A DNA stretch of 64,000 bases, taken from NCBI GenBank assembly GCA_902536385.1, contig CACAWY010000001.1:88458-152457 (forward strand). Reading direction: 5' to 3'. This document shows, piece after piece, positions 1-64,000 of this stretch; within the stretch, counting starts at the first letter, position 1, and each line of letters opens with the position of its first letter. This DNA comes from an uncultured Pelagibacteraceae bacterium (GTDB lineage Bacteria; Pseudomonadota; Alphaproteobacteria; Pelagibacterales; Pelagibacteraceae). The translations under genes were made by a program, and so were the position numbers. The notes under the pieces were generated by a model. It ran no database searches and was not told the DNA's origin. It worked only from the letters and a program-made list of their open reading frames with translations.

Positions 1-349
1 ATATTTTTACGAGTATTTGTGAAGAAATATTATAAGGTAAGTTTCCAAAAATTACTGAGTTTTTATTTATAATTTTTTCTAAGTCATATTTTAAAATATC
101 AGAATTTATTAATTTGATATTTTTATAATTTGAATACTTAAGTTTAAGGTACTCAAATAAATGATTATCTTTTTCAATTAAGGTAAAAGTTTTAGGATTT
201 TTTTTGAGAATTTCGTCTGTTAATGCGCCTTTACCAGGCCCTATTTCAATTACATTCTTATTTTTTATACTAGTTAGATTTACAATTTTAAGAATTATAT
301 TTTTATCAATTAAAAAATTTTGTCCCAGAGATTTTTTCGCAAATCTCAT
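1..349 (-). CDS. rsmA: 16S rRNA (adenine(1518)-N(6)/adenine(1519)-N(6))-dimethyltransferase, N-terminal part (truncated by window start)
   Basis: Reverse-strand translation begins MRFAKKSLGQNFLIDKN and contains the SAM-binding motif NVIEIGPGKGALTDEIL; the CDS runs off the left edge. Confidence 0.9.
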   Translation of the reverse strand, partial: MRFAKKSLGQNFLIDKNIILKIVNLTSIKNKNVIEIGPGKGALTDEILKKNPKTFTLIEKDNHLFEYLKLKYSNYKNIKLINSDILKYDLEKIINKNSVIFGNLPYNISSQILVKI

Positions 350-1308
350 AGCCCAAATTTATTTAAGAATTGTATACACTCAATTAAGCTACTTGGGTCA
401 GCTTTATTTTTTTTAATAAGACTTTTGGCTACACCGTGATCAGGAGATAATCTCAAATATTTTAATCCTAAAGTTAAGTTTATAGCATTAAATTTAAAAA
501 TTGACTTAAAAGGAGCCAACACTTGATCGTGATACATGCCAACTATTACATCATACCTTTTATATTCTTTAATAAAAACTGTATCAGCTACTAGTGGCCC
601 ATTTAAGTTTATACCTTTTTTTTTAAGTTTTAATACTGTTGGTAATATAATTTTCTTTTCTTCTGATTCATTCCTCATTTCTGAATTATGAGGATTTAAA
701 CCTAATATACCAATTCTCGGGTTCCGATTAAATAATATTCTGTAATATCTATTAATATTAAGAATTTTTTTAACAATTATTTTTGATTTTATTTTTTTTG
801 GGACATCTTTAATATCAATATGAGTTGTTATTGGACTTACTGCGAAGTTTTTGTTTTTAATTAACATTACCTCAGAATTATCCTTAATTTTACACTTTGA
901 GGCAAAAAATTCCGTAGCTCCGATTTTCTTTTGTTTAAAAAGATCTTTATTAATAGGGCAATTTATCAAGCCTTTAATATTTTTATTTAATGAAATTTTA
1001 TGTGCAAGGTTAAAGGTTTGGTAGATAAATTTTGTAGCATTTTTTTTCGATACTGAAAAAGGATTTTTATAATTTAAATTTACATTAATTATTTTAAGTG
1101 AATTATCATTTTCTCCTTCAATTAAACTTTTTACATGAGTAATTTTTGTTGAAAATCTCATTTTCTTAAATTGATCCTTAATTAAGTTATAACTTGAAAT
1201 TAAATATATTTTTTTTTTTAAAGAATTACTTATTTTCTTCCAACTTTTACCAATTATCTCAGAGTTAATACTATTAGGATCTCCGCTTACTAGAATTATT
1301 TTTTTCAT
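346..1308 (-). CDS. pdxA: 4-hydroxythreonine-4-phosphate dehydrogenase
   Basis: PdxA-type motifs (GDPNSINSEII, GLINCPINK, HNSEMRNESEEK, GPLVADTVF, YHDQVLAPFK); between surA and rsmA as in many proteobacteria. Confidence 0.92.
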   Translation of the reverse strand: MKKIILVSGDPNSINSEIIGKSWKKISNSLKKKIYLISSYNLIKDQFKKMRFSTKITHVKSLIEGENDNSLKIINVNLNYKNPFSVSKKNATKFIYQTFNLAHKISLNKNIKGLINCPINKDLFKQKKIGATEFFASKCKIKDNSEVMLIKNKNFAVSPITTHIDIKDVPKKIKSKIIVKKILNINRYYRILFNRNPRIGILGLNPHNSEMRNESEEKKIILPTVLKLKKKGINLNGPLVADTVFIKEYKRYDVIVGMYHDQVLAPFKSIFKFNAINLTLGLKYLRLSPDHGVAKSLIKKNKADPSSLIECIQFLNKFGL

Positions 1309-2234
1309 TTGTATTCAATCAGAGAGTTATTTTTCAATTTAGACAAATGGCTTCTTGAGTACAAGTTAAATAACTCGTTTTTTTTACGGTCAACTAATCT
1401 TTTCTTAAACTCATCAGCATTTATATTTTCAACTTTTGAAGTTCTTTTGTCTGATAATTTTAAAAATAATAAAGTATTGAGATCCCTAATTGGCAATGAC
1501 ACTTCACCTATTTTCATTTTTTTTAGAACTTTACTCATTTTGGAGTTTAAGTTATCAACATTAACCCAACCTATATCTCCATTATTTACCGAGGATGTCG
1601 AGGTACTATATTTCAAAGCAGTTTTTTCAAATCCATTTTCATCAATTTCTTCTCTTATTAATTTTATTTCTTCATCAATATTAGAGTTTTGATCTAAAGC
1701 AATTTCAATCTCAGATATTCTTAACTCTTCAATGTCTGAACTTTTTTTCAAAAAAGTAAGTACTTGTTTATCAATTTCTTCTTGATTTATTCTCACCTTT
1801 TTATTGTAAATTTTAAACATGAGTTGTTTCCAACCTGTCTCAATTTTAAGTTCGTCTACAAACAAATCATAGCTAATATTTAATTTTTTAAAATTATTTT
1901 TAAAACCTTCTATATCGTTTGACGCAATACTTACAAGTTGATTTTTGATATCAATACTTTCTAAGTTAATTTTATATTTTGTTAATTCATTTTTTTTTAG
2001 TTTAAGATTAATTAAATATGTTAATGCTCTTCTTTTGTTCTTGTCTATATTAATTTGATTTATTTCTTGATTTGACAAAATCAGAGAAGTCTTTAATTTA
2101 TTCTTTAACTCATAAGCTGTTATTATATTATTATCAACTTTTACAATTATTTTATTTTTCAAAGCTTTCGCAGGTAAAAATTCTAAATTTAAAAAAACTA
2201 AAACAAAAAAAAACAAAGAAAATTTTTTAATCAT
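1305..2234 (-). CDS. surA: SurA-like periplasmic chaperone/peptidyl-prolyl isomerase
   Basis: Signal peptide, SurA_N-like region (VDNNIITAYELKNKL), PpiC-type rotamase segment (ISEIEIAL...DIGWVNVDNL); lptD-surA-pdxA-rsmA order. Confidence 0.85.
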   Translation of the reverse strand: MIKKFSLFFFVLVFLNLEFLPAKALKNKIIVKVDNNIITAYELKNKLKTSLILSNQEINQINIDKNKRRALTYLINLKLKKNELTKYKINLESIDIKNQLVSIASNDIEGFKNNFKKLNISYDLFVDELKIETGWKQLMFKIYNKKVRINQEEIDKQVLTFLKKSSDIEELRISEIEIALDQNSNIDEEIKLIREEIDENGFEKTALKYSTSTSSVNNGDIGWVNVDNLNSKMSKVLKKMKIGEVSLPIRDLNTLLFLKLSDKRTSKVENINADEFKKRLVDRKKNELFNLYSRSHLSKLKNNSLIEYK

Positions 2235-4630
2235 TAGTTTAAAGAAGGTGTATCAATTCCTCCAAAAGGTGTTAGTGTAATTTTAAAGAATAGTGAATTT
2301 TCCGGTTCAAGTTCTGAGTCTGTATAAAACTCTCTTCTGTAAACTAGTCCCGCTCTTAAACAGTCATTAATATATTCATAGCTTAAATCGTAAAATTCGG
2401 AAGAATTTGTTATAAGATTACGCTTGGTTTCAAAAGAAAATATGCCATTATTATTATTGTACGTAAATTTTGATTTAAAGTAATCTTTATCTCCAATATG
2501 ATTTTTTTCTTGAAGGTAATTAAAATCAATATTTAAAGCTCCAAAATTCATCTTTGTACCAAAATCATTATAATTAAGATCTTGATAATTTTGGTCAAGT
2601 TTAAAATTATAATTTAAATTAAAATTTTTACTAATATCCAAATTAGCAGAACCTACTAAATCTGAAAGTTTCTCGTCCATACTACTTTCACTAGACATTT
2701 TTTTATTTTCTTTTTCGTTTATAACTTGAGCTATTGAAAAATCGAATTCTTTATTATTATCTTTGATCTCATAGTCTAACCCTAAAGTGCTACTTAGACC
2801 TGTTTCAAAATTATGTATAGGTTCAAGACGATCAATTTGAAAGGCATTCAATGTGTTTAATCTTGTTCCAGTTTTTTCTTTTCTCATGTCACCTGGCGCA
2901 TACCTCAAGAAAAATTTTGGTTTCAGAAAATGTTTTTTAGTTCCTACATTTTTTTCAAGTTTTAGATCTGCTAAGTATCCAAATGCTCCAAACAACTCAC
3001 TTGAAGGATCTTCTTTAAATCTTTTTGTATTTTTTGCTTCATAATTTATGTTCTTAAAATTTCCTAAAAATTTAGATTTTATCCCAGATTCATGAATAAA
3101 TTCTTTAGATGTCCAATTTAATTCGTTTATAAGAAAATTTGTAACTTTATTTGTATCGTAATTTCTGACTTTATAATTTGATAGTAAATCTAAATTACCA
3201 TAATTTTCATCACTTAATAAATTTTTATCCAATGTGATTTCTGGAATTATATATTCATATTTATCATTAAAGTCGTCCTTTAATGTCTCAAATACACTTG
3301 CATTAAATCCTAAAAATACATTTTCATCCTCATGGGTAAAATCTACTGAACTTACAAGAGTATCATCAAGATAATTTACTAAATTTGATTTTAATTTATA
3401 TAATTTAAGATATTTATCATTTGAAACATTTTGAACACTTACAGTTAATGCATTTTCCGAGTCATTTCTTCCTTTGAAGTTTTTCACAAATTTAGAAAAA
3501 AAATGTGATTTACTACCTGCTGTTTTTGTTGCGGTTGTCTCGTTATAACCTTCTGTAAATCCAACTTCCGCAATAAAATTAGAATTTCTAAAAGCTTGGT
3601 GATACTCCCCAATAAACAATGGTTTCTCATTAGCAAAAAACCGATTTGTTAATGTAAAATTTTTATCTTTATCAATTGCATAAAAATACGGAACAGTTAA
3701 ACCAAAACCTAAATTTCTGGAGTCCGAAATAGAAGGGACTAAAAAACCAGATCTTCTATCAACTGATGGGTCAGGGTGAGATAATTTTGGTGAATAAAAA
3801 ATTGGTAAATTATAAACTTTAATCACAGCATTATCATAATAGATTGTTTTTTTTTTGCTATCATGAAACATTTTTGTTGCTTGAACTGTCCATGGAGGAC
3901 ACTTATCTTTTTTTCGATAGTCACATAATGTAAATACGCTCTTACTAAATTCTTTTGATTTTTTTTCCATTTTAAATGTATTAGCAAATATTCTGGGTTT
4001 ATTTCTTTCATCAATTTTGAAACTTCGGTCGTTTAAGTAAGATTTTATGTCTGTGCCTAATATTTCTTTTTTTTTTGTATCAATATAAACCTGTGAAAAT
4101 TGAAATTTATTATTTAATTTATCAATAACTTCAACTCCACCAACAGATTTAAAAATATTATCACCAGTTTGATAATCAAAGTTTTTTACAAAAATTTTAT
4201 TTCCATCTTGGTCTGTAACAAGAGTGTCTCTTTCTGAATAAATTTGTTTTTTTGAATTATCTAATATTATATCCATTCCTTCTATAGTATAATTTTCTGA
4301 AGTTATAATTTTAGTAAATCCTTTACTTTTTAAAATCTTTGTATTTTCGTCATATTGAGCAAATTCTGTACTAATTGTATTTTTTTGTTCGTCGGTTCCC
4401 ACTACTTTTTTTCTTAGAATGAGTATTCCCTTATCCCTATTGTACTCTGCAAAATTACTTTTTATAACGTATCCATCTTCAGTTTTAATAATAACTTCAT
4501 TTTCAAATACTGAAATTTTTTTATCTTTATCTAATAAGATATTTTTTGCTTGAATAAAAAGTTCTTCACTTAACGCTTGTGAATTTAAAACCAAAATAAA
4601 AAAGAATAGATTGATAAAACTATTTTTCAT
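2234..4630 (-). CDS. lptD: LPS-assembly outer membrane protein LptD
   Basis: 798 aa with signal peptide, OstA-like N-terminal domain, LptD core (FYSPKLSHPDPSVDRRSGFLVPSI) and conserved cysteines near the C-terminus; adjacent to lptG/lptF. Confidence 0.92.
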   Translation of the reverse strand: MKNSFINLFFFILVLNSQALSEELFIQAKNILLDKDKKISVFENEVIIKTEDGYVIKSNFAEYNRDKGILILRKKVVGTDEQKNTISTEFAQYDENTKILKSKGFTKIITSENYTIEGMDIILDNSKKQIYSERDTLVTDQDGNKIFVKNFDYQTGDNIFKSVGGVEVIDKLNNKFQFSQVYIDTKKKEILGTDIKSYLNDRSFKIDERNKPRIFANTFKMEKKSKEFSKSVFTLCDYRKKDKCPPWTVQATKMFHDSKKKTIYYDNAVIKVYNLPIFYSPKLSHPDPSVDRRSGFLVPSISDSRNLGFGLTVPYFYAIDKDKNFTLTNRFFANEKPLFIGEYHQAFRNSNFIAEVGFTEGYNETTATKTAGSKSHFFSKFVKNFKGRNDSENALTVSVQNVSNDKYLKLYKLKSNLVNYLDDTLVSSVDFTHEDENVFLGFNASVFETLKDDFNDKYEYIIPEITLDKNLLSDENYGNLDLLSNYKVRNYDTNKVTNFLINELNWTSKEFIHESGIKSKFLGNFKNINYEAKNTKRFKEDPSSELFGAFGYLADLKLEKNVGTKKHFLKPKFFLRYAPGDMRKEKTGTRLNTLNAFQIDRLEPIHNFETGLSSTLGLDYEIKDNNKEFDFSIAQVINEKENKKMSSESSMDEKLSDLVGSANLDISKNFNLNYNFKLDQNYQDLNYNDFGTKMNFGALNIDFNYLQEKNHIGDKDYFKSKFTYNNNNGIFSFETKRNLITNSSEFYDLSYEYINDCLRAGLVYRREFYTDSELEPENSLFFKITLTPFGGIDTPSLN

Positions 4631-5708
4631 TAATCTGAATTACTCCTATTAAGGTAAAAAGTGTCAAAGCGATAACTGGCGCCCATACAGATAAAATTAA
4701 AGGGATTCTATTAGTTTGACCTAAAGCGAGAGATAAATCTTTAAAATAAAATATTATTACACTTACCAGCAGCCCAACTATTATATATTTTATATTGTCT
4801 GATTTTTTTAGAGTATTCATTGTCAGTATTGCCGCCAAAGCAGTCATCAAGAACAAAAAAAAAGGCATAGAAAGCATAGTGTGTAAACTTTGATTTAAAA
4901 ATGGTTTACTATAACCATTGTTGAGCAATACTTTATAATTAATTATTATGTCTAGGAATGACATAGTATCAAAATTTTTAAATAAGCTATTTACTTTCTC
5001 AAAATTATAAATTGAGTCAATATTAAGGGTTTTCTCATTTGTTCTTACTAAAACACCATTATTTATTTTGAAAGTTACAGCATCCTCTAATTTCCATAAG
5101 TTAGATTTTATGTCAGCCTTTTTTGAGGTAATTTTTTCTATAAGATTCGATTTATAATCTATATGAAATATCGTAACATCTAACAAATTAAATCCTTCTG
5201 GTTTTTTCGCGGTTATAATTCTTTGCTTATCATCAAGATTTTCTTTAATCCAAAGACCATTTTTGTTAAAAGTCACCAAATGATCTATGTCTTTTGAATA
5301 ATTTGATTTAGTTTTCTCATAGAATTTTGACATTGACGAAGTTAAGGGATTAATAAAAATTAATACACAACACCCTAAGATAAAAGAAGTTATTGCAAGT
5401 ATGAAAAAAATTTTCAGGTTTGAGTAACCAAAAACTTTTAAAGTCAATAAATCTCGATTATTTCTTATTTTAATCATAAACCACATACTAGAAAGAAAAA
5501 TTATAAAAGGTAATATTTTTATAATCATACTTGGAATAAATATACTTGTTAACATTAAAGGAATAAAAATACTTACGTCAATATTTTTAAAAAACTCTAT
5601 TTCTTCGAATAAATTTAAAATTACACCAAAACAATAAAACACTAGTATAAAAATAAAAAATGTTTTTAAAAAATTTATTAGGAGATAATTTAAAAAAATT
5701 TTATTCAT
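4620..5708 (-). CDS. lptG: LPS export ABC transporter permease LptG
   Basis: YjgP/YjgQ-type membrane protein, 362 aa, between lptD and lptF. Confidence 0.88.
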   Translation of the reverse strand: MNKIFLNYLLINFLKTFFIFILVFYCFGVILNLFEEIEFFKNIDVSIFIPLMLTSIFIPSMIIKILPFIIFLSSMWFMIKIRNNRDLLTLKVFGYSNLKIFFILAITSFILGCCVLIFINPLTSSMSKFYEKTKSNYSKDIDHLVTFNKNGLWIKENLDDKQRIITAKKPEGFNLLDVTIFHIDYKSNLIEKITSKKADIKSNLWKLEDAVTFKINNGVLVRTNEKTLNIDSIYNFEKVNSLFKNFDTMSFLDIIINYKVLLNNGYSKPFLNQSLHTMLSMPFFLFLMTALAAILTMNTLKKSDNIKYIIVGLLVSVIIFYFKDLSLALGQTNRIPLILSVWAPVIALTLFTLIGVIQINEK

Positions 5709-6855
5709 ACTTTAATGACTCCTTTGAAAACTTTAAAAATAAATAAAAATATAAAACAAGAAATAAAACGAAAGGTGTTAAAATAAAGATATACAGCACA
5801 AACTTGTTTAATCCAGTGTATCTTACAGCTAATTCAGTAAATAATAGAATTATAAAACTATAAATAAATATACTTAAGTTTTTGAAATAATTTTTTTTCG
5901 ATTTGATTAGCAATAATGAACACACTAAAGAGAGGACAGGGATATAGAATGGTATTATAATTCTTCTATTTAATGTTGATAAAATTTCTTTTTTAAAATC
6001 CTTGTTGCAAAAACTATTTTGTTGTAAATTTTTTTCAAATAAACATTTGATCAATTTAAAAGTTGATGTTTCTTGTATTTTTGGTTTTTTAATCGTTGTG
6101 TTACTTAATGAACTTAAATCAATATTTAACTGTTCGAATTTAATTACCTCAGAATCTAGATTATCTTTAGCGGTAATTATTTGGCCATTAAATAAAACAA
6201 TCATTTTTTCATTAGCAATTCCACTGTTAGCAATTATTGTAGTAGATTTTATTTTTGAGGTATTAGAAGAAAAATTTTTCAAATTGTTTCCTTTATCATG
6301 AAGGAAAATATTTTTGAGTTCATTATTAACTTTTTTTTCTACTATAAAGGTAAAACCTTTAAATGAGTCACTGAACTGTTGAGTTCTAATTGTAGGTACA
6401 AAAGAACCAAACTTTTGATCGCTTAGCAAAAGTCTAGATTTATTTAAAGCAATAGGTGTGACAATTGTAGTGAGAATTAAATAGATCAATAAAATAAAAA
6501 TTGAAGTGATAAAAAATAAATTTACAACATAGATTTTTTTAACCCCTGAAGTCCACAGTATAACGAACTCACTATCCTGATTATGTTTTAAAATAAATAT
6601 TATTAAGGCAAGTAAAAACGACAATGGAATAAATTTAGGTGCTATTCCAAACAGGTTTAAAATTGAATATTTAAAGTATGTAATGACGTCATATCCGCTA
6701 TCTACAATTAGGTCCAAAAAATTTACCGCTCTAACTGTCAAAGCAATTACTGATAATCCAAATAAAATTATAAGAAATGTTCTACAAATTTCTATAAGGT
6801 AATTATGATAAATTTTGTTTTGAAGCATAGGATATTTCGTATATAAATAATGCAT
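5701..6855 (-). CDS. lptF: LPS export ABC transporter permease LptF
   Basis: YjgP/YjgQ-type permease, 384 aa, first gene of the minus-strand lpt block. Confidence 0.86.
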   Translation of the reverse strand: MHYLYTKYPMLQNKIYHNYLIEICRTFLIILFGLSVIALTVRAVNFLDLIVDSGYDVITYFKYSILNLFGIAPKFIPLSFLLALIIFILKHNQDSEFVILWTSGVKKIYVVNLFFITSIFILLIYLILTTIVTPIALNKSRLLLSDQKFGSFVPTIRTQQFSDSFKGFTFIVEKKVNNELKNIFLHDKGNNLKNFSSNTSKIKSTTIIANSGIANEKMIVLFNGQIITAKDNLDSEVIKFEQLNIDLSSLSNTTIKKPKIQETSTFKLIKCLFEKNLQQNSFCNKDFKKEILSTLNRRIIIPFYIPVLSLVCSLLLIKSKKNYFKNLSIFIYSFIILLFTELAVRYTGLNKFVLYIFILTPFVLFLVLYFYLFLKFSKESLKYE

Positions 6856-6901
6856 CCATAAATTAAATTCAACTAATGGTTTAACTATGACTAAATTACC
6901 G

Positions 6902-6930
6902 TTGAAAACATGTGTATTCAGACATATATA
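6902..6930 (+). promoter_or_regulatory. putative sigma70-type promoter for pepA (TTGAAA-N17-TATATA)
   Basis: Read directly: TTGAAA 6902-6907, 17-nt spacer, TATATA 6925-6930, 28 bp before the pepA ATG. Confidence 0.55.
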
Positions 6931-6958
6931 CCAAGCAACTTAAAAATATAAGAATTCT

Positions 6959-8416
6959 ATGACAGTTAAAATTAACTACTTAAAAACAACAGGCAAAAAG
7001 GCCAATGCAAATATGGTTTTATTTGTTAATGAAAAATTTGGCACAAATAACATTAAAAAATATCTTTCAAAATCTGAACTCTCTTACATCAACGATTTAT
7101 TGAAAACATGTGATTTAAAAAAAAGTTTGTTTATTTTTGAATTAAGTTCAAAAAAAAAGCTAGTCCTTATAGCAATTAAAAATGATTTTAAAATTTCTGA
7201 TATCGAAAACTTGGGAGCGGAGTTTTATAGCCGTATTAATCAAGGAAAAAATAATGAATACTTCATCATCTCTGAAAGTATTTTTACTAAGCAAAACATT
7301 TTTTTAGGTCATTTTTTACATGGCCTCAAATTAAAATCATATAAATTTAATAAGTATAAAACGAAAAAAGAAGTAATAAATATTTCTTTAAATATATTAG
7401 GCGATAAGAATAAGCCTTCATTAAGTAATCAATTAAAATTTAAAGCTTTAGAAGAGGGTGCTTTTTATGCAAGAGATTTAGTTTCCGAACCAGGTAATGT
7501 TTTGCATCCAGATGAATATGCTAAAAGAATTAATTCATTAAAAAAAGATGGTTTAAAAATAAATGTATACGATGAAAAAAAATTAAAAAAATTAGGTATG
7601 CATGCTTTACTAGGGGTGGGTCAAGGAAGTATAAGAGGTTCTTACCTTGTTACAATGGAATGGAATGGAGCAAAAAATAATTCAAAACCTTTAGCTTTTG
7701 TTGGTAAGGGTGTTTGTTTTGACACAGGTGGCTATTCTTTAAAACCTGCAAAATTTATGGAAGATATGACTTACGATATGGCCGGCTCAGCTACTGTTGT
7801 CGGTTTAATGAAAAGCTTAGCATTAAGAAAAGCAAAAATTAATGCAGTAGGTGTAGTTGGACTTGTGGAAAATATGGTAAGTGGAAATGCGCAAAGACCT
7901 GGAGATATAGTCAAATCTTTTAGCGGTAAAACAATCGAAATACTTAATACTGATGCTGAGGGAAGATTAGTCCTTGCTGATGCTTTGACATTTACAGAGA
8001 AAAAATTCAAACCAAAATTTATTGTTGACTTAGCTACTTTAACCGGAGCGATAATTGTTTGTTTAGGATCGGAATACGCTGGTCTATTCTCAAATGATGA
8101 TAATTTATCAAAACAAATCTTTAAAGCCGGTGAGACTGTTGAGGAAAAAGTTTGGAGAATGCCCCTGCACAAGAACTACGATAAGTTAATGAATTCAAAA
8201 AATGCTGATGTTCAAAATATAAATTATGTTGGTGGAGCAGGTTCAACTACAGCTGCTCAATTTTTGCAAAGATTTATCCTAAATAAAACTCCCTGGGCTC
8301 ATTTAGATATAGCTGGAATGGCTTTTTCTAAATATGGTGGAGCACTAAATTCAGGAGGAGCAACCGGGTTCGGAGTAAGATTATTAAATCAATTAATAGA
8401 GGATTATTATGAATAG
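6959..8416 (+). CDS. pepA: leucyl aminopeptidase (M17)
   Basis: M17 metal-site motifs [16 protein letters not shown] and [16 protein letters not shown]. Confidence 0.95.
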
Positions 8417-8819
8417 CCCTGAACAAACTCTATCTATAATTAAACCAGACGCTGTTGAAAGAAATTTAATTGAAGATATCAAATCAATTTTTATTCAAAA
8501 TAATTTAAGTATTAAAGATAATAAAAAAATACATATCACTAAAGAAGAGGCAGCTGAATTTTACAAAGTCCATCAATCGAAACCTTTTTATAATGATTTA
8601 TGCTCATACCTATCTTCAGGCCCAATAGTAGTATTGATACTTGAAGGTGAAGACGCAATCTCAAAGAATAGAAAATTGATGGGAGCAACTGATCCAAAGA
8701 ATGCTAAAGAAAACACAATAAGAAAATTATATGGAATTTCAATTGATAAAAATTCAGTGCATGGTTCAGACTCAGCTGAAAATGCAAAAAAAGAGATCGA
8801 GTTTTTTTTTAAGAACTAA
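8409..8819 (+). CDS. ndk: nucleoside diphosphate kinase
   Basis: [15 protein letters not shown] start and [12 protein letters not shown] active-site motif. Confidence 0.96.
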
Positions 8820-9375
8820 TCCTAAAAATTTTTAAGATTGCTTCAGGATAAGCCAAGTATTCAAGTTTTTGAGTTCTATCTTTAACATCCTTTTCATTAA
8901 AATCTGGCAGAATATAAAAGCTTTTTTGAGAGATTATTCTACCAGCATCAAGTTTTTCATTTACGTAATGCACAGTACAGCCTGTTTTAATTTCTTTTTT
9001 TTTTAGAACTCTTGAGAAAGTATTTAAGCCTTTAAACTTTGGAAGCAGAGAAGGGTGTATATTTATTATTTTTTTTCTGTAGTTTCTTATGAAATTTTTT
9101 GAGATAATTTTCATATAACCGGCTAAACAAATTATAGATATTCTATATTTTCTTAAATTTTTTAAAATATAATTTTCAAAATTTCTAAGTTTTGTATCAA
9201 TTATTATATGAGGAATTGAATACTTTTTGGCCAGATTTATTCCTTTAGCCTTTGGGTTATTACAAACAACTAATTTAATCGTGATTGGAAAACAATAATC
9301 TCTTGATCTCCTAATAAGATTTTTTAAGTTTGTTCCTTCACCTGAAATGAAAACACAAGCATTTTTTTTTACCAT
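8809..9375 (-). CDS. purN: phosphoribosylglycinamide formyltransferase
   Basis: ISGEGTNLKNL, LAGYMKIIS, NIHPSLLPKFKGLNT and GCTVHYVNEKLDAGRIISQ. Confidence 0.95.
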   Translation of the reverse strand: MVKKNACVFISGEGTNLKNLIRRSRDYCFPITIKLVVCNNPKAKGINLAKKYSIPHIIIDTKLRNFENYILKNLRKYRISIICLAGYMKIISKNFIRNYRKKIINIHPSLLPKFKGLNTFSRVLKKKEIKTGCTVHYVNEKLDAGRIISQKSFYILPDFNEKDVKDRTQKLEYLAYPEAILKIFRISS

Positions 9376-10397
9376 TTTAAAGAGTTATAGAGATTTATTT
9401 TTTTGGATTTTAGAACTATTTTTCCTATTTCGTAGGGCATATATTCTTTTGAAAAAAAACGCTTTATTTTTTTTACGTTTTTTTTTGGTAAAATCAAACA
9501 AAAGCCAATGCCACAATTAAATGTTCTAATCATTTCTTGGTCAGCTATATTTTTACTTTTAATCCATTTAAAAATACTTTTTATCTTAATTTTTGATAAA
9601 TCAATTTCAATTGAATATTTATCCGGAACTGATCGTAGTAAATTTTCTATTAGCCCACCGCCTGTGATATGTGCAGAGGCATTTATCAATTTTTTATCTA
9701 CCAACTTTAAGATCTCTTTAGAGTAAATTTTTGTTGGAGTTAACAAATCTCTTTTTATTTTTAAGGGCACACTATTATTTTTAATTATTGACCTAATTAA
9801 TGAGAAACCATTTGAATGTACTCCGCTAGAAGGTATACCTAAGATCACGTCATTTGTGTTAACATTTTTTTTACTTAAAATTTTTCTTTTTGAAACTATT
9901 CCAACACTAAAACCTGCTAAATCAAAATTTTCTCTAGAATAAATACCTGGCATTTCAGCTGTTTCTCCACCGATTAAATCACAATCAGACAATTTACATC
10001 CTTTTATTATGCCTTTTAAAATTTTTTGAGTTTTTTTAATATTTAATTTTCCAATAGCAATATAATCTAAAAAAAAAAGTGGTTTTGCGCCTTGAACAAC
10101 CAAATCATTTACACACATTGCAACTAAATCAACTCCAATTGTATCAAATTTTTTTAATTTATTTGCTAAATCAATTTTTGTGCCAACTCCGTCTGTACAG
10201 GAGACAATTACTGGATCTTTGATTTTAATTTTACTTATATCGAATAAAGAACCAAAACTGCCAATGTTATCCCTACTGAAAGAATTTTTCGTTTTTTTGC
10301 CAAATTTTTTTGATAATTTATGGATATTGTTTACAAACTTATTAGCTAATGAAATATTAACACCGCTTTTTTTATAACTATTTTGCGTTTTTTTCAT
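9369..10397 (-). CDS. purM: phosphoribosylformylglycinamidine cyclo-ligase
   Basis: YKKSGVNIS, DGVGTKIDLA, GGETAEMPGIY and ASAHITGGGLIENL motifs; next to purN. Confidence 0.95.
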   Translation of the reverse strand: MKKTQNSYKKSGVNISLANKFVNNIHKLSKKFGKKTKNSFSRDNIGSFGSLFDISKIKIKDPVIVSCTDGVGTKIDLANKLKKFDTIGVDLVAMCVNDLVVQGAKPLFFLDYIAIGKLNIKKTQKILKGIIKGCKLSDCDLIGGETAEMPGIYSRENFDLAGFSVGIVSKRKILSKKNVNTNDVILGIPSSGVHSNGFSLIRSIIKNNSVPLKIKRDLLTPTKIYSKEILKLVDKKLINASAHITGGGLIENLLRSVPDKYSIEIDLSKIKIKSIFKWIKSKNIADQEMIRTFNCGIGFCLILPKKNVKKIKRFFSKEYMPYEIGKIVLKSKKINLYNSLKW

Positions 10398-10421
10398 TAA
10401 TTAAATGATATTTGTTCTTTT

Positions 10422-11471
10422 ATGAAAAGTTTTAATTTTATAGTGATTATTTTAGTTATTTTTTTAAAAACTGGAAATGTTTTATCTTCAACAACGTTGT
10501 TTAATGTGAATAATATTGAGGTATCAAATAATTTTAATACAAATAATGAGGTATTAGCTAACCAGGCTATAAAAAAAGGTTTTCAGGAACTTATTAATAA
10601 AGTTTTATTAGAAAAGGACTTAAGTAAACTTAAAGGTTTAAATTTTAATAAAATAAAAACTCTAGTTGCATACTATCAAATTGCTGAGACTATCGAAAAT
10701 CAAAAAAATAATGAAATAAAGAAAATTTTCAATATTTTTTTTGATAAAGAAAAAGTACATGACTTATTTTATAATTATGAAATTTCGTACTCAGATTTAT
10801 CTCAATATGAAATATATTTTTTACCTATTCATAAAAAAAAGGATCAGCTTTATGTCTATAACCAAAATTATTTTTATGAAAAATGGAATGAAATTAATCA
10901 TGATGAACTAATTGAGTTTATTTTACCTTTAGAGAATATCGAAATTCTTCAAAATATAAATCAATTAAAAGATGACTTGCTGAATGTTGACATCAGAAAT
11001 ATTTTTCAAGAATACTCAAAAAAAAATTTTGTCCTGGTATTAATAGAAGAAAAGAAACTTAATGAATATCGAATTTTTTTAAAGACAAATATAATGGGTA
11101 AAAATATCAATAAAAGTTTTGTGATTAAAAAAAACCAGAAACAAGATAAAGAATTTTATGATAATATTATTATTTATACAAAAAAAGAAATTGTAAACCT
11201 AATAAAGTCCCAAAATCTTATCGACATAAGAACTCCATCTTTTATAAATATTAAATTCTTACTTAATAAAAAAAATAATTTAGTAGAGCTAAATAAGAGA
11301 ATTCAAAAAATTGATCTAATTGAAAATTTGTATGTTCAAGAGTTCAATCAAAAATATGTTCTATTAAAAATAAAATATTTGGGGAATATCAATAAAATAA
11401 AAAGTCAATTAAAAGAGCAAGATATTGTATTAGAACTAATAGCAGATGAATGGAGTTTAAAATTTATTTAA
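10422..11471 (+). CDS. DUF2066-type predicted secreted protein
   Basis: N-terminal signal peptide; weak family assignment relying mainly on position between purM and hda. Confidence 0.5.
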   Translation: MKSFNFIVIILVIFLKTGNVLSSTTLFNVNNIEVSNNFNTNNEVLANQAIKKGFQELINKVLLEKDLSKLKGLNFNKIKTLVAYYQIAETIENQKNNEIKKIFNIFFDKEKVHDLFYNYEISYSDLSQYEIYFLPIHKKKDQLYVYNQNYFYEKWNEINHDELIEFILPLENIEILQNINQLKDDLLNVDIRNIFQEYSKKNFVLVLIEEKKLNEYRIFLKTNIMGKNINKSFVIKKNQKQDKEFYDNIIIYTKKEIVNLIKSQNLIDIRTPSFINIKFLLNKKNNLVELNKRIQKIDLIENLYVQEFNQKYVLLKIKYLGNINKIKSQLKEQDIVLELIADEWSLKFI

Positions 11472-12127
11472 TGAGCCAATTGACTTTTAAGTTTCCCTTT
11501 AAGACCGAATATTTTCATCAAGATTTTTATGTTTCTAGTAATAATTTTTCAGCATATAAATTAATAGAGAGTTGGCCTAACTGGCCAAGCAAATGGCTTA
11601 ACGTTTATGGTCCATCTGGGTCAGGAAAAACTCACTTATCAAAAATATTGGAGAAAAAAATTAAGAAGGTAGTCATAGTAAACACAAAAGATATTGATGA
11701 CTCAGTAATATCTAAATTAGAAAGTTTTGACTGTTTAATTATTGATAGTTTTAAATATGAAATAGAAGATAAATTACTATATTCGTTGTTAAATCAATCA
11801 AAACAACTAGATAATTTTATTTTGATTAACAGTTTAAAACCAATAAAAAATTTTGAATTTAAATTAAATGATTTAAAATCTAGAATGAGTAGTTTCTTAT
11901 CGATGGGTATCGACTTACCCACTGATGATTTGTTAAAGGTAATTGTTATGAAATCTTTTTCTGATAAACAGGTTAATCTTGATCCTAAAATATGTGACTA
12001 CATAATTAAAAATGTAGAGAGATCATATGATAAAATGATAAGTTTTTTAAAAGATGTTGATGACTTTTCATTATCATCTGGAAAATCGATAAATATTAAT
12101 TTAATAAAAAAAGTACTAAATAAATGA
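11471..12127 (+). CDS. hdaA: Hda-like DnaA-homologous replication regulator (start moved to internal Met)
   Basis: QLTFKFPFKTEYFHQDFYVSSNNFSAYKLIESWPNWPSKWLNVYGPSGSGKTHL: clamp-binding-like QLTF N-terminus plus Walker A; no DnaA domain IV. ORF track start is 11450; ATG at 11471 gives MSQLTF. Confidence 0.82.
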   Translation: MSQLTFKFPFKTEYFHQDFYVSSNNFSAYKLIESWPNWPSKWLNVYGPSGSGKTHLSKILEKKIKKVVIVNTKDIDDSVISKLESFDCLIIDSFKYEIEDKLLYSLLNQSKQLDNFILINSLKPIKNFEFKLNDLKSRMSSFLSMGIDLPTDDLLKVIVMKSFSDKQVNLDPKICDYIIKNVERSYDKMISFLKDVDDFSLSSGKSININLIKKVLNK

Positions 12128-13911
12128 ACAAATTTAGAACTCATACTTGTGTAGAATTAGGCGAAAAAGATATTAAAAAAAATATTGTACTTTCAGGTTG
12201 GCTTCACCGCAAGAGAGACCACGGTAATCTATTATTTCTAGATCTTAGAGACCACTATGGCGTTACCCAGTGTGTTATTGAGAATAATAGTCAATATTTC
12301 AACTTATTAGAAAAAACTAAACCAGAGTCAGTTTTAAAAATATCTGGGGAAGTAGTAAGAAGATCTAAAGGCACAGAAAATTTAGAATTAAAAACTGGAA
12401 AAATTGAGGTAAGTATTAAAACGGTTGAAATTTTATCAGAGGCTAAGGAACTTCCAATTCCTGTCTTTGGAGATCAAGATTATCCAGAAGATTTGAGACT
12501 TAAATACAGATTTTTAGATCTAAGAAGAAATGAAATGCATGAAAATATAATTTTACGATCAAAAGTAATTTCTTTCATCAGAAGTGAAATGTTTAAAATT
12601 GGATTTCTTGAGTATCAAACTCCAATTTTAACCTCTTCAAGTCCAGAAGGTGCAAGAGATTTTTTAGTACCAAGTAGATTAAATCCGGGAAAATTTTATG
12701 CTTTACCGCAAGCACCCCAACAATTTAAACAACTTATTATGGTTTCTGGTTTTGATAAATACTTCCAAATAGCTCCGTGTTTTAGAGATGAGGATGCAAG
12801 ATCAGATAGAAGCCCTGGTGAGTTTTATCAATTAGATTTGGAGATGTCGTTTGTTGAACAAGAGGACGTTTTTAATGTAGTTGAAAAATTAATGATAAAT
12901 TTATTCAAAGTATTTTCAAATAAAAAGATGATGTACGAAAAGTTTCCCCGTATTCCCTTTAAGGACTCAATGTTAAAATATGGAACTGATAAGCCCGACT
13001 TAAGAAATCCATTAATTATTCAAGACGTTACATTTCTTTTTAGCAGAGATGATGTAAAGTTTGAGATATTTAAACAATTGGTGAAGGATGGTTCTGTCGT
13101 TAGAGCGATAGTTACAAAAAACACAAAAGATAAAGCAAGAAGTTTTTTTGATAATATTGATAAATGGGCTAAAGATCAGGGAGCATCTGGTTTGGCATAC
13201 TTTACCTTAGAAAAAAATGATAAAATTACTGGTAAGGGCCCTGTGGGGAAATTTTTTAGTGAGGAGTCACTAAAAGAGCTAATGAAAATAAGTAATATTT
13301 CTATTGGAGACAGTATTTTTTTAGCTTGTGGGAAAGAAAGGGAAGTTGAAAAAATTTTATCATTAGCAAGAGACAAAATAGCAAAAGATCTTAATTTAAT
13401 CGAAGATGATAAATTTGCTTTTTGCTGGATAGTTGATTATCCAATGTTTGAATTAGATGAAAAGACTAATAAAATTGTGTTTAGTCATAATCCTTTTTCT
13501 ATGCCTCAGGGTGAAATTAAAGATCTTAACTTCAATAAGCCTCTCGAAATGAAAGCATTTCAATATGATATCGTTTGTAATGGAGTGGAGCTTTCTTCAG
13601 GAGCAATCAGAAACCATATTCCTGATCTCATGTATAAATTGTTTTCTGTTGTTGGATATCAGAAGGACGAAGTCGATAAAAAATTTAGCGGTATGATTAA
13701 CGCCCTTAGTTACGGCGCTCCACCTCATGGAGGGATAGCCCCAGGAATTGATAGAATAGTAATGTTACTTGCAGATCAAATAAATATAAGAGAAGTTACT
13801 TTATTTCCACTAAATCAAAATGCTCAAGACTTGATGATGCAGGCACCCACAAGTGTTGATGATAAACAATTAAAAGAATTAGGCATAAAATTAGATATAA
13901 AGAAAAGTTAA
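12124..13911 (+). CDS. aspS: aspartate--tRNA ligase
   Basis: [13 protein letters not shown]...[10 protein letters not shown], class II motifs ([29 protein letters not shown]). Confidence 0.97.
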
Positions 13912-14729
13912 TTTTTACTTTTAAGATTTATTCTTACGTCAGAAAGATCAACAAGTTTTTCCTTGTAGTTGCTTCTTACAAAACCTTTTGATGTTATATT
14001 TTTGACAATTTTAAGAAATTTATCGTCAGTTCCCTCATCATCTAAATTTTCAGATCTAGCGATGGTAGGAGTATGAGCTAAATCTTCTTTTCCAAGGTAA
14101 GAAATTGCAAGCTCTCTAAAAACGTAATCAAGAATTGAGGAGGCACTTAAAATTCTATCATTGCCTATCACTTTTCCGGATGGTTCAAATTTTGTATCAA
14201 TGAAAGCATCTACATACTCATCTAAAGGTACCCCATATTGTAAGCCTAAAGAAATTGCTATAGCAAAATTATTCATCATCGCCTTCACTAATTCTCCCTC
14301 TTTATTCGTATCAATAAATATTTCACCAATTTTTCCATCGTCATATTCGCCAGTGTGTAAATAAACTTTATGATCTCCTATCTGGGCTTTTTGAATGTAT
14401 CCTTTGCGTCTATCTGGCATTTTAAATCTAGTATTATTTTTAACTTTAGCCTCTAATGAATTATTAATTATTTTAGCGTTATCATTTTTAAGTAATTTGC
14501 CTGAAATTTCTTTAGCAGCAGTATCGGTTACTAACTTTTTTTTATTCTCTATGCCTTTGTCGTCGCCAATTTTTTTCGTTTTTCTATTATTTAATTTTAC
14601 GTCTATAACCTCAACCTCTCCATCTTTACGATTATCAATTTTTGATAATTCTTGATCGTTTAAATCATTCAGTTTGTGTACAGTTTTAAATGTACAGGTA
14701 TAAAAGGTTTCAACAATATATTTTTTCAT
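13908..14729 (-). CDS. stand-alone protein resembling the C-terminal (TSCPD-like) region of B12-dependent class II ribonucleotide reductase NrdJ
   Basis: [79 protein letters not shown]...[16 protein letters not shown] resembles the C-terminus of NrdJ; no catalytic RNR domain adjacent. Confidence 0.72.
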
Positions 14730-14772
14730 AAATTTATGGAATCTAGTTAACTAAAGATATATATTAATTTTC

Positions 14773-14802
14773 AAGTGTGTCTATTTATAAATAAATACAC
14801 TT
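14773..14802. repeat. 30-bp imperfect inverted repeat in divergent promoter region
   Basis: AAGTGTGTCTATTTATAAATAAATACACTT: 13 of 15 pairs Watson-Crick, one G-T, one mismatch. Confidence 0.75.
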
Positions 14803-14831
14803 ATTGATTGTGTGGATTTAAAATTTCAAAT

Positions 14832-15179
14832 ATGAAAATTTTTTTTACTTGGTGGAACAAACAAACATTAGGAACTTTAATTAAAACTTTTTTTACAGGA
14901 AAATTAGTAGGAAAAGATGAATTTGGAAATAAGTATTATCAAAACAAAAAAAATGAAAGGTGGGTAATTTACTCGAAAGAAATAGACGCTACAAAAATTA
15001 CCTCTAGCTGGTACCTTTGGATGCATCATACTATAGACAAAATTCCAGAACATAATGAGAAAAAGAAATATAAATGGCAAAAAAAACATTTAGAAAATAA
15101 AACTGGCACAAACGAAAAATATAGACCAGTAAAAATTAAAAAAAACAATGTTCAGAAAAAATATGAAACTTGGAAATAA
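14832..15179 (+). CDS. NADH:ubiquinone oxidoreductase accessory subunit NDUFA12 (B17.2) family
   Basis: FTGKLVGKDEFGNKYYQNKKNERWVIYSKEIDATKITSSWYLWMHHTIDKIP typical of NDUFA12. ORF track start 14808; ATG at 14832 is more plausible. Confidence 0.9.
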   Translation: MKIFFTWWNKQTLGTLIKTFFTGKLVGKDEFGNKYYQNKKNERWVIYSKEIDATKITSSWYLWMHHTIDKIPEHNEKKKYKWQKKHLENKTGTNEKYRPVKIKKNNVQKKYETWK

Positions 15180-15669
15180 TTTACAGCTTTTATTTATTTA
15201 TTGTTTTTTTTTATTTTCTCCTCACTCTTTTGCAGAAAATAGTATTATTTCTACTCCATTACTTAACATAGAGAAACTTAAACCAAGTTATGAAGATCCT
15301 GACTTAAAAAATGATAACCAATCTAATAGTAAAACCATACAAAAGAAAAAAAAACTTTTTAAAGAAAACATGAATTCAAATGCAATTTTAATAGGCTTGG
15401 ATAAAATTACTGCAAAATCTTCAAAAATTTTTGTAAAGTTAAATGAACCAAAAAAATTTGGACCACTTGAAATAAAAATTCTTAAATGTGGAAAAGTAAA
15501 GAATAACAATATTCTAGATGATGTAGCCTATATGCAAGTGAAAGATCTATCAAAAAGTGAAAATGAGAAAGTTTTTATATTTAATGGATGGACGTTTGCA
15601 TCAGACCCTAATCTTACACCTTTTGACCATGCTATTTACGATTTACAACTTGTTAATTGTAACGTCTAA
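15163..15669 (+). CDS. DUF2155 domain-containing secreted protein
   Basis: Signal peptide, then LIGLDKITAKSSKIFVKLNEPKKFGPLEIKILKCGK...FNGWTFASDPNLTPFDHAIYDLQLVNC; next to NDUFA12 as in many alphaproteobacteria. ORF track start 15148. Confidence 0.8.
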   Translation: MKLGNNLQLLFIYCFFLFSPHSFAENSIISTPLLNIEKLKPSYEDPDLKNDNQSNSKTIQKKKKLFKENMNSNAILIGLDKITAKSSKIFVKLNEPKKFGPLEIKILKCGKVKNNNILDDVAYMQVKDLSKSENEKVFIFNGWTFASDPNLTPFDHAIYDLQLVNCNV

Positions 15670-17003
15670 AAAAATTTTTCTTTTGACAACCAATTTGTAT
15701 CAAAATCTGAGTTTATAAACTTTTTATGATTGAGAATTTTTTTATGCAATTCGATAGTTGTTGTTATACCTTCTAAAACGAATTCATCCAAAGATCTTAA
15801 AGTTCTTTGTATAGCCTCAGTTCTATTTCTACCTTTACATATTACTTTAGCTATTAAACTGTCATAATAAGGAGTGATCTTGCAACCCTGAAAAACAGAA
15901 CCATCAACTCTTGTTCTAAAACCTGATGGCTGGTGACAAACACTTATTGTGCCAGGGCTTGGTTGAAAATCTAAAGCTGGATTTTCAGCATTTATTCTGC
16001 ACTCTATTGAATGACCTCTTGGATCTATATCACTTTGATTAAGCGCTGTATTTCCCGAATGGGCAATCCACAGCTGTTCTTTAACTATATCTATTCCAGT
16101 TTGAACCTCTGTTACTGGATGTTCAACTTGAACTCTCGTGTTCATTTCTAAAAAATAGAACTTACCGTCTTCATATATAAACTCAACTGTTCCAGCTCCT
16201 TCGTAATTAATTTGTTCTACCATTTTTACGGTTTTTTCTAAAAGATCTTTCCTCTGTTTTTCAGTTAGCACTGGGCTGGGGGTTTCTTCAATTAGTTTTT
16301 GATGTCTTCTTTGAACTGAGCAATCTCTTTCTCCTAAATGCACTGTCTTATTTTTACCTGACATAATTTGAACCTCTATGTGCCTTGGGTTTTTAAAATA
16401 CTTTTCTATATATAACTCATCATTACCAAAAAATTTTTTAGCCTCCGTTTTGGCTGTTAAAAATAAGTTTTCTAGTTTACTTTCATCGTCTACAATTTTC
16501 ATACCTTTGCCACCTCCACCTCCAGCAGCTTTGATTAATACTGGATAACCAATTTCCTTACAAATTGATTTAGCTTCAGAAAAAGATTTTACCCCTCCTT
16601 CCGATCCTTCAATAACTGGTAAACCATACTTTTTTGCTATTCTCTTAGCTTCAATTTTGTCTCCCATTTTTGAGATAATTTCTGCGCTTGGTCCAATAAA
16701 TTTAATTCCATGCTTGCTTACTATTTCTGAAAATTTGGCGTTTTCAGATAAAAAACCATATCCAGGATGTATTGCTTCAGCACCGGTTAAGTCGACTGCT
16801 GACATTATTGATGAAATATTTAAATAACTATTTTGTGGTTGATGAGATCCAATACAAACACTTTCATCTGCAAGTCTGACATGCATGGAGTCAGAATCAA
16901 CATCAGAATGAACAGCAACTGTATTAATACCCCATTCTTTACAAGCCCTAATTACTCTAACAGCTATTTCACCCCTGTTAGCTATCAAAACTTTTTTGAA
17001 CAT
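15666..17003 (-). CDS. accC: acetyl-CoA carboxylase, biotin carboxylase subunit
   Basis: FKKVLIANRGEIAVRVIRACKEWGI, AAGGGGGKGMKIV, EMNTRVQVEHPVTE. Confidence 0.97.
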   Translation of the reverse strand: MFKKVLIANRGEIAVRVIRACKEWGINTVAVHSDVDSDSMHVRLADESVCIGSHQPQNSYLNISSIMSAVDLTGAEAIHPGYGFLSENAKFSEIVSKHGIKFIGPSAEIISKMGDKIEAKRIAKKYGLPVIEGSEGGVKSFSEAKSICKEIGYPVLIKAAGGGGGKGMKIVDDESKLENLFLTAKTEAKKFFGNDELYIEKYFKNPRHIEVQIMSGKNKTVHLGERDCSVQRRHQKLIEETPSPVLTEKQRKDLLEKTVKMVEQINYEGAGTVEFIYEDGKFYFLEMNTRVQVEHPVTEVQTGIDIVKEQLWIAHSGNTALNQSDIDPRGHSIECRINAENPALDFQPSPGTISVCHQPSGFRTRVDGSVFQGCKITPYYDSLIAKVICKGRNRTEAIQRTLRSLDEFVLEGITTTIELHKKILNHKKFINSDFDTNWLSKEKFF

Positions 17004-17004
17004 T

Positions 17005-17430
17005 TTATTTAAGCAAAATTAATGATTGTCCAAATTCAACTGGCTGACCATCCTCGACTAAAATTTTTTTGACTTCACCATCATTTGTTGATGGAACGTG
17101 ATTCATTGTTTTCATAGCCTCAACAATCATTACCGTTTGGCCCTTTTTAATTTTATCTCCAACTTCAACAAATTTTTTTGCACCAGGTTCTGGAGCTAAG
17201 TAAGCCGTGCCAATTATCGGTGATTTAATTCTTATACCATCGTTATCATCGGAATTTTTTAAGACAGACTTATTAGGAGATACTACTGCTCCAGTTTTTA
17301 AACCCTCAACTATCTTTGAAGCTTTTGAAACCTTAATTTTTGTTTGCCCATCTTGATATTCTAACTCTGTAAGACCAAACTCTTTTAAATTATCTACTAG
17401 TTCTTTTATTAATTTTTTATCAATTTTCAT
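17005..17430 (-). CDS. accB: acetyl-CoA carboxylase biotin carboxyl carrier protein
   Basis: VEAMKTMNHVPS biotinylation motif; adjacent to accC. Confidence 0.96.
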   Translation of the reverse strand: MKIDKKLIKELVDNLKEFGLTELEYQDGQTKIKVSKASKIVEGLKTGAVVSPNKSVLKNSDDNDGIRIKSPIIGTAYLAPEPGAKKFVEVGDKIKKGQTVMIVEAMKTMNHVPSTNDGEVKKILVEDGQPVEFGQSLILLK

Positions 17431-17864
17431 TTATCAATATATTCTTCCATTGCTTGAAGTGCCATTATATAACCATTTGCCCCAAATCCACAAATAACAC
17501 CACTAGAAACTCTACTTATTAACGATTTATGCCTGAAATCTTCTCTATTGTAAATATTACTTATATGTAATTCTATAATTGGAATTTTTAAAATTTTAAG
17601 GGCATCGTGGATCGCAACAGAAGTATGAGTATATCCACCAGCATTGATAATTAAACCATTATACTCATTTCTAGACTCTTGAATTTTATCTACAATTTCG
17701 CCCTCAATATTTGACTGATACAAAGTTACTCTTAATTTGTTTTTATCTGCAAAATCCTTACATTTTTTTTCTATATCTTTAAGTGTAAAACTTCCATATT
17801 GTTTTCTTTCTCTTTCACCTAAAAGGTTGAGATTTGGACCATTAAGAATTATAATTTTTTTCAT
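17427..17864 (-). CDS. aroQ: 3-dehydroquinate dehydratase, type II
   Basis: ILNGPNLNLLGERERKQYGS, LIINAGGYTHTSVAIHDAL, IELHISNIYNREDFRHKSLIS. Confidence 0.96.
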   Translation of the reverse strand: MKKIIILNGPNLNLLGERERKQYGSFTLKDIEKKCKDFADKNKLRVTLYQSNIEGEIVDKIQESRNEYNGLIINAGGYTHTSVAIHDALKILKIPIIELHISNIYNREDFRHKSLISRVSSGVICGFGANGYIMALQAMEEYIDK

Positions 17865-17897
17865 TGGTATTTATTATTAGCATTGATTAACTGAATT

Positions 17898-18101
17898 ATG
17901 GCAAAAATACAATTAAATGGTAAAAGAATCACTATTAAATCAAAATTATCCATAATGGATTTATTGAAAAAATATAAATTAAACAATAAGAGGATAGCGA
18001 TTGAATATAACGGTGTCATTTTGCCAAAGATAAAATATAAAAATAAATATCTGCAAAATAACGACAAATTAGAAATAGTGCATTTTATAGGTGGTGGGTA
18101 A
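17898..18101 (+). CDS. thiS: sulfur carrier protein ThiS
   Basis: 67 aa, beta-grasp-like small protein ending in GGG; directly upstream of thiG. Confidence 0.88.
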
Positions 18102-18876
18102 ATTGAAAAATGATTTTTTAAAAATATCAAATAAAAAACTTAAGTCCAGATTAATTGTTGGTACTGGAAAATATAAAAATTTTAAGGAAACTGCTCAAGC
18201 CATCAAAGCTTCCGGTGCAGACATGGTTACAGTTGCAGTAAGACGTGTTAATATAACAGATAAAAAAAAACCATTATTAACAGATTACATTAATCCAAAA
18301 AAAATTATTTTATTACCAAATACTGCCGGATGTTATAGCTCAGAAGAAGCCTTAAGAACATTACGGCTTGCTAGAGAGATGGGCGGGTGGAAATTAGTTA
18401 AGTTAGAGGTTCTTGGAGATAAAAAAACACTTTATCCAAATATGATCGAAACAATTAAATCGACAAAAATTTTGGTAAAAGAGGGATTTAAAGTGATGGT
18501 ATACTGTACAGACGATCCTTTATTAGCAAAAAAATTAGAGGATTCAGGAGCATCTGCAATAATGCCTTTAGCTTCACCGATAGGCTCAGGACTTGGATTG
18601 CAAAATAAAGTAAATATTTCTTTAATTATTAAAAAATCTAAAGTTCCAGTCATAGTTGATGCAGGAATTGGAACAGCTTCTGACGCAACAATTGCAATGG
18701 AATTAGGCTGCGATGGAGTGCTTATTAATAGTGCAATAGCAAATTCAAAAAATCCAATTATAATGGCTAAGGCATTTAAAGATGCAGTTATATCAGGAAG
18801 AAATTCTTTTTTGGCGGGCAGAATGAAGAAAAAATTTTTTGCTTCACCAAGCTCTCCATTGAAGGGTTTAATTTAA
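18091..18876 (+). CDS. thiG: thiazole synthase (non-ATG start; GTG 18091 or TTG 18103)
   Basis: [65 protein letters not shown]. Confidence 0.94.
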
Positions 18877-20727
18877 CTTTTTTTTTCTCCGTATCCATAA
18901 AGTTCTTAATATTTTTTTTGTTTTAACCTTCTTGTTAATCGACTTAGTTTTCTTTGATTGTTTTATATCTTTGATCTTAATTTTTTTGATTTCCTCTTTA
19001 AATTTTACTCCTTTGAAATTTTCAAATGAATTTATTATTTTCTTTGATTTATTTAATAATTCAATTTTATATTCTGGTATTATGAATTTTTCATCTGATA
19101 AAATCTCGAATTTAAGTGAATATTTTTTTTGAAAGTATTTTAACTCTTCTACAAAACTATTTTCTATAAGCAATTTAACCTTTTCAGGCACGTAAGTTTT
19201 GATTAATTTAACCTTATCGGTAAAAGCTAAATGTTGTATCTTTTTAATAATTTTTTGCGCAAAAGACTCAAAAGATAATTGTGTTTCCCATTTAATAGAT
19301 CCCTCTCTTAATCTTTGTCTTGTCATTTCAAGAAGACCAAAATTGCTAATCCTTCCAATTTGGATTCTTGCTCTATCTTTTCTTATACTCTCTCTCATTT
19401 TTTTTTCTACTATTCGTCTATTGTAAAAATTCATCATATCAATAAAATCTATTACAATAAGTCCAGATAAATCTCTCAACTTAATTTGGTGGGCTATTTC
19501 TTCTGCTGCTTCAAGATTTGTATTTAAAGCAGTTTTCTCAATATTGATCTGTTTTGTTGATTGGCCGGAATTAATATCAATTGCTACTAAAGCTTCAGTT
19601 GGATTAATGACTAGATACCCTCCGGATTTAAGCTTAACAGTTGGCTCATAAATATTATTTAATTCCTTTTCAATTTTTGCATCATGGAAAAGTGGAATTT
19701 TACCGCGGTATTTTTTAATATTTTTTAAATATTTAGGCATAAGGTCCTTCATAAATTTTTTTGCTTTTTGATAAGCTTCATTTCCCTCTATGTAGATATT
19801 TTTTGTTTCATTATCGTAAATATCTCTTAAAGTTCTTTTTATAATATCTCCCTCTTCATAAACTAAAGAGGGCGCATTAGACTCTAAAGCTTTATCCTTT
19901 ATCGTCTCCCAAGTTTTCAAAGTACTTTGAAAATCTTTCTCAATTTCATTTTTGGTTTTATTTGCACCTGCAGTTCTAACAATCACCCCCATACTTTTTG
20001 GAATTTGAATTTCAGAAAGAATATCTCTTATTTTTTGCCGATCTATAGAATTAAAAATCTTTCTTGATATTCCACCTCCTTTTGGAGTATTTGGCATAAG
20101 AACCATGTACTTCCCAGCCAAAGAAATAAAAGTTGTTAATGCAGCCCCTTTTTGTCCTCTTTCTTCTTTTATAACTTGCACAAGTATAACTTGACCTGGT
20201 TTAATAACTTCTTGGATTCTATACCTTTTAATTCCAAATTTTGATTTTACCTCATCTCTATAATTTTTTTTTTGTGTTTCGTTATCTTTACTAATTTTAT
20301 TATTATCTAATTTTTCACTTTCATCTATCTGGTTATTATTAGTTTCCTCAAAGTTTTTTTGATCTATTTGTCCTACATTATTGTTTATTTCATTATTTTC
20401 TTCGGAAGTCTCAACTGCTTTATTTTTTAGGTCCTCCCTTATTTTTTCCTCTGCTATTCTAATTTTTTCTTTATCTTCTGAAGGCAATTGATAATAATCA
20501 GATTGAATATCATTAAATGCAAGAAAACCATGTCTATCTCTTCCAAAGTTTACAAACGCGGCCTGCAAGGAAGGCTCCACTCTACTTATGGTACCGAGAT
20601 AAATATTGTTTTTAAAGTTTAAATTGTTCTTATCTTCAAATTCGTATTCTTCAATTGAATTTTCTGATTTGAGAACAATACGAGTTTCATTCGGATGCGA
20701 AGCATCAATATATAAATTTTTTTCCAT
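18868..20727 (-). CDS. rne: ribonuclease E/G family endoribonuclease
   Basis: S1-like N-terminus ([29 protein letters not shown]), [38 protein letters not shown]. Confidence 0.92.
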
Positions 20728-20869
20728 TTTAATTGAATTCCTTTTAATTTTTTGAAATCTGTAAATTTTATAATTGTCATATTTCTATTTTATACGTTTT
20801 TTAATATAAATACAGTTAATTAAACTCTAAATGCCTAAAGAAAGTCTAATTTATTAATAAAATGAATAA

Positions 20870-23227
20870 ATGTTAAAATTTATCAATTTTTCAGCAAAAT
20901 TTATAATTTCATTCGTTATACTTGTATTATTGTTTAGCTTTTCAACGCTTTGGTACTTTTCTATAGGATTACCGGATTATAAAAAATTATCTAACTACCA
21001 ACCTCCCATCTCAAGTAGAGTTTATTCAGAAGATGGAAAATTAATAGCTGAATATGCTTTGCAAAAAAGACTTTTTGTACCCTACGAGTCTATACCTAAA
21101 AAAGTAATTAATTCATTTCTGTCAGCTGAGGATAAAAATTTTTTTACACATCCAGGGATTGATGCAAAAGGAATTTTAAGGGCAACAATCAAAAATTTAA
21201 AAAATATATCACAAAATAAAAGACTAGAAGGTGCATCAACAATTACTCAGCAGGTAGCAAAAAATTTTCTTTTGAATAACGAAGTATCTTTAAAAAGAAA
21301 AATTAAAGAAGCTATATTAGCTTTCAGAATAGAGAGGGCCTATTCTAAAGAAAGAATTTTAGAACTTTATTTAAATCAAATTTATCTTGGACAAGGAACT
21401 TATGGAATAGCTGCAGCTAGTTTAGAATATTTTGATAAATCAATTAAAGAACTAAACTACCCAGATGCTGCTTTACTAGCAGCACTACCTAAGGCACCTA
21501 GTAAATACAACCCTTATAAATATCCTGAAGTAGGAAAGTTCAGAAGAAATTTAGTTTTAGAAAACTTAAGAGAAAATAACTTTATTTCAAAAAAAGAATT
21601 AGACGAATTTAAAAATTCAAAATTGATTTTAAAAAAAAGAAAAATTGAAATAGTTAATGAAGCAAACTCATATACTGAAGAGGTTAGAAGGTCAGTAAAC
21701 AACAATTATGGTTTTGAAAAACTATATTCTCAAGGATTAAGTATCAAAACTCCTTTAAATATTAATTACCAAAAACAAGCTTTAAATTCTTTAAGAAAAG
21801 GCATAGAGGAATATGATAAAAGACGAGGCTGGAGAGGTCCAATAACTAATAAAATAAAAGATTCAAATTGGAAAAATAGAATTGAAAAATATAAACTAGA
21901 TCCAACTTTATCTTGGCATTTTGCTGAAATTGTTGAGTTTGACAATTCTAAAATCAGATTCAAAACTTTAACGAAAGATACAAACATTTTAGGAACTATT
22001 CAGCTAAATAATTTAAAATGGATATTACAAAAAACCAAAACAATTAATGATAAATTTAAAGTTGGAGACATCATTTTTGTGAAAAAAGAAAAGGATAACT
22101 GGTCTTTAAAACAGTATCCCAAGGTAAATGGAGGGATTGTTGTATTGGACCCTTTTACCGGAAACGTAAAAGCTTTGGTAGGAGGATTTAATTTTAAATC
22201 AAGTGAGTTTAATAGAGTAACTCAAGCAAAAAGACAACCAGGATCAGCTTTTAAACCGATCGTTTATGCTTCAGCTTTAGAAAATGGATTTGCACCAAAC
22301 TCAATAATTTTAGATGCGCCCTTTGTAGAAAGCCAAGGAGTTGGATTAAAAAATTGGAAACCAGAGAATTATGGTAAAAAATTCTATGGACCGACAACTT
22401 TAAGAAAAGGTATTGAATATTCACGAAATTTAATGACAGTAAGAATAGCTAAAATTTTAGGTTTAGAAAAAATTTTGGAATTATCTCAAAAGCTAAATAT
22501 ATATGATGAATTACCAGAGTTATTATCAGTCTCATTAGGAGCAGCTGAAACAAATTTGATAAATTTAACATCAGCATATGCGCCTTTTGTAAATGGTGGA
22601 AAAAAGATAGAGCCCAATTTAATTTCAAGAATTCAAGACAGAAGAGGCCAAACAATATTTAGGATAAAAAGCAGAGAATGTTTAGGCTGTGATAAATTTA
22701 TAAACCAGTCCCAAGATTATCCGATTATCGTAAATAAAAGTGAACGTGTTTTTAGCGAGGAAACTGCTTATCAAATGGTGTCAATTTTAAATGGTGCAGT
22801 TGAAAGAGGCACAGCCAAAAAATTAAGATCTTTAAAATTACCTGTGGCTGGAAAAACTGGAACAACGAATGATAATTTTGATGCTTGGTTTATTGGTTTT
22901 ACATCAAATTTAGTAATTGGAGTTTATATAGGGTATGATAACCCCAGAACACTAGGGAAGTACGAGACAGGTTCTAAAGCAGCGTTACCAATTTTTAAAG
23001 ATTTCATCGAAAATGCATTATTCAAAGAGGATTTTAATAATTTTAAAATACCGAAAAATATCTATCTTACGTCTATTAACTACGATACTGGCATGAAGTC
23101 ATTAGCGGGCGATAAAAAAGTTATTGTTGAAGCTCTTAAAAGAAAAGATATTAACAATTTCGATAATAATAATTTAATTTCAATTGGTGATCGTGATACA
23201 TTAGTTAAATTTAGGCAGTTTTATTAA
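20870..23227 (+). CDS. mrcA: penicillin-binding protein 1A (glycosyltransferase/transpeptidase)
   Basis: EDKNFFTHPGID, GASTITQQVAKNFLL (GT51); RQPGSAFKPIVYASAL, AGKTGTTNDNFDAWFIGF (transpeptidase). Confidence 0.95.
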   Translation: MLKFINFSAKFIISFVILVLLFSFSTLWYFSIGLPDYKKLSNYQPPISSRVYSEDGKLIAEYALQKRLFVPYESIPKKVINSFLSAEDKNFFTHPGIDAKGILRATIKNLKNISQNKRLEGASTITQQVAKNFLLNNEVSLKRKIKEAILAFRIERAYSKERILELYLNQIYLGQGTYGIAAASLEYFDKSIKELNYPDAALLAALPKAPSKYNPYKYPEVGKFRRNLVLENLRENNFISKKELDEFKNSKLILKKRKIEIVNEANSYTEEVRRSVNNNYGFEKLYSQGLSIKTPLNINYQKQALNSLRKGIEEYDKRRGWRGPITNKIKDSNWKNRIEKYKLDPTLSWHFAEIVEFDNSKIRFKTLTKDTNILGTIQLNNLKWILQKTKTINDKFKVGDIIFVKKEKDNWSLKQYPKVNGGIVVLDPFTGNVKALVGGFNFKSSEFNRVTQAKRQPGSAFKPIVYASALENGFAPNSIILDAPFVESQGVGLKNWKPENYGKKFYGPTTLRKGIEYSRNLMTVRIAKILGLEKILELSQKLNIYDELPELLSVSLGAAETNLINLTSAYAPFVNGGKKIEPNLISRIQDRRGQTIFRIKSRECLGCDKFINQSQDYPIIVNKSERVFSEETAYQMVSILNGAVERGTAKKLRSLKLPVAGKTGTTNDNFDAWFIGFTSNLVIGVYIGYDNPRTLGKYETGSKAALPIFKDFIENALFKEDFNNFKIPKNIYLTSINYDTGMKSLAGDKKVIVEALKRKDINNFDNNNLISIGDRDTLVKFRQFY

Positions 23228-24316
23228 TGGAAAGTTTTGAAAATAAATTATCTAGGATTGAAAATACTCTAAAGAATATAAGGGGGTATCTTTGATAAAA
23301 ACGAGATCAATATTAAATTAGAAGAAATAGAGAAAACTTTACAAGAAGAAAATTTTTGGAAAAACAAAGATCTTGTTAAAAAGACTGTTAAACAAAAAAA
23401 GATTTTTGAAGACATATTAAATTCATATAAAAAAATTAATATTGATGTAAATAATCTAAAAGATTTATTCAAACTGGCGTCTCAAGAAAAAGATGAGGAA
23501 ACAATTAAAGATTGTAACAATAAAATTGAAGAAATAAGATTAAAATTGAGAAGAACTGAGATCAATTGTTTTCTTTCAGGTGAGAATGATGATTTAAATA
23601 TTTTTTTAGAAATTCACGCAGGAGCAGGGGGTACAGAAAGTCAAGACTGGGCAGATATGCTTCGACGTATGTACATGAAGTGGTTTGATAAAAAAGGATA
23701 TAAATATCAAATTATTAGCGAACATCGCGGAGAAGAAGCTGGCATTAAATCATGTACCATCAAGGCAGAAGGAAATTATTTATATGGCTTGATGCGAGCA
23801 GAGTCCGGTGTTCATAGACTTGTTAGGATTTCTCCATTTGATAGCGGAGCAAGGAGACATACTAGTTTTGCAAGTGTTTGGATTTATCCAGCTATTGACG
23901 ATGACATCAACATTAAAATAGATGAAAAAGATTTAAGAATTGATACTTATAGATCAAGTGGCGCTGGTGGCCAACACGTAAATACAACAGATAGCGCTGT
24001 AAGGATCACACACTTACCTACAAAGATTGTAGTTCAATGCCAAAACGAAAGATCCCAACATAAAAATAAAGAAACTTGCTATAAAATGTTAAGAGCAAGA
24101 CTTTATGAAAATGAGATGCAAAAAAGAGAAGAGGAAAATCAAAAAGAACTGAGCAATAAAACAGATATAGGATGGGGGCATCAAATTAGATCATATGTTT
24201 TACAACCATATCAAATGGTTAAAGATTTAAGAAATAAATTAGAAAATACTAACCCAACAAGTGTGCTGGATGGAAATATAGATCAATTTATAGAGGAAGG
24301 TATTAAAAATCGGTAA
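23227..24316 (+). CDS. prfB: peptide chain release factor 2, expressed via programmed +1 frameshift at CTT-TGA (join 23227..23292,23294..24316)
   Basis: ATG 23227 gives MESFENKLSRIENTLKNIRGYL then TGA at 23293-23295; +1 frame continues DKNEINIKLEEIEKTLQEENFWK. Site AGGGGGTATCTTTGA matches the classical RF2 site. GGQ present (SSGAGGQHVNTTDSAV). Confidence 0.95.
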
Positions 24317-26502
24317 TGAAAAAATTTTTACTTATTTTTTTTTTACTTATTTCTGCTATCGTAGTTTTTTTTGTAACTTTACTAGCTACTACTGGAATTA
24401 AAACTACAAAATTTAATTCATTCATTACACAAAAAATAAGTCAGAATAATAAAGAAATTAATCTAAGTTTGAATATTATAAAGTTTAAACTTGACATAAA
24501 AAAACTAAGTTTATTTCTAGAAACAAATAATCCACGAATTGACTACAGAAATGTTTCTATACCCGCAGATGCCATAAGAGTTTATATTGATTTCTTTTCT
24601 TTAATAAAATCTGAAACTGAAATAAAAAAAATTAATTTTGTTCTAAATAAAATTAACATAGATCAATTAAAAAAAATATCTATTTCTTTTAAGCCATCAA
24701 ACTTAAAAAGATTCATTAACAATAATATTGAAAAAGGAATTTTAAATACAGAAATCGAGATATATTTTAAAAACAATCAGTTGGACGATTTTATTGCAAA
24801 AGGAAATATTTTAGATTTGAGAACCAATTTTTTAGATGATTTAATTTTAGAAAATACATCGTTTTCATTCTTTGCAGATAAAAGCGATATACTTATTAAA
24901 AATTTTTACAGCCAAACCAATAGTGTGAAGATAGAAGAAGGTGATATAAAAATTGGTCTATCAAAAGAAATTAAAATTGATAGCAATTTTAAAAGTAAAA
25001 TTAAATTTAACAAAAATATAACCAATAATGATAAGTTTTTTTCTAAATTTGATTATCTTAAAAATTTTTCAGTAATAGAGTCAGAATTATTTAATAAATT
25101 ATCATTAACTTTTGATCAAACTTACAAATTAAAAAACTATGATTATAATAATAACGGAAAGATAATTAAAGCAGAAGTAAATATTAGTAATACTCCAAAA
25201 AACTTTTTTTTAAAGGAGAAGATTAATCAGTTGGTTTTTAAAAACTCAGAAATAAAAACTATTTTAAGCAACAAAAAAAGATCGATTAATCTTTTCGGAG
25301 ATTACTCTTTTGACCAAGATGATTTTCTCTCGTTTAAACTTAAAAATAATACGATTGATGGAATAAATAAACTTAATATAAATGCAGAATTTAAAAAGCC
25401 TATAGAAATTGAGTTAGTAAATTATGAAAAGCCAAAGAATTTAGTTGCTAATATCTCATTTGATCTAGAGAAACAAAAAGATTCTTATATTATTAATGAA
25501 CTTAATTATAAAGAAAATAAAACTTCAATTATTTTAAAGGAAATTAAAATAAGTGAAAATAAATTAAAATCATTAAAAAAAGTTTCAGTCAAAACTTTTG
25601 ATGGTGGTAATAAAAATAATGATTTTTCATTATTATTTGGTAAAAACATTTCGATAAAAGGCACTCTGTTTGATGCTAGTAATTTACAAAAAATTTTAAG
25701 CAATAAATCAGGTAAAAATAATTTTGAAAATTTAAATACAGATATTGAAATTGATATACAAAATATAATTGCGCCTTTATCAGAAAAATTAAAAAATTTT
25801 AAACTTTTAGGAAGAGTTGAAAAAGGAAGTTTCACTAAGATTTCTTCAAAAGGAGATTTTGGAAAAAGTAATTTTTTAGACATTTCAATGAAGAAAAACA
25901 AAAGTGACAATAAAAGATATTTAGAAATTTACTCAGATATTGCGAAACCTCTTTTAACTGAATACAGTTTTTTTAAGGGTTTAAGTGGTGGTAAATTATT
26001 GTACTCTTCAGTGATAGAGGAAAATTCTTTTAAATCAAAACTTCTAATTGAAAATTTTAAAGTTATTAATGCCCCAGGGATGGTAAAATTACTTTCACTT
26101 GCAGATTTGGGAGGGCTGGCAGATTTAGCGGAAGGTGAGGGGATATCTTTCGATATTTTAGAAATAAATATGGAAAAAATAAATGATACATTAAAACTTA
26201 ATGAAATTCTCGCACTCGGACCAAGCGTCTCGGTTTTGATGGAGGGATATCAAGATCCAAATGTGACTAGTTTAAGAGGAACTTTGGTTCCAGCTAAAAC
26301 TTTAAATAAATTGATTTCCAAAATACCAGTTATTGGAGATATAGTTATTCCTAAAGAAGTGGGTGAAGGATTATTTGGAATAAGTTTTAAACTTAAAGGA
26401 CCCCCTGGAAAAGTCAAAACTACAATCAACCCGATAAGAACAATTACTCCACGATTTATTCAAAAAATTATTGACAAAAGAAAAAATTCTAAATTACCTT
26501 GA
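24316..26502 (+). CDS. AsmA-like / DUF3971-type envelope protein
   Basis: 728 aa with one N-terminal TM; C-terminal region resembles AsmA/YhdP-type C-termini (GPSVSVLMEGYQDPNVTSLRGTLVPAKTLNKLISKIPVIGDIV). Confidence 0.7.
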   Translation: MKKFLLIFFLLISAIVVFFVTLLATTGIKTTKFNSFITQKISQNNKEINLSLNIIKFKLDIKKLSLFLETNNPRIDYRNVSIPADAIRVYIDFFSLIKSETEIKKINFVLNKINIDQLKKISISFKPSNLKRFINNNIEKGILNTEIEIYFKNNQLDDFIAKGNILDLRTNFLDDLILENTSFSFFADKSDILIKNFYSQTNSVKIEEGDIKIGLSKEIKIDSNFKSKIKFNKNITNNDKFFSKFDYLKNFSVIESELFNKLSLTFDQTYKLKNYDYNNNGKIIKAEVNISNTPKNFFLKEKINQLVFKNSEIKTILSNKKRSINLFGDYSFDQDDFLSFKLKNNTIDGINKLNINAEFKKPIEIELVNYEKPKNLVANISFDLEKQKDSYIINELNYKENKTSIILKEIKISENKLKSLKKVSVKTFDGGNKNNDFSLLFGKNISIKGTLFDASNLQKILSNKSGKNNFENLNTDIEIDIQNIIAPLSEKLKNFKLLGRVEKGSFTKISSKGDFGKSNFLDISMKKNKSDNKRYLEIYSDIAKPLLTEYSFFKGLSGGKLLYSSVIEENSFKSKLLIENFKVINAPGMVKLLSLADLGGLADLAEGEGISFDILEINMEKINDTLKLNEILALGPSVSVLMEGYQDPNVTSLRGTLVPAKTLNKLISKIPVIGDIVIPKEVGEGLFGISFKLKGPPGKVKTTINPIRTITPRFIQKIIDKRKNSKLP

Positions 26503-27727
26503 TTAAATAATGTTTCTTTTTTCCTAAAGAAATTTTTAATCTTTTTTCTTTAAAATCATTGTCTTTTATAATTTTTTTATAATCATTTAATAATACATCG
26601 TTTATTTTCATACCCTTATTATCTATTACTCTTCTTGCTTCACTCTTAGACGAAACAACTTTATTTACTGACAAGAAATCTAAAAGATTAATTCCTTTCT
26701 TTAAATCTAATGATCTTACTTCTATTACAGGAAGGTTTGATCCAATACCTTTGCTTTCAAAGGTTTCTTTAGCAGTTTTTTCTGCCTCTTGGGAAGCCTT
26801 AAGTCCATGTAGAATTTTTGTTGCTTTGTTTGCAAGTAAAATCTTGAGATTATTTATATTTTTTTCTTCATTACAAAGTTTTTTGATTTTTTCCTGATTT
26901 ATTTCTGTAAAAAAATTTAAAAACTTTTCAACATCACGATCATCCGTGTTTCTCCAGAACTGCCAATATTCATATGGTGAAAATAATTCTGAATTTAGCC
27001 ATATCGCACCTTTTTCTGTTTTTCCCATTTTAGTTCCAGACGCTAGTGTAATTAAAGGAGATGTTAGCCCAAATGACTCTTTTCTTAAAATTCTTCTGAT
27101 CAAATCAACGCCATTGATAATATTTCCCCATTGATCCGATCCTCCTATTTGCAAGATACAATTATTTTTTTTAAATAAATTGTAAAAATCATATGCTTGT
27201 AATATCATATAATTAAATTCCATATAACTAAGTGATTGTTCTCGATCCAATCTCAATTTGACACTTTCGAATGTTAACATCTTATTTATAGTAAAGTGAC
27301 TCCCGATCTCTCTAAGGAATTTAATATAATTCAACTTAGTGAGCCACTTAGCATTATCCACAAATAAAGGTTTTGTTTTTTTGTTAGAAAAATCAAGAAC
27401 TTTTTTAAAAACATTCTTGATACTTTTAATATTTTTTTTTATTTCATTTTCATTTAGAATTTTTCGAGTATTATCTTTCCCTGACGGATCACCAATTAGT
27501 GTTGTGCCACCACCTAGTAGAACTATTGGACGATGGCCATATTTTTGCATCAATTTCATTATCATTATTTGAAGAAGACTGCCTACGTGCAAGCTACTTG
27601 CTGTGCAGTCAAAGCCTATATAACCTGAAATTGACTTTTTATTACAAATTTCACTTAGTTTTCCAATATCTGTGCATTGACTCAGATATCCGCGAGACTG
27701 CATTTCAATTAGAAATTTATTTTTCAT
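26489..27727 (-). CDS. tyrS: tyrosine--tRNA ligase
   Basis: GYIGFDCTASSLHVGSL, GGSDQWGNI, KMGKTEKGAIWL, C-terminal S4-like domain. Confidence 0.96.
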   Translation of the reverse strand: MKNKFLIEMQSRGYLSQCTDIGKLSEICNKKSISGYIGFDCTASSLHVGSLLQIMIMKLMQKYGHRPIVLLGGGTTLIGDPSGKDNTRKILNENEIKKNIKSIKNVFKKVLDFSNKKTKPLFVDNAKWLTKLNYIKFLREIGSHFTINKMLTFESVKLRLDREQSLSYMEFNYMILQAYDFYNLFKKNNCILQIGGSDQWGNIINGVDLIRRILRKESFGLTSPLITLASGTKMGKTEKGAIWLNSELFSPYEYWQFWRNTDDRDVEKFLNFFTEINQEKIKKLCNEEKNINNLKILLANKATKILHGLKASQEAEKTAKETFESKGIGSNLPVIEVRSLDLKKGINLLDFLSVNKVVSSKSEARRVIDNKGMKINDVLLNDYKKIIKDNDFKEKRLKISLGKKKHYLIKVI

Positions 27728-27782
27728 AGCACAATTTGTTTAAACTACTATTATACCAAAATTGTTATAAATAAATAAAAAT

Positions 27783-28901
27783 ATGCAAAAAAAATATACG
27801 TCTTTAGGCTTAATGAGTGGAACATCTGGAGATGGTGTTGATGCTTCTATCATAAATTCTAATGGGTTAGATCAATTTGAAGTTATCAAAGACAAATACT
27901 TTGAGTATGATTCTAAAATTTTTAATGACTTAATTTTTTTAAAGGAAAGGGTGGTCACAGCATTAGACTTAAAAAAACTAACAAAAGAATTAAAAGATTT
28001 AGAGAGAAATATAACTTTATTTCATGCAAAAATAGTCAAAGACTTAGCCGTAAATGAAACAGATTTATTAGTAGGTTTTCATGGTCAAACTATATACCAT
28101 AATTCAAAAGAAAAAATTTCTTTTCAATTGGGAGATGGAAAATTATTAAACCAGCTTACAAATAAAAAAATTATTTTCAATTTTAGAAAAAACGATATTT
28201 TAAATGGAGGCGAAGGAGCTCCACTAACACCAATTTTCCATCAAGTAGTTGTAAATAAAAAAAAAATTAAACTACCAGTATGTATTCTCAATATTGGAGG
28301 AATTTCTAATATTACTATTGTTAAAGACCCTTTTGATGTTACTAAGATAATAAGTAAAGATATTGGACCCGGAAATTGTTTGATCGATTCATGGATAAGA
28401 AGTAATTCTAACAAAAAATACGATAAAGATGGTTATCTAGCATCTATTGGAAAAAGAAATGAGATAATTTTTGAACAAGCTCAAGAACTTTATTCAAATA
28501 GAATTAATAAAGACAAACTTTCATTTGATACAAACGATTTTGATATTTCTTTTTCAAGGGGCTTAACTTTAGAAGATGGCGCTAAAACACTCACAGATTT
28601 CTCTGCAAGCATAATTGGTGAATCATTATCATTATCGCTTGGTTCAGAAAATAAAATTAAAGAGATACTTATTTGTGGCGGAGGAAGGAAAAATAAAAAT
28701 CTTTTAGACTCTATAAAAGAATATATTCCTAGAGGAATACAAGTTAAATTGATCGATGAATACGAAATTAATGGAGACTTCGTAGAGTCACAAGCATTTG
28801 CTTTTTTAGCTATAAGATCTTATAAAAAACTTCCAATAAGTTTTCCTAACACAACAAACTGTAAACAGCCTTGTAGTGGAGGTGAAATTATAGAAAATTA
28901 A
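27783..28901 (+). CDS. anmK: anhydro-N-acetylmuramic acid kinase
   Basis: GLMSGTSGDGVDAS, GFHGQTIYH, GGEGAPLTPIFHQ, NIGGISNIT. Confidence 0.95.
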   Translation: MQKKYTSLGLMSGTSGDGVDASIINSNGLDQFEVIKDKYFEYDSKIFNDLIFLKERVVTALDLKKLTKELKDLERNITLFHAKIVKDLAVNETDLLVGFHGQTIYHNSKEKISFQLGDGKLLNQLTNKKIIFNFRKNDILNGGEGAPLTPIFHQVVVNKKKIKLPVCILNIGGISNITIVKDPFDVTKIISKDIGPGNCLIDSWIRSNSNKKYDKDGYLASIGKRNEIIFEQAQELYSNRINKDKLSFDTNDFDISFSRGLTLEDGAKTLTDFSASIIGESLSLSLGSENKIKEILICGGGRKNKNLLDSIKEYIPRGIQVKLIDEYEINGDFVESQAFAFLAIRSYKKLPISFPNTTNCKQPCSGGEIIEN

Positions 28902-29554
28902 ATTAAAGCTGTTTTATCTTTAAGATATTTTTCGATTTCTAAGGCTAGGTCTTTTTCTTTATTTTTAAAAAAATGATTGGAATTTTTTATTTTTGAAAAA
29001 ATCACATCCACACCTTTTTGGCTTTTAATTCTATTATCTAATTCTGTAATACTGTCTTTTGTTACCAATTCATCATTTTCGCTGTATATTACCTGTCCTG
29101 AAGTTGGGCAGGGAGCTAAAAAAGAAAAATCGTAAACGTTTGGTTGAGGAGAAACAGCAATGAAATTGTTTACCTCCGGCCTTCTCATAATAAGTTGCAT
29201 ACATATTAAAGATCCAAAAGAAAATCCTGATACCCAGCATTGACTATAATCTAAGTTTTGTCTTTCAATCCAATCTAAAGCAGCAGCAGCATCAGAAAGT
29301 TCACCCAAACCGTTATCAAAAACTCCTTCGCTTTTTCCAACTCCTCTAAAATTTACTTTAATTACTGAAAATCCGTTTTCTAAAAAAATGTTATACATTA
29401 ATTGTACAATTCTGTTATTCATGGTGCCACCATATTGTGGATGAGGATGTAATACGATAGCTACTGGAGAACCAAATTTTGGATTTTTATAATATTTAGC
29501 TTCTAGTCTACCAGCAGGGCCAGGAATAAAAATCTCTAAACTTTTTGGTTTCAT
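28898..29554 (-). CDS. alpha/beta hydrolase
   Basis: LHPHPQYGGTMNN, NFRGVGKSEG, VSGFSFGSLICMQ nucleophile-elbow-like motif. Confidence 0.82.
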   Translation of the reverse strand: MKPKSLEIFIPGPAGRLEAKYYKNPKFGSPVAIVLHPHPQYGGTMNNRIVQLMYNIFLENGFSVIKVNFRGVGKSEGVFDNGLGELSDAAAALDWIERQNLDYSQCWVSGFSFGSLICMQLIMRRPEVNNFIAVSPQPNVYDFSFLAPCPTSGQVIYSENDELVTKDSITELDNRIKSQKGVDVIFSKIKNSNHFFKNKEKDLALEIEKYLKDKTALI

Positions 29555-29558
29555 AATT

Positions 29559-29575
29559 GATAATGATTATTATTA
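29559..29575. promoter_or_regulatory. putative Fur-box-like motif upstream of iscR-suf
   Basis: GATAATGATTATTATTA; shares GATAATGAT with the E. coli Fur consensus GATAATGATAATCATTATC. Confidence 0.35.
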
Positions 29576-29634
29576 AAAATAAAAGTACAGAGTTATAGCA
29601 CGTTTTTATGCGACAAATTTTTTTTTTTAATCCT

Positions 29635-29658
29635 TACTAAATAAGTAGGAATTCTACT
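29635..29658. promoter_or_regulatory. putative IscR (autoregulatory) site: interleaved dyads TACT-AAATA-AGTA and AGTAGGAATTCTACT
   Basis: Two overlapping inverted repeats sharing the AGTA arm about 30-50 bp before the iscR ATG; ACTAAATaAGT resembles the core of IscR type-1 sites. Confidence 0.45.
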
Positions 29659-29684
29659 AAAACTATTGTAATACAACAAAAATT

Positions 29685-30095
29685 ATGAAACTTACAAATA
29701 AAGGAAGATACGCAGTTATGGCTATGGCAGACTTAGCATCTAATGCTAGCAACGGCCCTATTAGTTTGTCGGAAATATCTATTAGACAAAACATATCTTT
29801 AGCTTATCTCGAACAAATTTTTATAAAATTAAAAGATAATAAATTAGTTAAAAGTTCTAGAGGAGCTAATGGTGGATACATTTTAGAAAAACCAGCATCA
29901 GAAATCAGATTATCAAATATTATTTATGCTGTGGATGAAGAAGTTAAAACTCTAAATTGTAAAAAAAACTCGAAGAAAGGTTGTAATAATAAATCTACAA
30001 AATGTATTACACATAATTTATGGGACCAGTTAGATCAACATATAAATGGATTTTTTGAAAAAGTAAAATTGCAAGATTTAGCTAAAAATAATTAA
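29685..30095 (+). CDS. iscR: Rrf2 family transcriptional regulator, IscR-like
   Basis: [45 protein letters not shown], and three cysteines ([17 protein letters not shown]); heads the suf operon. Confidence 0.9.
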
Positions 30096-30099
30096 AATT

Positions 30100-31533
30100 A
30101 TGAAAAAAGAAGAATTCAAAAATCAAGAATATAAATATGGGTTCACTACAGAAATAGAGAACTTTAAAGCTCCAAAAGGCTTATCAGAGGAAACTATCAG
30201 ATTTATTTCAAAAATTAAGAAAGAACCTCAATGGATGTTAGAATGGAGATTAAAAGCTTTTAATAGGTTAAAAATTTTGAAAGAACCTAACTGGCAAAAA
30301 CCTAAGTATCCAGAAATAGATTATCAAAATTTATATTATTATTCTGCTCCTAAGAGTATGAAAAATAAACCAAAAAGTTTGGATGAGGTTGACCCAAAAC
30401 TTATAGAAACATACAAAAAATTGGGTATACCGCTTAATGAGCAAAAAAGGTTAAGTGGAGTTGCTGTAGACGCTGTGTTTGACTCCGTTTCCGTAGCAAC
30501 AACTTTTAAAGGTGAACTTGATAAAAAAGGAATAATATTTTGCCCTATCTCAGAAGCAATACAAAAACATCCTGAATTAGTAAAAAAATATTTAGGTTCT
30601 GTAATTCCAATAAGCGATCACTATTTTGCAACACTCAATTCCGCAGTTTTTACAGATGGTTCTTTTGTTTACATTCCCCCGAATACAAGATGCCCAATGG
30701 AGCTTTCCACTTATTTTAGAATTAACGCTTCAGGAACAGGTCAATTTGAGAGAACTCTTATTATCGCAGATAAAGGAAGCTACGTTAGTTATTTGGAAGG
30801 TTGTACTGCTCCTATGAGAGATGAAAATCAACTTCATGCAGCTAACGTAGAATTGGTAGCGTTGGATGATGCAGAAATAAAATACTCAACTGTACAAAAT
30901 TGGTATCCAGGAGATAAAGACGGAATCGGTGGAATATATAATTTTGTTACAAAAAGGGGTGCTTGCCGAGGAAAAAATTCAAAAATTTCGTGGACTCAAG
31001 TAGAAACTGGATCTGCGATTACATGGAAATATCCAAGTTGCATTTTACAGGGTGATAATTCGGTAGGTGAATTTTATTCTATAGCTATAACCAACAATCA
31101 TCAAAAGGCAGATACTGGCACTAAAATGATACATTTAGGCAAAAATACAAAAAGTAAAATTATTTCAAAAGGAATTTCTGCTGGTCAAGCTGATAACACA
31201 TATAGAGGACTAGTAGACATAGGCGCTAAAGCTTCAAATTCTAGAAATTACACTCAATGTGACTCTCTGTTAATGGGTAATAAATGTGGAGCACATACTG
31301 TCCCTTATATTAAAAATAAAAATTCATCTTCCACAATCGAACATGAAGCTACAACATCTAAAATAAATGAAGATCAATTATTTTATTGTAATCAGAGAGG
31401 ACTTAATCAAGAGGAAGCAGTAAGCCTTATAGTCAATGGTTTCTGCAAAGAAGTCTTGCAGCAACTTCCAATGGAATTTGCTGTCGAAGCACAAAAATTA
31501 GTTTCTATTAGCTTAGAAGGGAGTGTTGGATAA
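30100..31533 (+). CDS. sufB: Fe-S cluster assembly protein SufB
   Basis: [61 protein letters not shown]. Confidence 0.97.
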
Positions 31534-32267
31534 TGTTACAATTACAAAATTTAAAAGCTTCAGTGAATGATAAGTCAATTTTAAATGGACTAAACCTCGA
31601 GATAAAACCTGGAGAAGTTCATGCAATTATGGGTCCTAACGGATCTGGAAAAAGCACCTTAGCAAATATTTTATCAGGTAAAAATGGTTATGAAGTAAGT
31701 GGAAATTTAAAATACGAGGGTAAAAACTTGCAAGATATTCCTATCGAGGAGCGAGCACAGAAAGGTATATTCTTAGCGTTTCAATATCCTTTAGAAATTC
31801 CAGGAGTGAATACAACAAATTTTCTTAAAACTTCACTAAATTCAATTAGGAAGGCTAAAGGTGAAAAAGAATTAGATACTTTAACTCTTTTAAAACTAAT
31901 TAAAGAAAAAGCTTCTGAACTTAACATTGATGAAAAATTTTTATCAAGACAATTAAATGTTGGTTTCTCAGGTGGCGAGAAAAAAAAGAATGAAATTCTT
32001 CAAATGAAACTCTTAGAGCCAAAATTAGCTATATTGGATGAGACAGACTCAGGCTTAGATATTGATGCTTTAAGAATTGTTGCTGATGGAGTTAACTCCC
32101 ACAAAAACAATAAAAATGCATTTTTAATCATTACTCACTATCAAAGATTACTTGATTATATAAAACCTGATTTCATTCATGTTTTATCAAATGGAAAAAT
32201 AATTAAAACCGGCTCTTCTGATTTAGGTCAAGAATTAGAGAAAACTGGTTATGTTAATTTAAAATAA
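31533..32267 (+). CDS. sufC: Fe-S cluster assembly ATPase SufC
   Basis: MGPNGSGKSTLANILSG, NVGFSGGEKKKNEILQM, LAILDETDSGLDIDAL. Confidence 0.97.
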   Translation: MLQLQNLKASVNDKSILNGLNLEIKPGEVHAIMGPNGSGKSTLANILSGKNGYEVSGNLKYEGKNLQDIPIEERAQKGIFLAFQYPLEIPGVNTTNFLKTSLNSIRKAKGEKELDTLTLLKLIKEKASELNIDEKFLSRQLNVGFSGGEKKKNEILQMKLLEPKLAILDETDSGLDIDALRIVADGVNSHKNNKNAFLIITHYQRLLDYIKPDFIHVLSNGKIIKTGSSDLGQELEKTGYVNLK

Positions 32268-33508
32268 TGGAACAGTTGTTTAATATAGATTTTAAAAAAA
32301 TATCTTCTTCTTCAGAAAAAGAGGCATTAAAAAGAAAAAAAAATTTTGAATTATTTTTAAAAACTGGTCTACCAAATAAAAAGGATGAAAGTTGGAAATT
32401 TAGTGATCTTAATTTTATAATAAACAAAAATTTTAATCAAATCACAAATAATGATGACTTTAAATTTGATAAAAAAATTGAATTTGTTAATGACTTCGAT
32501 CACAATCATATTATTCTTATTAACGGAGTTTTAAAATCTTGTGACATAAAATTTGAAGAAAAAGGAAAAGTTACAATTGAGAGTCTTAATTCACTTGAGA
32601 GCTTTAGCAATCAGTCAAGCAACAACCTTCACAATCTTAATCAAGCCCTATCTCTAGGAGGTTTTAACCTGGAAATACAAAAAGATTATAAATGTAAAAA
32701 ACCAGTTATAATTTACAATTATTTTACATCAAATTTAGACAATAAAATTATAAATAACTCAAATCAGATTAAGCTTAATCAAAACTCTGGGTTAATCTTA
32801 ATAGAATATAACATCAGTGAAAAATGCAAATTTTTGAAGAACACTTTTGAAAAAATAAATCTTAGTGAAGGCTCTGAGCTTAAAACTTTTATTATTCAAA
32901 AAACAAATAGTAATGGTTTTTTTTATAAAAATATATCAGGTACACAAGATTATAACTCCAGTTATCAAAACTTTTTATTTAGCTCAGGTTTAAAATTTAA
33001 TAAAATAGATATTGATTTAGATTTAGAAAAAGAGAATGCTAGCTGTTATATCTTAGCTGGATTGATTTTGGGCAGAGAAGAACATCAGGAAATTAATACT
33101 AGAATAAACCATATGGCACCCAATTGTAAAAGTTATCAAAAAATTAAAAATGTTTTAGAAAGTGACAGCAAAGGAGTTTATCAGGGAAAAATTTTTGTAA
33201 AAGATATTGCTCAAAAAACTGATGCATATCAACTTAGCAAAGCTCTCATTTTAGACGATAAAGCTGAATTCAATGCCAAACCAGAGTTAGAAATTTATGC
33301 CGACGACGTTAAGTGCTCACATGGATCAACTTCAGGAAGCATTGATGAAGATGCGATTCATTATTTAATGACCAGGGGCATCGAATTACCAATGGCAAGA
33401 AAATTATTAATAAACGGTTTTATCAATGAAATTTTTGAAAATATACCTGAAGAGAAATTAAAAACATTTCTCGAAAAAAATATAAAGGAGCAGGTTAATG
33501 GAATTTAG
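32267..33508 (+). CDS. sufD: Fe-S cluster assembly protein SufD
   Basis: KAEFNAKPELEIYADDVKCSHGSTSGSIDEDAIHYLMTRGI; suf operon position. Confidence 0.95.
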   Translation: MEQLFNIDFKKISSSSEKEALKRKKNFELFLKTGLPNKKDESWKFSDLNFIINKNFNQITNNDDFKFDKKIEFVNDFDHNHIILINGVLKSCDIKFEEKGKVTIESLNSLESFSNQSSNNLHNLNQALSLGGFNLEIQKDYKCKKPVIIYNYFTSNLDNKIINNSNQIKLNQNSGLILIEYNISEKCKFLKNTFEKINLSEGSELKTFIIQKTNSNGFFYKNISGTQDYNSSYQNFLFSSGLKFNKIDIDLDLEKENASCYILAGLILGREEHQEINTRINHMAPNCKSYQKIKNVLESDSKGVYQGKIFVKDIAQKTDAYQLSKALILDDKAEFNAKPELEIYADDVKCSHGSTSGSIDEDAIHYLMTRGIELPMARKLLINGFINEIFENIPEEKLKTFLEKNIKEQVNGI

Positions 33509-34715
33509 TAATATAAAATCAAAATTTCCAATTTTTAAACAAAAAATAAAAGGGAAACCTTTAATATATTTGGATAGTGCTAATTCCTCACAAAAACCTA
33601 AAGTGGTAATTGACGAGATATCAAGATTTTATGAAAATGAATTTTCAAATGTTGGGAGAAGCGTTCATACTTTGGCAGTTAAAGCAACGAACAAATTTGA
33701 GGAGACAAGAGATGTAATAAAATTTTATATTAACGCTAAATATAGAGAGGAAATAATTTTTACAAAAGGTGCAACAGAAGCAATTAATTTAGTAGCAAAT
33801 ACATACGGTGAAAAATTTATAAAACCCGGTGACGAAATTATTGTTACTGAACTAGAACATCACTCAAATTATGTTCCTTGGCACTATTTGAGAAAAAAAA
33901 AGGGTGCAGTGATAAAATTTGCCTCAGTAAATGATAATGGAGAGATAGATGTTAATGAGTTTAAAAAACATATTACTGAAAAAACTAAAATGATTGCTTT
34001 TACACATATTTCAAACGTTACAGGCACAATCATGCCAGCAAAAAAAATTGTTGATTTAGCAAAATCAAAAAATATCCCAGTGCTGATTGATGGAACACAA
34101 GGTGCTCCTCATTCTGTTCTAGATGTGCAGGATTTAGAGTGTGATTTTTATGCAATTTCTTGTCATAAAATGTACGGTCCAAATGGACTTGGTATTCTTT
34201 ATGCTAAAAAAAAATGGGTTGATGAATTACCACCTTACCAAGGAGGAGGGGGAATGATAAGTGAAGTAAAAAAAGATAATATAACATATGCAGACTCACC
34301 AACAAAATTTGAGGCTGGGACGATGCAAACAGCCGAAGTCGTGGCTTTTGCAAAATCCATCAAGTTTATTCAGGATTTAGGTATTAAAAATATTGAAAAA
34401 CATGAAAGCCAAATTCTTGAGTACGGTCTGGAAAAATTAAGAAAAGATAATTCTATAAATATTATAGGTAATCCAAAAAATAGAGCATCAATTATATCAT
34501 TTACAATCAAAGGAATTCACCCACATGATATTGCAACAATTTTAGATGATGATGGAGTAGCAATAAGAGCGGGCCATCATTGTTGTCAAATTTTACACGA
34601 TAAACTTGGTATTCCAGCTTCAGCTAGAGCATCTATTGGAGTTTATAACAGTAAAGAAGATATTGATGTTTTAAGTGAATCAATTAATAAATGTAAGAAA
34701 GTATTTCAGATTTAA
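33498..34715 (+). CDS. sufS: cysteine desulfurase SufS
   Basis: YLDSANSSQKP, TKGATEAINLVA, ELEHHSNYVPW, SCHKMYGPNGLGILYAKK, RAGHHCCQ. Confidence 0.97.
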   Translation: MEFSNIKSKFPIFKQKIKGKPLIYLDSANSSQKPKVVIDEISRFYENEFSNVGRSVHTLAVKATNKFEETRDVIKFYINAKYREEIIFTKGATEAINLVANTYGEKFIKPGDEIIVTELEHHSNYVPWHYLRKKKGAVIKFASVNDNGEIDVNEFKKHITEKTKMIAFTHISNVTGTIMPAKKIVDLAKSKNIPVLIDGTQGAPHSVLDVQDLECDFYAISCHKMYGPNGLGILYAKKKWVDELPPYQGGGGMISEVKKDNITYADSPTKFEAGTMQTAEVVAFAKSIKFIQDLGIKNIEKHESQILEYGLEKLRKDNSINIIGNPKNRASIISFTIKGIHPHDIATILDDDGVAIRAGHHCCQILHDKLGIPASARASIGVYNSKEDIDVLSESINKCKKVFQI

Positions 34716-35159
34716 ATGGAGCTAAAAGAATTATATCAAGAAATAATATTAGACCACGCAAAGAATCCTAGGAACAAAGGGAAATGCGAAGGATATAATC
34801 ATGATGCGAAAGCCCACAATCCACTCTGTGGAGATAAAGTACACATTTATTTAAAACTAGATAAAGATAAGAATATTTCTGGTTTAAGTTTTGAAGGTGA
34901 AGGATGCGCAATTTCTTTAGCATCAGCATCAATTCTTACAGATACTTTAAAAGGTAGGGATTTACAATTCTCAAAGAAAGTGTCTGATGACTTTTTGAAT
35001 ATGTTAAAAAACAAATCAAAAATTACATTAAACAGCTTATCAGAAGATCAAATTACAACTATTTCCTCATTATCAGGAGTACAAGAATTTCCAATGCGAA
35101 TAAAATGTGCGACTATGGCTTGGCATACACTTTTGTCGGCTTTAGAAAAAAAGTCTTAA
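34716..35159 (+). CDS. sufU: SUF-type NifU-like protein SufU
   Basis: NPLCGD, GEGCAISLASASILTD, RIKCATMAWHTL cysteine motifs with SufU-type spacing. Confidence 0.92.
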   Translation: MELKELYQEIILDHAKNPRNKGKCEGYNHDAKAHNPLCGDKVHIYLKLDKDKNISGLSFEGEGCAISLASASILTDTLKGRDLQFSKKVSDDFLNMLKNKSKITLNSLSEDQITTISSLSGVQEFPMRIKCATMAWHTLLSALEKKS

Positions 35160-35160
35160 A

Positions 35161-35463
35161 ATGAGTGACACTAAAGAAAAAATTATTAATGAAATAAAGA
35201 AAATTTACGATCCTGAAATTCCAGTAAATATTTATGAACTGGGTCTGATTTATAAAATAGAAGTTGATGATAATAATAAAGTGCTCATAGAAATGACTTT
35301 AACTTCACCAAATTGTCCTGTCGCTGAAAGTTTGCCAAATTCTGTGAAAGATAATATATTAAAGATTGATGGAATAAAGGATGTAGATTTAAAATTAGTT
35401 TGGGATCCTCCTTGGACAAAAGATAAAATGTCAGAAGCGGCAAAATTAGAATTAAATTTATGA
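35161..35463 (+). CDS. sufT: SufT-like protein (DUF59 / MIP18 family)
   Basis: YDPEIPVNIYELGLIYKIEV, LTSPNCPVAESLP, LVWDPPWTKDKMSEAAKLEL. Confidence 0.92.
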   Translation: MSDTKEKIINEIKKIYDPEIPVNIYELGLIYKIEVDDNNKVLIEMTLTSPNCPVAESLPNSVKDNILKIDGIKDVDLKLVWDPPWTKDKMSEAAKLELNL

Positions 35464-35798
35464 GTGAAAAGGTAATTAGATTAAGCGATAACGCAGCAGA
35501 GAGAATTAAACAGATTATGTCTAAGGCAGAAAGCTCTGCAATAGGTGTTAGAGTAGGAGTTAAATCTGGAGGCTGTGCAGGCATGTCTTACATAATGGAG
35601 TATGCAAAAGAAATTAAACCTAATGAGGAGGTAATCGAGGAAAAAGGTGTTAAGGTTCTTATAGATCCAAAGGCAATTATGTATTTACTGGGTACAGAAA
35701 TGGACTACAAAAAAGAAAAATTTTCTTCTCAATTTGTATTTAAAAATCCTAACGAAACTGAACGTTGCGGATGCGGAGAATCCTTTAAAATAGCTTAA
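35460..35798 (+). CDS. sufA: A-type Fe-S carrier (SufA/ErpA family)
   Basis: GVRVGVKSGGCAGMSYIMEYA and CGCGESF. Confidence 0.92.
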   Translation: MSEKVIRLSDNAAERIKQIMSKAESSAIGVRVGVKSGGCAGMSYIMEYAKEIKPNEEVIEEKGVKVLIDPKAIMYLLGTEMDYKKEKFSSQFVFKNPNETERCGCGESFKIA

Positions 35799-35830
35799 AA
35801 TTTGTAAAAAAAAAAAGGTTGTTTTCCTAA

Positions 35831-35851
35831 AATTAAATTATTAATTTAATT
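35831..35851. repeat. perfect AT-only hairpin between suf operon and glsA
   Basis: AATTAAATT-ATT-AATTTAATT (9-bp arms, 3-nt loop) followed by AGTTTTT; ends 7 nt before the glsA ATG. Confidence 0.5.
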
Positions 35852-35858
35852 AGTTTTT

Positions 35859-37874
35859 ATGAAAACTGTATCTTATACAAACAAAAAATCTCTTCTAGAT
35901 AAACTAAAAGCTAAGTCAAAAAGAGAAGCCAATATATTTTTTTCTCTTTGCGAGAAAGACAGTGAAATAATCTCTACAAGAAGATTTAAAGATGTTTTGT
36001 TAAATTCAGGCTTAAAAGCTAAAGACAAAAGATTATATAATCTTTTTCAAAATTTAGATGCCCATGGTGATAGAATTGTATTTGAAGATTTTATAAATAT
36101 TATTCGAAGTTCGGAGTTGATTGTTGAAAAGGCACTTAGAGGTGAACTATCAATACCAGACTTTAGTTATTTTGCAAAAAATTTAGATAACATGTTTGAT
36201 GAGGTTAAAAAAATTAAATCAGGGGAATTGGCCTCTTATATCCCACCACTAGCTAATGTTGATCCAGACCAATTCGGTGTTGCTATTGTTACAACAGATG
36301 GTCAAATATATCAAAGAGGCGATAGTGAAGTTGATTTTTCAATTCAATCTATGTGTAAACCTTTTAATTACTGCTTTGCAATGGAAAAATTAGGACTAGA
36401 AAAAGTTCATCAACATGTTGGTCAAGAACCTTCAGGAAGACAATTTGATGATCTTACTTTATTAGCTAAAACTGCTGTCGGTCAACTTAATCGAATACCT
36501 TTTAATCCGATGGTCAATGCTGGCGCTATAATGACAGCAGGTCTAATAAGTCCAGAGGACTCTCACAGTCAAAGACTGAGATATATAAGACAACAATTTG
36601 GAAGATTAATAGGGTGGTCTCCAAAAGGTGAATTTAGTACTGAGTTACCTAGATTTAATAAAGATATGGCACGACAGGAAAATTTTACGGGATACAATAA
36701 TATTGCTATGGGTTATCTTTTGATGGCTACAGGTAATTTACCTCACACTAAAACTAAATTACATAACGACATTCATCCCGATCAAGATGAATTTGATTTT
36801 TATTCTGAACCTGCAGTCACAGAAGCTCTTAAGCTTTATTTTAGCATATGTTCATTAGAGATGACCTCAGTAAATTTTGCAACAGCTGCTGCTACACTTG
36901 CAAACAGTGGTGTTTGTCCTATTTCTCAAGATCGTGTGTTAAGCCAGAAAACAGTGAGAAACTGTTTACCTGTTTTACAAACCAGTGGAATGTATAATGC
37001 CAGTGGCACATTCTTTCAACAAGTGGGATTACCAGCAAAAAGTGGAGTAGGAGGAGGAGTTATATTGATAGTTCCAAGATTAATGGGAATATGTATTTTC
37101 TCTCCTCGTTTAGATAAACAAGGCAATAGTGTGAGAGGAATTGAAATGGCAAAAAAAATTACTTCAAAATATTTAGTTCATACTTTTGATGGCACAATGA
37201 CAGATACAGACCGTCTTGACCCAAAAATACCAATTTCAAAGTGGCGCGCTAATAGTTGTGGAGAAGCTATTTGGGCAGCAAGTAATGGCAATATTAGAAC
37301 ATTGGAACGACTGGTGAGTGAACAAAGAGATCTTCAAATTGGGGATTATGATATGAGAACACCTTTACATTTAGCATCAGCAGAAGGTCAGCTTGAAGCA
37401 GTTAAATTTTTACTTAAACAAGGTGTTAAACCAATCCCTGATCGTTGGGGAGGTTATGGTTATTTTGATGCAAAAAATAATAACCATAAAGATATCGTAA
37501 AAGAATACGAAAAACTTGATATTAATTATACTCAAGCATCACATCTAGTAGAAGACCCAAATGGAAAGACAGATAAAATGGCAATTTATGATGATGAATT
37601 GGCAGTAATTGAATTACTATTTGCTGCTTTTGAAAATAACGTTGAAGGTATTCGAACCTTAATTGCAAAAGGAGTACCTGTACATGCAGGAGACTATGAT
37701 TCTAGAACAGCTTTACATCTTGCAGCTGCTGAAGGTTGTTTGGAAGTAGTTGAGTACTTAGTCACGCATGGACACCCATTATTCGTTCGTGATAGATGGG
37801 GAGCAACACCTTTAGATGAGGCTAAAAGAGAGAAAAGAAAATCTGTATATAATTATCTTAAAGAATTTAGATAA
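35859..37874 (+). CDS. glsA: glutaminase with N-terminal EF-hand-like region and C-terminal ankyrin repeats (animal GLS-like architecture)
   Basis: Glutaminase core (FSIQSMCKPFNYCFAME, EPSGRQF, NPMVNAGAIM, SGVGGGVILIVP); N-term LFQNLDAHGDRIVFEDFINII; C-term ankyrin motifs DMRTPLHLASAEGQLEAVKFLLKQG and DSRTALHLAAAEGCLEVVEYLVTHG. Confidence 0.9.
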   Translation: MKTVSYTNKKSLLDKLKAKSKREANIFFSLCEKDSEIISTRRFKDVLLNSGLKAKDKRLYNLFQNLDAHGDRIVFEDFINIIRSSELIVEKALRGELSIPDFSYFAKNLDNMFDEVKKIKSGELASYIPPLANVDPDQFGVAIVTTDGQIYQRGDSEVDFSIQSMCKPFNYCFAMEKLGLEKVHQHVGQEPSGRQFDDLTLLAKTAVGQLNRIPFNPMVNAGAIMTAGLISPEDSHSQRLRYIRQQFGRLIGWSPKGEFSTELPRFNKDMARQENFTGYNNIAMGYLLMATGNLPHTKTKLHNDIHPDQDEFDFYSEPAVTEALKLYFSICSLEMTSVNFATAAATLANSGVCPISQDRVLSQKTVRNCLPVLQTSGMYNASGTFFQQVGLPAKSGVGGGVILIVPRLMGICIFSPRLDKQGNSVRGIEMAKKITSKYLVHTFDGTMTDTDRLDPKIPISKWRANSCGEAIWAASNGNIRTLERLVSEQRDLQIGDYDMRTPLHLASAEGQLEAVKFLLKQGVKPIPDRWGGYGYFDAKNNNHKDIVKEYEKLDINYTQASHLVEDPNGKTDKMAIYDDELAVIELLFAAFENNVEGIRTLIAKGVPVHAGDYDSRTALHLAAAEGCLEVVEYLVTHGHPLFVRDRWGATPLDEAKREKRKSVYNYLKEFR

Positions 37875-37877
37875 AAA

Positions 37878-39284
37878 TTAACAACTATAGTACATCTCAA
37901 ACTCTATAGGGTGTGGAGTATCTTGAAAGTTGTTTACTTCTTCCATTTTTAAGCTTATGTAGGCGTCTATTTGATCATCAGTAAACACTCCACCCTCAGT
38001 TAAAAATTTTCTATCTTCATCTAATGCAACACAAGCTTGACGTAAAGACGAACATACAGTTGGAATTCCTTTGAGTTCTTCTGGACCTAAAGCATATAAG
38101 TCTTGATCCATTGGCTTACCAGGTTTAATTTTATTTTTTATGCCGTCTATCCCAGCCATAAGCATAGATGCAAAAGTTAAATAAGGATTTCCAGATGCAT
38201 CACCAAATCTCACCTCCACCCTTTTACCTTTTTTACTATCACTAAATGGTATCCTACAACTTGCTGATCTATTTCTTGATGAATACGCTAATAGCACAGG
38301 AGCCTCAAAACCAGGTATTAGTCGTTTATAACTATTTGTTGAAGCATTTGAAAAAGCATTAAGCGCTCTAGCATGTTTTATGATTCCACCGATATAGTAT
38401 AAACACTCGTCGGATAATCCAGCGTATTTGTCTCCAGCAAATAAAGGCTTTTCACCATTAAAAATTGATTGATGAACGTGCATTCCTGAACCATTATCAT
38501 TCTTTACTGGTTTTGGCATAAATGTAGCTGTTTTACCAAACGAGTGCGCTACATTATGAACTGCGTATTTATAAATTTGCATAGCATCACCTTGATTAAC
38601 CAAAGTATTAAATAATGTACCAAGTTCATGTTGGCTGGGTGCAACTTCATGGTGATGTTTTTCAACTTTCACACCCATATCTCTCATTGCTTTTAAACAT
38701 TCAGATCTTAAATCTTGTGCGCTATCTACTGGTGGAACAGGGAAGTATCCTCCTTTGACTTTTGGTCTATGTCCCATATTTCCATTCTCGTATTTTTTTC
38801 CAGTATTATAAGGACCTTCAGCACTATCGACTTCATAACTTACTTTATTCATTTGGTTAGAAAATCTTACATCATCAAAAACAAAAAATTCTGGTTCAGG
38901 TCCAAAATAAGCCTTATCTCCGATCTTAGTTTTTTTCAGGTATGCCTCTGCTTTTTTTGCTGTTGAGCGTGGATCTCTCTCATAAAATGTTTTAGAGATT
39001 GGATCCATTACATCACAAAAAAGAGATAGTGTAGTATGTGTAAAAAATGGATCAATAAAACTGCTTGTTAGATCAGGTTTTAAAATCATATCTGACTCAT
39101 TAATTGCTTTCCAACCAGCTATAGAAGAACCGTCAAAGAAAATTCCATCGTTAAGCATATCTTCGTTTACAGTAATTAAGTCTTGAGTTACGTGCTGTAA
39201 CTTACCTCTTGGATCGGTAAATCTTAAATCTACGTATTCAACTTGTTTATCTTTGATAAGCTTTAATATGTCTTTAGCACTCAT
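37878..39284 (-). CDS. glnA: glutamine synthetase type I
   Basis: [67 protein letters not shown] (adenylylation-type Tyr). ORF track start 39353; internal Met 39284 fits GSI. Confidence 0.96.
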
Positions 39285-39407
39285 TTGGATAACCTCTATT
39301 GTTAGCAATTTAATTATTCGAAACATATATAATGAAATTTTTTGTAAGAACAATTAAAAACTGATATTAGGTATGCAAATTTTACATAAATACAATCAAT
39401 AATTGAA

Positions 39408-40295
39408 ATGAGAGAAGCAAATACATTTGATTTATCATTATTAATCTTATTAGCAATAATCTGGGGTTCTTCTTTTTTCAACATCAAGATAGCTACTTAC
39501 TCATATGACCCAATTACTTTAGCTTTGGTCAGAGTTATCTTTGCTAGCGTTCCATTGTTAATCTTGTGTAAAATTAAAAAGATTAAAGTGGAGGCTTTTG
39601 ATAAAAATTGGCAGTGGTTTGCTCTAATAGGCTTATGTAACATTGCTATACCATTTGTTTTAATTGCAATTGGAACTGCAAAGATTAATAGCTATCTTGC
39701 GGCGATATTAATGAGTACGACTCCTCTAAGCGGATCAATACTTGCACATTTTTTTACGAAAGATGAAAAACTATCTTTTTTAAAATCATTAGGTGTTTTA
39801 ATTGGTTTCAGCGGAATTATATTACTATTTTTTGACCAAGTTATAATAAATAGCCAAAATTATATTTATGCTTTGATTACTATTCTAGGATCAACATTTT
39901 ACTGTATTGGAGGTCTTTTAACTTTAAAACTCAAAAATAAAAAAAATGAAAATGTTACAACGTCTACAACTTTATGGTCAGTAATTTTTCTTCTTCCTTT
40001 TTCATTGATTATTGAAACACCATGGGAGTCTTCTCCTTCTTTAGCCTCGACTCTCTCGTTATTATATTTAGGTGTAATCGCTACTGGATTTGCTTGGTTA
40101 ATTAGATTTAGAATTTTGACCGTAAATGGCCTAGTTTTTCAAACTCAGGTAGCATACTTAATTCCTATTTTCGGAATAATTTTTGGATATTTTTTGATGG
40201 ACGAAATAATTACTTGGAGAGTATTAGTATCATTAGTTATAATCCTTTTAGGAATTTATATATTTAAAAAAAATAATAAGGGAGTAAATAATTAA
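39408..40295 (+). CDS. EamA/DMT-family transporter
   Basis: Ten-TM drug/metabolite transporter pattern (LLAIIWGSSFFNIKIA...GVLIGFSGIILL). Confidence 0.85.
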   Translation: MREANTFDLSLLILLAIIWGSSFFNIKIATYSYDPITLALVRVIFASVPLLILCKIKKIKVEAFDKNWQWFALIGLCNIAIPFVLIAIGTAKINSYLAAILMSTTPLSGSILAHFFTKDEKLSFLKSLGVLIGFSGIILLFFDQVIINSQNYIYALITILGSTFYCIGGLLTLKLKNKKNENVTTSTTLWSVIFLLPFSLIIETPWESSPSLASTLSLLYLGVIATGFAWLIRFRILTVNGLVFQTQVAYLIPIFGIIFGYFLMDEIITWRVLVSLVIILLGIYIFKKNNKGVNN

Positions 40296-41356
40296 TGGGA
40301 AACGAGTCGATCGAGGCCAGTTTTTTATCAATTTTTGCTTTAATAAGTTTTTTTATATTTTTAATAATAAGCAAATATTCTCACTTGATTAAAGATGGAA
40401 TTTTGCTTGATAATGATTTTATTAAACCACAAGCATTTCACGAATTACCTGTAACCCGTAGCGGTGGAATAGCTGCAATAATTTCACTAAGTTTTTTTTT
40501 CGCAATATACTATTTGCTTTATTCTAAAATTTTATACGATTATCTTTTAATAAGCTATACGATGTTTTTTATTGGTTTTGCAGATGATATAAGAATAAAT
40601 ATTAAGCCAATTAAAAGATTAATAATGATGATTCTTTCACTCTTTATTATCATCTATTTTTTGCCGATCAAAATTTCTAATATAGATATTCCTTTTCTTG
40701 TTTCTTTTTTAAATAATAAACTTTTTTCATCACTTTTTATTTTACTTTGTTTTTTATTTGTTATTAATGGTTCAAATTTAATTGATGGTTTTAACGGCCT
40801 GTTATCAATCAATCTGATTATAATTAATCTAATATTAACCTATATAAATTTAAATAGCTCAAATTTAGAATTCTCAATATTTTTAATTTCTCAAATAATA
40901 ATACTTTTATCCTTTCTATTATTTAATTTTCCAAATTCAAAAATTTTTTTAGGAGACGGCGGCGCTTACCTAATGGGCTCCTTGGTAGGATTAAATACTA
41001 TAATAACGAACAATTTAAACCCAGATATTTCCTCATTCTTTTTTTGCACTTTATTATTTTATCTTTTTTTTGAAGTTTTTTTTTCGTTTTTTAGAAAAAT
41101 ATTTCAAAAAAAATCTCCTATACATCCTGATGACAAGCATTTGCATATGTTAAGTTATTATAGAATATCTTCAATTTATGGAAAAAATAAAGGAAACTAT
41201 CTCAACTCTATTTTTATTAATACAATTTATTTTATCCTTATAATTCCAGGTTTTCATTTAATGAAAGATCCTGTTTTGAGCAGATATTGGTTTTTAAGTT
41301 TATTATTAATTTACATTTTCATTTATGTAAGACTTTATCGTTTAACAAAAAATTAA
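40295..41356 (+). CDS. MraY/WecA-family undecaprenyl-phosphate glycosylphosphotransferase
   Basis: FADDIRINIKPIKRL, NGSNLIDGFNGL, KIFLGDGGAYLMGSL, HPDDKHLHML. Confidence 0.88.
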   Translation: MGNESIEASFLSIFALISFFIFLIISKYSHLIKDGILLDNDFIKPQAFHELPVTRSGGIAAIISLSFFFAIYYLLYSKILYDYLLISYTMFFIGFADDIRINIKPIKRLIMMILSLFIIIYFLPIKISNIDIPFLVSFLNNKLFSSLFILLCFLFVINGSNLIDGFNGLLSINLIIINLILTYINLNSSNLEFSIFLISQIIILLSFLLFNFPNSKIFLGDGGAYLMGSLVGLNTIITNNLNPDISSFFFCTLLFYLFFEVFFSFFRKIFQKKSPIHPDDKHLHMLSYYRISSIYGKNKGNYLNSIFINTIYFILIIPGFHLMKDPVLSRYWFLSLLLIYIFIYVRLYRLTKN

Positions 41357-41389
41357 ATTGTTATATAAGCAACAATTAGAAAAGAAAAG

Positions 41390-41474
41390 GGGCAAGTGGC
41401 GGAATTGGTATACGCGCTGGTCTTAGAAACCAGTGCCGCAAGGCTTAAGAGTTCGAGTCTCTTCTTGCCCACCA
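41390..41474 (+). tRNA. tRNA-Leu(UAG), CCA encoded
   Basis: Acceptor GGGCAAG/CTTGCCC, anticodon stem CTGGT-CTTAGAA-ACCAG (anticodon TAG), variable arm, T-loop GTTCGAGTC, ACCA end. Confidence 0.96.
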
Positions 41475-41481
41475 TTAACTT

Positions 41482-42855
41482 ATGAAAATCGAAATACAAT
41501 CTCAAAAAGGACTTAGAACTGTTTTATCAGTTGTTGTTGACAAAAAATTTATTCAAGAAAAAATTAAAGAGAGATTAAGTCAACTACAAAAAGAAGTTGC
41601 ACTTAAAGGATTTAGACCAGGCAAAGTTCCTACATCTGTTATCCAAAGTCAGTTTGGAAAATCTGTTTATGGTGAAGTTATAGATAAAGTTTTAAGAGAA
41701 ACTTCAACTAAAGCAATTTCTGAAAAAAAATTAAAAATAGCAGGTCAACCAAAAATAGATCTAAAACAATTTGGAGAAGGCAAAGATTTAAATTATGAAC
41801 TACAAATTGACTGCTTACCAAACATTAAATTAAGTCCATTAAATAGATTTAAAGCAAATGAATATAAAATTAAAATTGAAAAAAAAATAATTGAAAAGAA
41901 ACTAAATGAAATTGCTGATCAAAATAAAACTTTTTTAGATAAAAAAGATAATGAAAAAGCAATCATTGGAGACCAAGTCGTTTTTGACTATTCAGCCACT
42001 GTTGAGGGAAAAAAATTTGAAGGTAGTGAGGGAAAAGGCGTGCAAATTGAATTAGGAAAAAATTTGTTTTTAGCTGGATTTGATGAACAATTAGTAGGTT
42101 CAAAAAAAGGTGAAACAAAAATGATAAATGCAGTTTTGCCACAAAATCATCCTAAAAAAGAATTAGCTAACAAAAAAACAATTTTTGAGTGTAAAATTAC
42201 TAATGTAAAAGCAGCCAATAAAACTAAAATTGATGACGAGTTTGCAAAAAATATGGGAGCAAAAAATATTACAGACTTAAGAGATTTAATAGAAAAACAA
42301 ATTTCAAGCCAATATTCGCAAGCACTTAATTCGATAACTAAAAAAGAAATCTTAGACCAGATTGAAAAAAACCACGAAATTGATTTACCTTCAAATTTAA
42401 TTAATCAAGAAATTGAATTAATTACAAAAAACTTAAAGGCTGAAGAAAAAGCAAAACACAAAGACAGCAATACCAAACTTGCAAGATCAAGAATAAAACT
42501 TGGATTAATTTTAAATGAATTTGGTGAAAAAAATAATTTAAAAATTTCTGATGAGGAAGTTAGAGTTGAAATACAAAAACAAATAAAAGGAATGCCAGGG
42601 CAGGAAAAAATGGTTTTAGAATATTATCAAAAAAATCCCCACGCTTCTCAAAGCTTAAAAGGCTCCATGTACGAAGAAAAAATAATCAATTTAATAAAAT
42701 CTAAAATTCAGTTAATTACTAAAGAGATTGATACAACGGAGGCAGAAAAGATTATTGAAGAATTTAACAAACCAAATATTGATTATAATAAATCCCCTAA
42801 AACAAAATCTACTTTCAAAAGTAAGCCAAAATCAAAAAAAATTAGTAAAAAGTAA
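41482..42855 (+). CDS. tig: trigger factor
   Basis: GFRPGKVPTSVIQSQFG, FKBP-like core (GDQVVFDYSATVEGKKFEGSEG), upstream of clpP-clpX-lon. Confidence 0.95.
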   Translation: MKIEIQSQKGLRTVLSVVVDKKFIQEKIKERLSQLQKEVALKGFRPGKVPTSVIQSQFGKSVYGEVIDKVLRETSTKAISEKKLKIAGQPKIDLKQFGEGKDLNYELQIDCLPNIKLSPLNRFKANEYKIKIEKKIIEKKLNEIADQNKTFLDKKDNEKAIIGDQVVFDYSATVEGKKFEGSEGKGVQIELGKNLFLAGFDEQLVGSKKGETKMINAVLPQNHPKKELANKKTIFECKITNVKAANKTKIDDEFAKNMGAKNITDLRDLIEKQISSQYSQALNSITKKEILDQIEKNHEIDLPSNLINQEIELITKNLKAEEKAKHKDSNTKLARSRIKLGLILNEFGEKNNLKISDEEVRVEIQKQIKGMPGQEKMVLEYYQKNPHASQSLKGSMYEEKIINLIKSKIQLITKEIDTTEAEKIIEEFNKPNIDYNKSPKTKSTFKSKPKSKKISKK

Positions 42856-42862
42856 TCAATAG

Positions 42863-43489
42863 TTGTATAAGACAGCTATGAGTCGCGAATTAGATGAAAA
42901 AATGAATAGTCTAATCCCTATGGTTGTTGAGCAAACAAGTAAAGGAGAGAGAGCCTATGATATATATTCTAGATTACTAAAAGAAAGAATAGTTTTTTTA
43001 GTTGGACCAGTTAATGATACCGTAGCGTCCGTTGTGACTGCTCAACTATTATTTTTAGAGTCAGAAAACCCAAAAAAAGAAATAAATTTTTATATTAATA
43101 GCCCTGGGGGACTAGTAACAGCTGGATTGGGAATTTATGACACAATGCAGTACATAAATTCGCCAGTTTCAACTTTGTGTATCGGTCAGGCCTCTTCCAT
43201 GGGATCTTTTTTATTAGCTGCAGGTGAAAAAGGTAAAAGATATTCGCTACCAAATTCAAGAATAATGGTACACCAACCTTCCGCAGGATTTCAGGGCCAA
43301 GCTACAGATATACAAATACACGCTAAAGAAATTCTTTCTCTTAAAGAAAGGTTAAACAAAATTTATTCGAAGCACACTGGAAAATCAGTTTCAGAAATTT
43401 CAGAGGCCTTGGAGCGAGATAATTTTATGACCGCCGAAGAAGCTAAAAAATTCGGTTTGATAGACTCAGTTGTGGAAAAAAGAAGTTAA
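42863..43489 (+). CDS. clpP: ATP-dependent Clp protease proteolytic subunit
   Basis: [51 protein letters not shown]. Start may be 42878. Confidence 0.96.
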
Positions 43490-43532
43490 AGCACAATATA
43501 TAGGATACAACACAACTTCAGCTTGATAAGAA

Positions 43533-43551
43533 AATATTAAAGTTTAATATT
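43533..43551. repeat. perfect inverted repeat upstream of clpX
   Basis: AATATTAAA-G-TTTAATATT (9-bp arms, 1-nt centre). Confidence 0.6.
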
Positions 43552-43568
43552 AAGGTTATTGATTCGAT

Positions 43569-44822
43569 ATGACTGAAAAAAATACAAAAAATATACTTTA
43601 TTGTTCGTTCTGCGGAAAAAGCCAACACGAAGTTAGAAAACTTATTGCCGGTCCTACAGTGTTTATTTGTGACGAGTGCGTTGAACTTTGTATGGATATT
43701 ATCAAAGAAGAAAACAAAAGTTCTCTAGTAAAACATTCTGATAGTGTTCCTTCACCGAAAGAAATATGTAACGTTTTAGATGATTATGTAATTGGTCAGA
43801 AACTCGCTAAAGAAATATTATCCGTCGCTGTCCACAATCATTACAAAAGACTTAATCATGAAACAAAAAATAATAAAGACGTGGAACTTTCTAAATCTAA
43901 TATTTTACTAGTAGGCCCAACAGGCTGTGGAAAAACATTACTTGCACAAACATTGGCAAGAATTTTAGATGTTCCATTTACTATGGCCGATGCAACAACT
44001 TTAACAGAGGCAGGTTATGTTGGAGAGGATGTTGAAAATATTATTTTAAAGTTATTACAATCAGCGGACTATAACGTTGAGAAGGCTCAAAGAGGAATAG
44101 TTTACATTGATGAAGTTGATAAAATAAGCAGAAAATCCGAAAACCCCTCCATAACCAGAGATGTATCAGGTGAAGGTGTACAACAAGCTTTGCTAAAAAT
44201 TATGGAGGGAACAATTGCAAGTGTTCCACCTCAAGGAGGTAGAAAACACCCTCAACAAGAGTTTCTTCAAGTTGATACTACAAATATATTATTTGTTTGT
44301 GGCGGCGCTTTTGCTGGTTTAGATAAATTAATAGATAGTAGAGGAAAAGGCAGTTCAATTGGTTTTGGAGCTAAGGTCAAAGATTATAGAGAAAAACCAC
44401 TTTCTGAAACTATGAAACAACTTGAACCAGAAGATTTAATTAAATATGGATTAATACCTGAGTTTATCGGAAGGATGCCTATTATAGCTACACTAGATGA
44501 TCTAGACGAAAAATCATTAATAAAAATTTTAAAAGAGCCAAAAAATTCGTTAATAAAACAATATCAAAGATTATTTGAATTCGAAGAAGTAGAGCTTGAA
44601 TTTAAAGATGATGCAATTTTGGAAATCGCAAGAAAAGCTATATCAAAGAAAACTGGTGCGAGAGGGTTAAGATCTATTTTAGAAAACATATTATTAAAGA
44701 CAATGTTCGAATTACCTGATATGGAAAATGTTATCAAAGTTACAGTTGATAGTTCTGCTGTAAAAGGGAGCTCTGAGCCCATTGTCACATATGGGAAAAA
44801 ATCATCAACATCTGTTGCTTAG
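43569..44822 (+). CDS. clpX: ATP-dependent Clp protease ATPase subunit ClpX
   Basis: Zinc-finger [11 protein letters not shown]...[39 protein letters not shown]. Confidence 0.97.
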
Positions 44823-44835
44823 CCGTAATTTGTTC

Positions 44836-44863
44836 CTTGAAATTACTATATAGATCGCCATAT
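44836..44863 (+). promoter_or_regulatory. putative RpoH (sigma32-type) promoter for lon: CTTGAAA-N13-CGCCATAT
   Basis: Read directly; compare sigma32 consensus CTTGAAA-N(11-16)-CCCCATNT. Confidence 0.6.
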
Positions 44864-44872
44864 TAACATAAT

Positions 44873-47257
44873 ATGAAAGCTTCTTATTTAAAACCTCTAT
44901 TACCTTTAAGAGACATAGTCATATTCCCTTCTATGGTAGTTCCGTTATTTGTTGGACGTGAAAAATCTATTAAAGCTCTTCAAGAAGTAATGAAAATGGA
45001 TAAGTCAATCGTTTTAGTGACTCAAAAAAATTCTGAAATAGATGACCCTACTGGACAAGATTTATATCAATTTGGTTGTTTAAGTAAAGTTCTGCAGTTG
45101 CTAAAATTACCAGACGGGACAGTCAAAGTTTTAGTAGAAGGAGAAAAAAGAGTAAAAATAATTAAACACAGTGAGAAAACAAAAGATTACCTTAACTGTG
45201 AAGTTGAAGTTGTTGAAGACAATAATATTTCAAAAGATCTCGATCAATTAGCAATCGGACTAATAAAAAAATTCGAGCGTTTACAAATTTTAAATAAAAA
45301 AGATTTTAGCGATGGATCAAATAATCTAAAAAATTTAAAAGATCCCTCTCAAATAGCTAACACTATTTCATCAAATTTAAATATTCAAATTTTTGAAAAA
45401 CAAGAACTTTTAGAAATTACAGACTTAAAAGTTAGATTAGAAAAAATCCATTCACTTATCGAAAAAGAGACAAGTGTTTTATCAGTCGAGAAGAAAATTC
45501 GTGGCAGGGTTAAAAACCAAATGGAAAAAACTCAACGCGAATATTACTTAAACGAACAACTTAAGGCTATCCAGAAAGAACTTGGTGAAATAGATGAAGG
45601 AAAAGATGAACTTTCATCAATTTCAAAAGCCATAGCTGATGCAAAGATGCCAAAACTGGCTAAAGAAAAATGCCTTTCTGAATTAAAAAAATTGAAAACA
45701 ATGAGTCCGATGTCAGCAGAGGCAACTGTAGTAAGAAATTATTTAGATTGGATGACGGAACTCCCTTGGTCAAACAAGTCAAAAATTAATACTGATTTAA
45801 ATAACGCACAAAAAATTTTAGATGAAGATCATTATGGTCTTGAAAAAGTTAAGGAAAGAATCATAGAATTTTTGGCTGTGCAAAAGAGAATTCAAAAAAT
45901 GAAAGGCCCAATCTTATGTTTAGTTGGCCCCCCAGGAGTTGGAAAAACATCATTAGGAAAATCTATCGCTAAAGCTACTAATAGAAAGTTTATAAGAATC
46001 TCTTTAGGAGGTATAAGAGATGAGGCAGAAATTAGGGGTCACAGAAGAACATACATTGGATCATTGCCAGGCAAAATAATACAGATGATGAAGAAAGCTG
46101 GGACAAAAAATCCTTTATTTCTTCTTGATGAAATAGACAAAGTTGGAAATGACTATAGAGGAGATCCTTCTTCGGCTTTATTAGAGGCTTTAGATCCTGA
46201 GCAAAATAAAGAATTCAATGATCATTATTTAGAGGTCGATTATGATCTTTCTGATGTCATGTTTGTAACGACTGCCAATACACTTAATATATTACCTCCA
46301 CTTTTAGATCGTATGGAAGTAATAAGGCTTTCTGGCTATACAGAGGATGAAAAACTAAATATTTCACAAAAATTTTTAATACCTAACCAAAGTAAGAACA
46401 ATGGTCTTAAAGAAGATGAGTGGAATTTAGACGAAAATATAATTAGGCAAATAATAAGGCATTATACCAGAGAGTCTGGAGTCAGAAATTTAGAAAGAGA
46501 AATCTCAAAAATTGCTAGAAAGCTTGTAAAAAAAATTGATAATAAAGAGAAAGTTAATGATCCAATTAACGAAAAAGAATTAAAAACACTTTTAGGTGTT
46601 CAAAAATTTAATTATGGCGAGATAGAAGAGGAGAATAGGGTTGGAGTTGTTACTGGCCTAGCTTGGACTGAAGTAGGTGGTGAAATTTTAAAAATAGAGT
46701 CAGTTGTAATGCCTGGTAAAGGAAAAATGCAAATTACTGGAAAACTTGGAGACGTCATGCAAGAGTCTGTAAAAGCAGCGAAATCTTACATAAGATCAAA
46801 AAGTTTAGATTACGGGATAATCCCACCAATCTTTGATAAAAGAGATTTTCACATACACGTACCGGAGGGAGCAACTCCAAAAGATGGACCATCTGCAGGT
46901 GTAGGAATGGTGACTTCAATTATTTCAGCTATTACAGAGATACCAGTAAATAAAGACGTAGCGATGACTGGAGAAATCACATTAAGAGGATTAGTTTTAC
47001 CTATTGGTGGTTTAAAAGAAAAACTATTGGCAGCGCATAGAGCAGGCATAAAAAAAGTGTTAATACCGAACGAAAATCAAAAAGATTTGGTCGAAGTACC
47101 AAAAACTATTTTAGACTCTATGGAGATAGTACCTGTCAAGAATATTGAGGAAGTTTTAAAAACTGCTTTAACGAAACCTTTTAAAAGAGTTGAATGGGCA
47201 GAGGTTGACCAATTAACTAATAAAAGCAAACAAAAAGAAGAATTAAGTACACACTAA
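44873..47257 (+). CDS. lon: ATP-dependent Lon protease
   Basis: LPLRDIVIFPSMVVPLFVGR, GPPGVGKTSLGKSIA, HVPEGATPKDGPSAGVGM. Confidence 0.97.
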   Translation: MKASYLKPLLPLRDIVIFPSMVVPLFVGREKSIKALQEVMKMDKSIVLVTQKNSEIDDPTGQDLYQFGCLSKVLQLLKLPDGTVKVLVEGEKRVKIIKHSEKTKDYLNCEVEVVEDNNISKDLDQLAIGLIKKFERLQILNKKDFSDGSNNLKNLKDPSQIANTISSNLNIQIFEKQELLEITDLKVRLEKIHSLIEKETSVLSVEKKIRGRVKNQMEKTQREYYLNEQLKAIQKELGEIDEGKDELSSISKAIADAKMPKLAKEKCLSELKKLKTMSPMSAEATVVRNYLDWMTELPWSNKSKINTDLNNAQKILDEDHYGLEKVKERIIEFLAVQKRIQKMKGPILCLVGPPGVGKTSLGKSIAKATNRKFIRISLGGIRDEAEIRGHRRTYIGSLPGKIIQMMKKAGTKNPLFLLDEIDKVGNDYRGDPSSALLEALDPEQNKEFNDHYLEVDYDLSDVMFVTTANTLNILPPLLDRMEVIRLSGYTEDEKLNISQKFLIPNQSKNNGLKEDEWNLDENIIRQIIRHYTRESGVRNLEREISKIARKLVKKIDNKEKVNDPINEKELKTLLGVQKFNYGEIEEENRVGVVTGLAWTEVGGEILKIESVVMPGKGKMQITGKLGDVMQESVKAAKSYIRSKSLDYGIIPPIFDKRDFHIHVPEGATPKDGPSAGVGMVTSIISAITEIPVNKDVAMTGEITLRGLVLPIGGLKEKLLAAHRAGIKKVLIPNENQKDLVEVPKTILDSMEIVPVKNIEEVLKTALTKPFKRVEWAEVDQLTNKSKQKEELSTH

Positions 47258-47261
47258 AACT

Positions 47262-48143
47262 TTAATCTAACCACTCTTTAAATTTATCAAAATTTTCTTT
47301 AATATGTTTTGGTAAACTTTCATTTTTTATTTTTTCTAAATATTTAGTGGCTGTATGCTTCTTACCTCTTTTGCTAATACTGTGGTCGTAAATAATTCTT
47401 TTTTCTTTAATGATTTTTTCAATTTCTATTAATGTTAAATTACTTTCTTCAAATTCTAAATGGTGCAAATAATTTGAAAACTTATAAAAAATATCTTCTG
47501 GTTTTTTTATCGAGGTGTAATGCCAACCACCATTATTAATTATTTTTACATTTGAATACTTTTTGTTGGAAAACACTGTGTCAATTCTCCAAAAAGGGTA
47601 AACTTTTCCTTTTATATTTCTTAACCATTGAGGAGACACCAAATCCTTTTTTTTACATGCTCTTGTACCAAGCCATTTGAAGTTTGGTTGTCTTAAATTA
47701 AACTTGTAATAATAAATGTCCTGTTCAAATAAAGATATTTTTTTAGAATAATTAAATTTTTCAATATTGGGTATTTCGTCAAGATCACCAATTAAAATTA
47801 AAGACTCATCTTCTGCTTTCATTAAACCCCTATTAATTTCATTTCTTTGATGATTTTCCCTTAAAAGTGAATTATTTAATATTTTTTTATTTCTGGTCTC
47901 TAAATTGTCTTTATTATTCAATTCAAAAAGACCCTCGGGGACGTCATCGACTACTATATAGGTTATTTTATCTTTAAATTTCGAAAAGTTATCGATTTTG
48001 AAATTGAGCTTTTTTTCCTTTCCACTATGAAGGAATTTTGACTCAACAATGATAAATTTTTTTACAAATTTATTTAATGTATTTAGTCTCAAGTCTAGAA
48101 GCAAATCTTCATCGAAATACATAAAACAGTCATATATGTTCAT
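47262..48143 (-). CDS. glycosyltransferase family 17-like protein (beta-1,4-mannosyl-glycoprotein GlcNAc-transferase-like)
   Basis: IYDCFMYFDEDLLLDLRLNTLNKFVKKFIIVESKFLHSGKEK and LIGDLDEIPN...GWHYTSIKKPEDIFYKFSNYLHHLE resemble GT17. Confidence 0.82.
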   Translation of the reverse strand: MNIYDCFMYFDEDLLLDLRLNTLNKFVKKFIIVESKFLHSGKEKKLNFKIDNFSKFKDKITYIVVDDVPEGLFELNNKDNLETRNKKILNNSLLRENHQRNEINRGLMKAEDESLILIGDLDEIPNIEKFNYSKKISLFEQDIYYYKFNLRQPNFKWLGTRACKKKDLVSPQWLRNIKGKVYPFWRIDTVFSNKKYSNVKIINNGGWHYTSIKKPEDIFYKFSNYLHHLEFEESNLTLIEIEKIIKEKRIIYDHSISKRGKKHTATKYLEKIKNESLPKHIKENFDKFKEWLD

Positions 48144-48153
48144 AGTATTTGAG

Positions 48154-48174
48154 TTATAATATTATATATTATAA
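48154..48174. promoter_or_regulatory. symmetric divergent promoter: two opposed TATAAT hexamers in a perfect dyad
   Basis: TTATAATAT-TAT-ATATTATAA; TATAAT at 48155-48160 (+) and 48168-48173 (-). Confidence 0.5.
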
Positions 48175-48193
48175 GTAAATATTAATTGAATAA

Positions 48194-50746
48194 ATGAAGA
48201 AAAAAATCATCATTACCGGCGGATTGGGATACATTGGAACAGAATTGTGCAAAATATACTCCGGTATAAGTTGGCATCATTCTATCACTGTTTTAGATAA
48301 TAGATTTATTTCTGAAAGAGTTAATCAAATAAGAAACTGGAACATGGAATTTATTCATGGGGATATACTAGATAAAGAAATAGTAAAAAAGATTTTCCAA
48401 GACGCAGACGTGGTGCACCATTTAGCGGGCATTACTGATGTTCCTAGAGTAAAAAGTGAAACTGATAATTCTTTAGATCAAAAAATAATATCTGTGGGAG
48501 TAGAAGGCACGCAAAATATTCTAAACTCGATTGGTAAAAATTGTAAAATAATTTTTCCTTCTACACATGTAGTTTTCGAAGGAACTGAGAAAGTTAAGTT
48601 AGATATAAAAGAAAATGAAATTTTAAAACCTCTTCTTTCCTACTCATCATCAAAAGCTACCAACGAAAAACAAATAAAAGACTCAGGTAAGAATTTTATA
48701 ATTCTTAGACTTGGCTCAGTTTATGGATATTCAAATGACTCTATGAGAATTGATATAATGCCTAACTTATTTTCAAAGATTGCCTCTCAAAACGGAACTT
48801 TGAAACTTTTTTCTGGAGGAAGGCAAATTAAAAGTTTAGTCCCATTAATTGATGTTGCTAGATGTTTTAAATTTATGGAGGAGAAAGTCGATATCAACCA
48901 AGAAATTTATAATGTTACAAAAGAAACTGTCACAGTCAAAGAAGTTGCACAAATTTGTAAAAAATATAATGGAAAGACTCAACTAAGAGAAACAAATGAT
49001 GAAATACCTAATTTAGGTTTTTCATTGTCTAATAAAAAATTATTGAATACGGGATTTAGATTTCTTTATAACTTGGATGAAAATATAAAAGAAATGATAA
49101 ATAAATGGTCTAAACAAAATTTAATAAAACAACTTGAATTTGTTAAAAAAGGAGCAAATATTTTTAAAGACCAAAGAGGCGAGATAAGCAATCATGAATT
49201 AACGGAACCAATTAATTTAATTGGATTAATTGACTCAAAAAAAGGAACTGTAAGGGCTAACCATTATCATCCGCAGCAAGAGCAAAAATGTTTATTTACT
49301 AAAGGACAAATAATTGAGGTATTCCAAGATATTATAAATCCAAATTCTCCAAAAGTGACACAAGTTGTAAATGCAGGTCAGCTATCAATAATAAAACCAA
49401 ATGTAGCTCACACAATGGTATTTAGTAAAGATACAACATTTTTAAATCTAGTAAGAGGTGAAAGAGACCATGACAATTATGGGATTACACATACAATCAA
49501 ACACACTATTGTAAATGAGAAAGAAAAAGAATTACTTTTAAAATATTATAAGTTTGAGTGTAGATCCTGTGGAAACGAAAACTTAAAAAGAGTAGTTTCT
49601 CTAGGATATCAACCTTTAGCAAATAATTTGCTTAAAAAGAAAAACGATGAATGCGAACTATATCCGCTTGAGGTAAATTTCTGTGAAAAATGTTACAATT
49701 GTCAATTATCAGTATCAGTGGATCCAAAAAAGATGTTTTCAAATTATTTGTATACATCTTCAACTTCAAGAGTATTTAGAAATCATTTTATTCAAGCAGC
49801 AAAAAAATATAAAAATGAGCTAAAATTAAATAAAAAAAAATCCTACATAATTGACATTGGCAGTAACGATGGAGTAGCTTTAAAACCTTTTTTAGAATTA
49901 GGTTTTAAAAAAGTTTTAGGAATAGAGCCAGCAAAAAATTTAGCAAAATTGGCTAATAAGAATAAGATAAAAACCTTTAATGGTTTCCTAGACACAAAAA
50001 ACTTGAAAAAAATTAAAAAAGGAGCGGATTTAATTTTAGCTTCCAATGTTTTTGCTCACTCTGACAAACTTCAGGAAATGGCTGAGTGCATGTTTAAACT
50101 TTTAAGCAAAAAAGGAACAATTATTATTGAAGTTCAATATCTAATGAATACATTAAAGGACCTAACATTTGATAATATTTATCATGAACACTATAACTAT
50201 TGGTCACTTACCTCTTTAATTAATTTTTTCAAAAAATTTGATAGCACAGTAGTTAAAGCAGAAAAAATTGATACCCACGGAGGTTCAATAAGAGTTTACA
50301 TAAAGAAAAACAAAAATACTAAAATCGACGCAAGTGTGAAATACTTATTGAAAGAAGAGGAAAAATTTGGAATTAAAAAATTTTCTACATACAAAAAATT
50401 CGGAGAAAAAGTTTACCAAATAAAAGAAAATGTAAAAAAAAATATTAAAAAACTTAAAAATAAAAATAACCAATTAATTGGATATGGCGCACCTGCGAAA
50501 GCAACTACTGCATTAAATTTTTTTGGTATATCGAAAGAATTAGATTTTATAGTAGAGGATAATAAATTAAAACATAATAAATTTATTCCAGGTGTAAAAA
50601 TTCCAATTAAAAAAAAAACTGAAATTAAAAATAAAAAAAATACTCTTATAGTTTTAGCCTGGAATTTTTACAAAAATATAAAAGAGAATAATTCTGAACT
50701 TTCAGAAAATTTTATAAATATTAAAGACTTAGAGATCAATAATTAG
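48194..50746 (+). CDS. three-domain fusion: NAD-dependent epimerase/dehydratase (SDR) + cupin + zinc-binding SAM C-methyltransferase
   Basis: Single 850-aa ORF: SDR GGLGYIGTELCKIYSG...VVHHLAGITDVPRV...SYSSSKATNE; cupin NHYHPQQEQKCLFTKGQIIEVFQD; methyltransferase CRSCGNENLKRVVSLGYQPLANNLL...DIGSNDGVALKPFLELG...DNIYHEHYNYWSL. Confidence 0.85.
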   Translation: MKKKIIITGGLGYIGTELCKIYSGISWHHSITVLDNRFISERVNQIRNWNMEFIHGDILDKEIVKKIFQDADVVHHLAGITDVPRVKSETDNSLDQKIISVGVEGTQNILNSIGKNCKIIFPSTHVVFEGTEKVKLDIKENEILKPLLSYSSSKATNEKQIKDSGKNFIILRLGSVYGYSNDSMRIDIMPNLFSKIASQNGTLKLFSGGRQIKSLVPLIDVARCFKFMEEKVDINQEIYNVTKETVTVKEVAQICKKYNGKTQLRETNDEIPNLGFSLSNKKLLNTGFRFLYNLDENIKEMINKWSKQNLIKQLEFVKKGANIFKDQRGEISNHELTEPINLIGLIDSKKGTVRANHYHPQQEQKCLFTKGQIIEVFQDIINPNSPKVTQVVNAGQLSIIKPNVAHTMVFSKDTTFLNLVRGERDHDNYGITHTIKHTIVNEKEKELLLKYYKFECRSCGNENLKRVVSLGYQPLANNLLKKKNDECELYPLEVNFCEKCYNCQLSVSVDPKKMFSNYLYTSSTSRVFRNHFIQAAKKYKNELKLNKKKSYIIDIGSNDGVALKPFLELGFKKVLGIEPAKNLAKLANKNKIKTFNGFLDTKNLKKIKKGADLILASNVFAHSDKLQEMAECMFKLLSKKGTIIIEVQYLMNTLKDLTFDNIYHEHYNYWSLTSLINFFKKFDSTVVKAEKIDTHGGSIRVYIKKNKNTKIDASVKYLLKEEEKFGIKKFSTYKKFGEKVYQIKENVKKNIKKLKNKNNQLIGYGAPAKATTALNFFGISKELDFIVEDNKLKHNKFIPGVKIPIKKKTEIKNKKNTLIVLAWNFYKNIKENNSELSENFINIKDLEINN

Positions 50747-51269
50747 TTACTAGATTTTTCCATATTTCAAAAATATTTCTTATACTTTCAAAAAAGTATT
50801 CTAAGTAATACTCTGTTCCAGGAAAATAAGAAATTATAAAACCTTGTGAAAAATATAAGATTCTAGATATAGCAACAGCTAAAAAAATAAATATTATTAA
50901 TGAGTTATAAAAGCCAAAAGATACTTTCTCTTTTCCAATTTTACCAATACTTTTTTTAGTTTGTGTTTCATCTAATTTAATCCCGTGTTTTTTTGCTAAA
51001 TATTCTGGTGAGTACAAACTGATTTCTCTTGTTTTTTTTGTAACAGTCCTTTTTATTTTTTTTGGTTTTTGTATTTTTTGTTGAATAGGCTGAGGTCTTG
51101 AAACCGCCTTTTTTGGACGAGCGATTGATTGTGTTTTTTCCACATCTCCCACAGGGAATTGTTTCCATTTTAATCCACAAAAACCACACTGAACCATTCT
51201 TCCAGCTGCAGGTATGGAATTATCTGGAAGCGTAAATTTCTTTTCACCACAGTTACAAGTTATAATCAT
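50736..51269 (-). CDS. MJ0042-type zinc-ribbon protein with one TM segment
   Basis: MIITCNCGEKKFTLPDNSIPAAGRMVQCGFCGLKWKQFPV, then low-complexity linker and C-terminal TM. Confidence 0.78.
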   Translation of the reverse strand: MIITCNCGEKKFTLPDNSIPAAGRMVQCGFCGLKWKQFPVGDVEKTQSIARPKKAVSRPQPIQQKIQKPKKIKRTVTKKTREISLYSPEYLAKKHGIKLDETQTKKSIGKIGKEKVSFGFYNSLIIFIFLAVAISRILYFSQGFIISYFPGTEYYLEYFFESIRNIFEIWKNLVTNY

Positions 51270-51323
51270 AGTTTTACAATAATACTGCTATTTATATAAA
51301 TTACACTAGAAATTAAATACTTT

Positions 51324-51352
51324 TTTACTTTATAAAGTTTTTATTGTATATC
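51324..51352 (+). promoter_or_regulatory. putative promoter for tRNA-Val/tRNA-Asp (TTTACT-N17-TATATC)
   Basis: Read directly; ends 17 bp before the tRNA-Val 5' end. Confidence 0.45.
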
Positions 51353-51369
51353 TCGATTTTATTTAATTG

Positions 51370-51445
51370 GGGCGGTTAGCTCAGTTGGTAGAGCATCTCG
51401 TTTACACCGAGAGGGTCATAGGTTCGAGTCCTTTACCGCCCACCA
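51370..51445 (+). tRNA. tRNA-Val(UAC), CCA encoded
   Basis: GGGCGGT/ACCGCCC acceptor, anticodon loop TTTACAC (TAC), T-loop GGTTCGAGTCC, ACCA. Confidence 0.97.
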
Positions 51446-51453
51446 TTAAATAA

Positions 51454-51531
51454 GGGGGTGTAGCTCAGCTTGGTTAGAGCGCCTGCCTGTCACGCAGGAG
51501 GTCGCGGGTTCGAGTCCCGTCACTCCCGCCA
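51454..51531 (+). tRNA. tRNA-Asp(GUC), CCA encoded
   Basis: GGGGGTG/CACTCCC acceptor, anticodon stem-loop CCTGC-CTGTCAC-GCAGG (GTC), GCCA end. Confidence 0.97.
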
Positions 51532-51625
51532 CTAGTTGATAATGATTTTCATCTAATAACTTGAAATTCAACAATTATAGATCAACAATAATGCTTCCAT
51601 CTGTCCTGTACTCTTAAAATAGAAA

Positions 51626-51634
51626 TGCTATAAG
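51626..51634 (+). promoter_or_regulatory. putative extended -10 promoter element for nuo operon (TGCTATAAG)
   Basis: TGn-TATAAG, 61 bp before nuoA ATG; no good -35. Confidence 0.35.
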
Positions 51635-51694
51635 TAATAACAATTAATATAAGAATCTCTAAACTACGGTATTAGAGTAGATATTAATTAAAAC

Positions 51695-52063
51695 ATGATT
51701 TATAATTTTTTAACAGAATACTTATCAATAATTATTTTCTTATTTATTTCTCTATTTCTGAGTATAGGATTTATTGTTGTTAATTTTTTAGCTTCACCAT
51801 CCAATCCTGATCCAGAAAAATTATCTGCTTATGAATGTGGATTCGAAGCATTTGATGACTCAAGAATGGAATTTGATGTAAGATTTTATTTAGTAGCTAT
51901 ATTATTCATTATATTCGATTTAGAAATAGCCTTTCTATTTCCTTGGGCAATATCTCTTGGTAGTTTAGGTGCTTTAGGTTTTTGGTCCATGATGCTTTTT
52001 CTAGGTATCTTAACTATTGGATTTATCTATGAGTGGAAAAAAGGAGCACTAGAATGGGAGTAA
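51695..52063 (+). CDS. nuoA: NADH-quinone oxidoreductase subunit A
   Basis: [40 protein letters not shown]. Confidence 0.97.
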
Positions 52064-52590
52064 AATTTGATCTTAACCAGAATAAAGATAAAAAAATTCC
52101 TGAAGAATTTAAGGACTTAGCTAAAGATTTTGCTGAAAAAGGTTTTATAACAACATCATCTGAAAATTTAATAAATTGGGCTAGAACAGGCTCGTTACAT
52201 TGGATGACTTTCGGATTAGCTTGCTGTGCAGTAGAAATGATGCAAACCTCAATGCCCAGATATGATCTTGAAAGGTTTGGTGCCGCTCCTAGAGCATCGC
52301 CACGACAATCAGATGTGATGATTGTAGCAGGAACATTAACTAATAAAATGGCTCCAGCTCTTAGAAAAGTTTACGATCAAATGCCCGAACCAAGATACGT
52401 AGTATCAATGGGAAGTTGCGCAAATGGCGGAGGATATTATCACTACTCTTATTCAGTTGTCAGAGGCTGTGATAAAATTGTACCAGTCGATATTTATATC
52501 CCAGGTTGTCCACCATCTGCAGAAGCACTTCTTTATGGAATATTAAGACTACAAAAAAAAATAAGAAGAGAAGGTACTTTAAAAAGATAA
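52054..52590 (+). CDS. nuoB: NADH-quinone oxidoreductase subunit B
   Basis: [40 protein letters not shown]; start at ATG 52054 (ORF track 52033). Confidence 0.97.
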
Positions 52591-52591
52591 T

Positions 52592-53209
52592 ATGATTGGA
52601 GAAAAATTACAAAAACTAGAAAAATTAATAAATTCAGAACTTGCAATAAATATTAAAAATTCTTCAATAAAAAATAACGAATTATTAGTTGAGATCAAAG
52701 AGGAAAAATTAATTGAAGCTGTTCAATTTTTAAAATCAAATGATAATTGCAGATTTAGGCAACTTGTAGATATCGCTGGTGTTGACTACCCTGATGAAGA
52801 AGAACGATTTCAATTAGTATATCTTTTTTTATCTCACGAACATAATATAAGGATAAAACTACTCATAAAATTAAAACCTAATCAAAATATAAATTCTTTA
52901 ACAAAGATTTTTCCGTCTGCGAACTGGATGGAGAGAGAAGTTTTCGATATGTATGGTGTTAAATTTAAAAACCACCCTGATTTGAGAAGAATTTTAACTG
53001 ACTATGGTTTTAAAGGTCATCCTTTAAGAAAAGACTTTCCTTTAACTGGTTTTAATGAAGTGAGATACAGTGAAAAGGATAAAAAAGTAATTTATGAGCC
53101 TGTAAAACTTGAACAAAATTATAGAAATTTTGATTTCGAGAGTCCTTGGGAGGGAACGAATTACATTAAAAATATTAAAAAAATTGAAAAAGATGGTAAA
53201 AAAAACTAA
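52592..53209 (+). CDS. nuoC: NADH-quinone oxidoreductase subunit C
   Basis: [43 protein letters not shown]. Confidence 0.97.
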
Positions 53210-54368
53210 ATCTTTAAATCTAAATTTTGGACCTCAACATCCAGCGGCGCATGGAGTTTTGCGACTAATTTTAGAACTTGATGGAGAAGTAGTTGAAAAA
53301 GCGGATCCACATATAGGACTTTTACATAGAGGCACAGAAAAACTAATTGAGCAAAAGACGTATACTCAAGCTTTACCTTATTTCGATAGATTAGATTATG
53401 TAGCACCTATGAATCAGGAGCATGCTTTTGCACTTGCAGCAGAAAAACTTTTGAACATAGAGGTTCCGATTAGAGCTAAATATATCAGAGTAATTTTTTG
53501 TGAAATTGGAAGAATACTTAGCCATATTTTAAATGTCACAACCCAAGCTTTGGATGTTGGCGCATTAACACCTTCTTTGTGGGGTTTTGAAGAGAGAGAA
53601 ACGCTAATGACGTTTTATGAGAGAGCATCAGGCTCAAGGCTGCATGCAAATTACTTTAGAACAGGTGGAGTTCACCAAGATATACCTCTTAAATTAATTG
53701 ACGATATAGAGAAGTTTTGTAAATCTTTTCCAAAAATCATTGATGATTTAGAGGGATTATTGACAGATAATCGTATTTTTAAGCAACGAAATGTTGAAAT
53801 CGGAATCGTATCAAAACAAGAAGCATTAGATCATAGTTTTTCTGGAGTGATGCTTAGAGGGTCAGGTGTTCCTTGGGATTTAAGGAGATCACAACCTTAC
53901 GAAATATATAAAGATTTAGAATTTAAAATTCCCATCGGAAAAAATGGTGACTGTTATGATAGATATTTATGCAGAATTGAAGAAATGAGAGAAAGTGTAA
54001 AAATAATTTTACAATGTATCGATAAACTTCCTAAGGGCCCAGTCAAATCCATAGATGGAAAAATTTCGCCACCTAATAGGGAGGATTTAAAACAATCTAT
54101 GGAGGCCCTTATTCATCACTTTAAATTATTTACGGAAGGTTATAGAGTTCCTAAGGGGGATGTTTATACCGCTGTTGAAGCTCCCAAAGGCGAGTTTGGA
54201 GTTTACTTAATTTCTGATGGAAGCAATAAACCTTACCGTTGTAAGATAAGAGCACCAGGATTCTCACATCTTCAAGCAATGGATTACTTAATAAGGGGTC
54301 ACATGTTAGCAGATGTGCCTGCAGTTCTTGGATCTTTAGATATTGTATTTGGAGAAGTAGATAGATGA
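53193..54368 (+). CDS. nuoD: NADH-quinone oxidoreductase subunit D
   Basis: [24 protein letters not shown]...[13 protein letters not shown]; start at ATG 53193 (ORF track 53109). Confidence 0.97.
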
Positions 54369-54970
54369 GTTTAAAAAAAGTTCATGATCAACAACCAAAA
54401 GAATTTGAATTTTCTAAGGAAAATTTTGAAAAAGCTGAAGAAATTTTAAAAAGATATCCAAAAAAAAATAAAAAAAGTGCTGTAATGCCTTTTCTTTATC
54501 TAGCTCAAAAGCAAAATGATAATTGGATTCCTCTAGCAGCAATGAAATATATAGCAAATCTTTTGTCAATGCCCTACATCTCAGTTTATGAAGTTGCAAC
54601 ATTTTATACAATGTACAATCTAGCACCAGTAGGGAAACATTTTGTGCAAGTCTGTACAACAACACCTTGCTTAATCCGAGGTGCAGATAAAATTGTCAAA
54701 CTCTGCAAAGAAAAAATATCGCCTAACGAAAACCAAATTTCTAATAAAGGAAACTGTTCATGGATTGAAGTAGAGTGTTTAGGTGCATGCGTAAGCGCTC
54801 CAATGATACAAGTGAATGATGATTACTACGAAGATCTTGATGAAAAAAGTGCTAAAGAAATTCTCGAGTCACTTATTAAAGACAAACCATTAAAACCTGG
54901 CTCTTATAAGGGTCGAAAAAATACAGCTCCTGAAAAAAAACAACCAATAAATAAGGAAAATCATGCTTAA
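54365..54970 (+). CDS. nuoE: NADH-quinone oxidoreductase subunit E
   Basis: [32 protein letters not shown]...[11 protein letters not shown]. Confidence 0.96.
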
Positions 54971-56294
54971 AGAGGAAAATAAGATATTTAAAAATCTTTA
55001 TAACGATCTTGGATGGGAAATTGATAATGCAATTAAAAGAGATGATTGGAAAGATACTAGAAATATAATCTCAAAAGGTAGAGAGTGGATTATTAATGAA
55101 GTGAAAACTTCAGAACTTAGGGGAAGGGGTGGAGCTGGTTTCTCTACTGGCCTCAAATGGTCTTTTGCCCCAAAAAAAGTTGGATCTAGACCTCATTACC
55201 TGGTTATTAATGCAGATGAGTCAGAGCCAGGAACATGCAAAGATAGGGACATATTAAGATTTGAACCACAAAAATTAATTGAAGGATGCCTAATAGCTGG
55301 TTACGCAGTCAATGCTCACATTTGTTACATCTACATAAGAGGAGAGTATTTAAATGAAGGCAAAAGATTACAAAATGCAATTGATCAAGCTTACAAAAAA
55401 AACTTCCTAGGAAAAAATGCTTGTGGGTCCGGATGGGATTTTGATATTCATATTCATTATGGAGCTGGCGCCTATATTTGCGGTGAAGAAACTGCTTTAT
55501 TAGAGAGTATAGAGGGAAACAAAGGTCAACCAAGACTAAAGCCGCCTTTTCCAGCTTTAGTAGGTTTATATGGCTGTCCAACAATAGTAAACAATGTTGA
55601 AACTATAGCGGTTGTTCCAACAATTTTAAGAAGAGGAGGAAAATGGTTTGCATCGATAGGTAAACCAAAAAACACTGGCACAAAAATATTCTGCATATCT
55701 GGAAATGTAAATTCACCGTGTAATGTTGAAGAAGAAATGGGGATACCTTTAAAAGAATTAATTGAAAAACATGCTGGTGGAGTGATAGGGGGATGGGACA
55801 ATCTTCAAGCAGTTATACCTGGTGGATCCTCAATGCCTTTATTACCAAAAAAAATATGTGATACGATCACAATGGATTTTGATAAGTTAATTGAGCATAA
55901 AAGCGGTTTAGGCACAGCGGGAATTGTAGTTATAAATAAAGACCAAGATATCGTTGCTTGTATGGCAAGAATAGCTAGATTTTATAAACACGAGAGCTGT
56001 GGTCAATGCACACCTTGCAGAGAAGGTGCAGGATGGATGTGGAGAATATTAGATAGGGTCGTAAAAAGAAAAGCAACTTTTAGTGATATTGATTTGTTGT
56101 CAGACGTTACAAAACAAATTGAAGGCCATACAATTTGTGCGTTTGGAGAAGGATCTGCTTGGCCAGTTCAGGGTTTGTTACGTCATTTTAGAAAAGAAAT
56201 TGAAAGTCGCTGCAGAGACGAGCCTTTAATTAAGAAGAAAACTAATAACCCATATTTAGTTGATCAACATTTACTGGAAAGCAAGAATGCCTAA
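54963..56294 (+). CDS. nuoF: NADH-quinone oxidoreductase subunit F
   Basis: [47 protein letters not shown]. Confidence 0.97.
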
Positions 56295-58344
56295 AATTAC
56301 TATAAATGGTAAAGAAATAGAATTTGATAAAGGGATGACTGTGTTACAAGCTTGTGAACTTGCAGGAGTAGAAATTCCAAGATTTTGTTATCACGAGAAA
56401 CTTTCAATAGCTGGAAATTGCAGAATGTGTCTTGTTGAAATGGAAAAATCAGCTAAACCAATTGCTTCTTGCGCTATGCCAGCAACTGAAGGAATGAATA
56501 TAAAAACAAATACAGCACTTGTAGAGAAGGCAAGAAAAGGAGTAATGGAATTTTTACTTGCTAATCATCCACTTGATTGTCCAGTCTGTGATCAAGGAGG
56601 GGAATGTGATTTGCAAGATCAGTCTATGTATTATGGCGTGGACAAATCAAGATTTGTTGAAAATAAAAGACAAGTAAAAGAAAAGTATATGGGTCCATTA
56701 ATAAAAACCCAAATGACAAGATGTATTCACTGCACCAGATGTGTAAGATTTGCTACCGAAATTGCCGGCGTACCAGAAATTGGAGCCATCGGCAGAGGAG
56801 AAAATATGGAGATTACAACTTATTTAGAAAAAGCAATGGAATCAGAACTATCTGCAAACGTTATCGATCTTTGCCCAGTAGGAGCTTTAACATCAAAACC
56901 TTATGCCTTTGAAGCTAGACCTTGGGAATTAAAAAAAACGGAGAGTGTAGATGTAACGGATGCAGTTGGGTCTAATATTAGAGTTGATACATACAATTGG
57001 GAGGTAAAAAGAATATTACCAAGACTTAATGAGGATATTAATGAAGAGTGGATTTCTGATAAAACACGATACTCTTGTGATGGATTGCTTAAACAAAGGT
57101 TAGATATTCCGTATATAAAAAAAGATAATAAGTTGCAAAAATCTAATTGGGATGAAGCTATTTCTATTTTGGTTGATAAAATTAAATCTATAGATCCAAG
57201 CGAAATTGGTGGTCACATAGGTGATATGGTAAATTTAGAAAATGCCTTAAGTTTTAAAAAATTTTTTTCAGTTTTGAAATGTAATAATTTAGAATTTAGA
57301 GAGAAAAAATTTTATATAAATTCATCTAAAAAAAGTAATTATATCTTCAATTCTTCAATTAAAGGTATTGAAGAGTCAGATTTAATTTTATTAATAGGAA
57401 CGAACCCTAGACTTGAAGCCACTATTCTAAATGCAAGGATAAGAAAAACATTCGTTCAAAAAGGTGTACCCATTTTCTCAATTGGAGACCCAGGCAATCT
57501 TACATACGATTATACTATAATTGGAAAACAAACAGATGATTTAAAAAAAATTTTTAATAAAGAAACTGAGTTTTCAAAAAAATTGATATCTTCAAAAAAA
57601 CCAATGATAATTATTGGTGAGTCTGCCTTAGAATTGAAAAGCGGAAAATATATTATTGAAGAATTTAAAAAATTTTTAAAAGAAAACAATTTGATAACTA
57701 AAGAGTGGAATGCTTTAAATTTTTTACCGCAAAATGCCTCTACAGTTGGTTTAATAGATCTAAAAATTTTAGCTAAAGAAGATGAAGAAAAATTTACATT
57801 TTTCGAAAAATTGAAAAATAACCGTTTTAAATTATTATATCTTTTAGGATCAGACAACTTAGAAATAAAAAAAAATAATGAATTTATTGTTTATCAAGGA
57901 AGTCATGGTGATAGAGGTGCAGAAATAGCTGACTTAGTTCTTCCATCAGCAACATTTACAGAACAAAATGGTCTTTATGAAAACTTAGAGGGAAGAGTCC
58001 AAGAATGTAAAAAAGCTTCTTACCCAATTGGGGACGCGATGGAAGACTGGAAGATATTTAACTTAATTTTAAAAAGATTAGGTAAAAATGAGAATTTGTC
58101 AAAATTTGACTCGTTAAGAGAAGAAGTTTTAAGCCTGATTCCTAATTTTACAAAAATCAATGAATTACCTAACAATATAAATGATGGAGTTAATGTTACC
58201 TCCTCAAACTTTTATAGTGAACATGTTAACTTAAAAGAACTAGATTATTTTTACTCAAATTCAATTTCTAGAGCATCTAAGACTATGAGTGAATGCCGCC
58301 AAATAAAAAACAATTTAAAGAAAACTGGTACAAATAATTTATGA
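56287..58344 (+). CDS. nuoG: NADH-quinone oxidoreductase subunit G
   Basis: 2Fe-2S and 4Fe-4S motifs ([41 protein letters not shown]); start at ATG 56287 (ORF track 56260). Confidence 0.96.
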
Positions 58345-59348
58345 TAGAATATCTACAAATTTTAGGACTTGAAATTTATAAAATTCTATTTTTACTCATT
58401 CCTATTCTAATATCAGTAGCCATGATAGTTTGGTTAGATAGAAGAGTATGGGGGCTTGTGCAAAAAAGAAGAGGCCCAAATGTTGTTGGTCCCTTTGGTC
58501 TATTTCAAACTCTTGCTGATGCATTAAAATATATTTTTAAAGAGATTATTATTCCTGCAAGTGCTAATAAAGTCGTTTTTATACTTGCTCCAATAGTAAC
58601 TATGACATTAGCCTTAGTAGCTTGGGCTGTAATTCCGATGAGTGAGGATTTAGTTTTGTCAGATATTAATGTAGGAGTCTTATATTTATTCGCAGTTTCA
58701 TCACTTGGTGTTTATGGAATTATTATGGGAGGTTGGGCTTCTAACTCTAAATATCCTTTTCTTGGGGCTATTAGATCAGCGGCTCAAATGGTTTCTTACG
58801 AGGTTTCAATTGGCATAATTATAATTAATGTGCTTTTATGTGTTGGTTCTCTAAATTTAAAAGATATTGTTATTGCACAAGAGGAATTGTGGTATGTCAT
58901 TCCACTTTTTCCGATGTTTGTAATTTTCTTCATTTCTGCTCTGGCAGAAACTAATAGGCCTCCTTTTGATTTACCCGAAGCAGAGGCAGAACTAGTTGCA
59001 GGTTACCAAACTGAATATTCCGGAATGATGTATGCAATGTTTTGGCTTGGGGAATACGCAAACATACTATTAATGTGTGCTATGGGATCTATTCTTTTTT
59101 TAGGGGGATGGTTACCAATATTAGATATCTATCCATTAAATTTGATTCCTGCACCAGTTTGGATGATGTTAAAAATTTTATTTTTATTTTTACTTTTTGC
59201 TTTAATTAAAGCTATTGTTCCAAGATATAGATACGATCAACTTATGAGACTTGGTTGGAAGGTATTCCTACCATTCTCATTAGTATACCTTGTTCTAACA
59301 GCTAGCTTTTTATTTTATTTTGATAAATTACCTAAGGTAAATTTTTAA
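58341..59348 (+). CDS. nuoH: NADH-quinone oxidoreductase subunit H
   Basis: [61 protein letters not shown]. Confidence 0.97.
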
Positions 59349-59833
59349 TGAACTTTGGAAGAATTTTTAAAACTATATTTTTAGTAGAATTTATATCTGG
59401 TTTATACATGGCTGTAAAAGAAATGTTCAGGAAGTCAAAAACTATAAATTACCCTTTTGAAAAAGGATCAATAAGTCCAAGAATGAGAGGAGAGCATGCT
59501 TTAAGAAGATATCCAAATGGTGAGGAGAGGTGTATTGCATGTAAATTATGTGAAGCAGTTTGTCCCGCTCAGGCTATTACAATTGAGTCTACAGAGAGAT
59601 CTGATGGAAGCAGAAAAACTACTAGATATGATATTGATATGCTTAAATGTATTTATTGTGGATTATGCCAGGAGTCGTGTCCTGTAGATGCAATTGTTCA
59701 AGGACCTAATTTTGAATTTGCAACGGAAACAAGAGAAGAACTTTACTACAACAAAGAAAAACTTTTAGATAATGGTGATAGATGGGAGTCAGTTTTATCA
59801 AAAAATCTAAAATTAGATAAACCTTACAGATAA
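59348..59833 (+). CDS. nuoI: NADH-quinone oxidoreductase subunit I
   Basis: Two 4Fe-4S motifs: [16 protein letters not shown] and [16 protein letters not shown]. Confidence 0.97.
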
Positions 59834-60460
59834 ATGATAGTTCACTCAATTTTTTTTTATTTTTTTTCAATTATTGCTATTTTTTCATCATTGATGGTGA
59901 TTACATCAAGAAGCACAATTAATTCAGTCTTTTTTTTAATTTTAGATTTTATTTCAGTAGGATGTTTATTTATTATGGTTGGTGCAGAATTTTTAGGAAT
60001 GATATTGTTGATTGTTTATGTAGGAGCGGTAGCTGTCTTATTTTTGTTTGTAGTTATGATGTTAAATGTTGCAGAGCAAAAACAATCTTGGTTTATCGGG
60101 AAAAAATCGACACACATTCCAACTGGTTTGATAGTTAGCGTATTGATCCTTTTAGAGTTACTCGTTGTGGTGGGAGGATGGAAGTATAAAGAGGATGTAA
60201 TGTCTAGTAGCACATTAGTTTTGTCGAATATTTCTAACACTCATCAGTTAGGTTTAGTTATGTACACCGATTATATTTTATATTTTCAATTAGCAGGCAT
60301 AGTTCTTCTTTTGGCAATGATCGGCGCTATTCTTCTGACATTTAGAGAAAGAAAAGGGGTAAAAAAGCAAAGCTATGTTAATCAAATTTCAAGAGGTCCC
60401 TCGACTGCTGTTGAACTTATAGAAGTTAAATCCAATCAAGGAGTTAAAATAGATGATTGA
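59834..60460 (+). CDS. nuoJ: NADH-quinone oxidoreductase subunit J
   Basis: [29 protein letters not shown]. Confidence 0.95.
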
Positions 60461-60764
60461 GATTGGTTTAGGTCACTACCTATCATTAGGAGCAATAATT
60501 TTTTTCTTAGGAGTGATAGGGATTTTTCTTAATAGAAAAAATGTAATAGTAATATTAATGTCTATTGAGCTAATATTATTAGCAGTGAATATTAATTTAA
60601 TATCCTTTTCAATTTTTTCTGGTGATATTGTCGGTCAAATTTTTACAATGCTCATTTTAACTGTTGCCGCAGCAGAAGCGGCCATTGGTTTAGCTATTAT
60701 TGTTGTATATTATAGAAATAGAGGTTCTATAAGAGTAGAGGATATTCACGGCATGAAAGGTTAA
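60453..60764 (+). CDS. nuoK: NADH-quinone oxidoreductase subunit K
   Basis: [17 protein letters not shown]...[25 protein letters not shown]. Confidence 0.96.
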
Positions 60765-62672
60765 ATGGAATACGCGATATTGTTTTTACCATTGATCGGT
60801 TCGCTTATTGGATACGTAGGGAGATCCTTTTCAAAATATTTTGCTGAAATTTCTACAAGCTTTTTTGTATGTATTTCAGCCGTTCTATCTATTTTTGTAT
60901 TTTGGAACGGATACCAAAACGATAATTACGGAAACTATATAATCTTTGAATGGATAAGTTCTGGTAACTTTACAGCTAACTGGTCAATAAATATTGATCC
61001 ATTAAGCTCGGTCATGCTGGTAGTAGTAACTTTTGTATCAGCTTTAGTTCATATCTACTCAATTGGTTATATGAGCCATGATCCTCACAAACCAAGGTTT
61101 ATGTCGTATCTATCGCTCTTTACTTTTTCTATGCTTGCATTAGTAGTTTCGGATAATTTTTTACAACTTTTTTTTGGGTGGGAAGGAGTTGGTTTATGTT
61201 CTTATCTATTAATTGGTTTTTGGTATAAAAAAGAAACTGCTAATAATGCTGCAATTAAAGCATTTATTGTAAATAGAATTGGAGATTTTGGTTTAGCAAT
61301 AGCGATATTTTTAATTTTCTTCTTTTTTGGAAGTATTAATTTTGATGAAGTTTTTCAAGCCACAAGTCAGAACGTTGAGAAAAATATTATATTTTTTGGC
61401 TTTGAGTTAAATCTGATAACTTTGATATGCATTTTCTTATTTATTGGAGCAATGGGTAAATCCGCCCAATTTTTACTTCACACTTGGCTTCCCGATGCGA
61501 TGGAGGGACCTACACCAGTATCAGCATTAATTCATGCTGCAACAATGGTAACCGCAGGTGTATTTCTTGTTGTAAGGTGCTCTCCTATGTTTGAGTATTC
61601 TCAAGTTGCTTTAAATTTAGTTACAGTAGTTGGATTGATAACAGCTATATTTGCTGCTTCTGTTGCATTAGTACAAAATGATATAAAAAAAATTGTTGCT
61701 TATTCAACTTGTAGTCAATTAGGTTACATGTTTTTTGCAGCAGGTTTAGGAGCTTATCATGTTGCAATGTTTCATTTATTCACACATGCTTTTTTCAAAG
61801 CATTACTATTTTTAGGTGCTGGTTCTGTAATACATGCCTTTAAAGATGAACAAGATATAAGAAAAATGGGCGGAGTTCGTAAAAAACTTCCATATACTTA
61901 TATTTTTATGCTTTTGGGTACCTTGGCGTTAACTGGTTTTCCATTTCTTTCAGGCTTTTATTCAAAAGATGCAATTATTGAATTTGCATATCTGAACAAT
62001 ACCTCACTAGGTAATTATGCAGCCTCAATTGGAATTTTTACAGCGTTTTTTACTTCAATTTATTCTTGGAGATTATTTTTTAAAACTTTCCACGGGCCTT
62101 TTAATAATAAGAAAATATCTTTAAATGATACTCATGAGTCACCACTCGTAATGTTAATACCACTTGTTTTTTTAGGTATTGGTGCAATTTTTTCTGGATT
62201 CTTATTTAAAAATACTTTTATAGGTCATCATAGTAATGATTTTTGGCAAACCTCAATCTTTTTTTTGAATGAGGTTAAACATGATACTATCCCAATTTGG
62301 TTTTTATTGACCACTCCAATTTTAGTTTTAATATCTATTCCTATCTCAATTTATTTATATATTGTTAACCCAAAGATTTTAGAAAACTTCAAAAATACTA
62401 ATTTACCCTTGTACAATTTTTTACTAAATAAATGGTATATAGATGAATTATATGAAAGAGCTTTGGTTAACCCAGCAAAAAAAATAGGTTCTTTTTTTTG
62501 GAAAAAAGGAGACATAGGTACAATAGACAAATTTGGTCCAGATGGCGTATCAAAATTAGTAAAAGTTATTTCTAATAAGACAGGACGTCTTCAAACAGGA
62601 TTTATCTATGATTATGCTTTTGTGATGCTTTTAGGTTTGTCTATTTTATTAACTTACTTGATATTAAAGTAA
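60765..62672 (+). CDS. nuoL: NADH-quinone oxidoreductase subunit L
   Basis: FFGWEGVGLCSYLLIGFWY, HTWLPDAMEGPTPVSALIHAATMVTAGVFL. Confidence 0.97.
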   Translation: MEYAILFLPLIGSLIGYVGRSFSKYFAEISTSFFVCISAVLSIFVFWNGYQNDNYGNYIIFEWISSGNFTANWSINIDPLSSVMLVVVTFVSALVHIYSIGYMSHDPHKPRFMSYLSLFTFSMLALVVSDNFLQLFFGWEGVGLCSYLLIGFWYKKETANNAAIKAFIVNRIGDFGLAIAIFLIFFFFGSINFDEVFQATSQNVEKNIIFFGFELNLITLICIFLFIGAMGKSAQFLLHTWLPDAMEGPTPVSALIHAATMVTAGVFLVVRCSPMFEYSQVALNLVTVVGLITAIFAASVALVQNDIKKIVAYSTCSQLGYMFFAAGLGAYHVAMFHLFTHAFFKALLFLGAGSVIHAFKDEQDIRKMGGVRKKLPYTYIFMLLGTLALTGFPFLSGFYSKDAIIEFAYLNNTSLGNYAASIGIFTAFFTSIYSWRLFFKTFHGPFNNKKISLNDTHESPLVMLIPLVFLGIGAIFSGFLFKNTFIGHHSNDFWQTSIFFLNEVKHDTIPIWFLLTTPILVLISIPISIYLYIVNPKILENFKNTNLPLYNFLLNKWYIDELYERALVNPAKKIGSFFWKKGDIGTIDKFGPDGVSKLVKVISNKTGRLQTGFIYDYAFVMLLGLSILLTYLILK

Positions 62673-62673
62673 A

Positions 62674-64000
62674 ATGAACTTCCCAATATTATCAACTCTA
62701 ATTTTTTTACCTTTAATAAGTTCTCTTTTTATTCTTTTGTCAAAAGATAAAACAAACAACAAAAGCTCAATTTATATTTCTTTATTTAGCAGTGTTGCTA
62801 CATTTTTTCTTTCACTGTTTTTGTGGTATTCTTTAGATTTAAGTACTTCAGATTTTCAATTTGTTGAAGAAAAATCTTGGATAAATAATTTTATTAAATT
62901 TAAATTAGGTGTAGATGGCATATCGATACTTTTTATTGTTTTAACTACTTTTATAACTCCCATTTGTATTATCTCTTGTGTGAATAGCGTTAAAATTAGA
63001 GTTAAAGAGTTTTTGATAGCTATTTTAATCCTAGAAACATTTATGATTGGTGTGTTTTGCTCACTCGATCTAGTCATTTTTTATTTATTTTTCGAAGCAG
63101 GTTTAATACCTATGTTTTTAATTATTGGAGTTTGGGGTGGACCAAGAAGAGTTTACTCTGCTTTTAAATTTTTTCTATTTACTTTACTCGGTTCTGTTTT
63201 GATGCTTGTAGCGATAATAGTTATCTACTGGTTAACAGGCACAACTGATATAACTCAGATATATGAAATAAAAATACCAGAAGAATATCAAAATATTTTA
63301 TGGTTAGCTTTTTTAAGTTCTTTTGCAGTAAAAATGCCAATGTGGCCAGTCCACACTTGGCTACCCGATGCTCATGTCGAGGCTCCAACTGCTGGCTCTG
63401 TTATTCTTGCTGCTATCTTATTAAAAATGGCTGGATATGGTTTCTTAAGATTTTCAATACCTATGTTTCCCTTAGCTTCAGAATATTTTACTCCCTTAAT
63501 ATATACTTTAAGCTTAGTTGCAATTATTTACACTTCTCTAATCGCTCTAATGCAAGATGATATGAAGAAATTAATTGCATACTCCTCAGTAGCCCATATG
63601 GGTTATGTAACATTAGGAATTTTTACACTAACAAAACAAGGTATAGAAGGAAGTATATATCAAATGATAAGCCATGGTTTAATATCTGCAGCGCTATTTT
63701 TATGTGTTGGTGTAGTTTATGATAGGTTACACTCAAGATTGATAAGTTCTTACGGTGGTCTTGTAAATTACATACCTAAATACTCTTTTCTATTTTTAAT
63801 ATTTGCACTAGCAGCTCTTGGATTACCTGGAACTTCAGGATTTTTGGGAGAATTTTTAGTTTTAACTGGAACTTTTCAAAAAAGTTATTTATCAGCTATG
63901 ATAGCCACTTTTGGGGTAGTCTTAGGAGCTGCTTATATGCTTTGGCTTACTAAAAGAGTCATCTTTGGAACAACTAACAATTCAGAAATTAAAAATTTAA
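62674..64000 (+). CDS. nuoM: NADH-quinone oxidoreductase subunit M (truncated by window end)
   Basis: Open frame from ATG 62674 (MNFPILSTLIFLPLIS...) to the window edge without stop; HTWLPDAHVEAPTAGSVILAAILLKMAGYG. Absent from the ORF track because no stop codon falls in the window. Confidence 0.95.
   Translation, partial: MNFPILSTLIFLPLISSLFILLSKDKTNNKSSIYISLFSSVATFFLSLFLWYSLDLSTSDFQFVEEKSWINNFIKFKLGVDGISILFIVLTTFITPICIISCVNSVKIRVKEFLIAILILETFMIGVFCSLDLVIFYLFFEAGLIPMFLIIGVWGGPRRVYSAFKFFLFTLLGSVLMLVAIIVIYWLTGTTDITQIYEIKIPEEYQNILWLAFLSSFAVKMPMWPVHTWLPDAHVEAPTAGSVILAAILLKMAGYGFLRFSIPMFPLASEYFTPLIYTLSLVAIIYTSLIALMQDDMKKLIAYSSVAHMGYVTLGIFTLTKQGIEGSIYQMISHGLISAALFLCVGVVYDRLHSRLISSYGGLVNYIPKYSFLFLIFALAALGLPGTSGFLGEFLVLTGTFQKSYLSAMIATFGVVLGAAYMLWLTKRVIFGTTNNSEIKNL

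Follow-up and report, generated by a model that had tools for sequence, protein, structure and literature searches.

A fused SDR-cupin-C-methyltransferase protein shared by SAR11 bacteria and phage contigs, with a probable role in making a branched nucleotide sugar

What might a single bacterial protein be making when it carries, end to end in one chain, three kinds of sugar enzymes that are normally encoded separately, and is such a chain a genuine gene product at all? The question arises from a reading frame in an uncultured member of SAR11, a group that is among the most abundant bacteria of the ocean and whose surface sugars are little known. In the window, by which we mean the whole 64,000-nucleotide stretch of DNA analyzed here, this frame occupies positions 48194-50746 of the forward strand, starting with an ATG at 48194 and running through 850 codons without an internal stop to a TAG at 50744-50746. 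The chain comprises an SDR domain (aa 1-307), a cupin domain (about aa 308-450), and a TcaB9/MtmC-type sugar C-methyltransferase (aa 455-838). An earlier note on this DNA had described a single uninterrupted frame with three modules; its coordinates prove exact, and the Pfam matches and a structural model of the cupin agree with it on the modules and their placement, although the domain limits are now shifted slightly to those given here. Most likely, to judge from the sequence, this one SAR11 protein builds an unusual sugar with an extra methyl group.

An assembly join, a pseudogene, or a chance reading frame can be excluded because many SAR11 genomes, assembled independently of one another, contain full-length homologues with 62-88% identity. 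Across 61 related genomes searched at the protein level, the matches cover the full length at 75-88% identity and nearly all are free of stops. A scan of named genomes retained 80 loci, every one of them in the Pelagibacteraceae/Pelagibacterales, i.e., SAR11, and in a survey of the family, the source genus gave matches in 65 of the 78 genomes sampled (in some cases fragments only), with other genera also matching at identities down to 57-62%. Damaged copies are few (stops or frameshifts in L014, L191, G465, G482, and G624, and a few split viral copies), and across 116 aligned sequences (83 from SAR11 and 33 viral), each of the three domains keeps its catalytic residues near-invariant. The architecture, which it had been suggested should be sought in other genomes, is that of a conserved gene of several SAR11 genera, kept at full length there and on viral contigs. 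At most loci of the kind seen in the window, the gene is flanked by lon (with clpX) on one side and by the nuo operon on the other; in genus g6, its presence is patchy and its location different. The fusion was not found outside the Pelagibacteraceae among about 430 sampled proteobacterial genomes. The sampled alphaproteobacteria outside the family, like a set of 48 genomes from another proteobacterial class, yielded only stand-alone methyltransferase genes or cupin-methyltransferase gene pairs, and no further 850-aa frame turned up when 399 genomes of the phylum were searched with the cupin profile. An AlphaFold model of the whole chain has low confidence across the SDR and cupin, so the packing of the domains was not read from it.

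The SDR domain (48194-49114, forward strand) matches the Pfam Epimerase family (PF01370; aa 5-241, 7.8e-24) and displays both signatures of the extended SDRs, namely, the GxxGxxG cofactor motif (G9, G12, and G15, within GGLGYIG) and the YxxxK motif (Y150 and K154). Its D35, an acidic residue that typically marks a preference for NAD over NADP, shows no variation in the 116 sequences. The earlier label for this domain was epimerase/dehydratase, and the second half of that label is unlikely: the acid residues of the 4,6-dehydratases, which follow the pattern S/T-D-E in RmlB or S-S-E in GMD, are absent from the fused SDRs, and residues 123-125 are instead S-T-H (S123 and T124 in the window) in nearly all SAR11 copies and all viral ones. 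The dehydratase dyad is present in the RmlB of the source genome and in the SDRs of the unfused operons considered below. Moreover, the nearest solved relative is a C4-dehydrogenase, the GDP-heptose enzyme Cj1427 of Campylobacter jejuni (6vo6; phmmer 4.1e-22, profile 5.5e-27). The two share an MR-x-D-x-x-x-N-x-F stretch but differ in that Cj1427 is a stand-alone protein, whereas the fused SDR is one of three domains, and their identity is low, at about a quarter. We therefore dropped the dehydratase reading, and the label should read putative C4 oxidoreductase. Cj1427 contains tightly bound NADH that is reoxidized by 2-oxoglutarate (PMC10680097). In a tree with unfused relatives, the fused SDRs form one group with a single stand-alone SDR inside it, encoded at 5651-6583 of L185 (genome G451); it is 61% identical to the fused SDR, its placement has modest support, and it is possibly a later split from the fusion.

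The interval of about 140 residues between the SDR and the methyltransferase (49115-49543, forward strand) falls under every Pfam cut-off by sequence alone. Nevertheless, an AlphaFold model of the interval built on 20 diverse relatives adopts a cupin fold with a pLDDT of 88, and the nearest solved fold is the cupin of Staphylococcus aureus CapF (E 1.7e-8), which bears out the earlier assignment despite the subthreshold scores; freestanding homologues point the same way. The domain has the cupin fold with the metal-binding HxH and distal histidine of the CapF type, with H357, H359, and E363 lying in a G-x5-HxH-x3-E motif, H406 farther on, and a DxRG motif at 326-329. All 116 sequences preserve the three histidines, R354, and the DxRG motif, which recur in freestanding cupins; E363 is not fully invariant among the viral copies and is missing from the freestanding cupins. 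Membership in the RmlC 3,5-epimerases was considered and rejected, the PF00908 score of 16.9 bits falling short of the cut-off of 27. CapF resembles the fusion in carrying an SDR and, after it in the same chain, a cupin; it differs from the fusion in having no methyltransferase and in that its SDR is an NADPH-dependent reductase. In CapF, the two domains process a 4-keto nucleotide sugar one after the other, the cupin epimerizing with the help of Zn and the SDR reducing (PMC5393024). The cupin profile search also matched CapF-like proteins of about 370 aa with the cupin at the C terminus.

The third module had been described as a zinc-binding sugar C-methyltransferase with a CxxC...CxxC N terminus, and this identification is supported by three successive features, all on the forward strand. 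The zinc-binding part (aa 455-516, 49556-49741; PF08421, Methyltransf_13 at 456-515) contains the cysteine pairs C456/C459 and C497/C500, which are invariant in the 83 SAR11 sequences and partly lost in some viral copies. The SAM-binding core (aa 517-690, 49742-50263; PF13489, Methyltransf_23 at 536-688) bears the D554-x-GSNDG motif, H622, and Y663-x-E665-H666; these motif residues are invariant in the 116 sequences, and H622, Y663, E665, and H666 align with their counterparts in MtmC, KijD1, and TcaB9. The C-terminal domain (aa 694-838, 50273-50707) matches PF08484 (Methyltransf_14, 7.8e-41). Among the solved relatives, MtmC is the closest (E 4e-61), followed by KijD1 and TcaB9, so that the enzyme can be assigned to the 3-C-methyltransferase kind. 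These proteins share with the fused domain the methyltransferase fold, the zinc domain, the Y-x-E-H motif, and the histidine; however, they are stand-alone enzymes of antibiotic pathways that act on dTDP sugars, whereas here the methyltransferase is joined to an SDR and a cupin. In a tree with unfused relatives, the fused methyltransferases form one group. Methylation at C3 by enzymes of the TcaB9/TylC3 type requires a 4-ketone. A comparable step appears in the model of the virenose pathway of Coxiella burnetii, in which a TylCIII-type enzyme is predicted to methylate a 4-keto sugar at C-3 (PMC3539893); there, in contrast to the fusion, the genes are separate, and the pathway is a prediction rather than a biochemical result.

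That such activities are normally separate proteins, as had been asserted, is supported by the equivalents met here as separate, adjacent genes. Two genomes of the same bacterial family (loci L195 and L187) have an operon in which genes for an SDR, a cupin, and a methyltransferase, followed by a Gfo/Idh/MocA gene, stand in the order of the fusion's domains; unlike the fused SDR, the operon SDR is RmlB-like and retains the dehydratase acid dyad. In nine genomes of other alphaproteobacteria, a freestanding cupin gene directly precedes a methyltransferase gene on the same strand. Adjoining cupin and methyltransferase homologues also occur on Brachyspira hyodysenteriae plasmids (NZ_CP117022.1, 847-2283, and related ones), where one alignment piece spans residues 347-799 of the query. 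A SAR11 sugar cluster (L181, 3375-17475) has a close relative of Cj1427, an RmlC-like gene, and an aminotransferase gene beside an SDR-methyltransferase gene pair.

From the domains, motifs, conservation, unfused equivalents, and gene neighbors computed in this analysis, we infer the chemical steps, the substrate, and the glycan as follows. The earlier proposal of a multifunctional nucleotide-sugar enzyme is plausible, and the form of it to which we give the greater share of belief is a one-chain nucleotide-sugar C-methyl synthase that would make a 3-C-methyl sugar via a 4-keto intermediate, with the SDR probably making the ketone. The SDR would carry out oxidation and reduction at C4, most likely using bound NAD, like Cj1427, to generate the 4-ketone from a common nucleotide sugar, and maybe reducing it again after methylation. 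The CapF-type cupin would epimerize or enolize the carbon beside the ketone by means of a metal bound to H357, H359, and H406, with E363 a likely further ligand. Like TcaB9 and MtmC, the methyltransferase would transfer the methyl group of SAM to C3 of the 4-keto sugar in its nucleotide-linked form.

With so low an identity to Cj1427, the direction assigned to the C4 step depends on a distant resemblance, and it is here that the most serious alternative enters: a separate 4,6-dehydratase might make a 4-keto-6-deoxy sugar, which the cupin epimerizes and the methyltransferase methylates at C3, leaving the SDR only the final reduction at C4. CapF, with the same order of SDR and cupin, works in this way (PMC5393024). 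With rmlA, rmlB, and two gmd-like genes in the source genome, 4-keto sugars could come from elsewhere, and the unfused operons combine an RmlB-like dehydratase with a Gfo/Idh/MocA reductase whose step the fused SDR could replace. We regard this course of events as possible but the less probable. The fused SDR is nearer to Cj1427 than to a reductase, it has no dehydratase motif, and its acidic residue is of the NAD type, whereas CapF uses NADPH. Furthermore, the nearly complete genomes G467 (96%) and G034 (94%), both of which have the fusion, gave no hit for GDP-mannose 4,6-dehydratase (gmd); in the genus as a whole, hits for gmd were limited to 33 of 81 genomes, these being incomplete, and a 4,6-dehydratase-like gene lies within 5 kb in only 10 of 40 viral loci. 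These observations favor an SDR that makes the ketone; the preference is a modest one, the genomes surveyed being incomplete and the survey being one of gmd.

Two other divisions of labor appear much less probable. MtmC, the closest solved relative of the methyltransferase, is reported to be bifunctional and to reduce C4 as well; with PF08484 present and the SDR scoring against GalE models too, the fused methyltransferase might itself perform the reduction, and the SDR might be a plain C4 epimerase working at an earlier or later step. This is improbable in that the best match of the SDR is, by a wide margin, Cj1427, which is no 4-epimerase. The divergence of the cupin below the Pfam cut-offs could likewise be taken as a sign of a catalytically silent spacer or dimerization module between two working enzymes. 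Such a role is hard to reconcile with its invariant histidines, arginine, and DxRG motif, common also to freestanding cupins, or with a conservation equal to that of the methyltransferase, and we consider it the least probable of all.

Returning to the ketone-forming synthase, a proposed user of its product is encoded next door. Divergently adjacent to the fusion, at 47262-48143 of the reverse strand, lies a gene for a GT17-like glycosyltransferase of 293 aa (PF04724, 4.2e-11), which may move the product onto a surface glycan. This arrangement recurs in 61 of 77 SAR11 loci; of the 40 viral loci, 12 have the gene no more than 5 kb away, five of these directly upstream. None was seen at the non-fusion loci checked as a small control (about 40 loci, many spanning only 3.3 kb), and one is also divergently placed beside the unfused operon of L195.

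The surprising part of the finding is the link with phages. A scan of IMG/VR recovered 61 loci (L228-L288), about 40 of them with a full-length fusion, at 49-61% identity. A T4-type capsid family scored above its cut-off in 8 of 22 tested contigs, six of which also have a terminase; these two Pfam families were the only hallmarks used, and contigs without a match may still be viral. An uncultured 642-kb phage genome also carries the fusion (LR756502.1, 451119-453650), and in L257, its neighbors include genes for a phage ribonucleotide reductase and a DNA polymerase. PHROGs families gave no match to the methyltransferase part. Partial splits are seen on viral contigs L269 and L286, in the forms SDR-cupin plus methyltransferase and SDR plus cupin-methyltransferase. 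The SAR11 and viral copies fall on the two sides of one branch with a support of 100/100; this tree is unrooted and gives no direction of transfer between SAR11 and phage. One viral version (L263, 4995-8369) extends to 1124 aa with an extra C-terminal part resembling FkbM methyltransferases and is possibly a four-part fusion.

The published variable surface-polysaccharide regions of SAR11 lie at a place other than the lon-nuo locus (PMC2217521, PMC11898729). The presence of the gene at this locus in most genomes of several genera, outside the variable polysaccharide cluster, points to a shared, unusual branched sugar. As an enzyme, the fusion would offer a compact route to branched nucleotide sugars, and its occurrence on phage contigs near a GT17-like transferase makes the interplay of phage and host over surface sugars testable through one gene. 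More speculatively, and with far more doubt than belief, the fusion could be self-sufficient and redox-neutral: the SDR would take the C4 hydride of a common nucleotide sugar, the cupin and methyltransferase would use the transient ketone for fixing the stereochemistry and for methylation at C3, and the same bound NADH would reduce C4 again. On this view, phages would carry a one-gene kit that, with the GT17-like transferase, builds or mimics a host surface sugar in the course of infection. No biochemical characterization of the triple fusion was found in the open literature searched, most subscription journals lying outside that scope; as far as this search goes, no description exists of the three-domain architecture, of its distribution among SAR11, or of its occurrence on phage contigs, the parts being of known kinds.

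Two further genes of the window deserve mention. A conserved convergent gene on the reverse strand (50736-51269), encoding a small zinc-ribbon-like protein, shares an 11-base overlap with the 3' end of the fusion. Farther away, at 35859-37874, a glutaminase-like protein of 671 aa is encoded, with ankyrin-like repeats in its C-terminal part.
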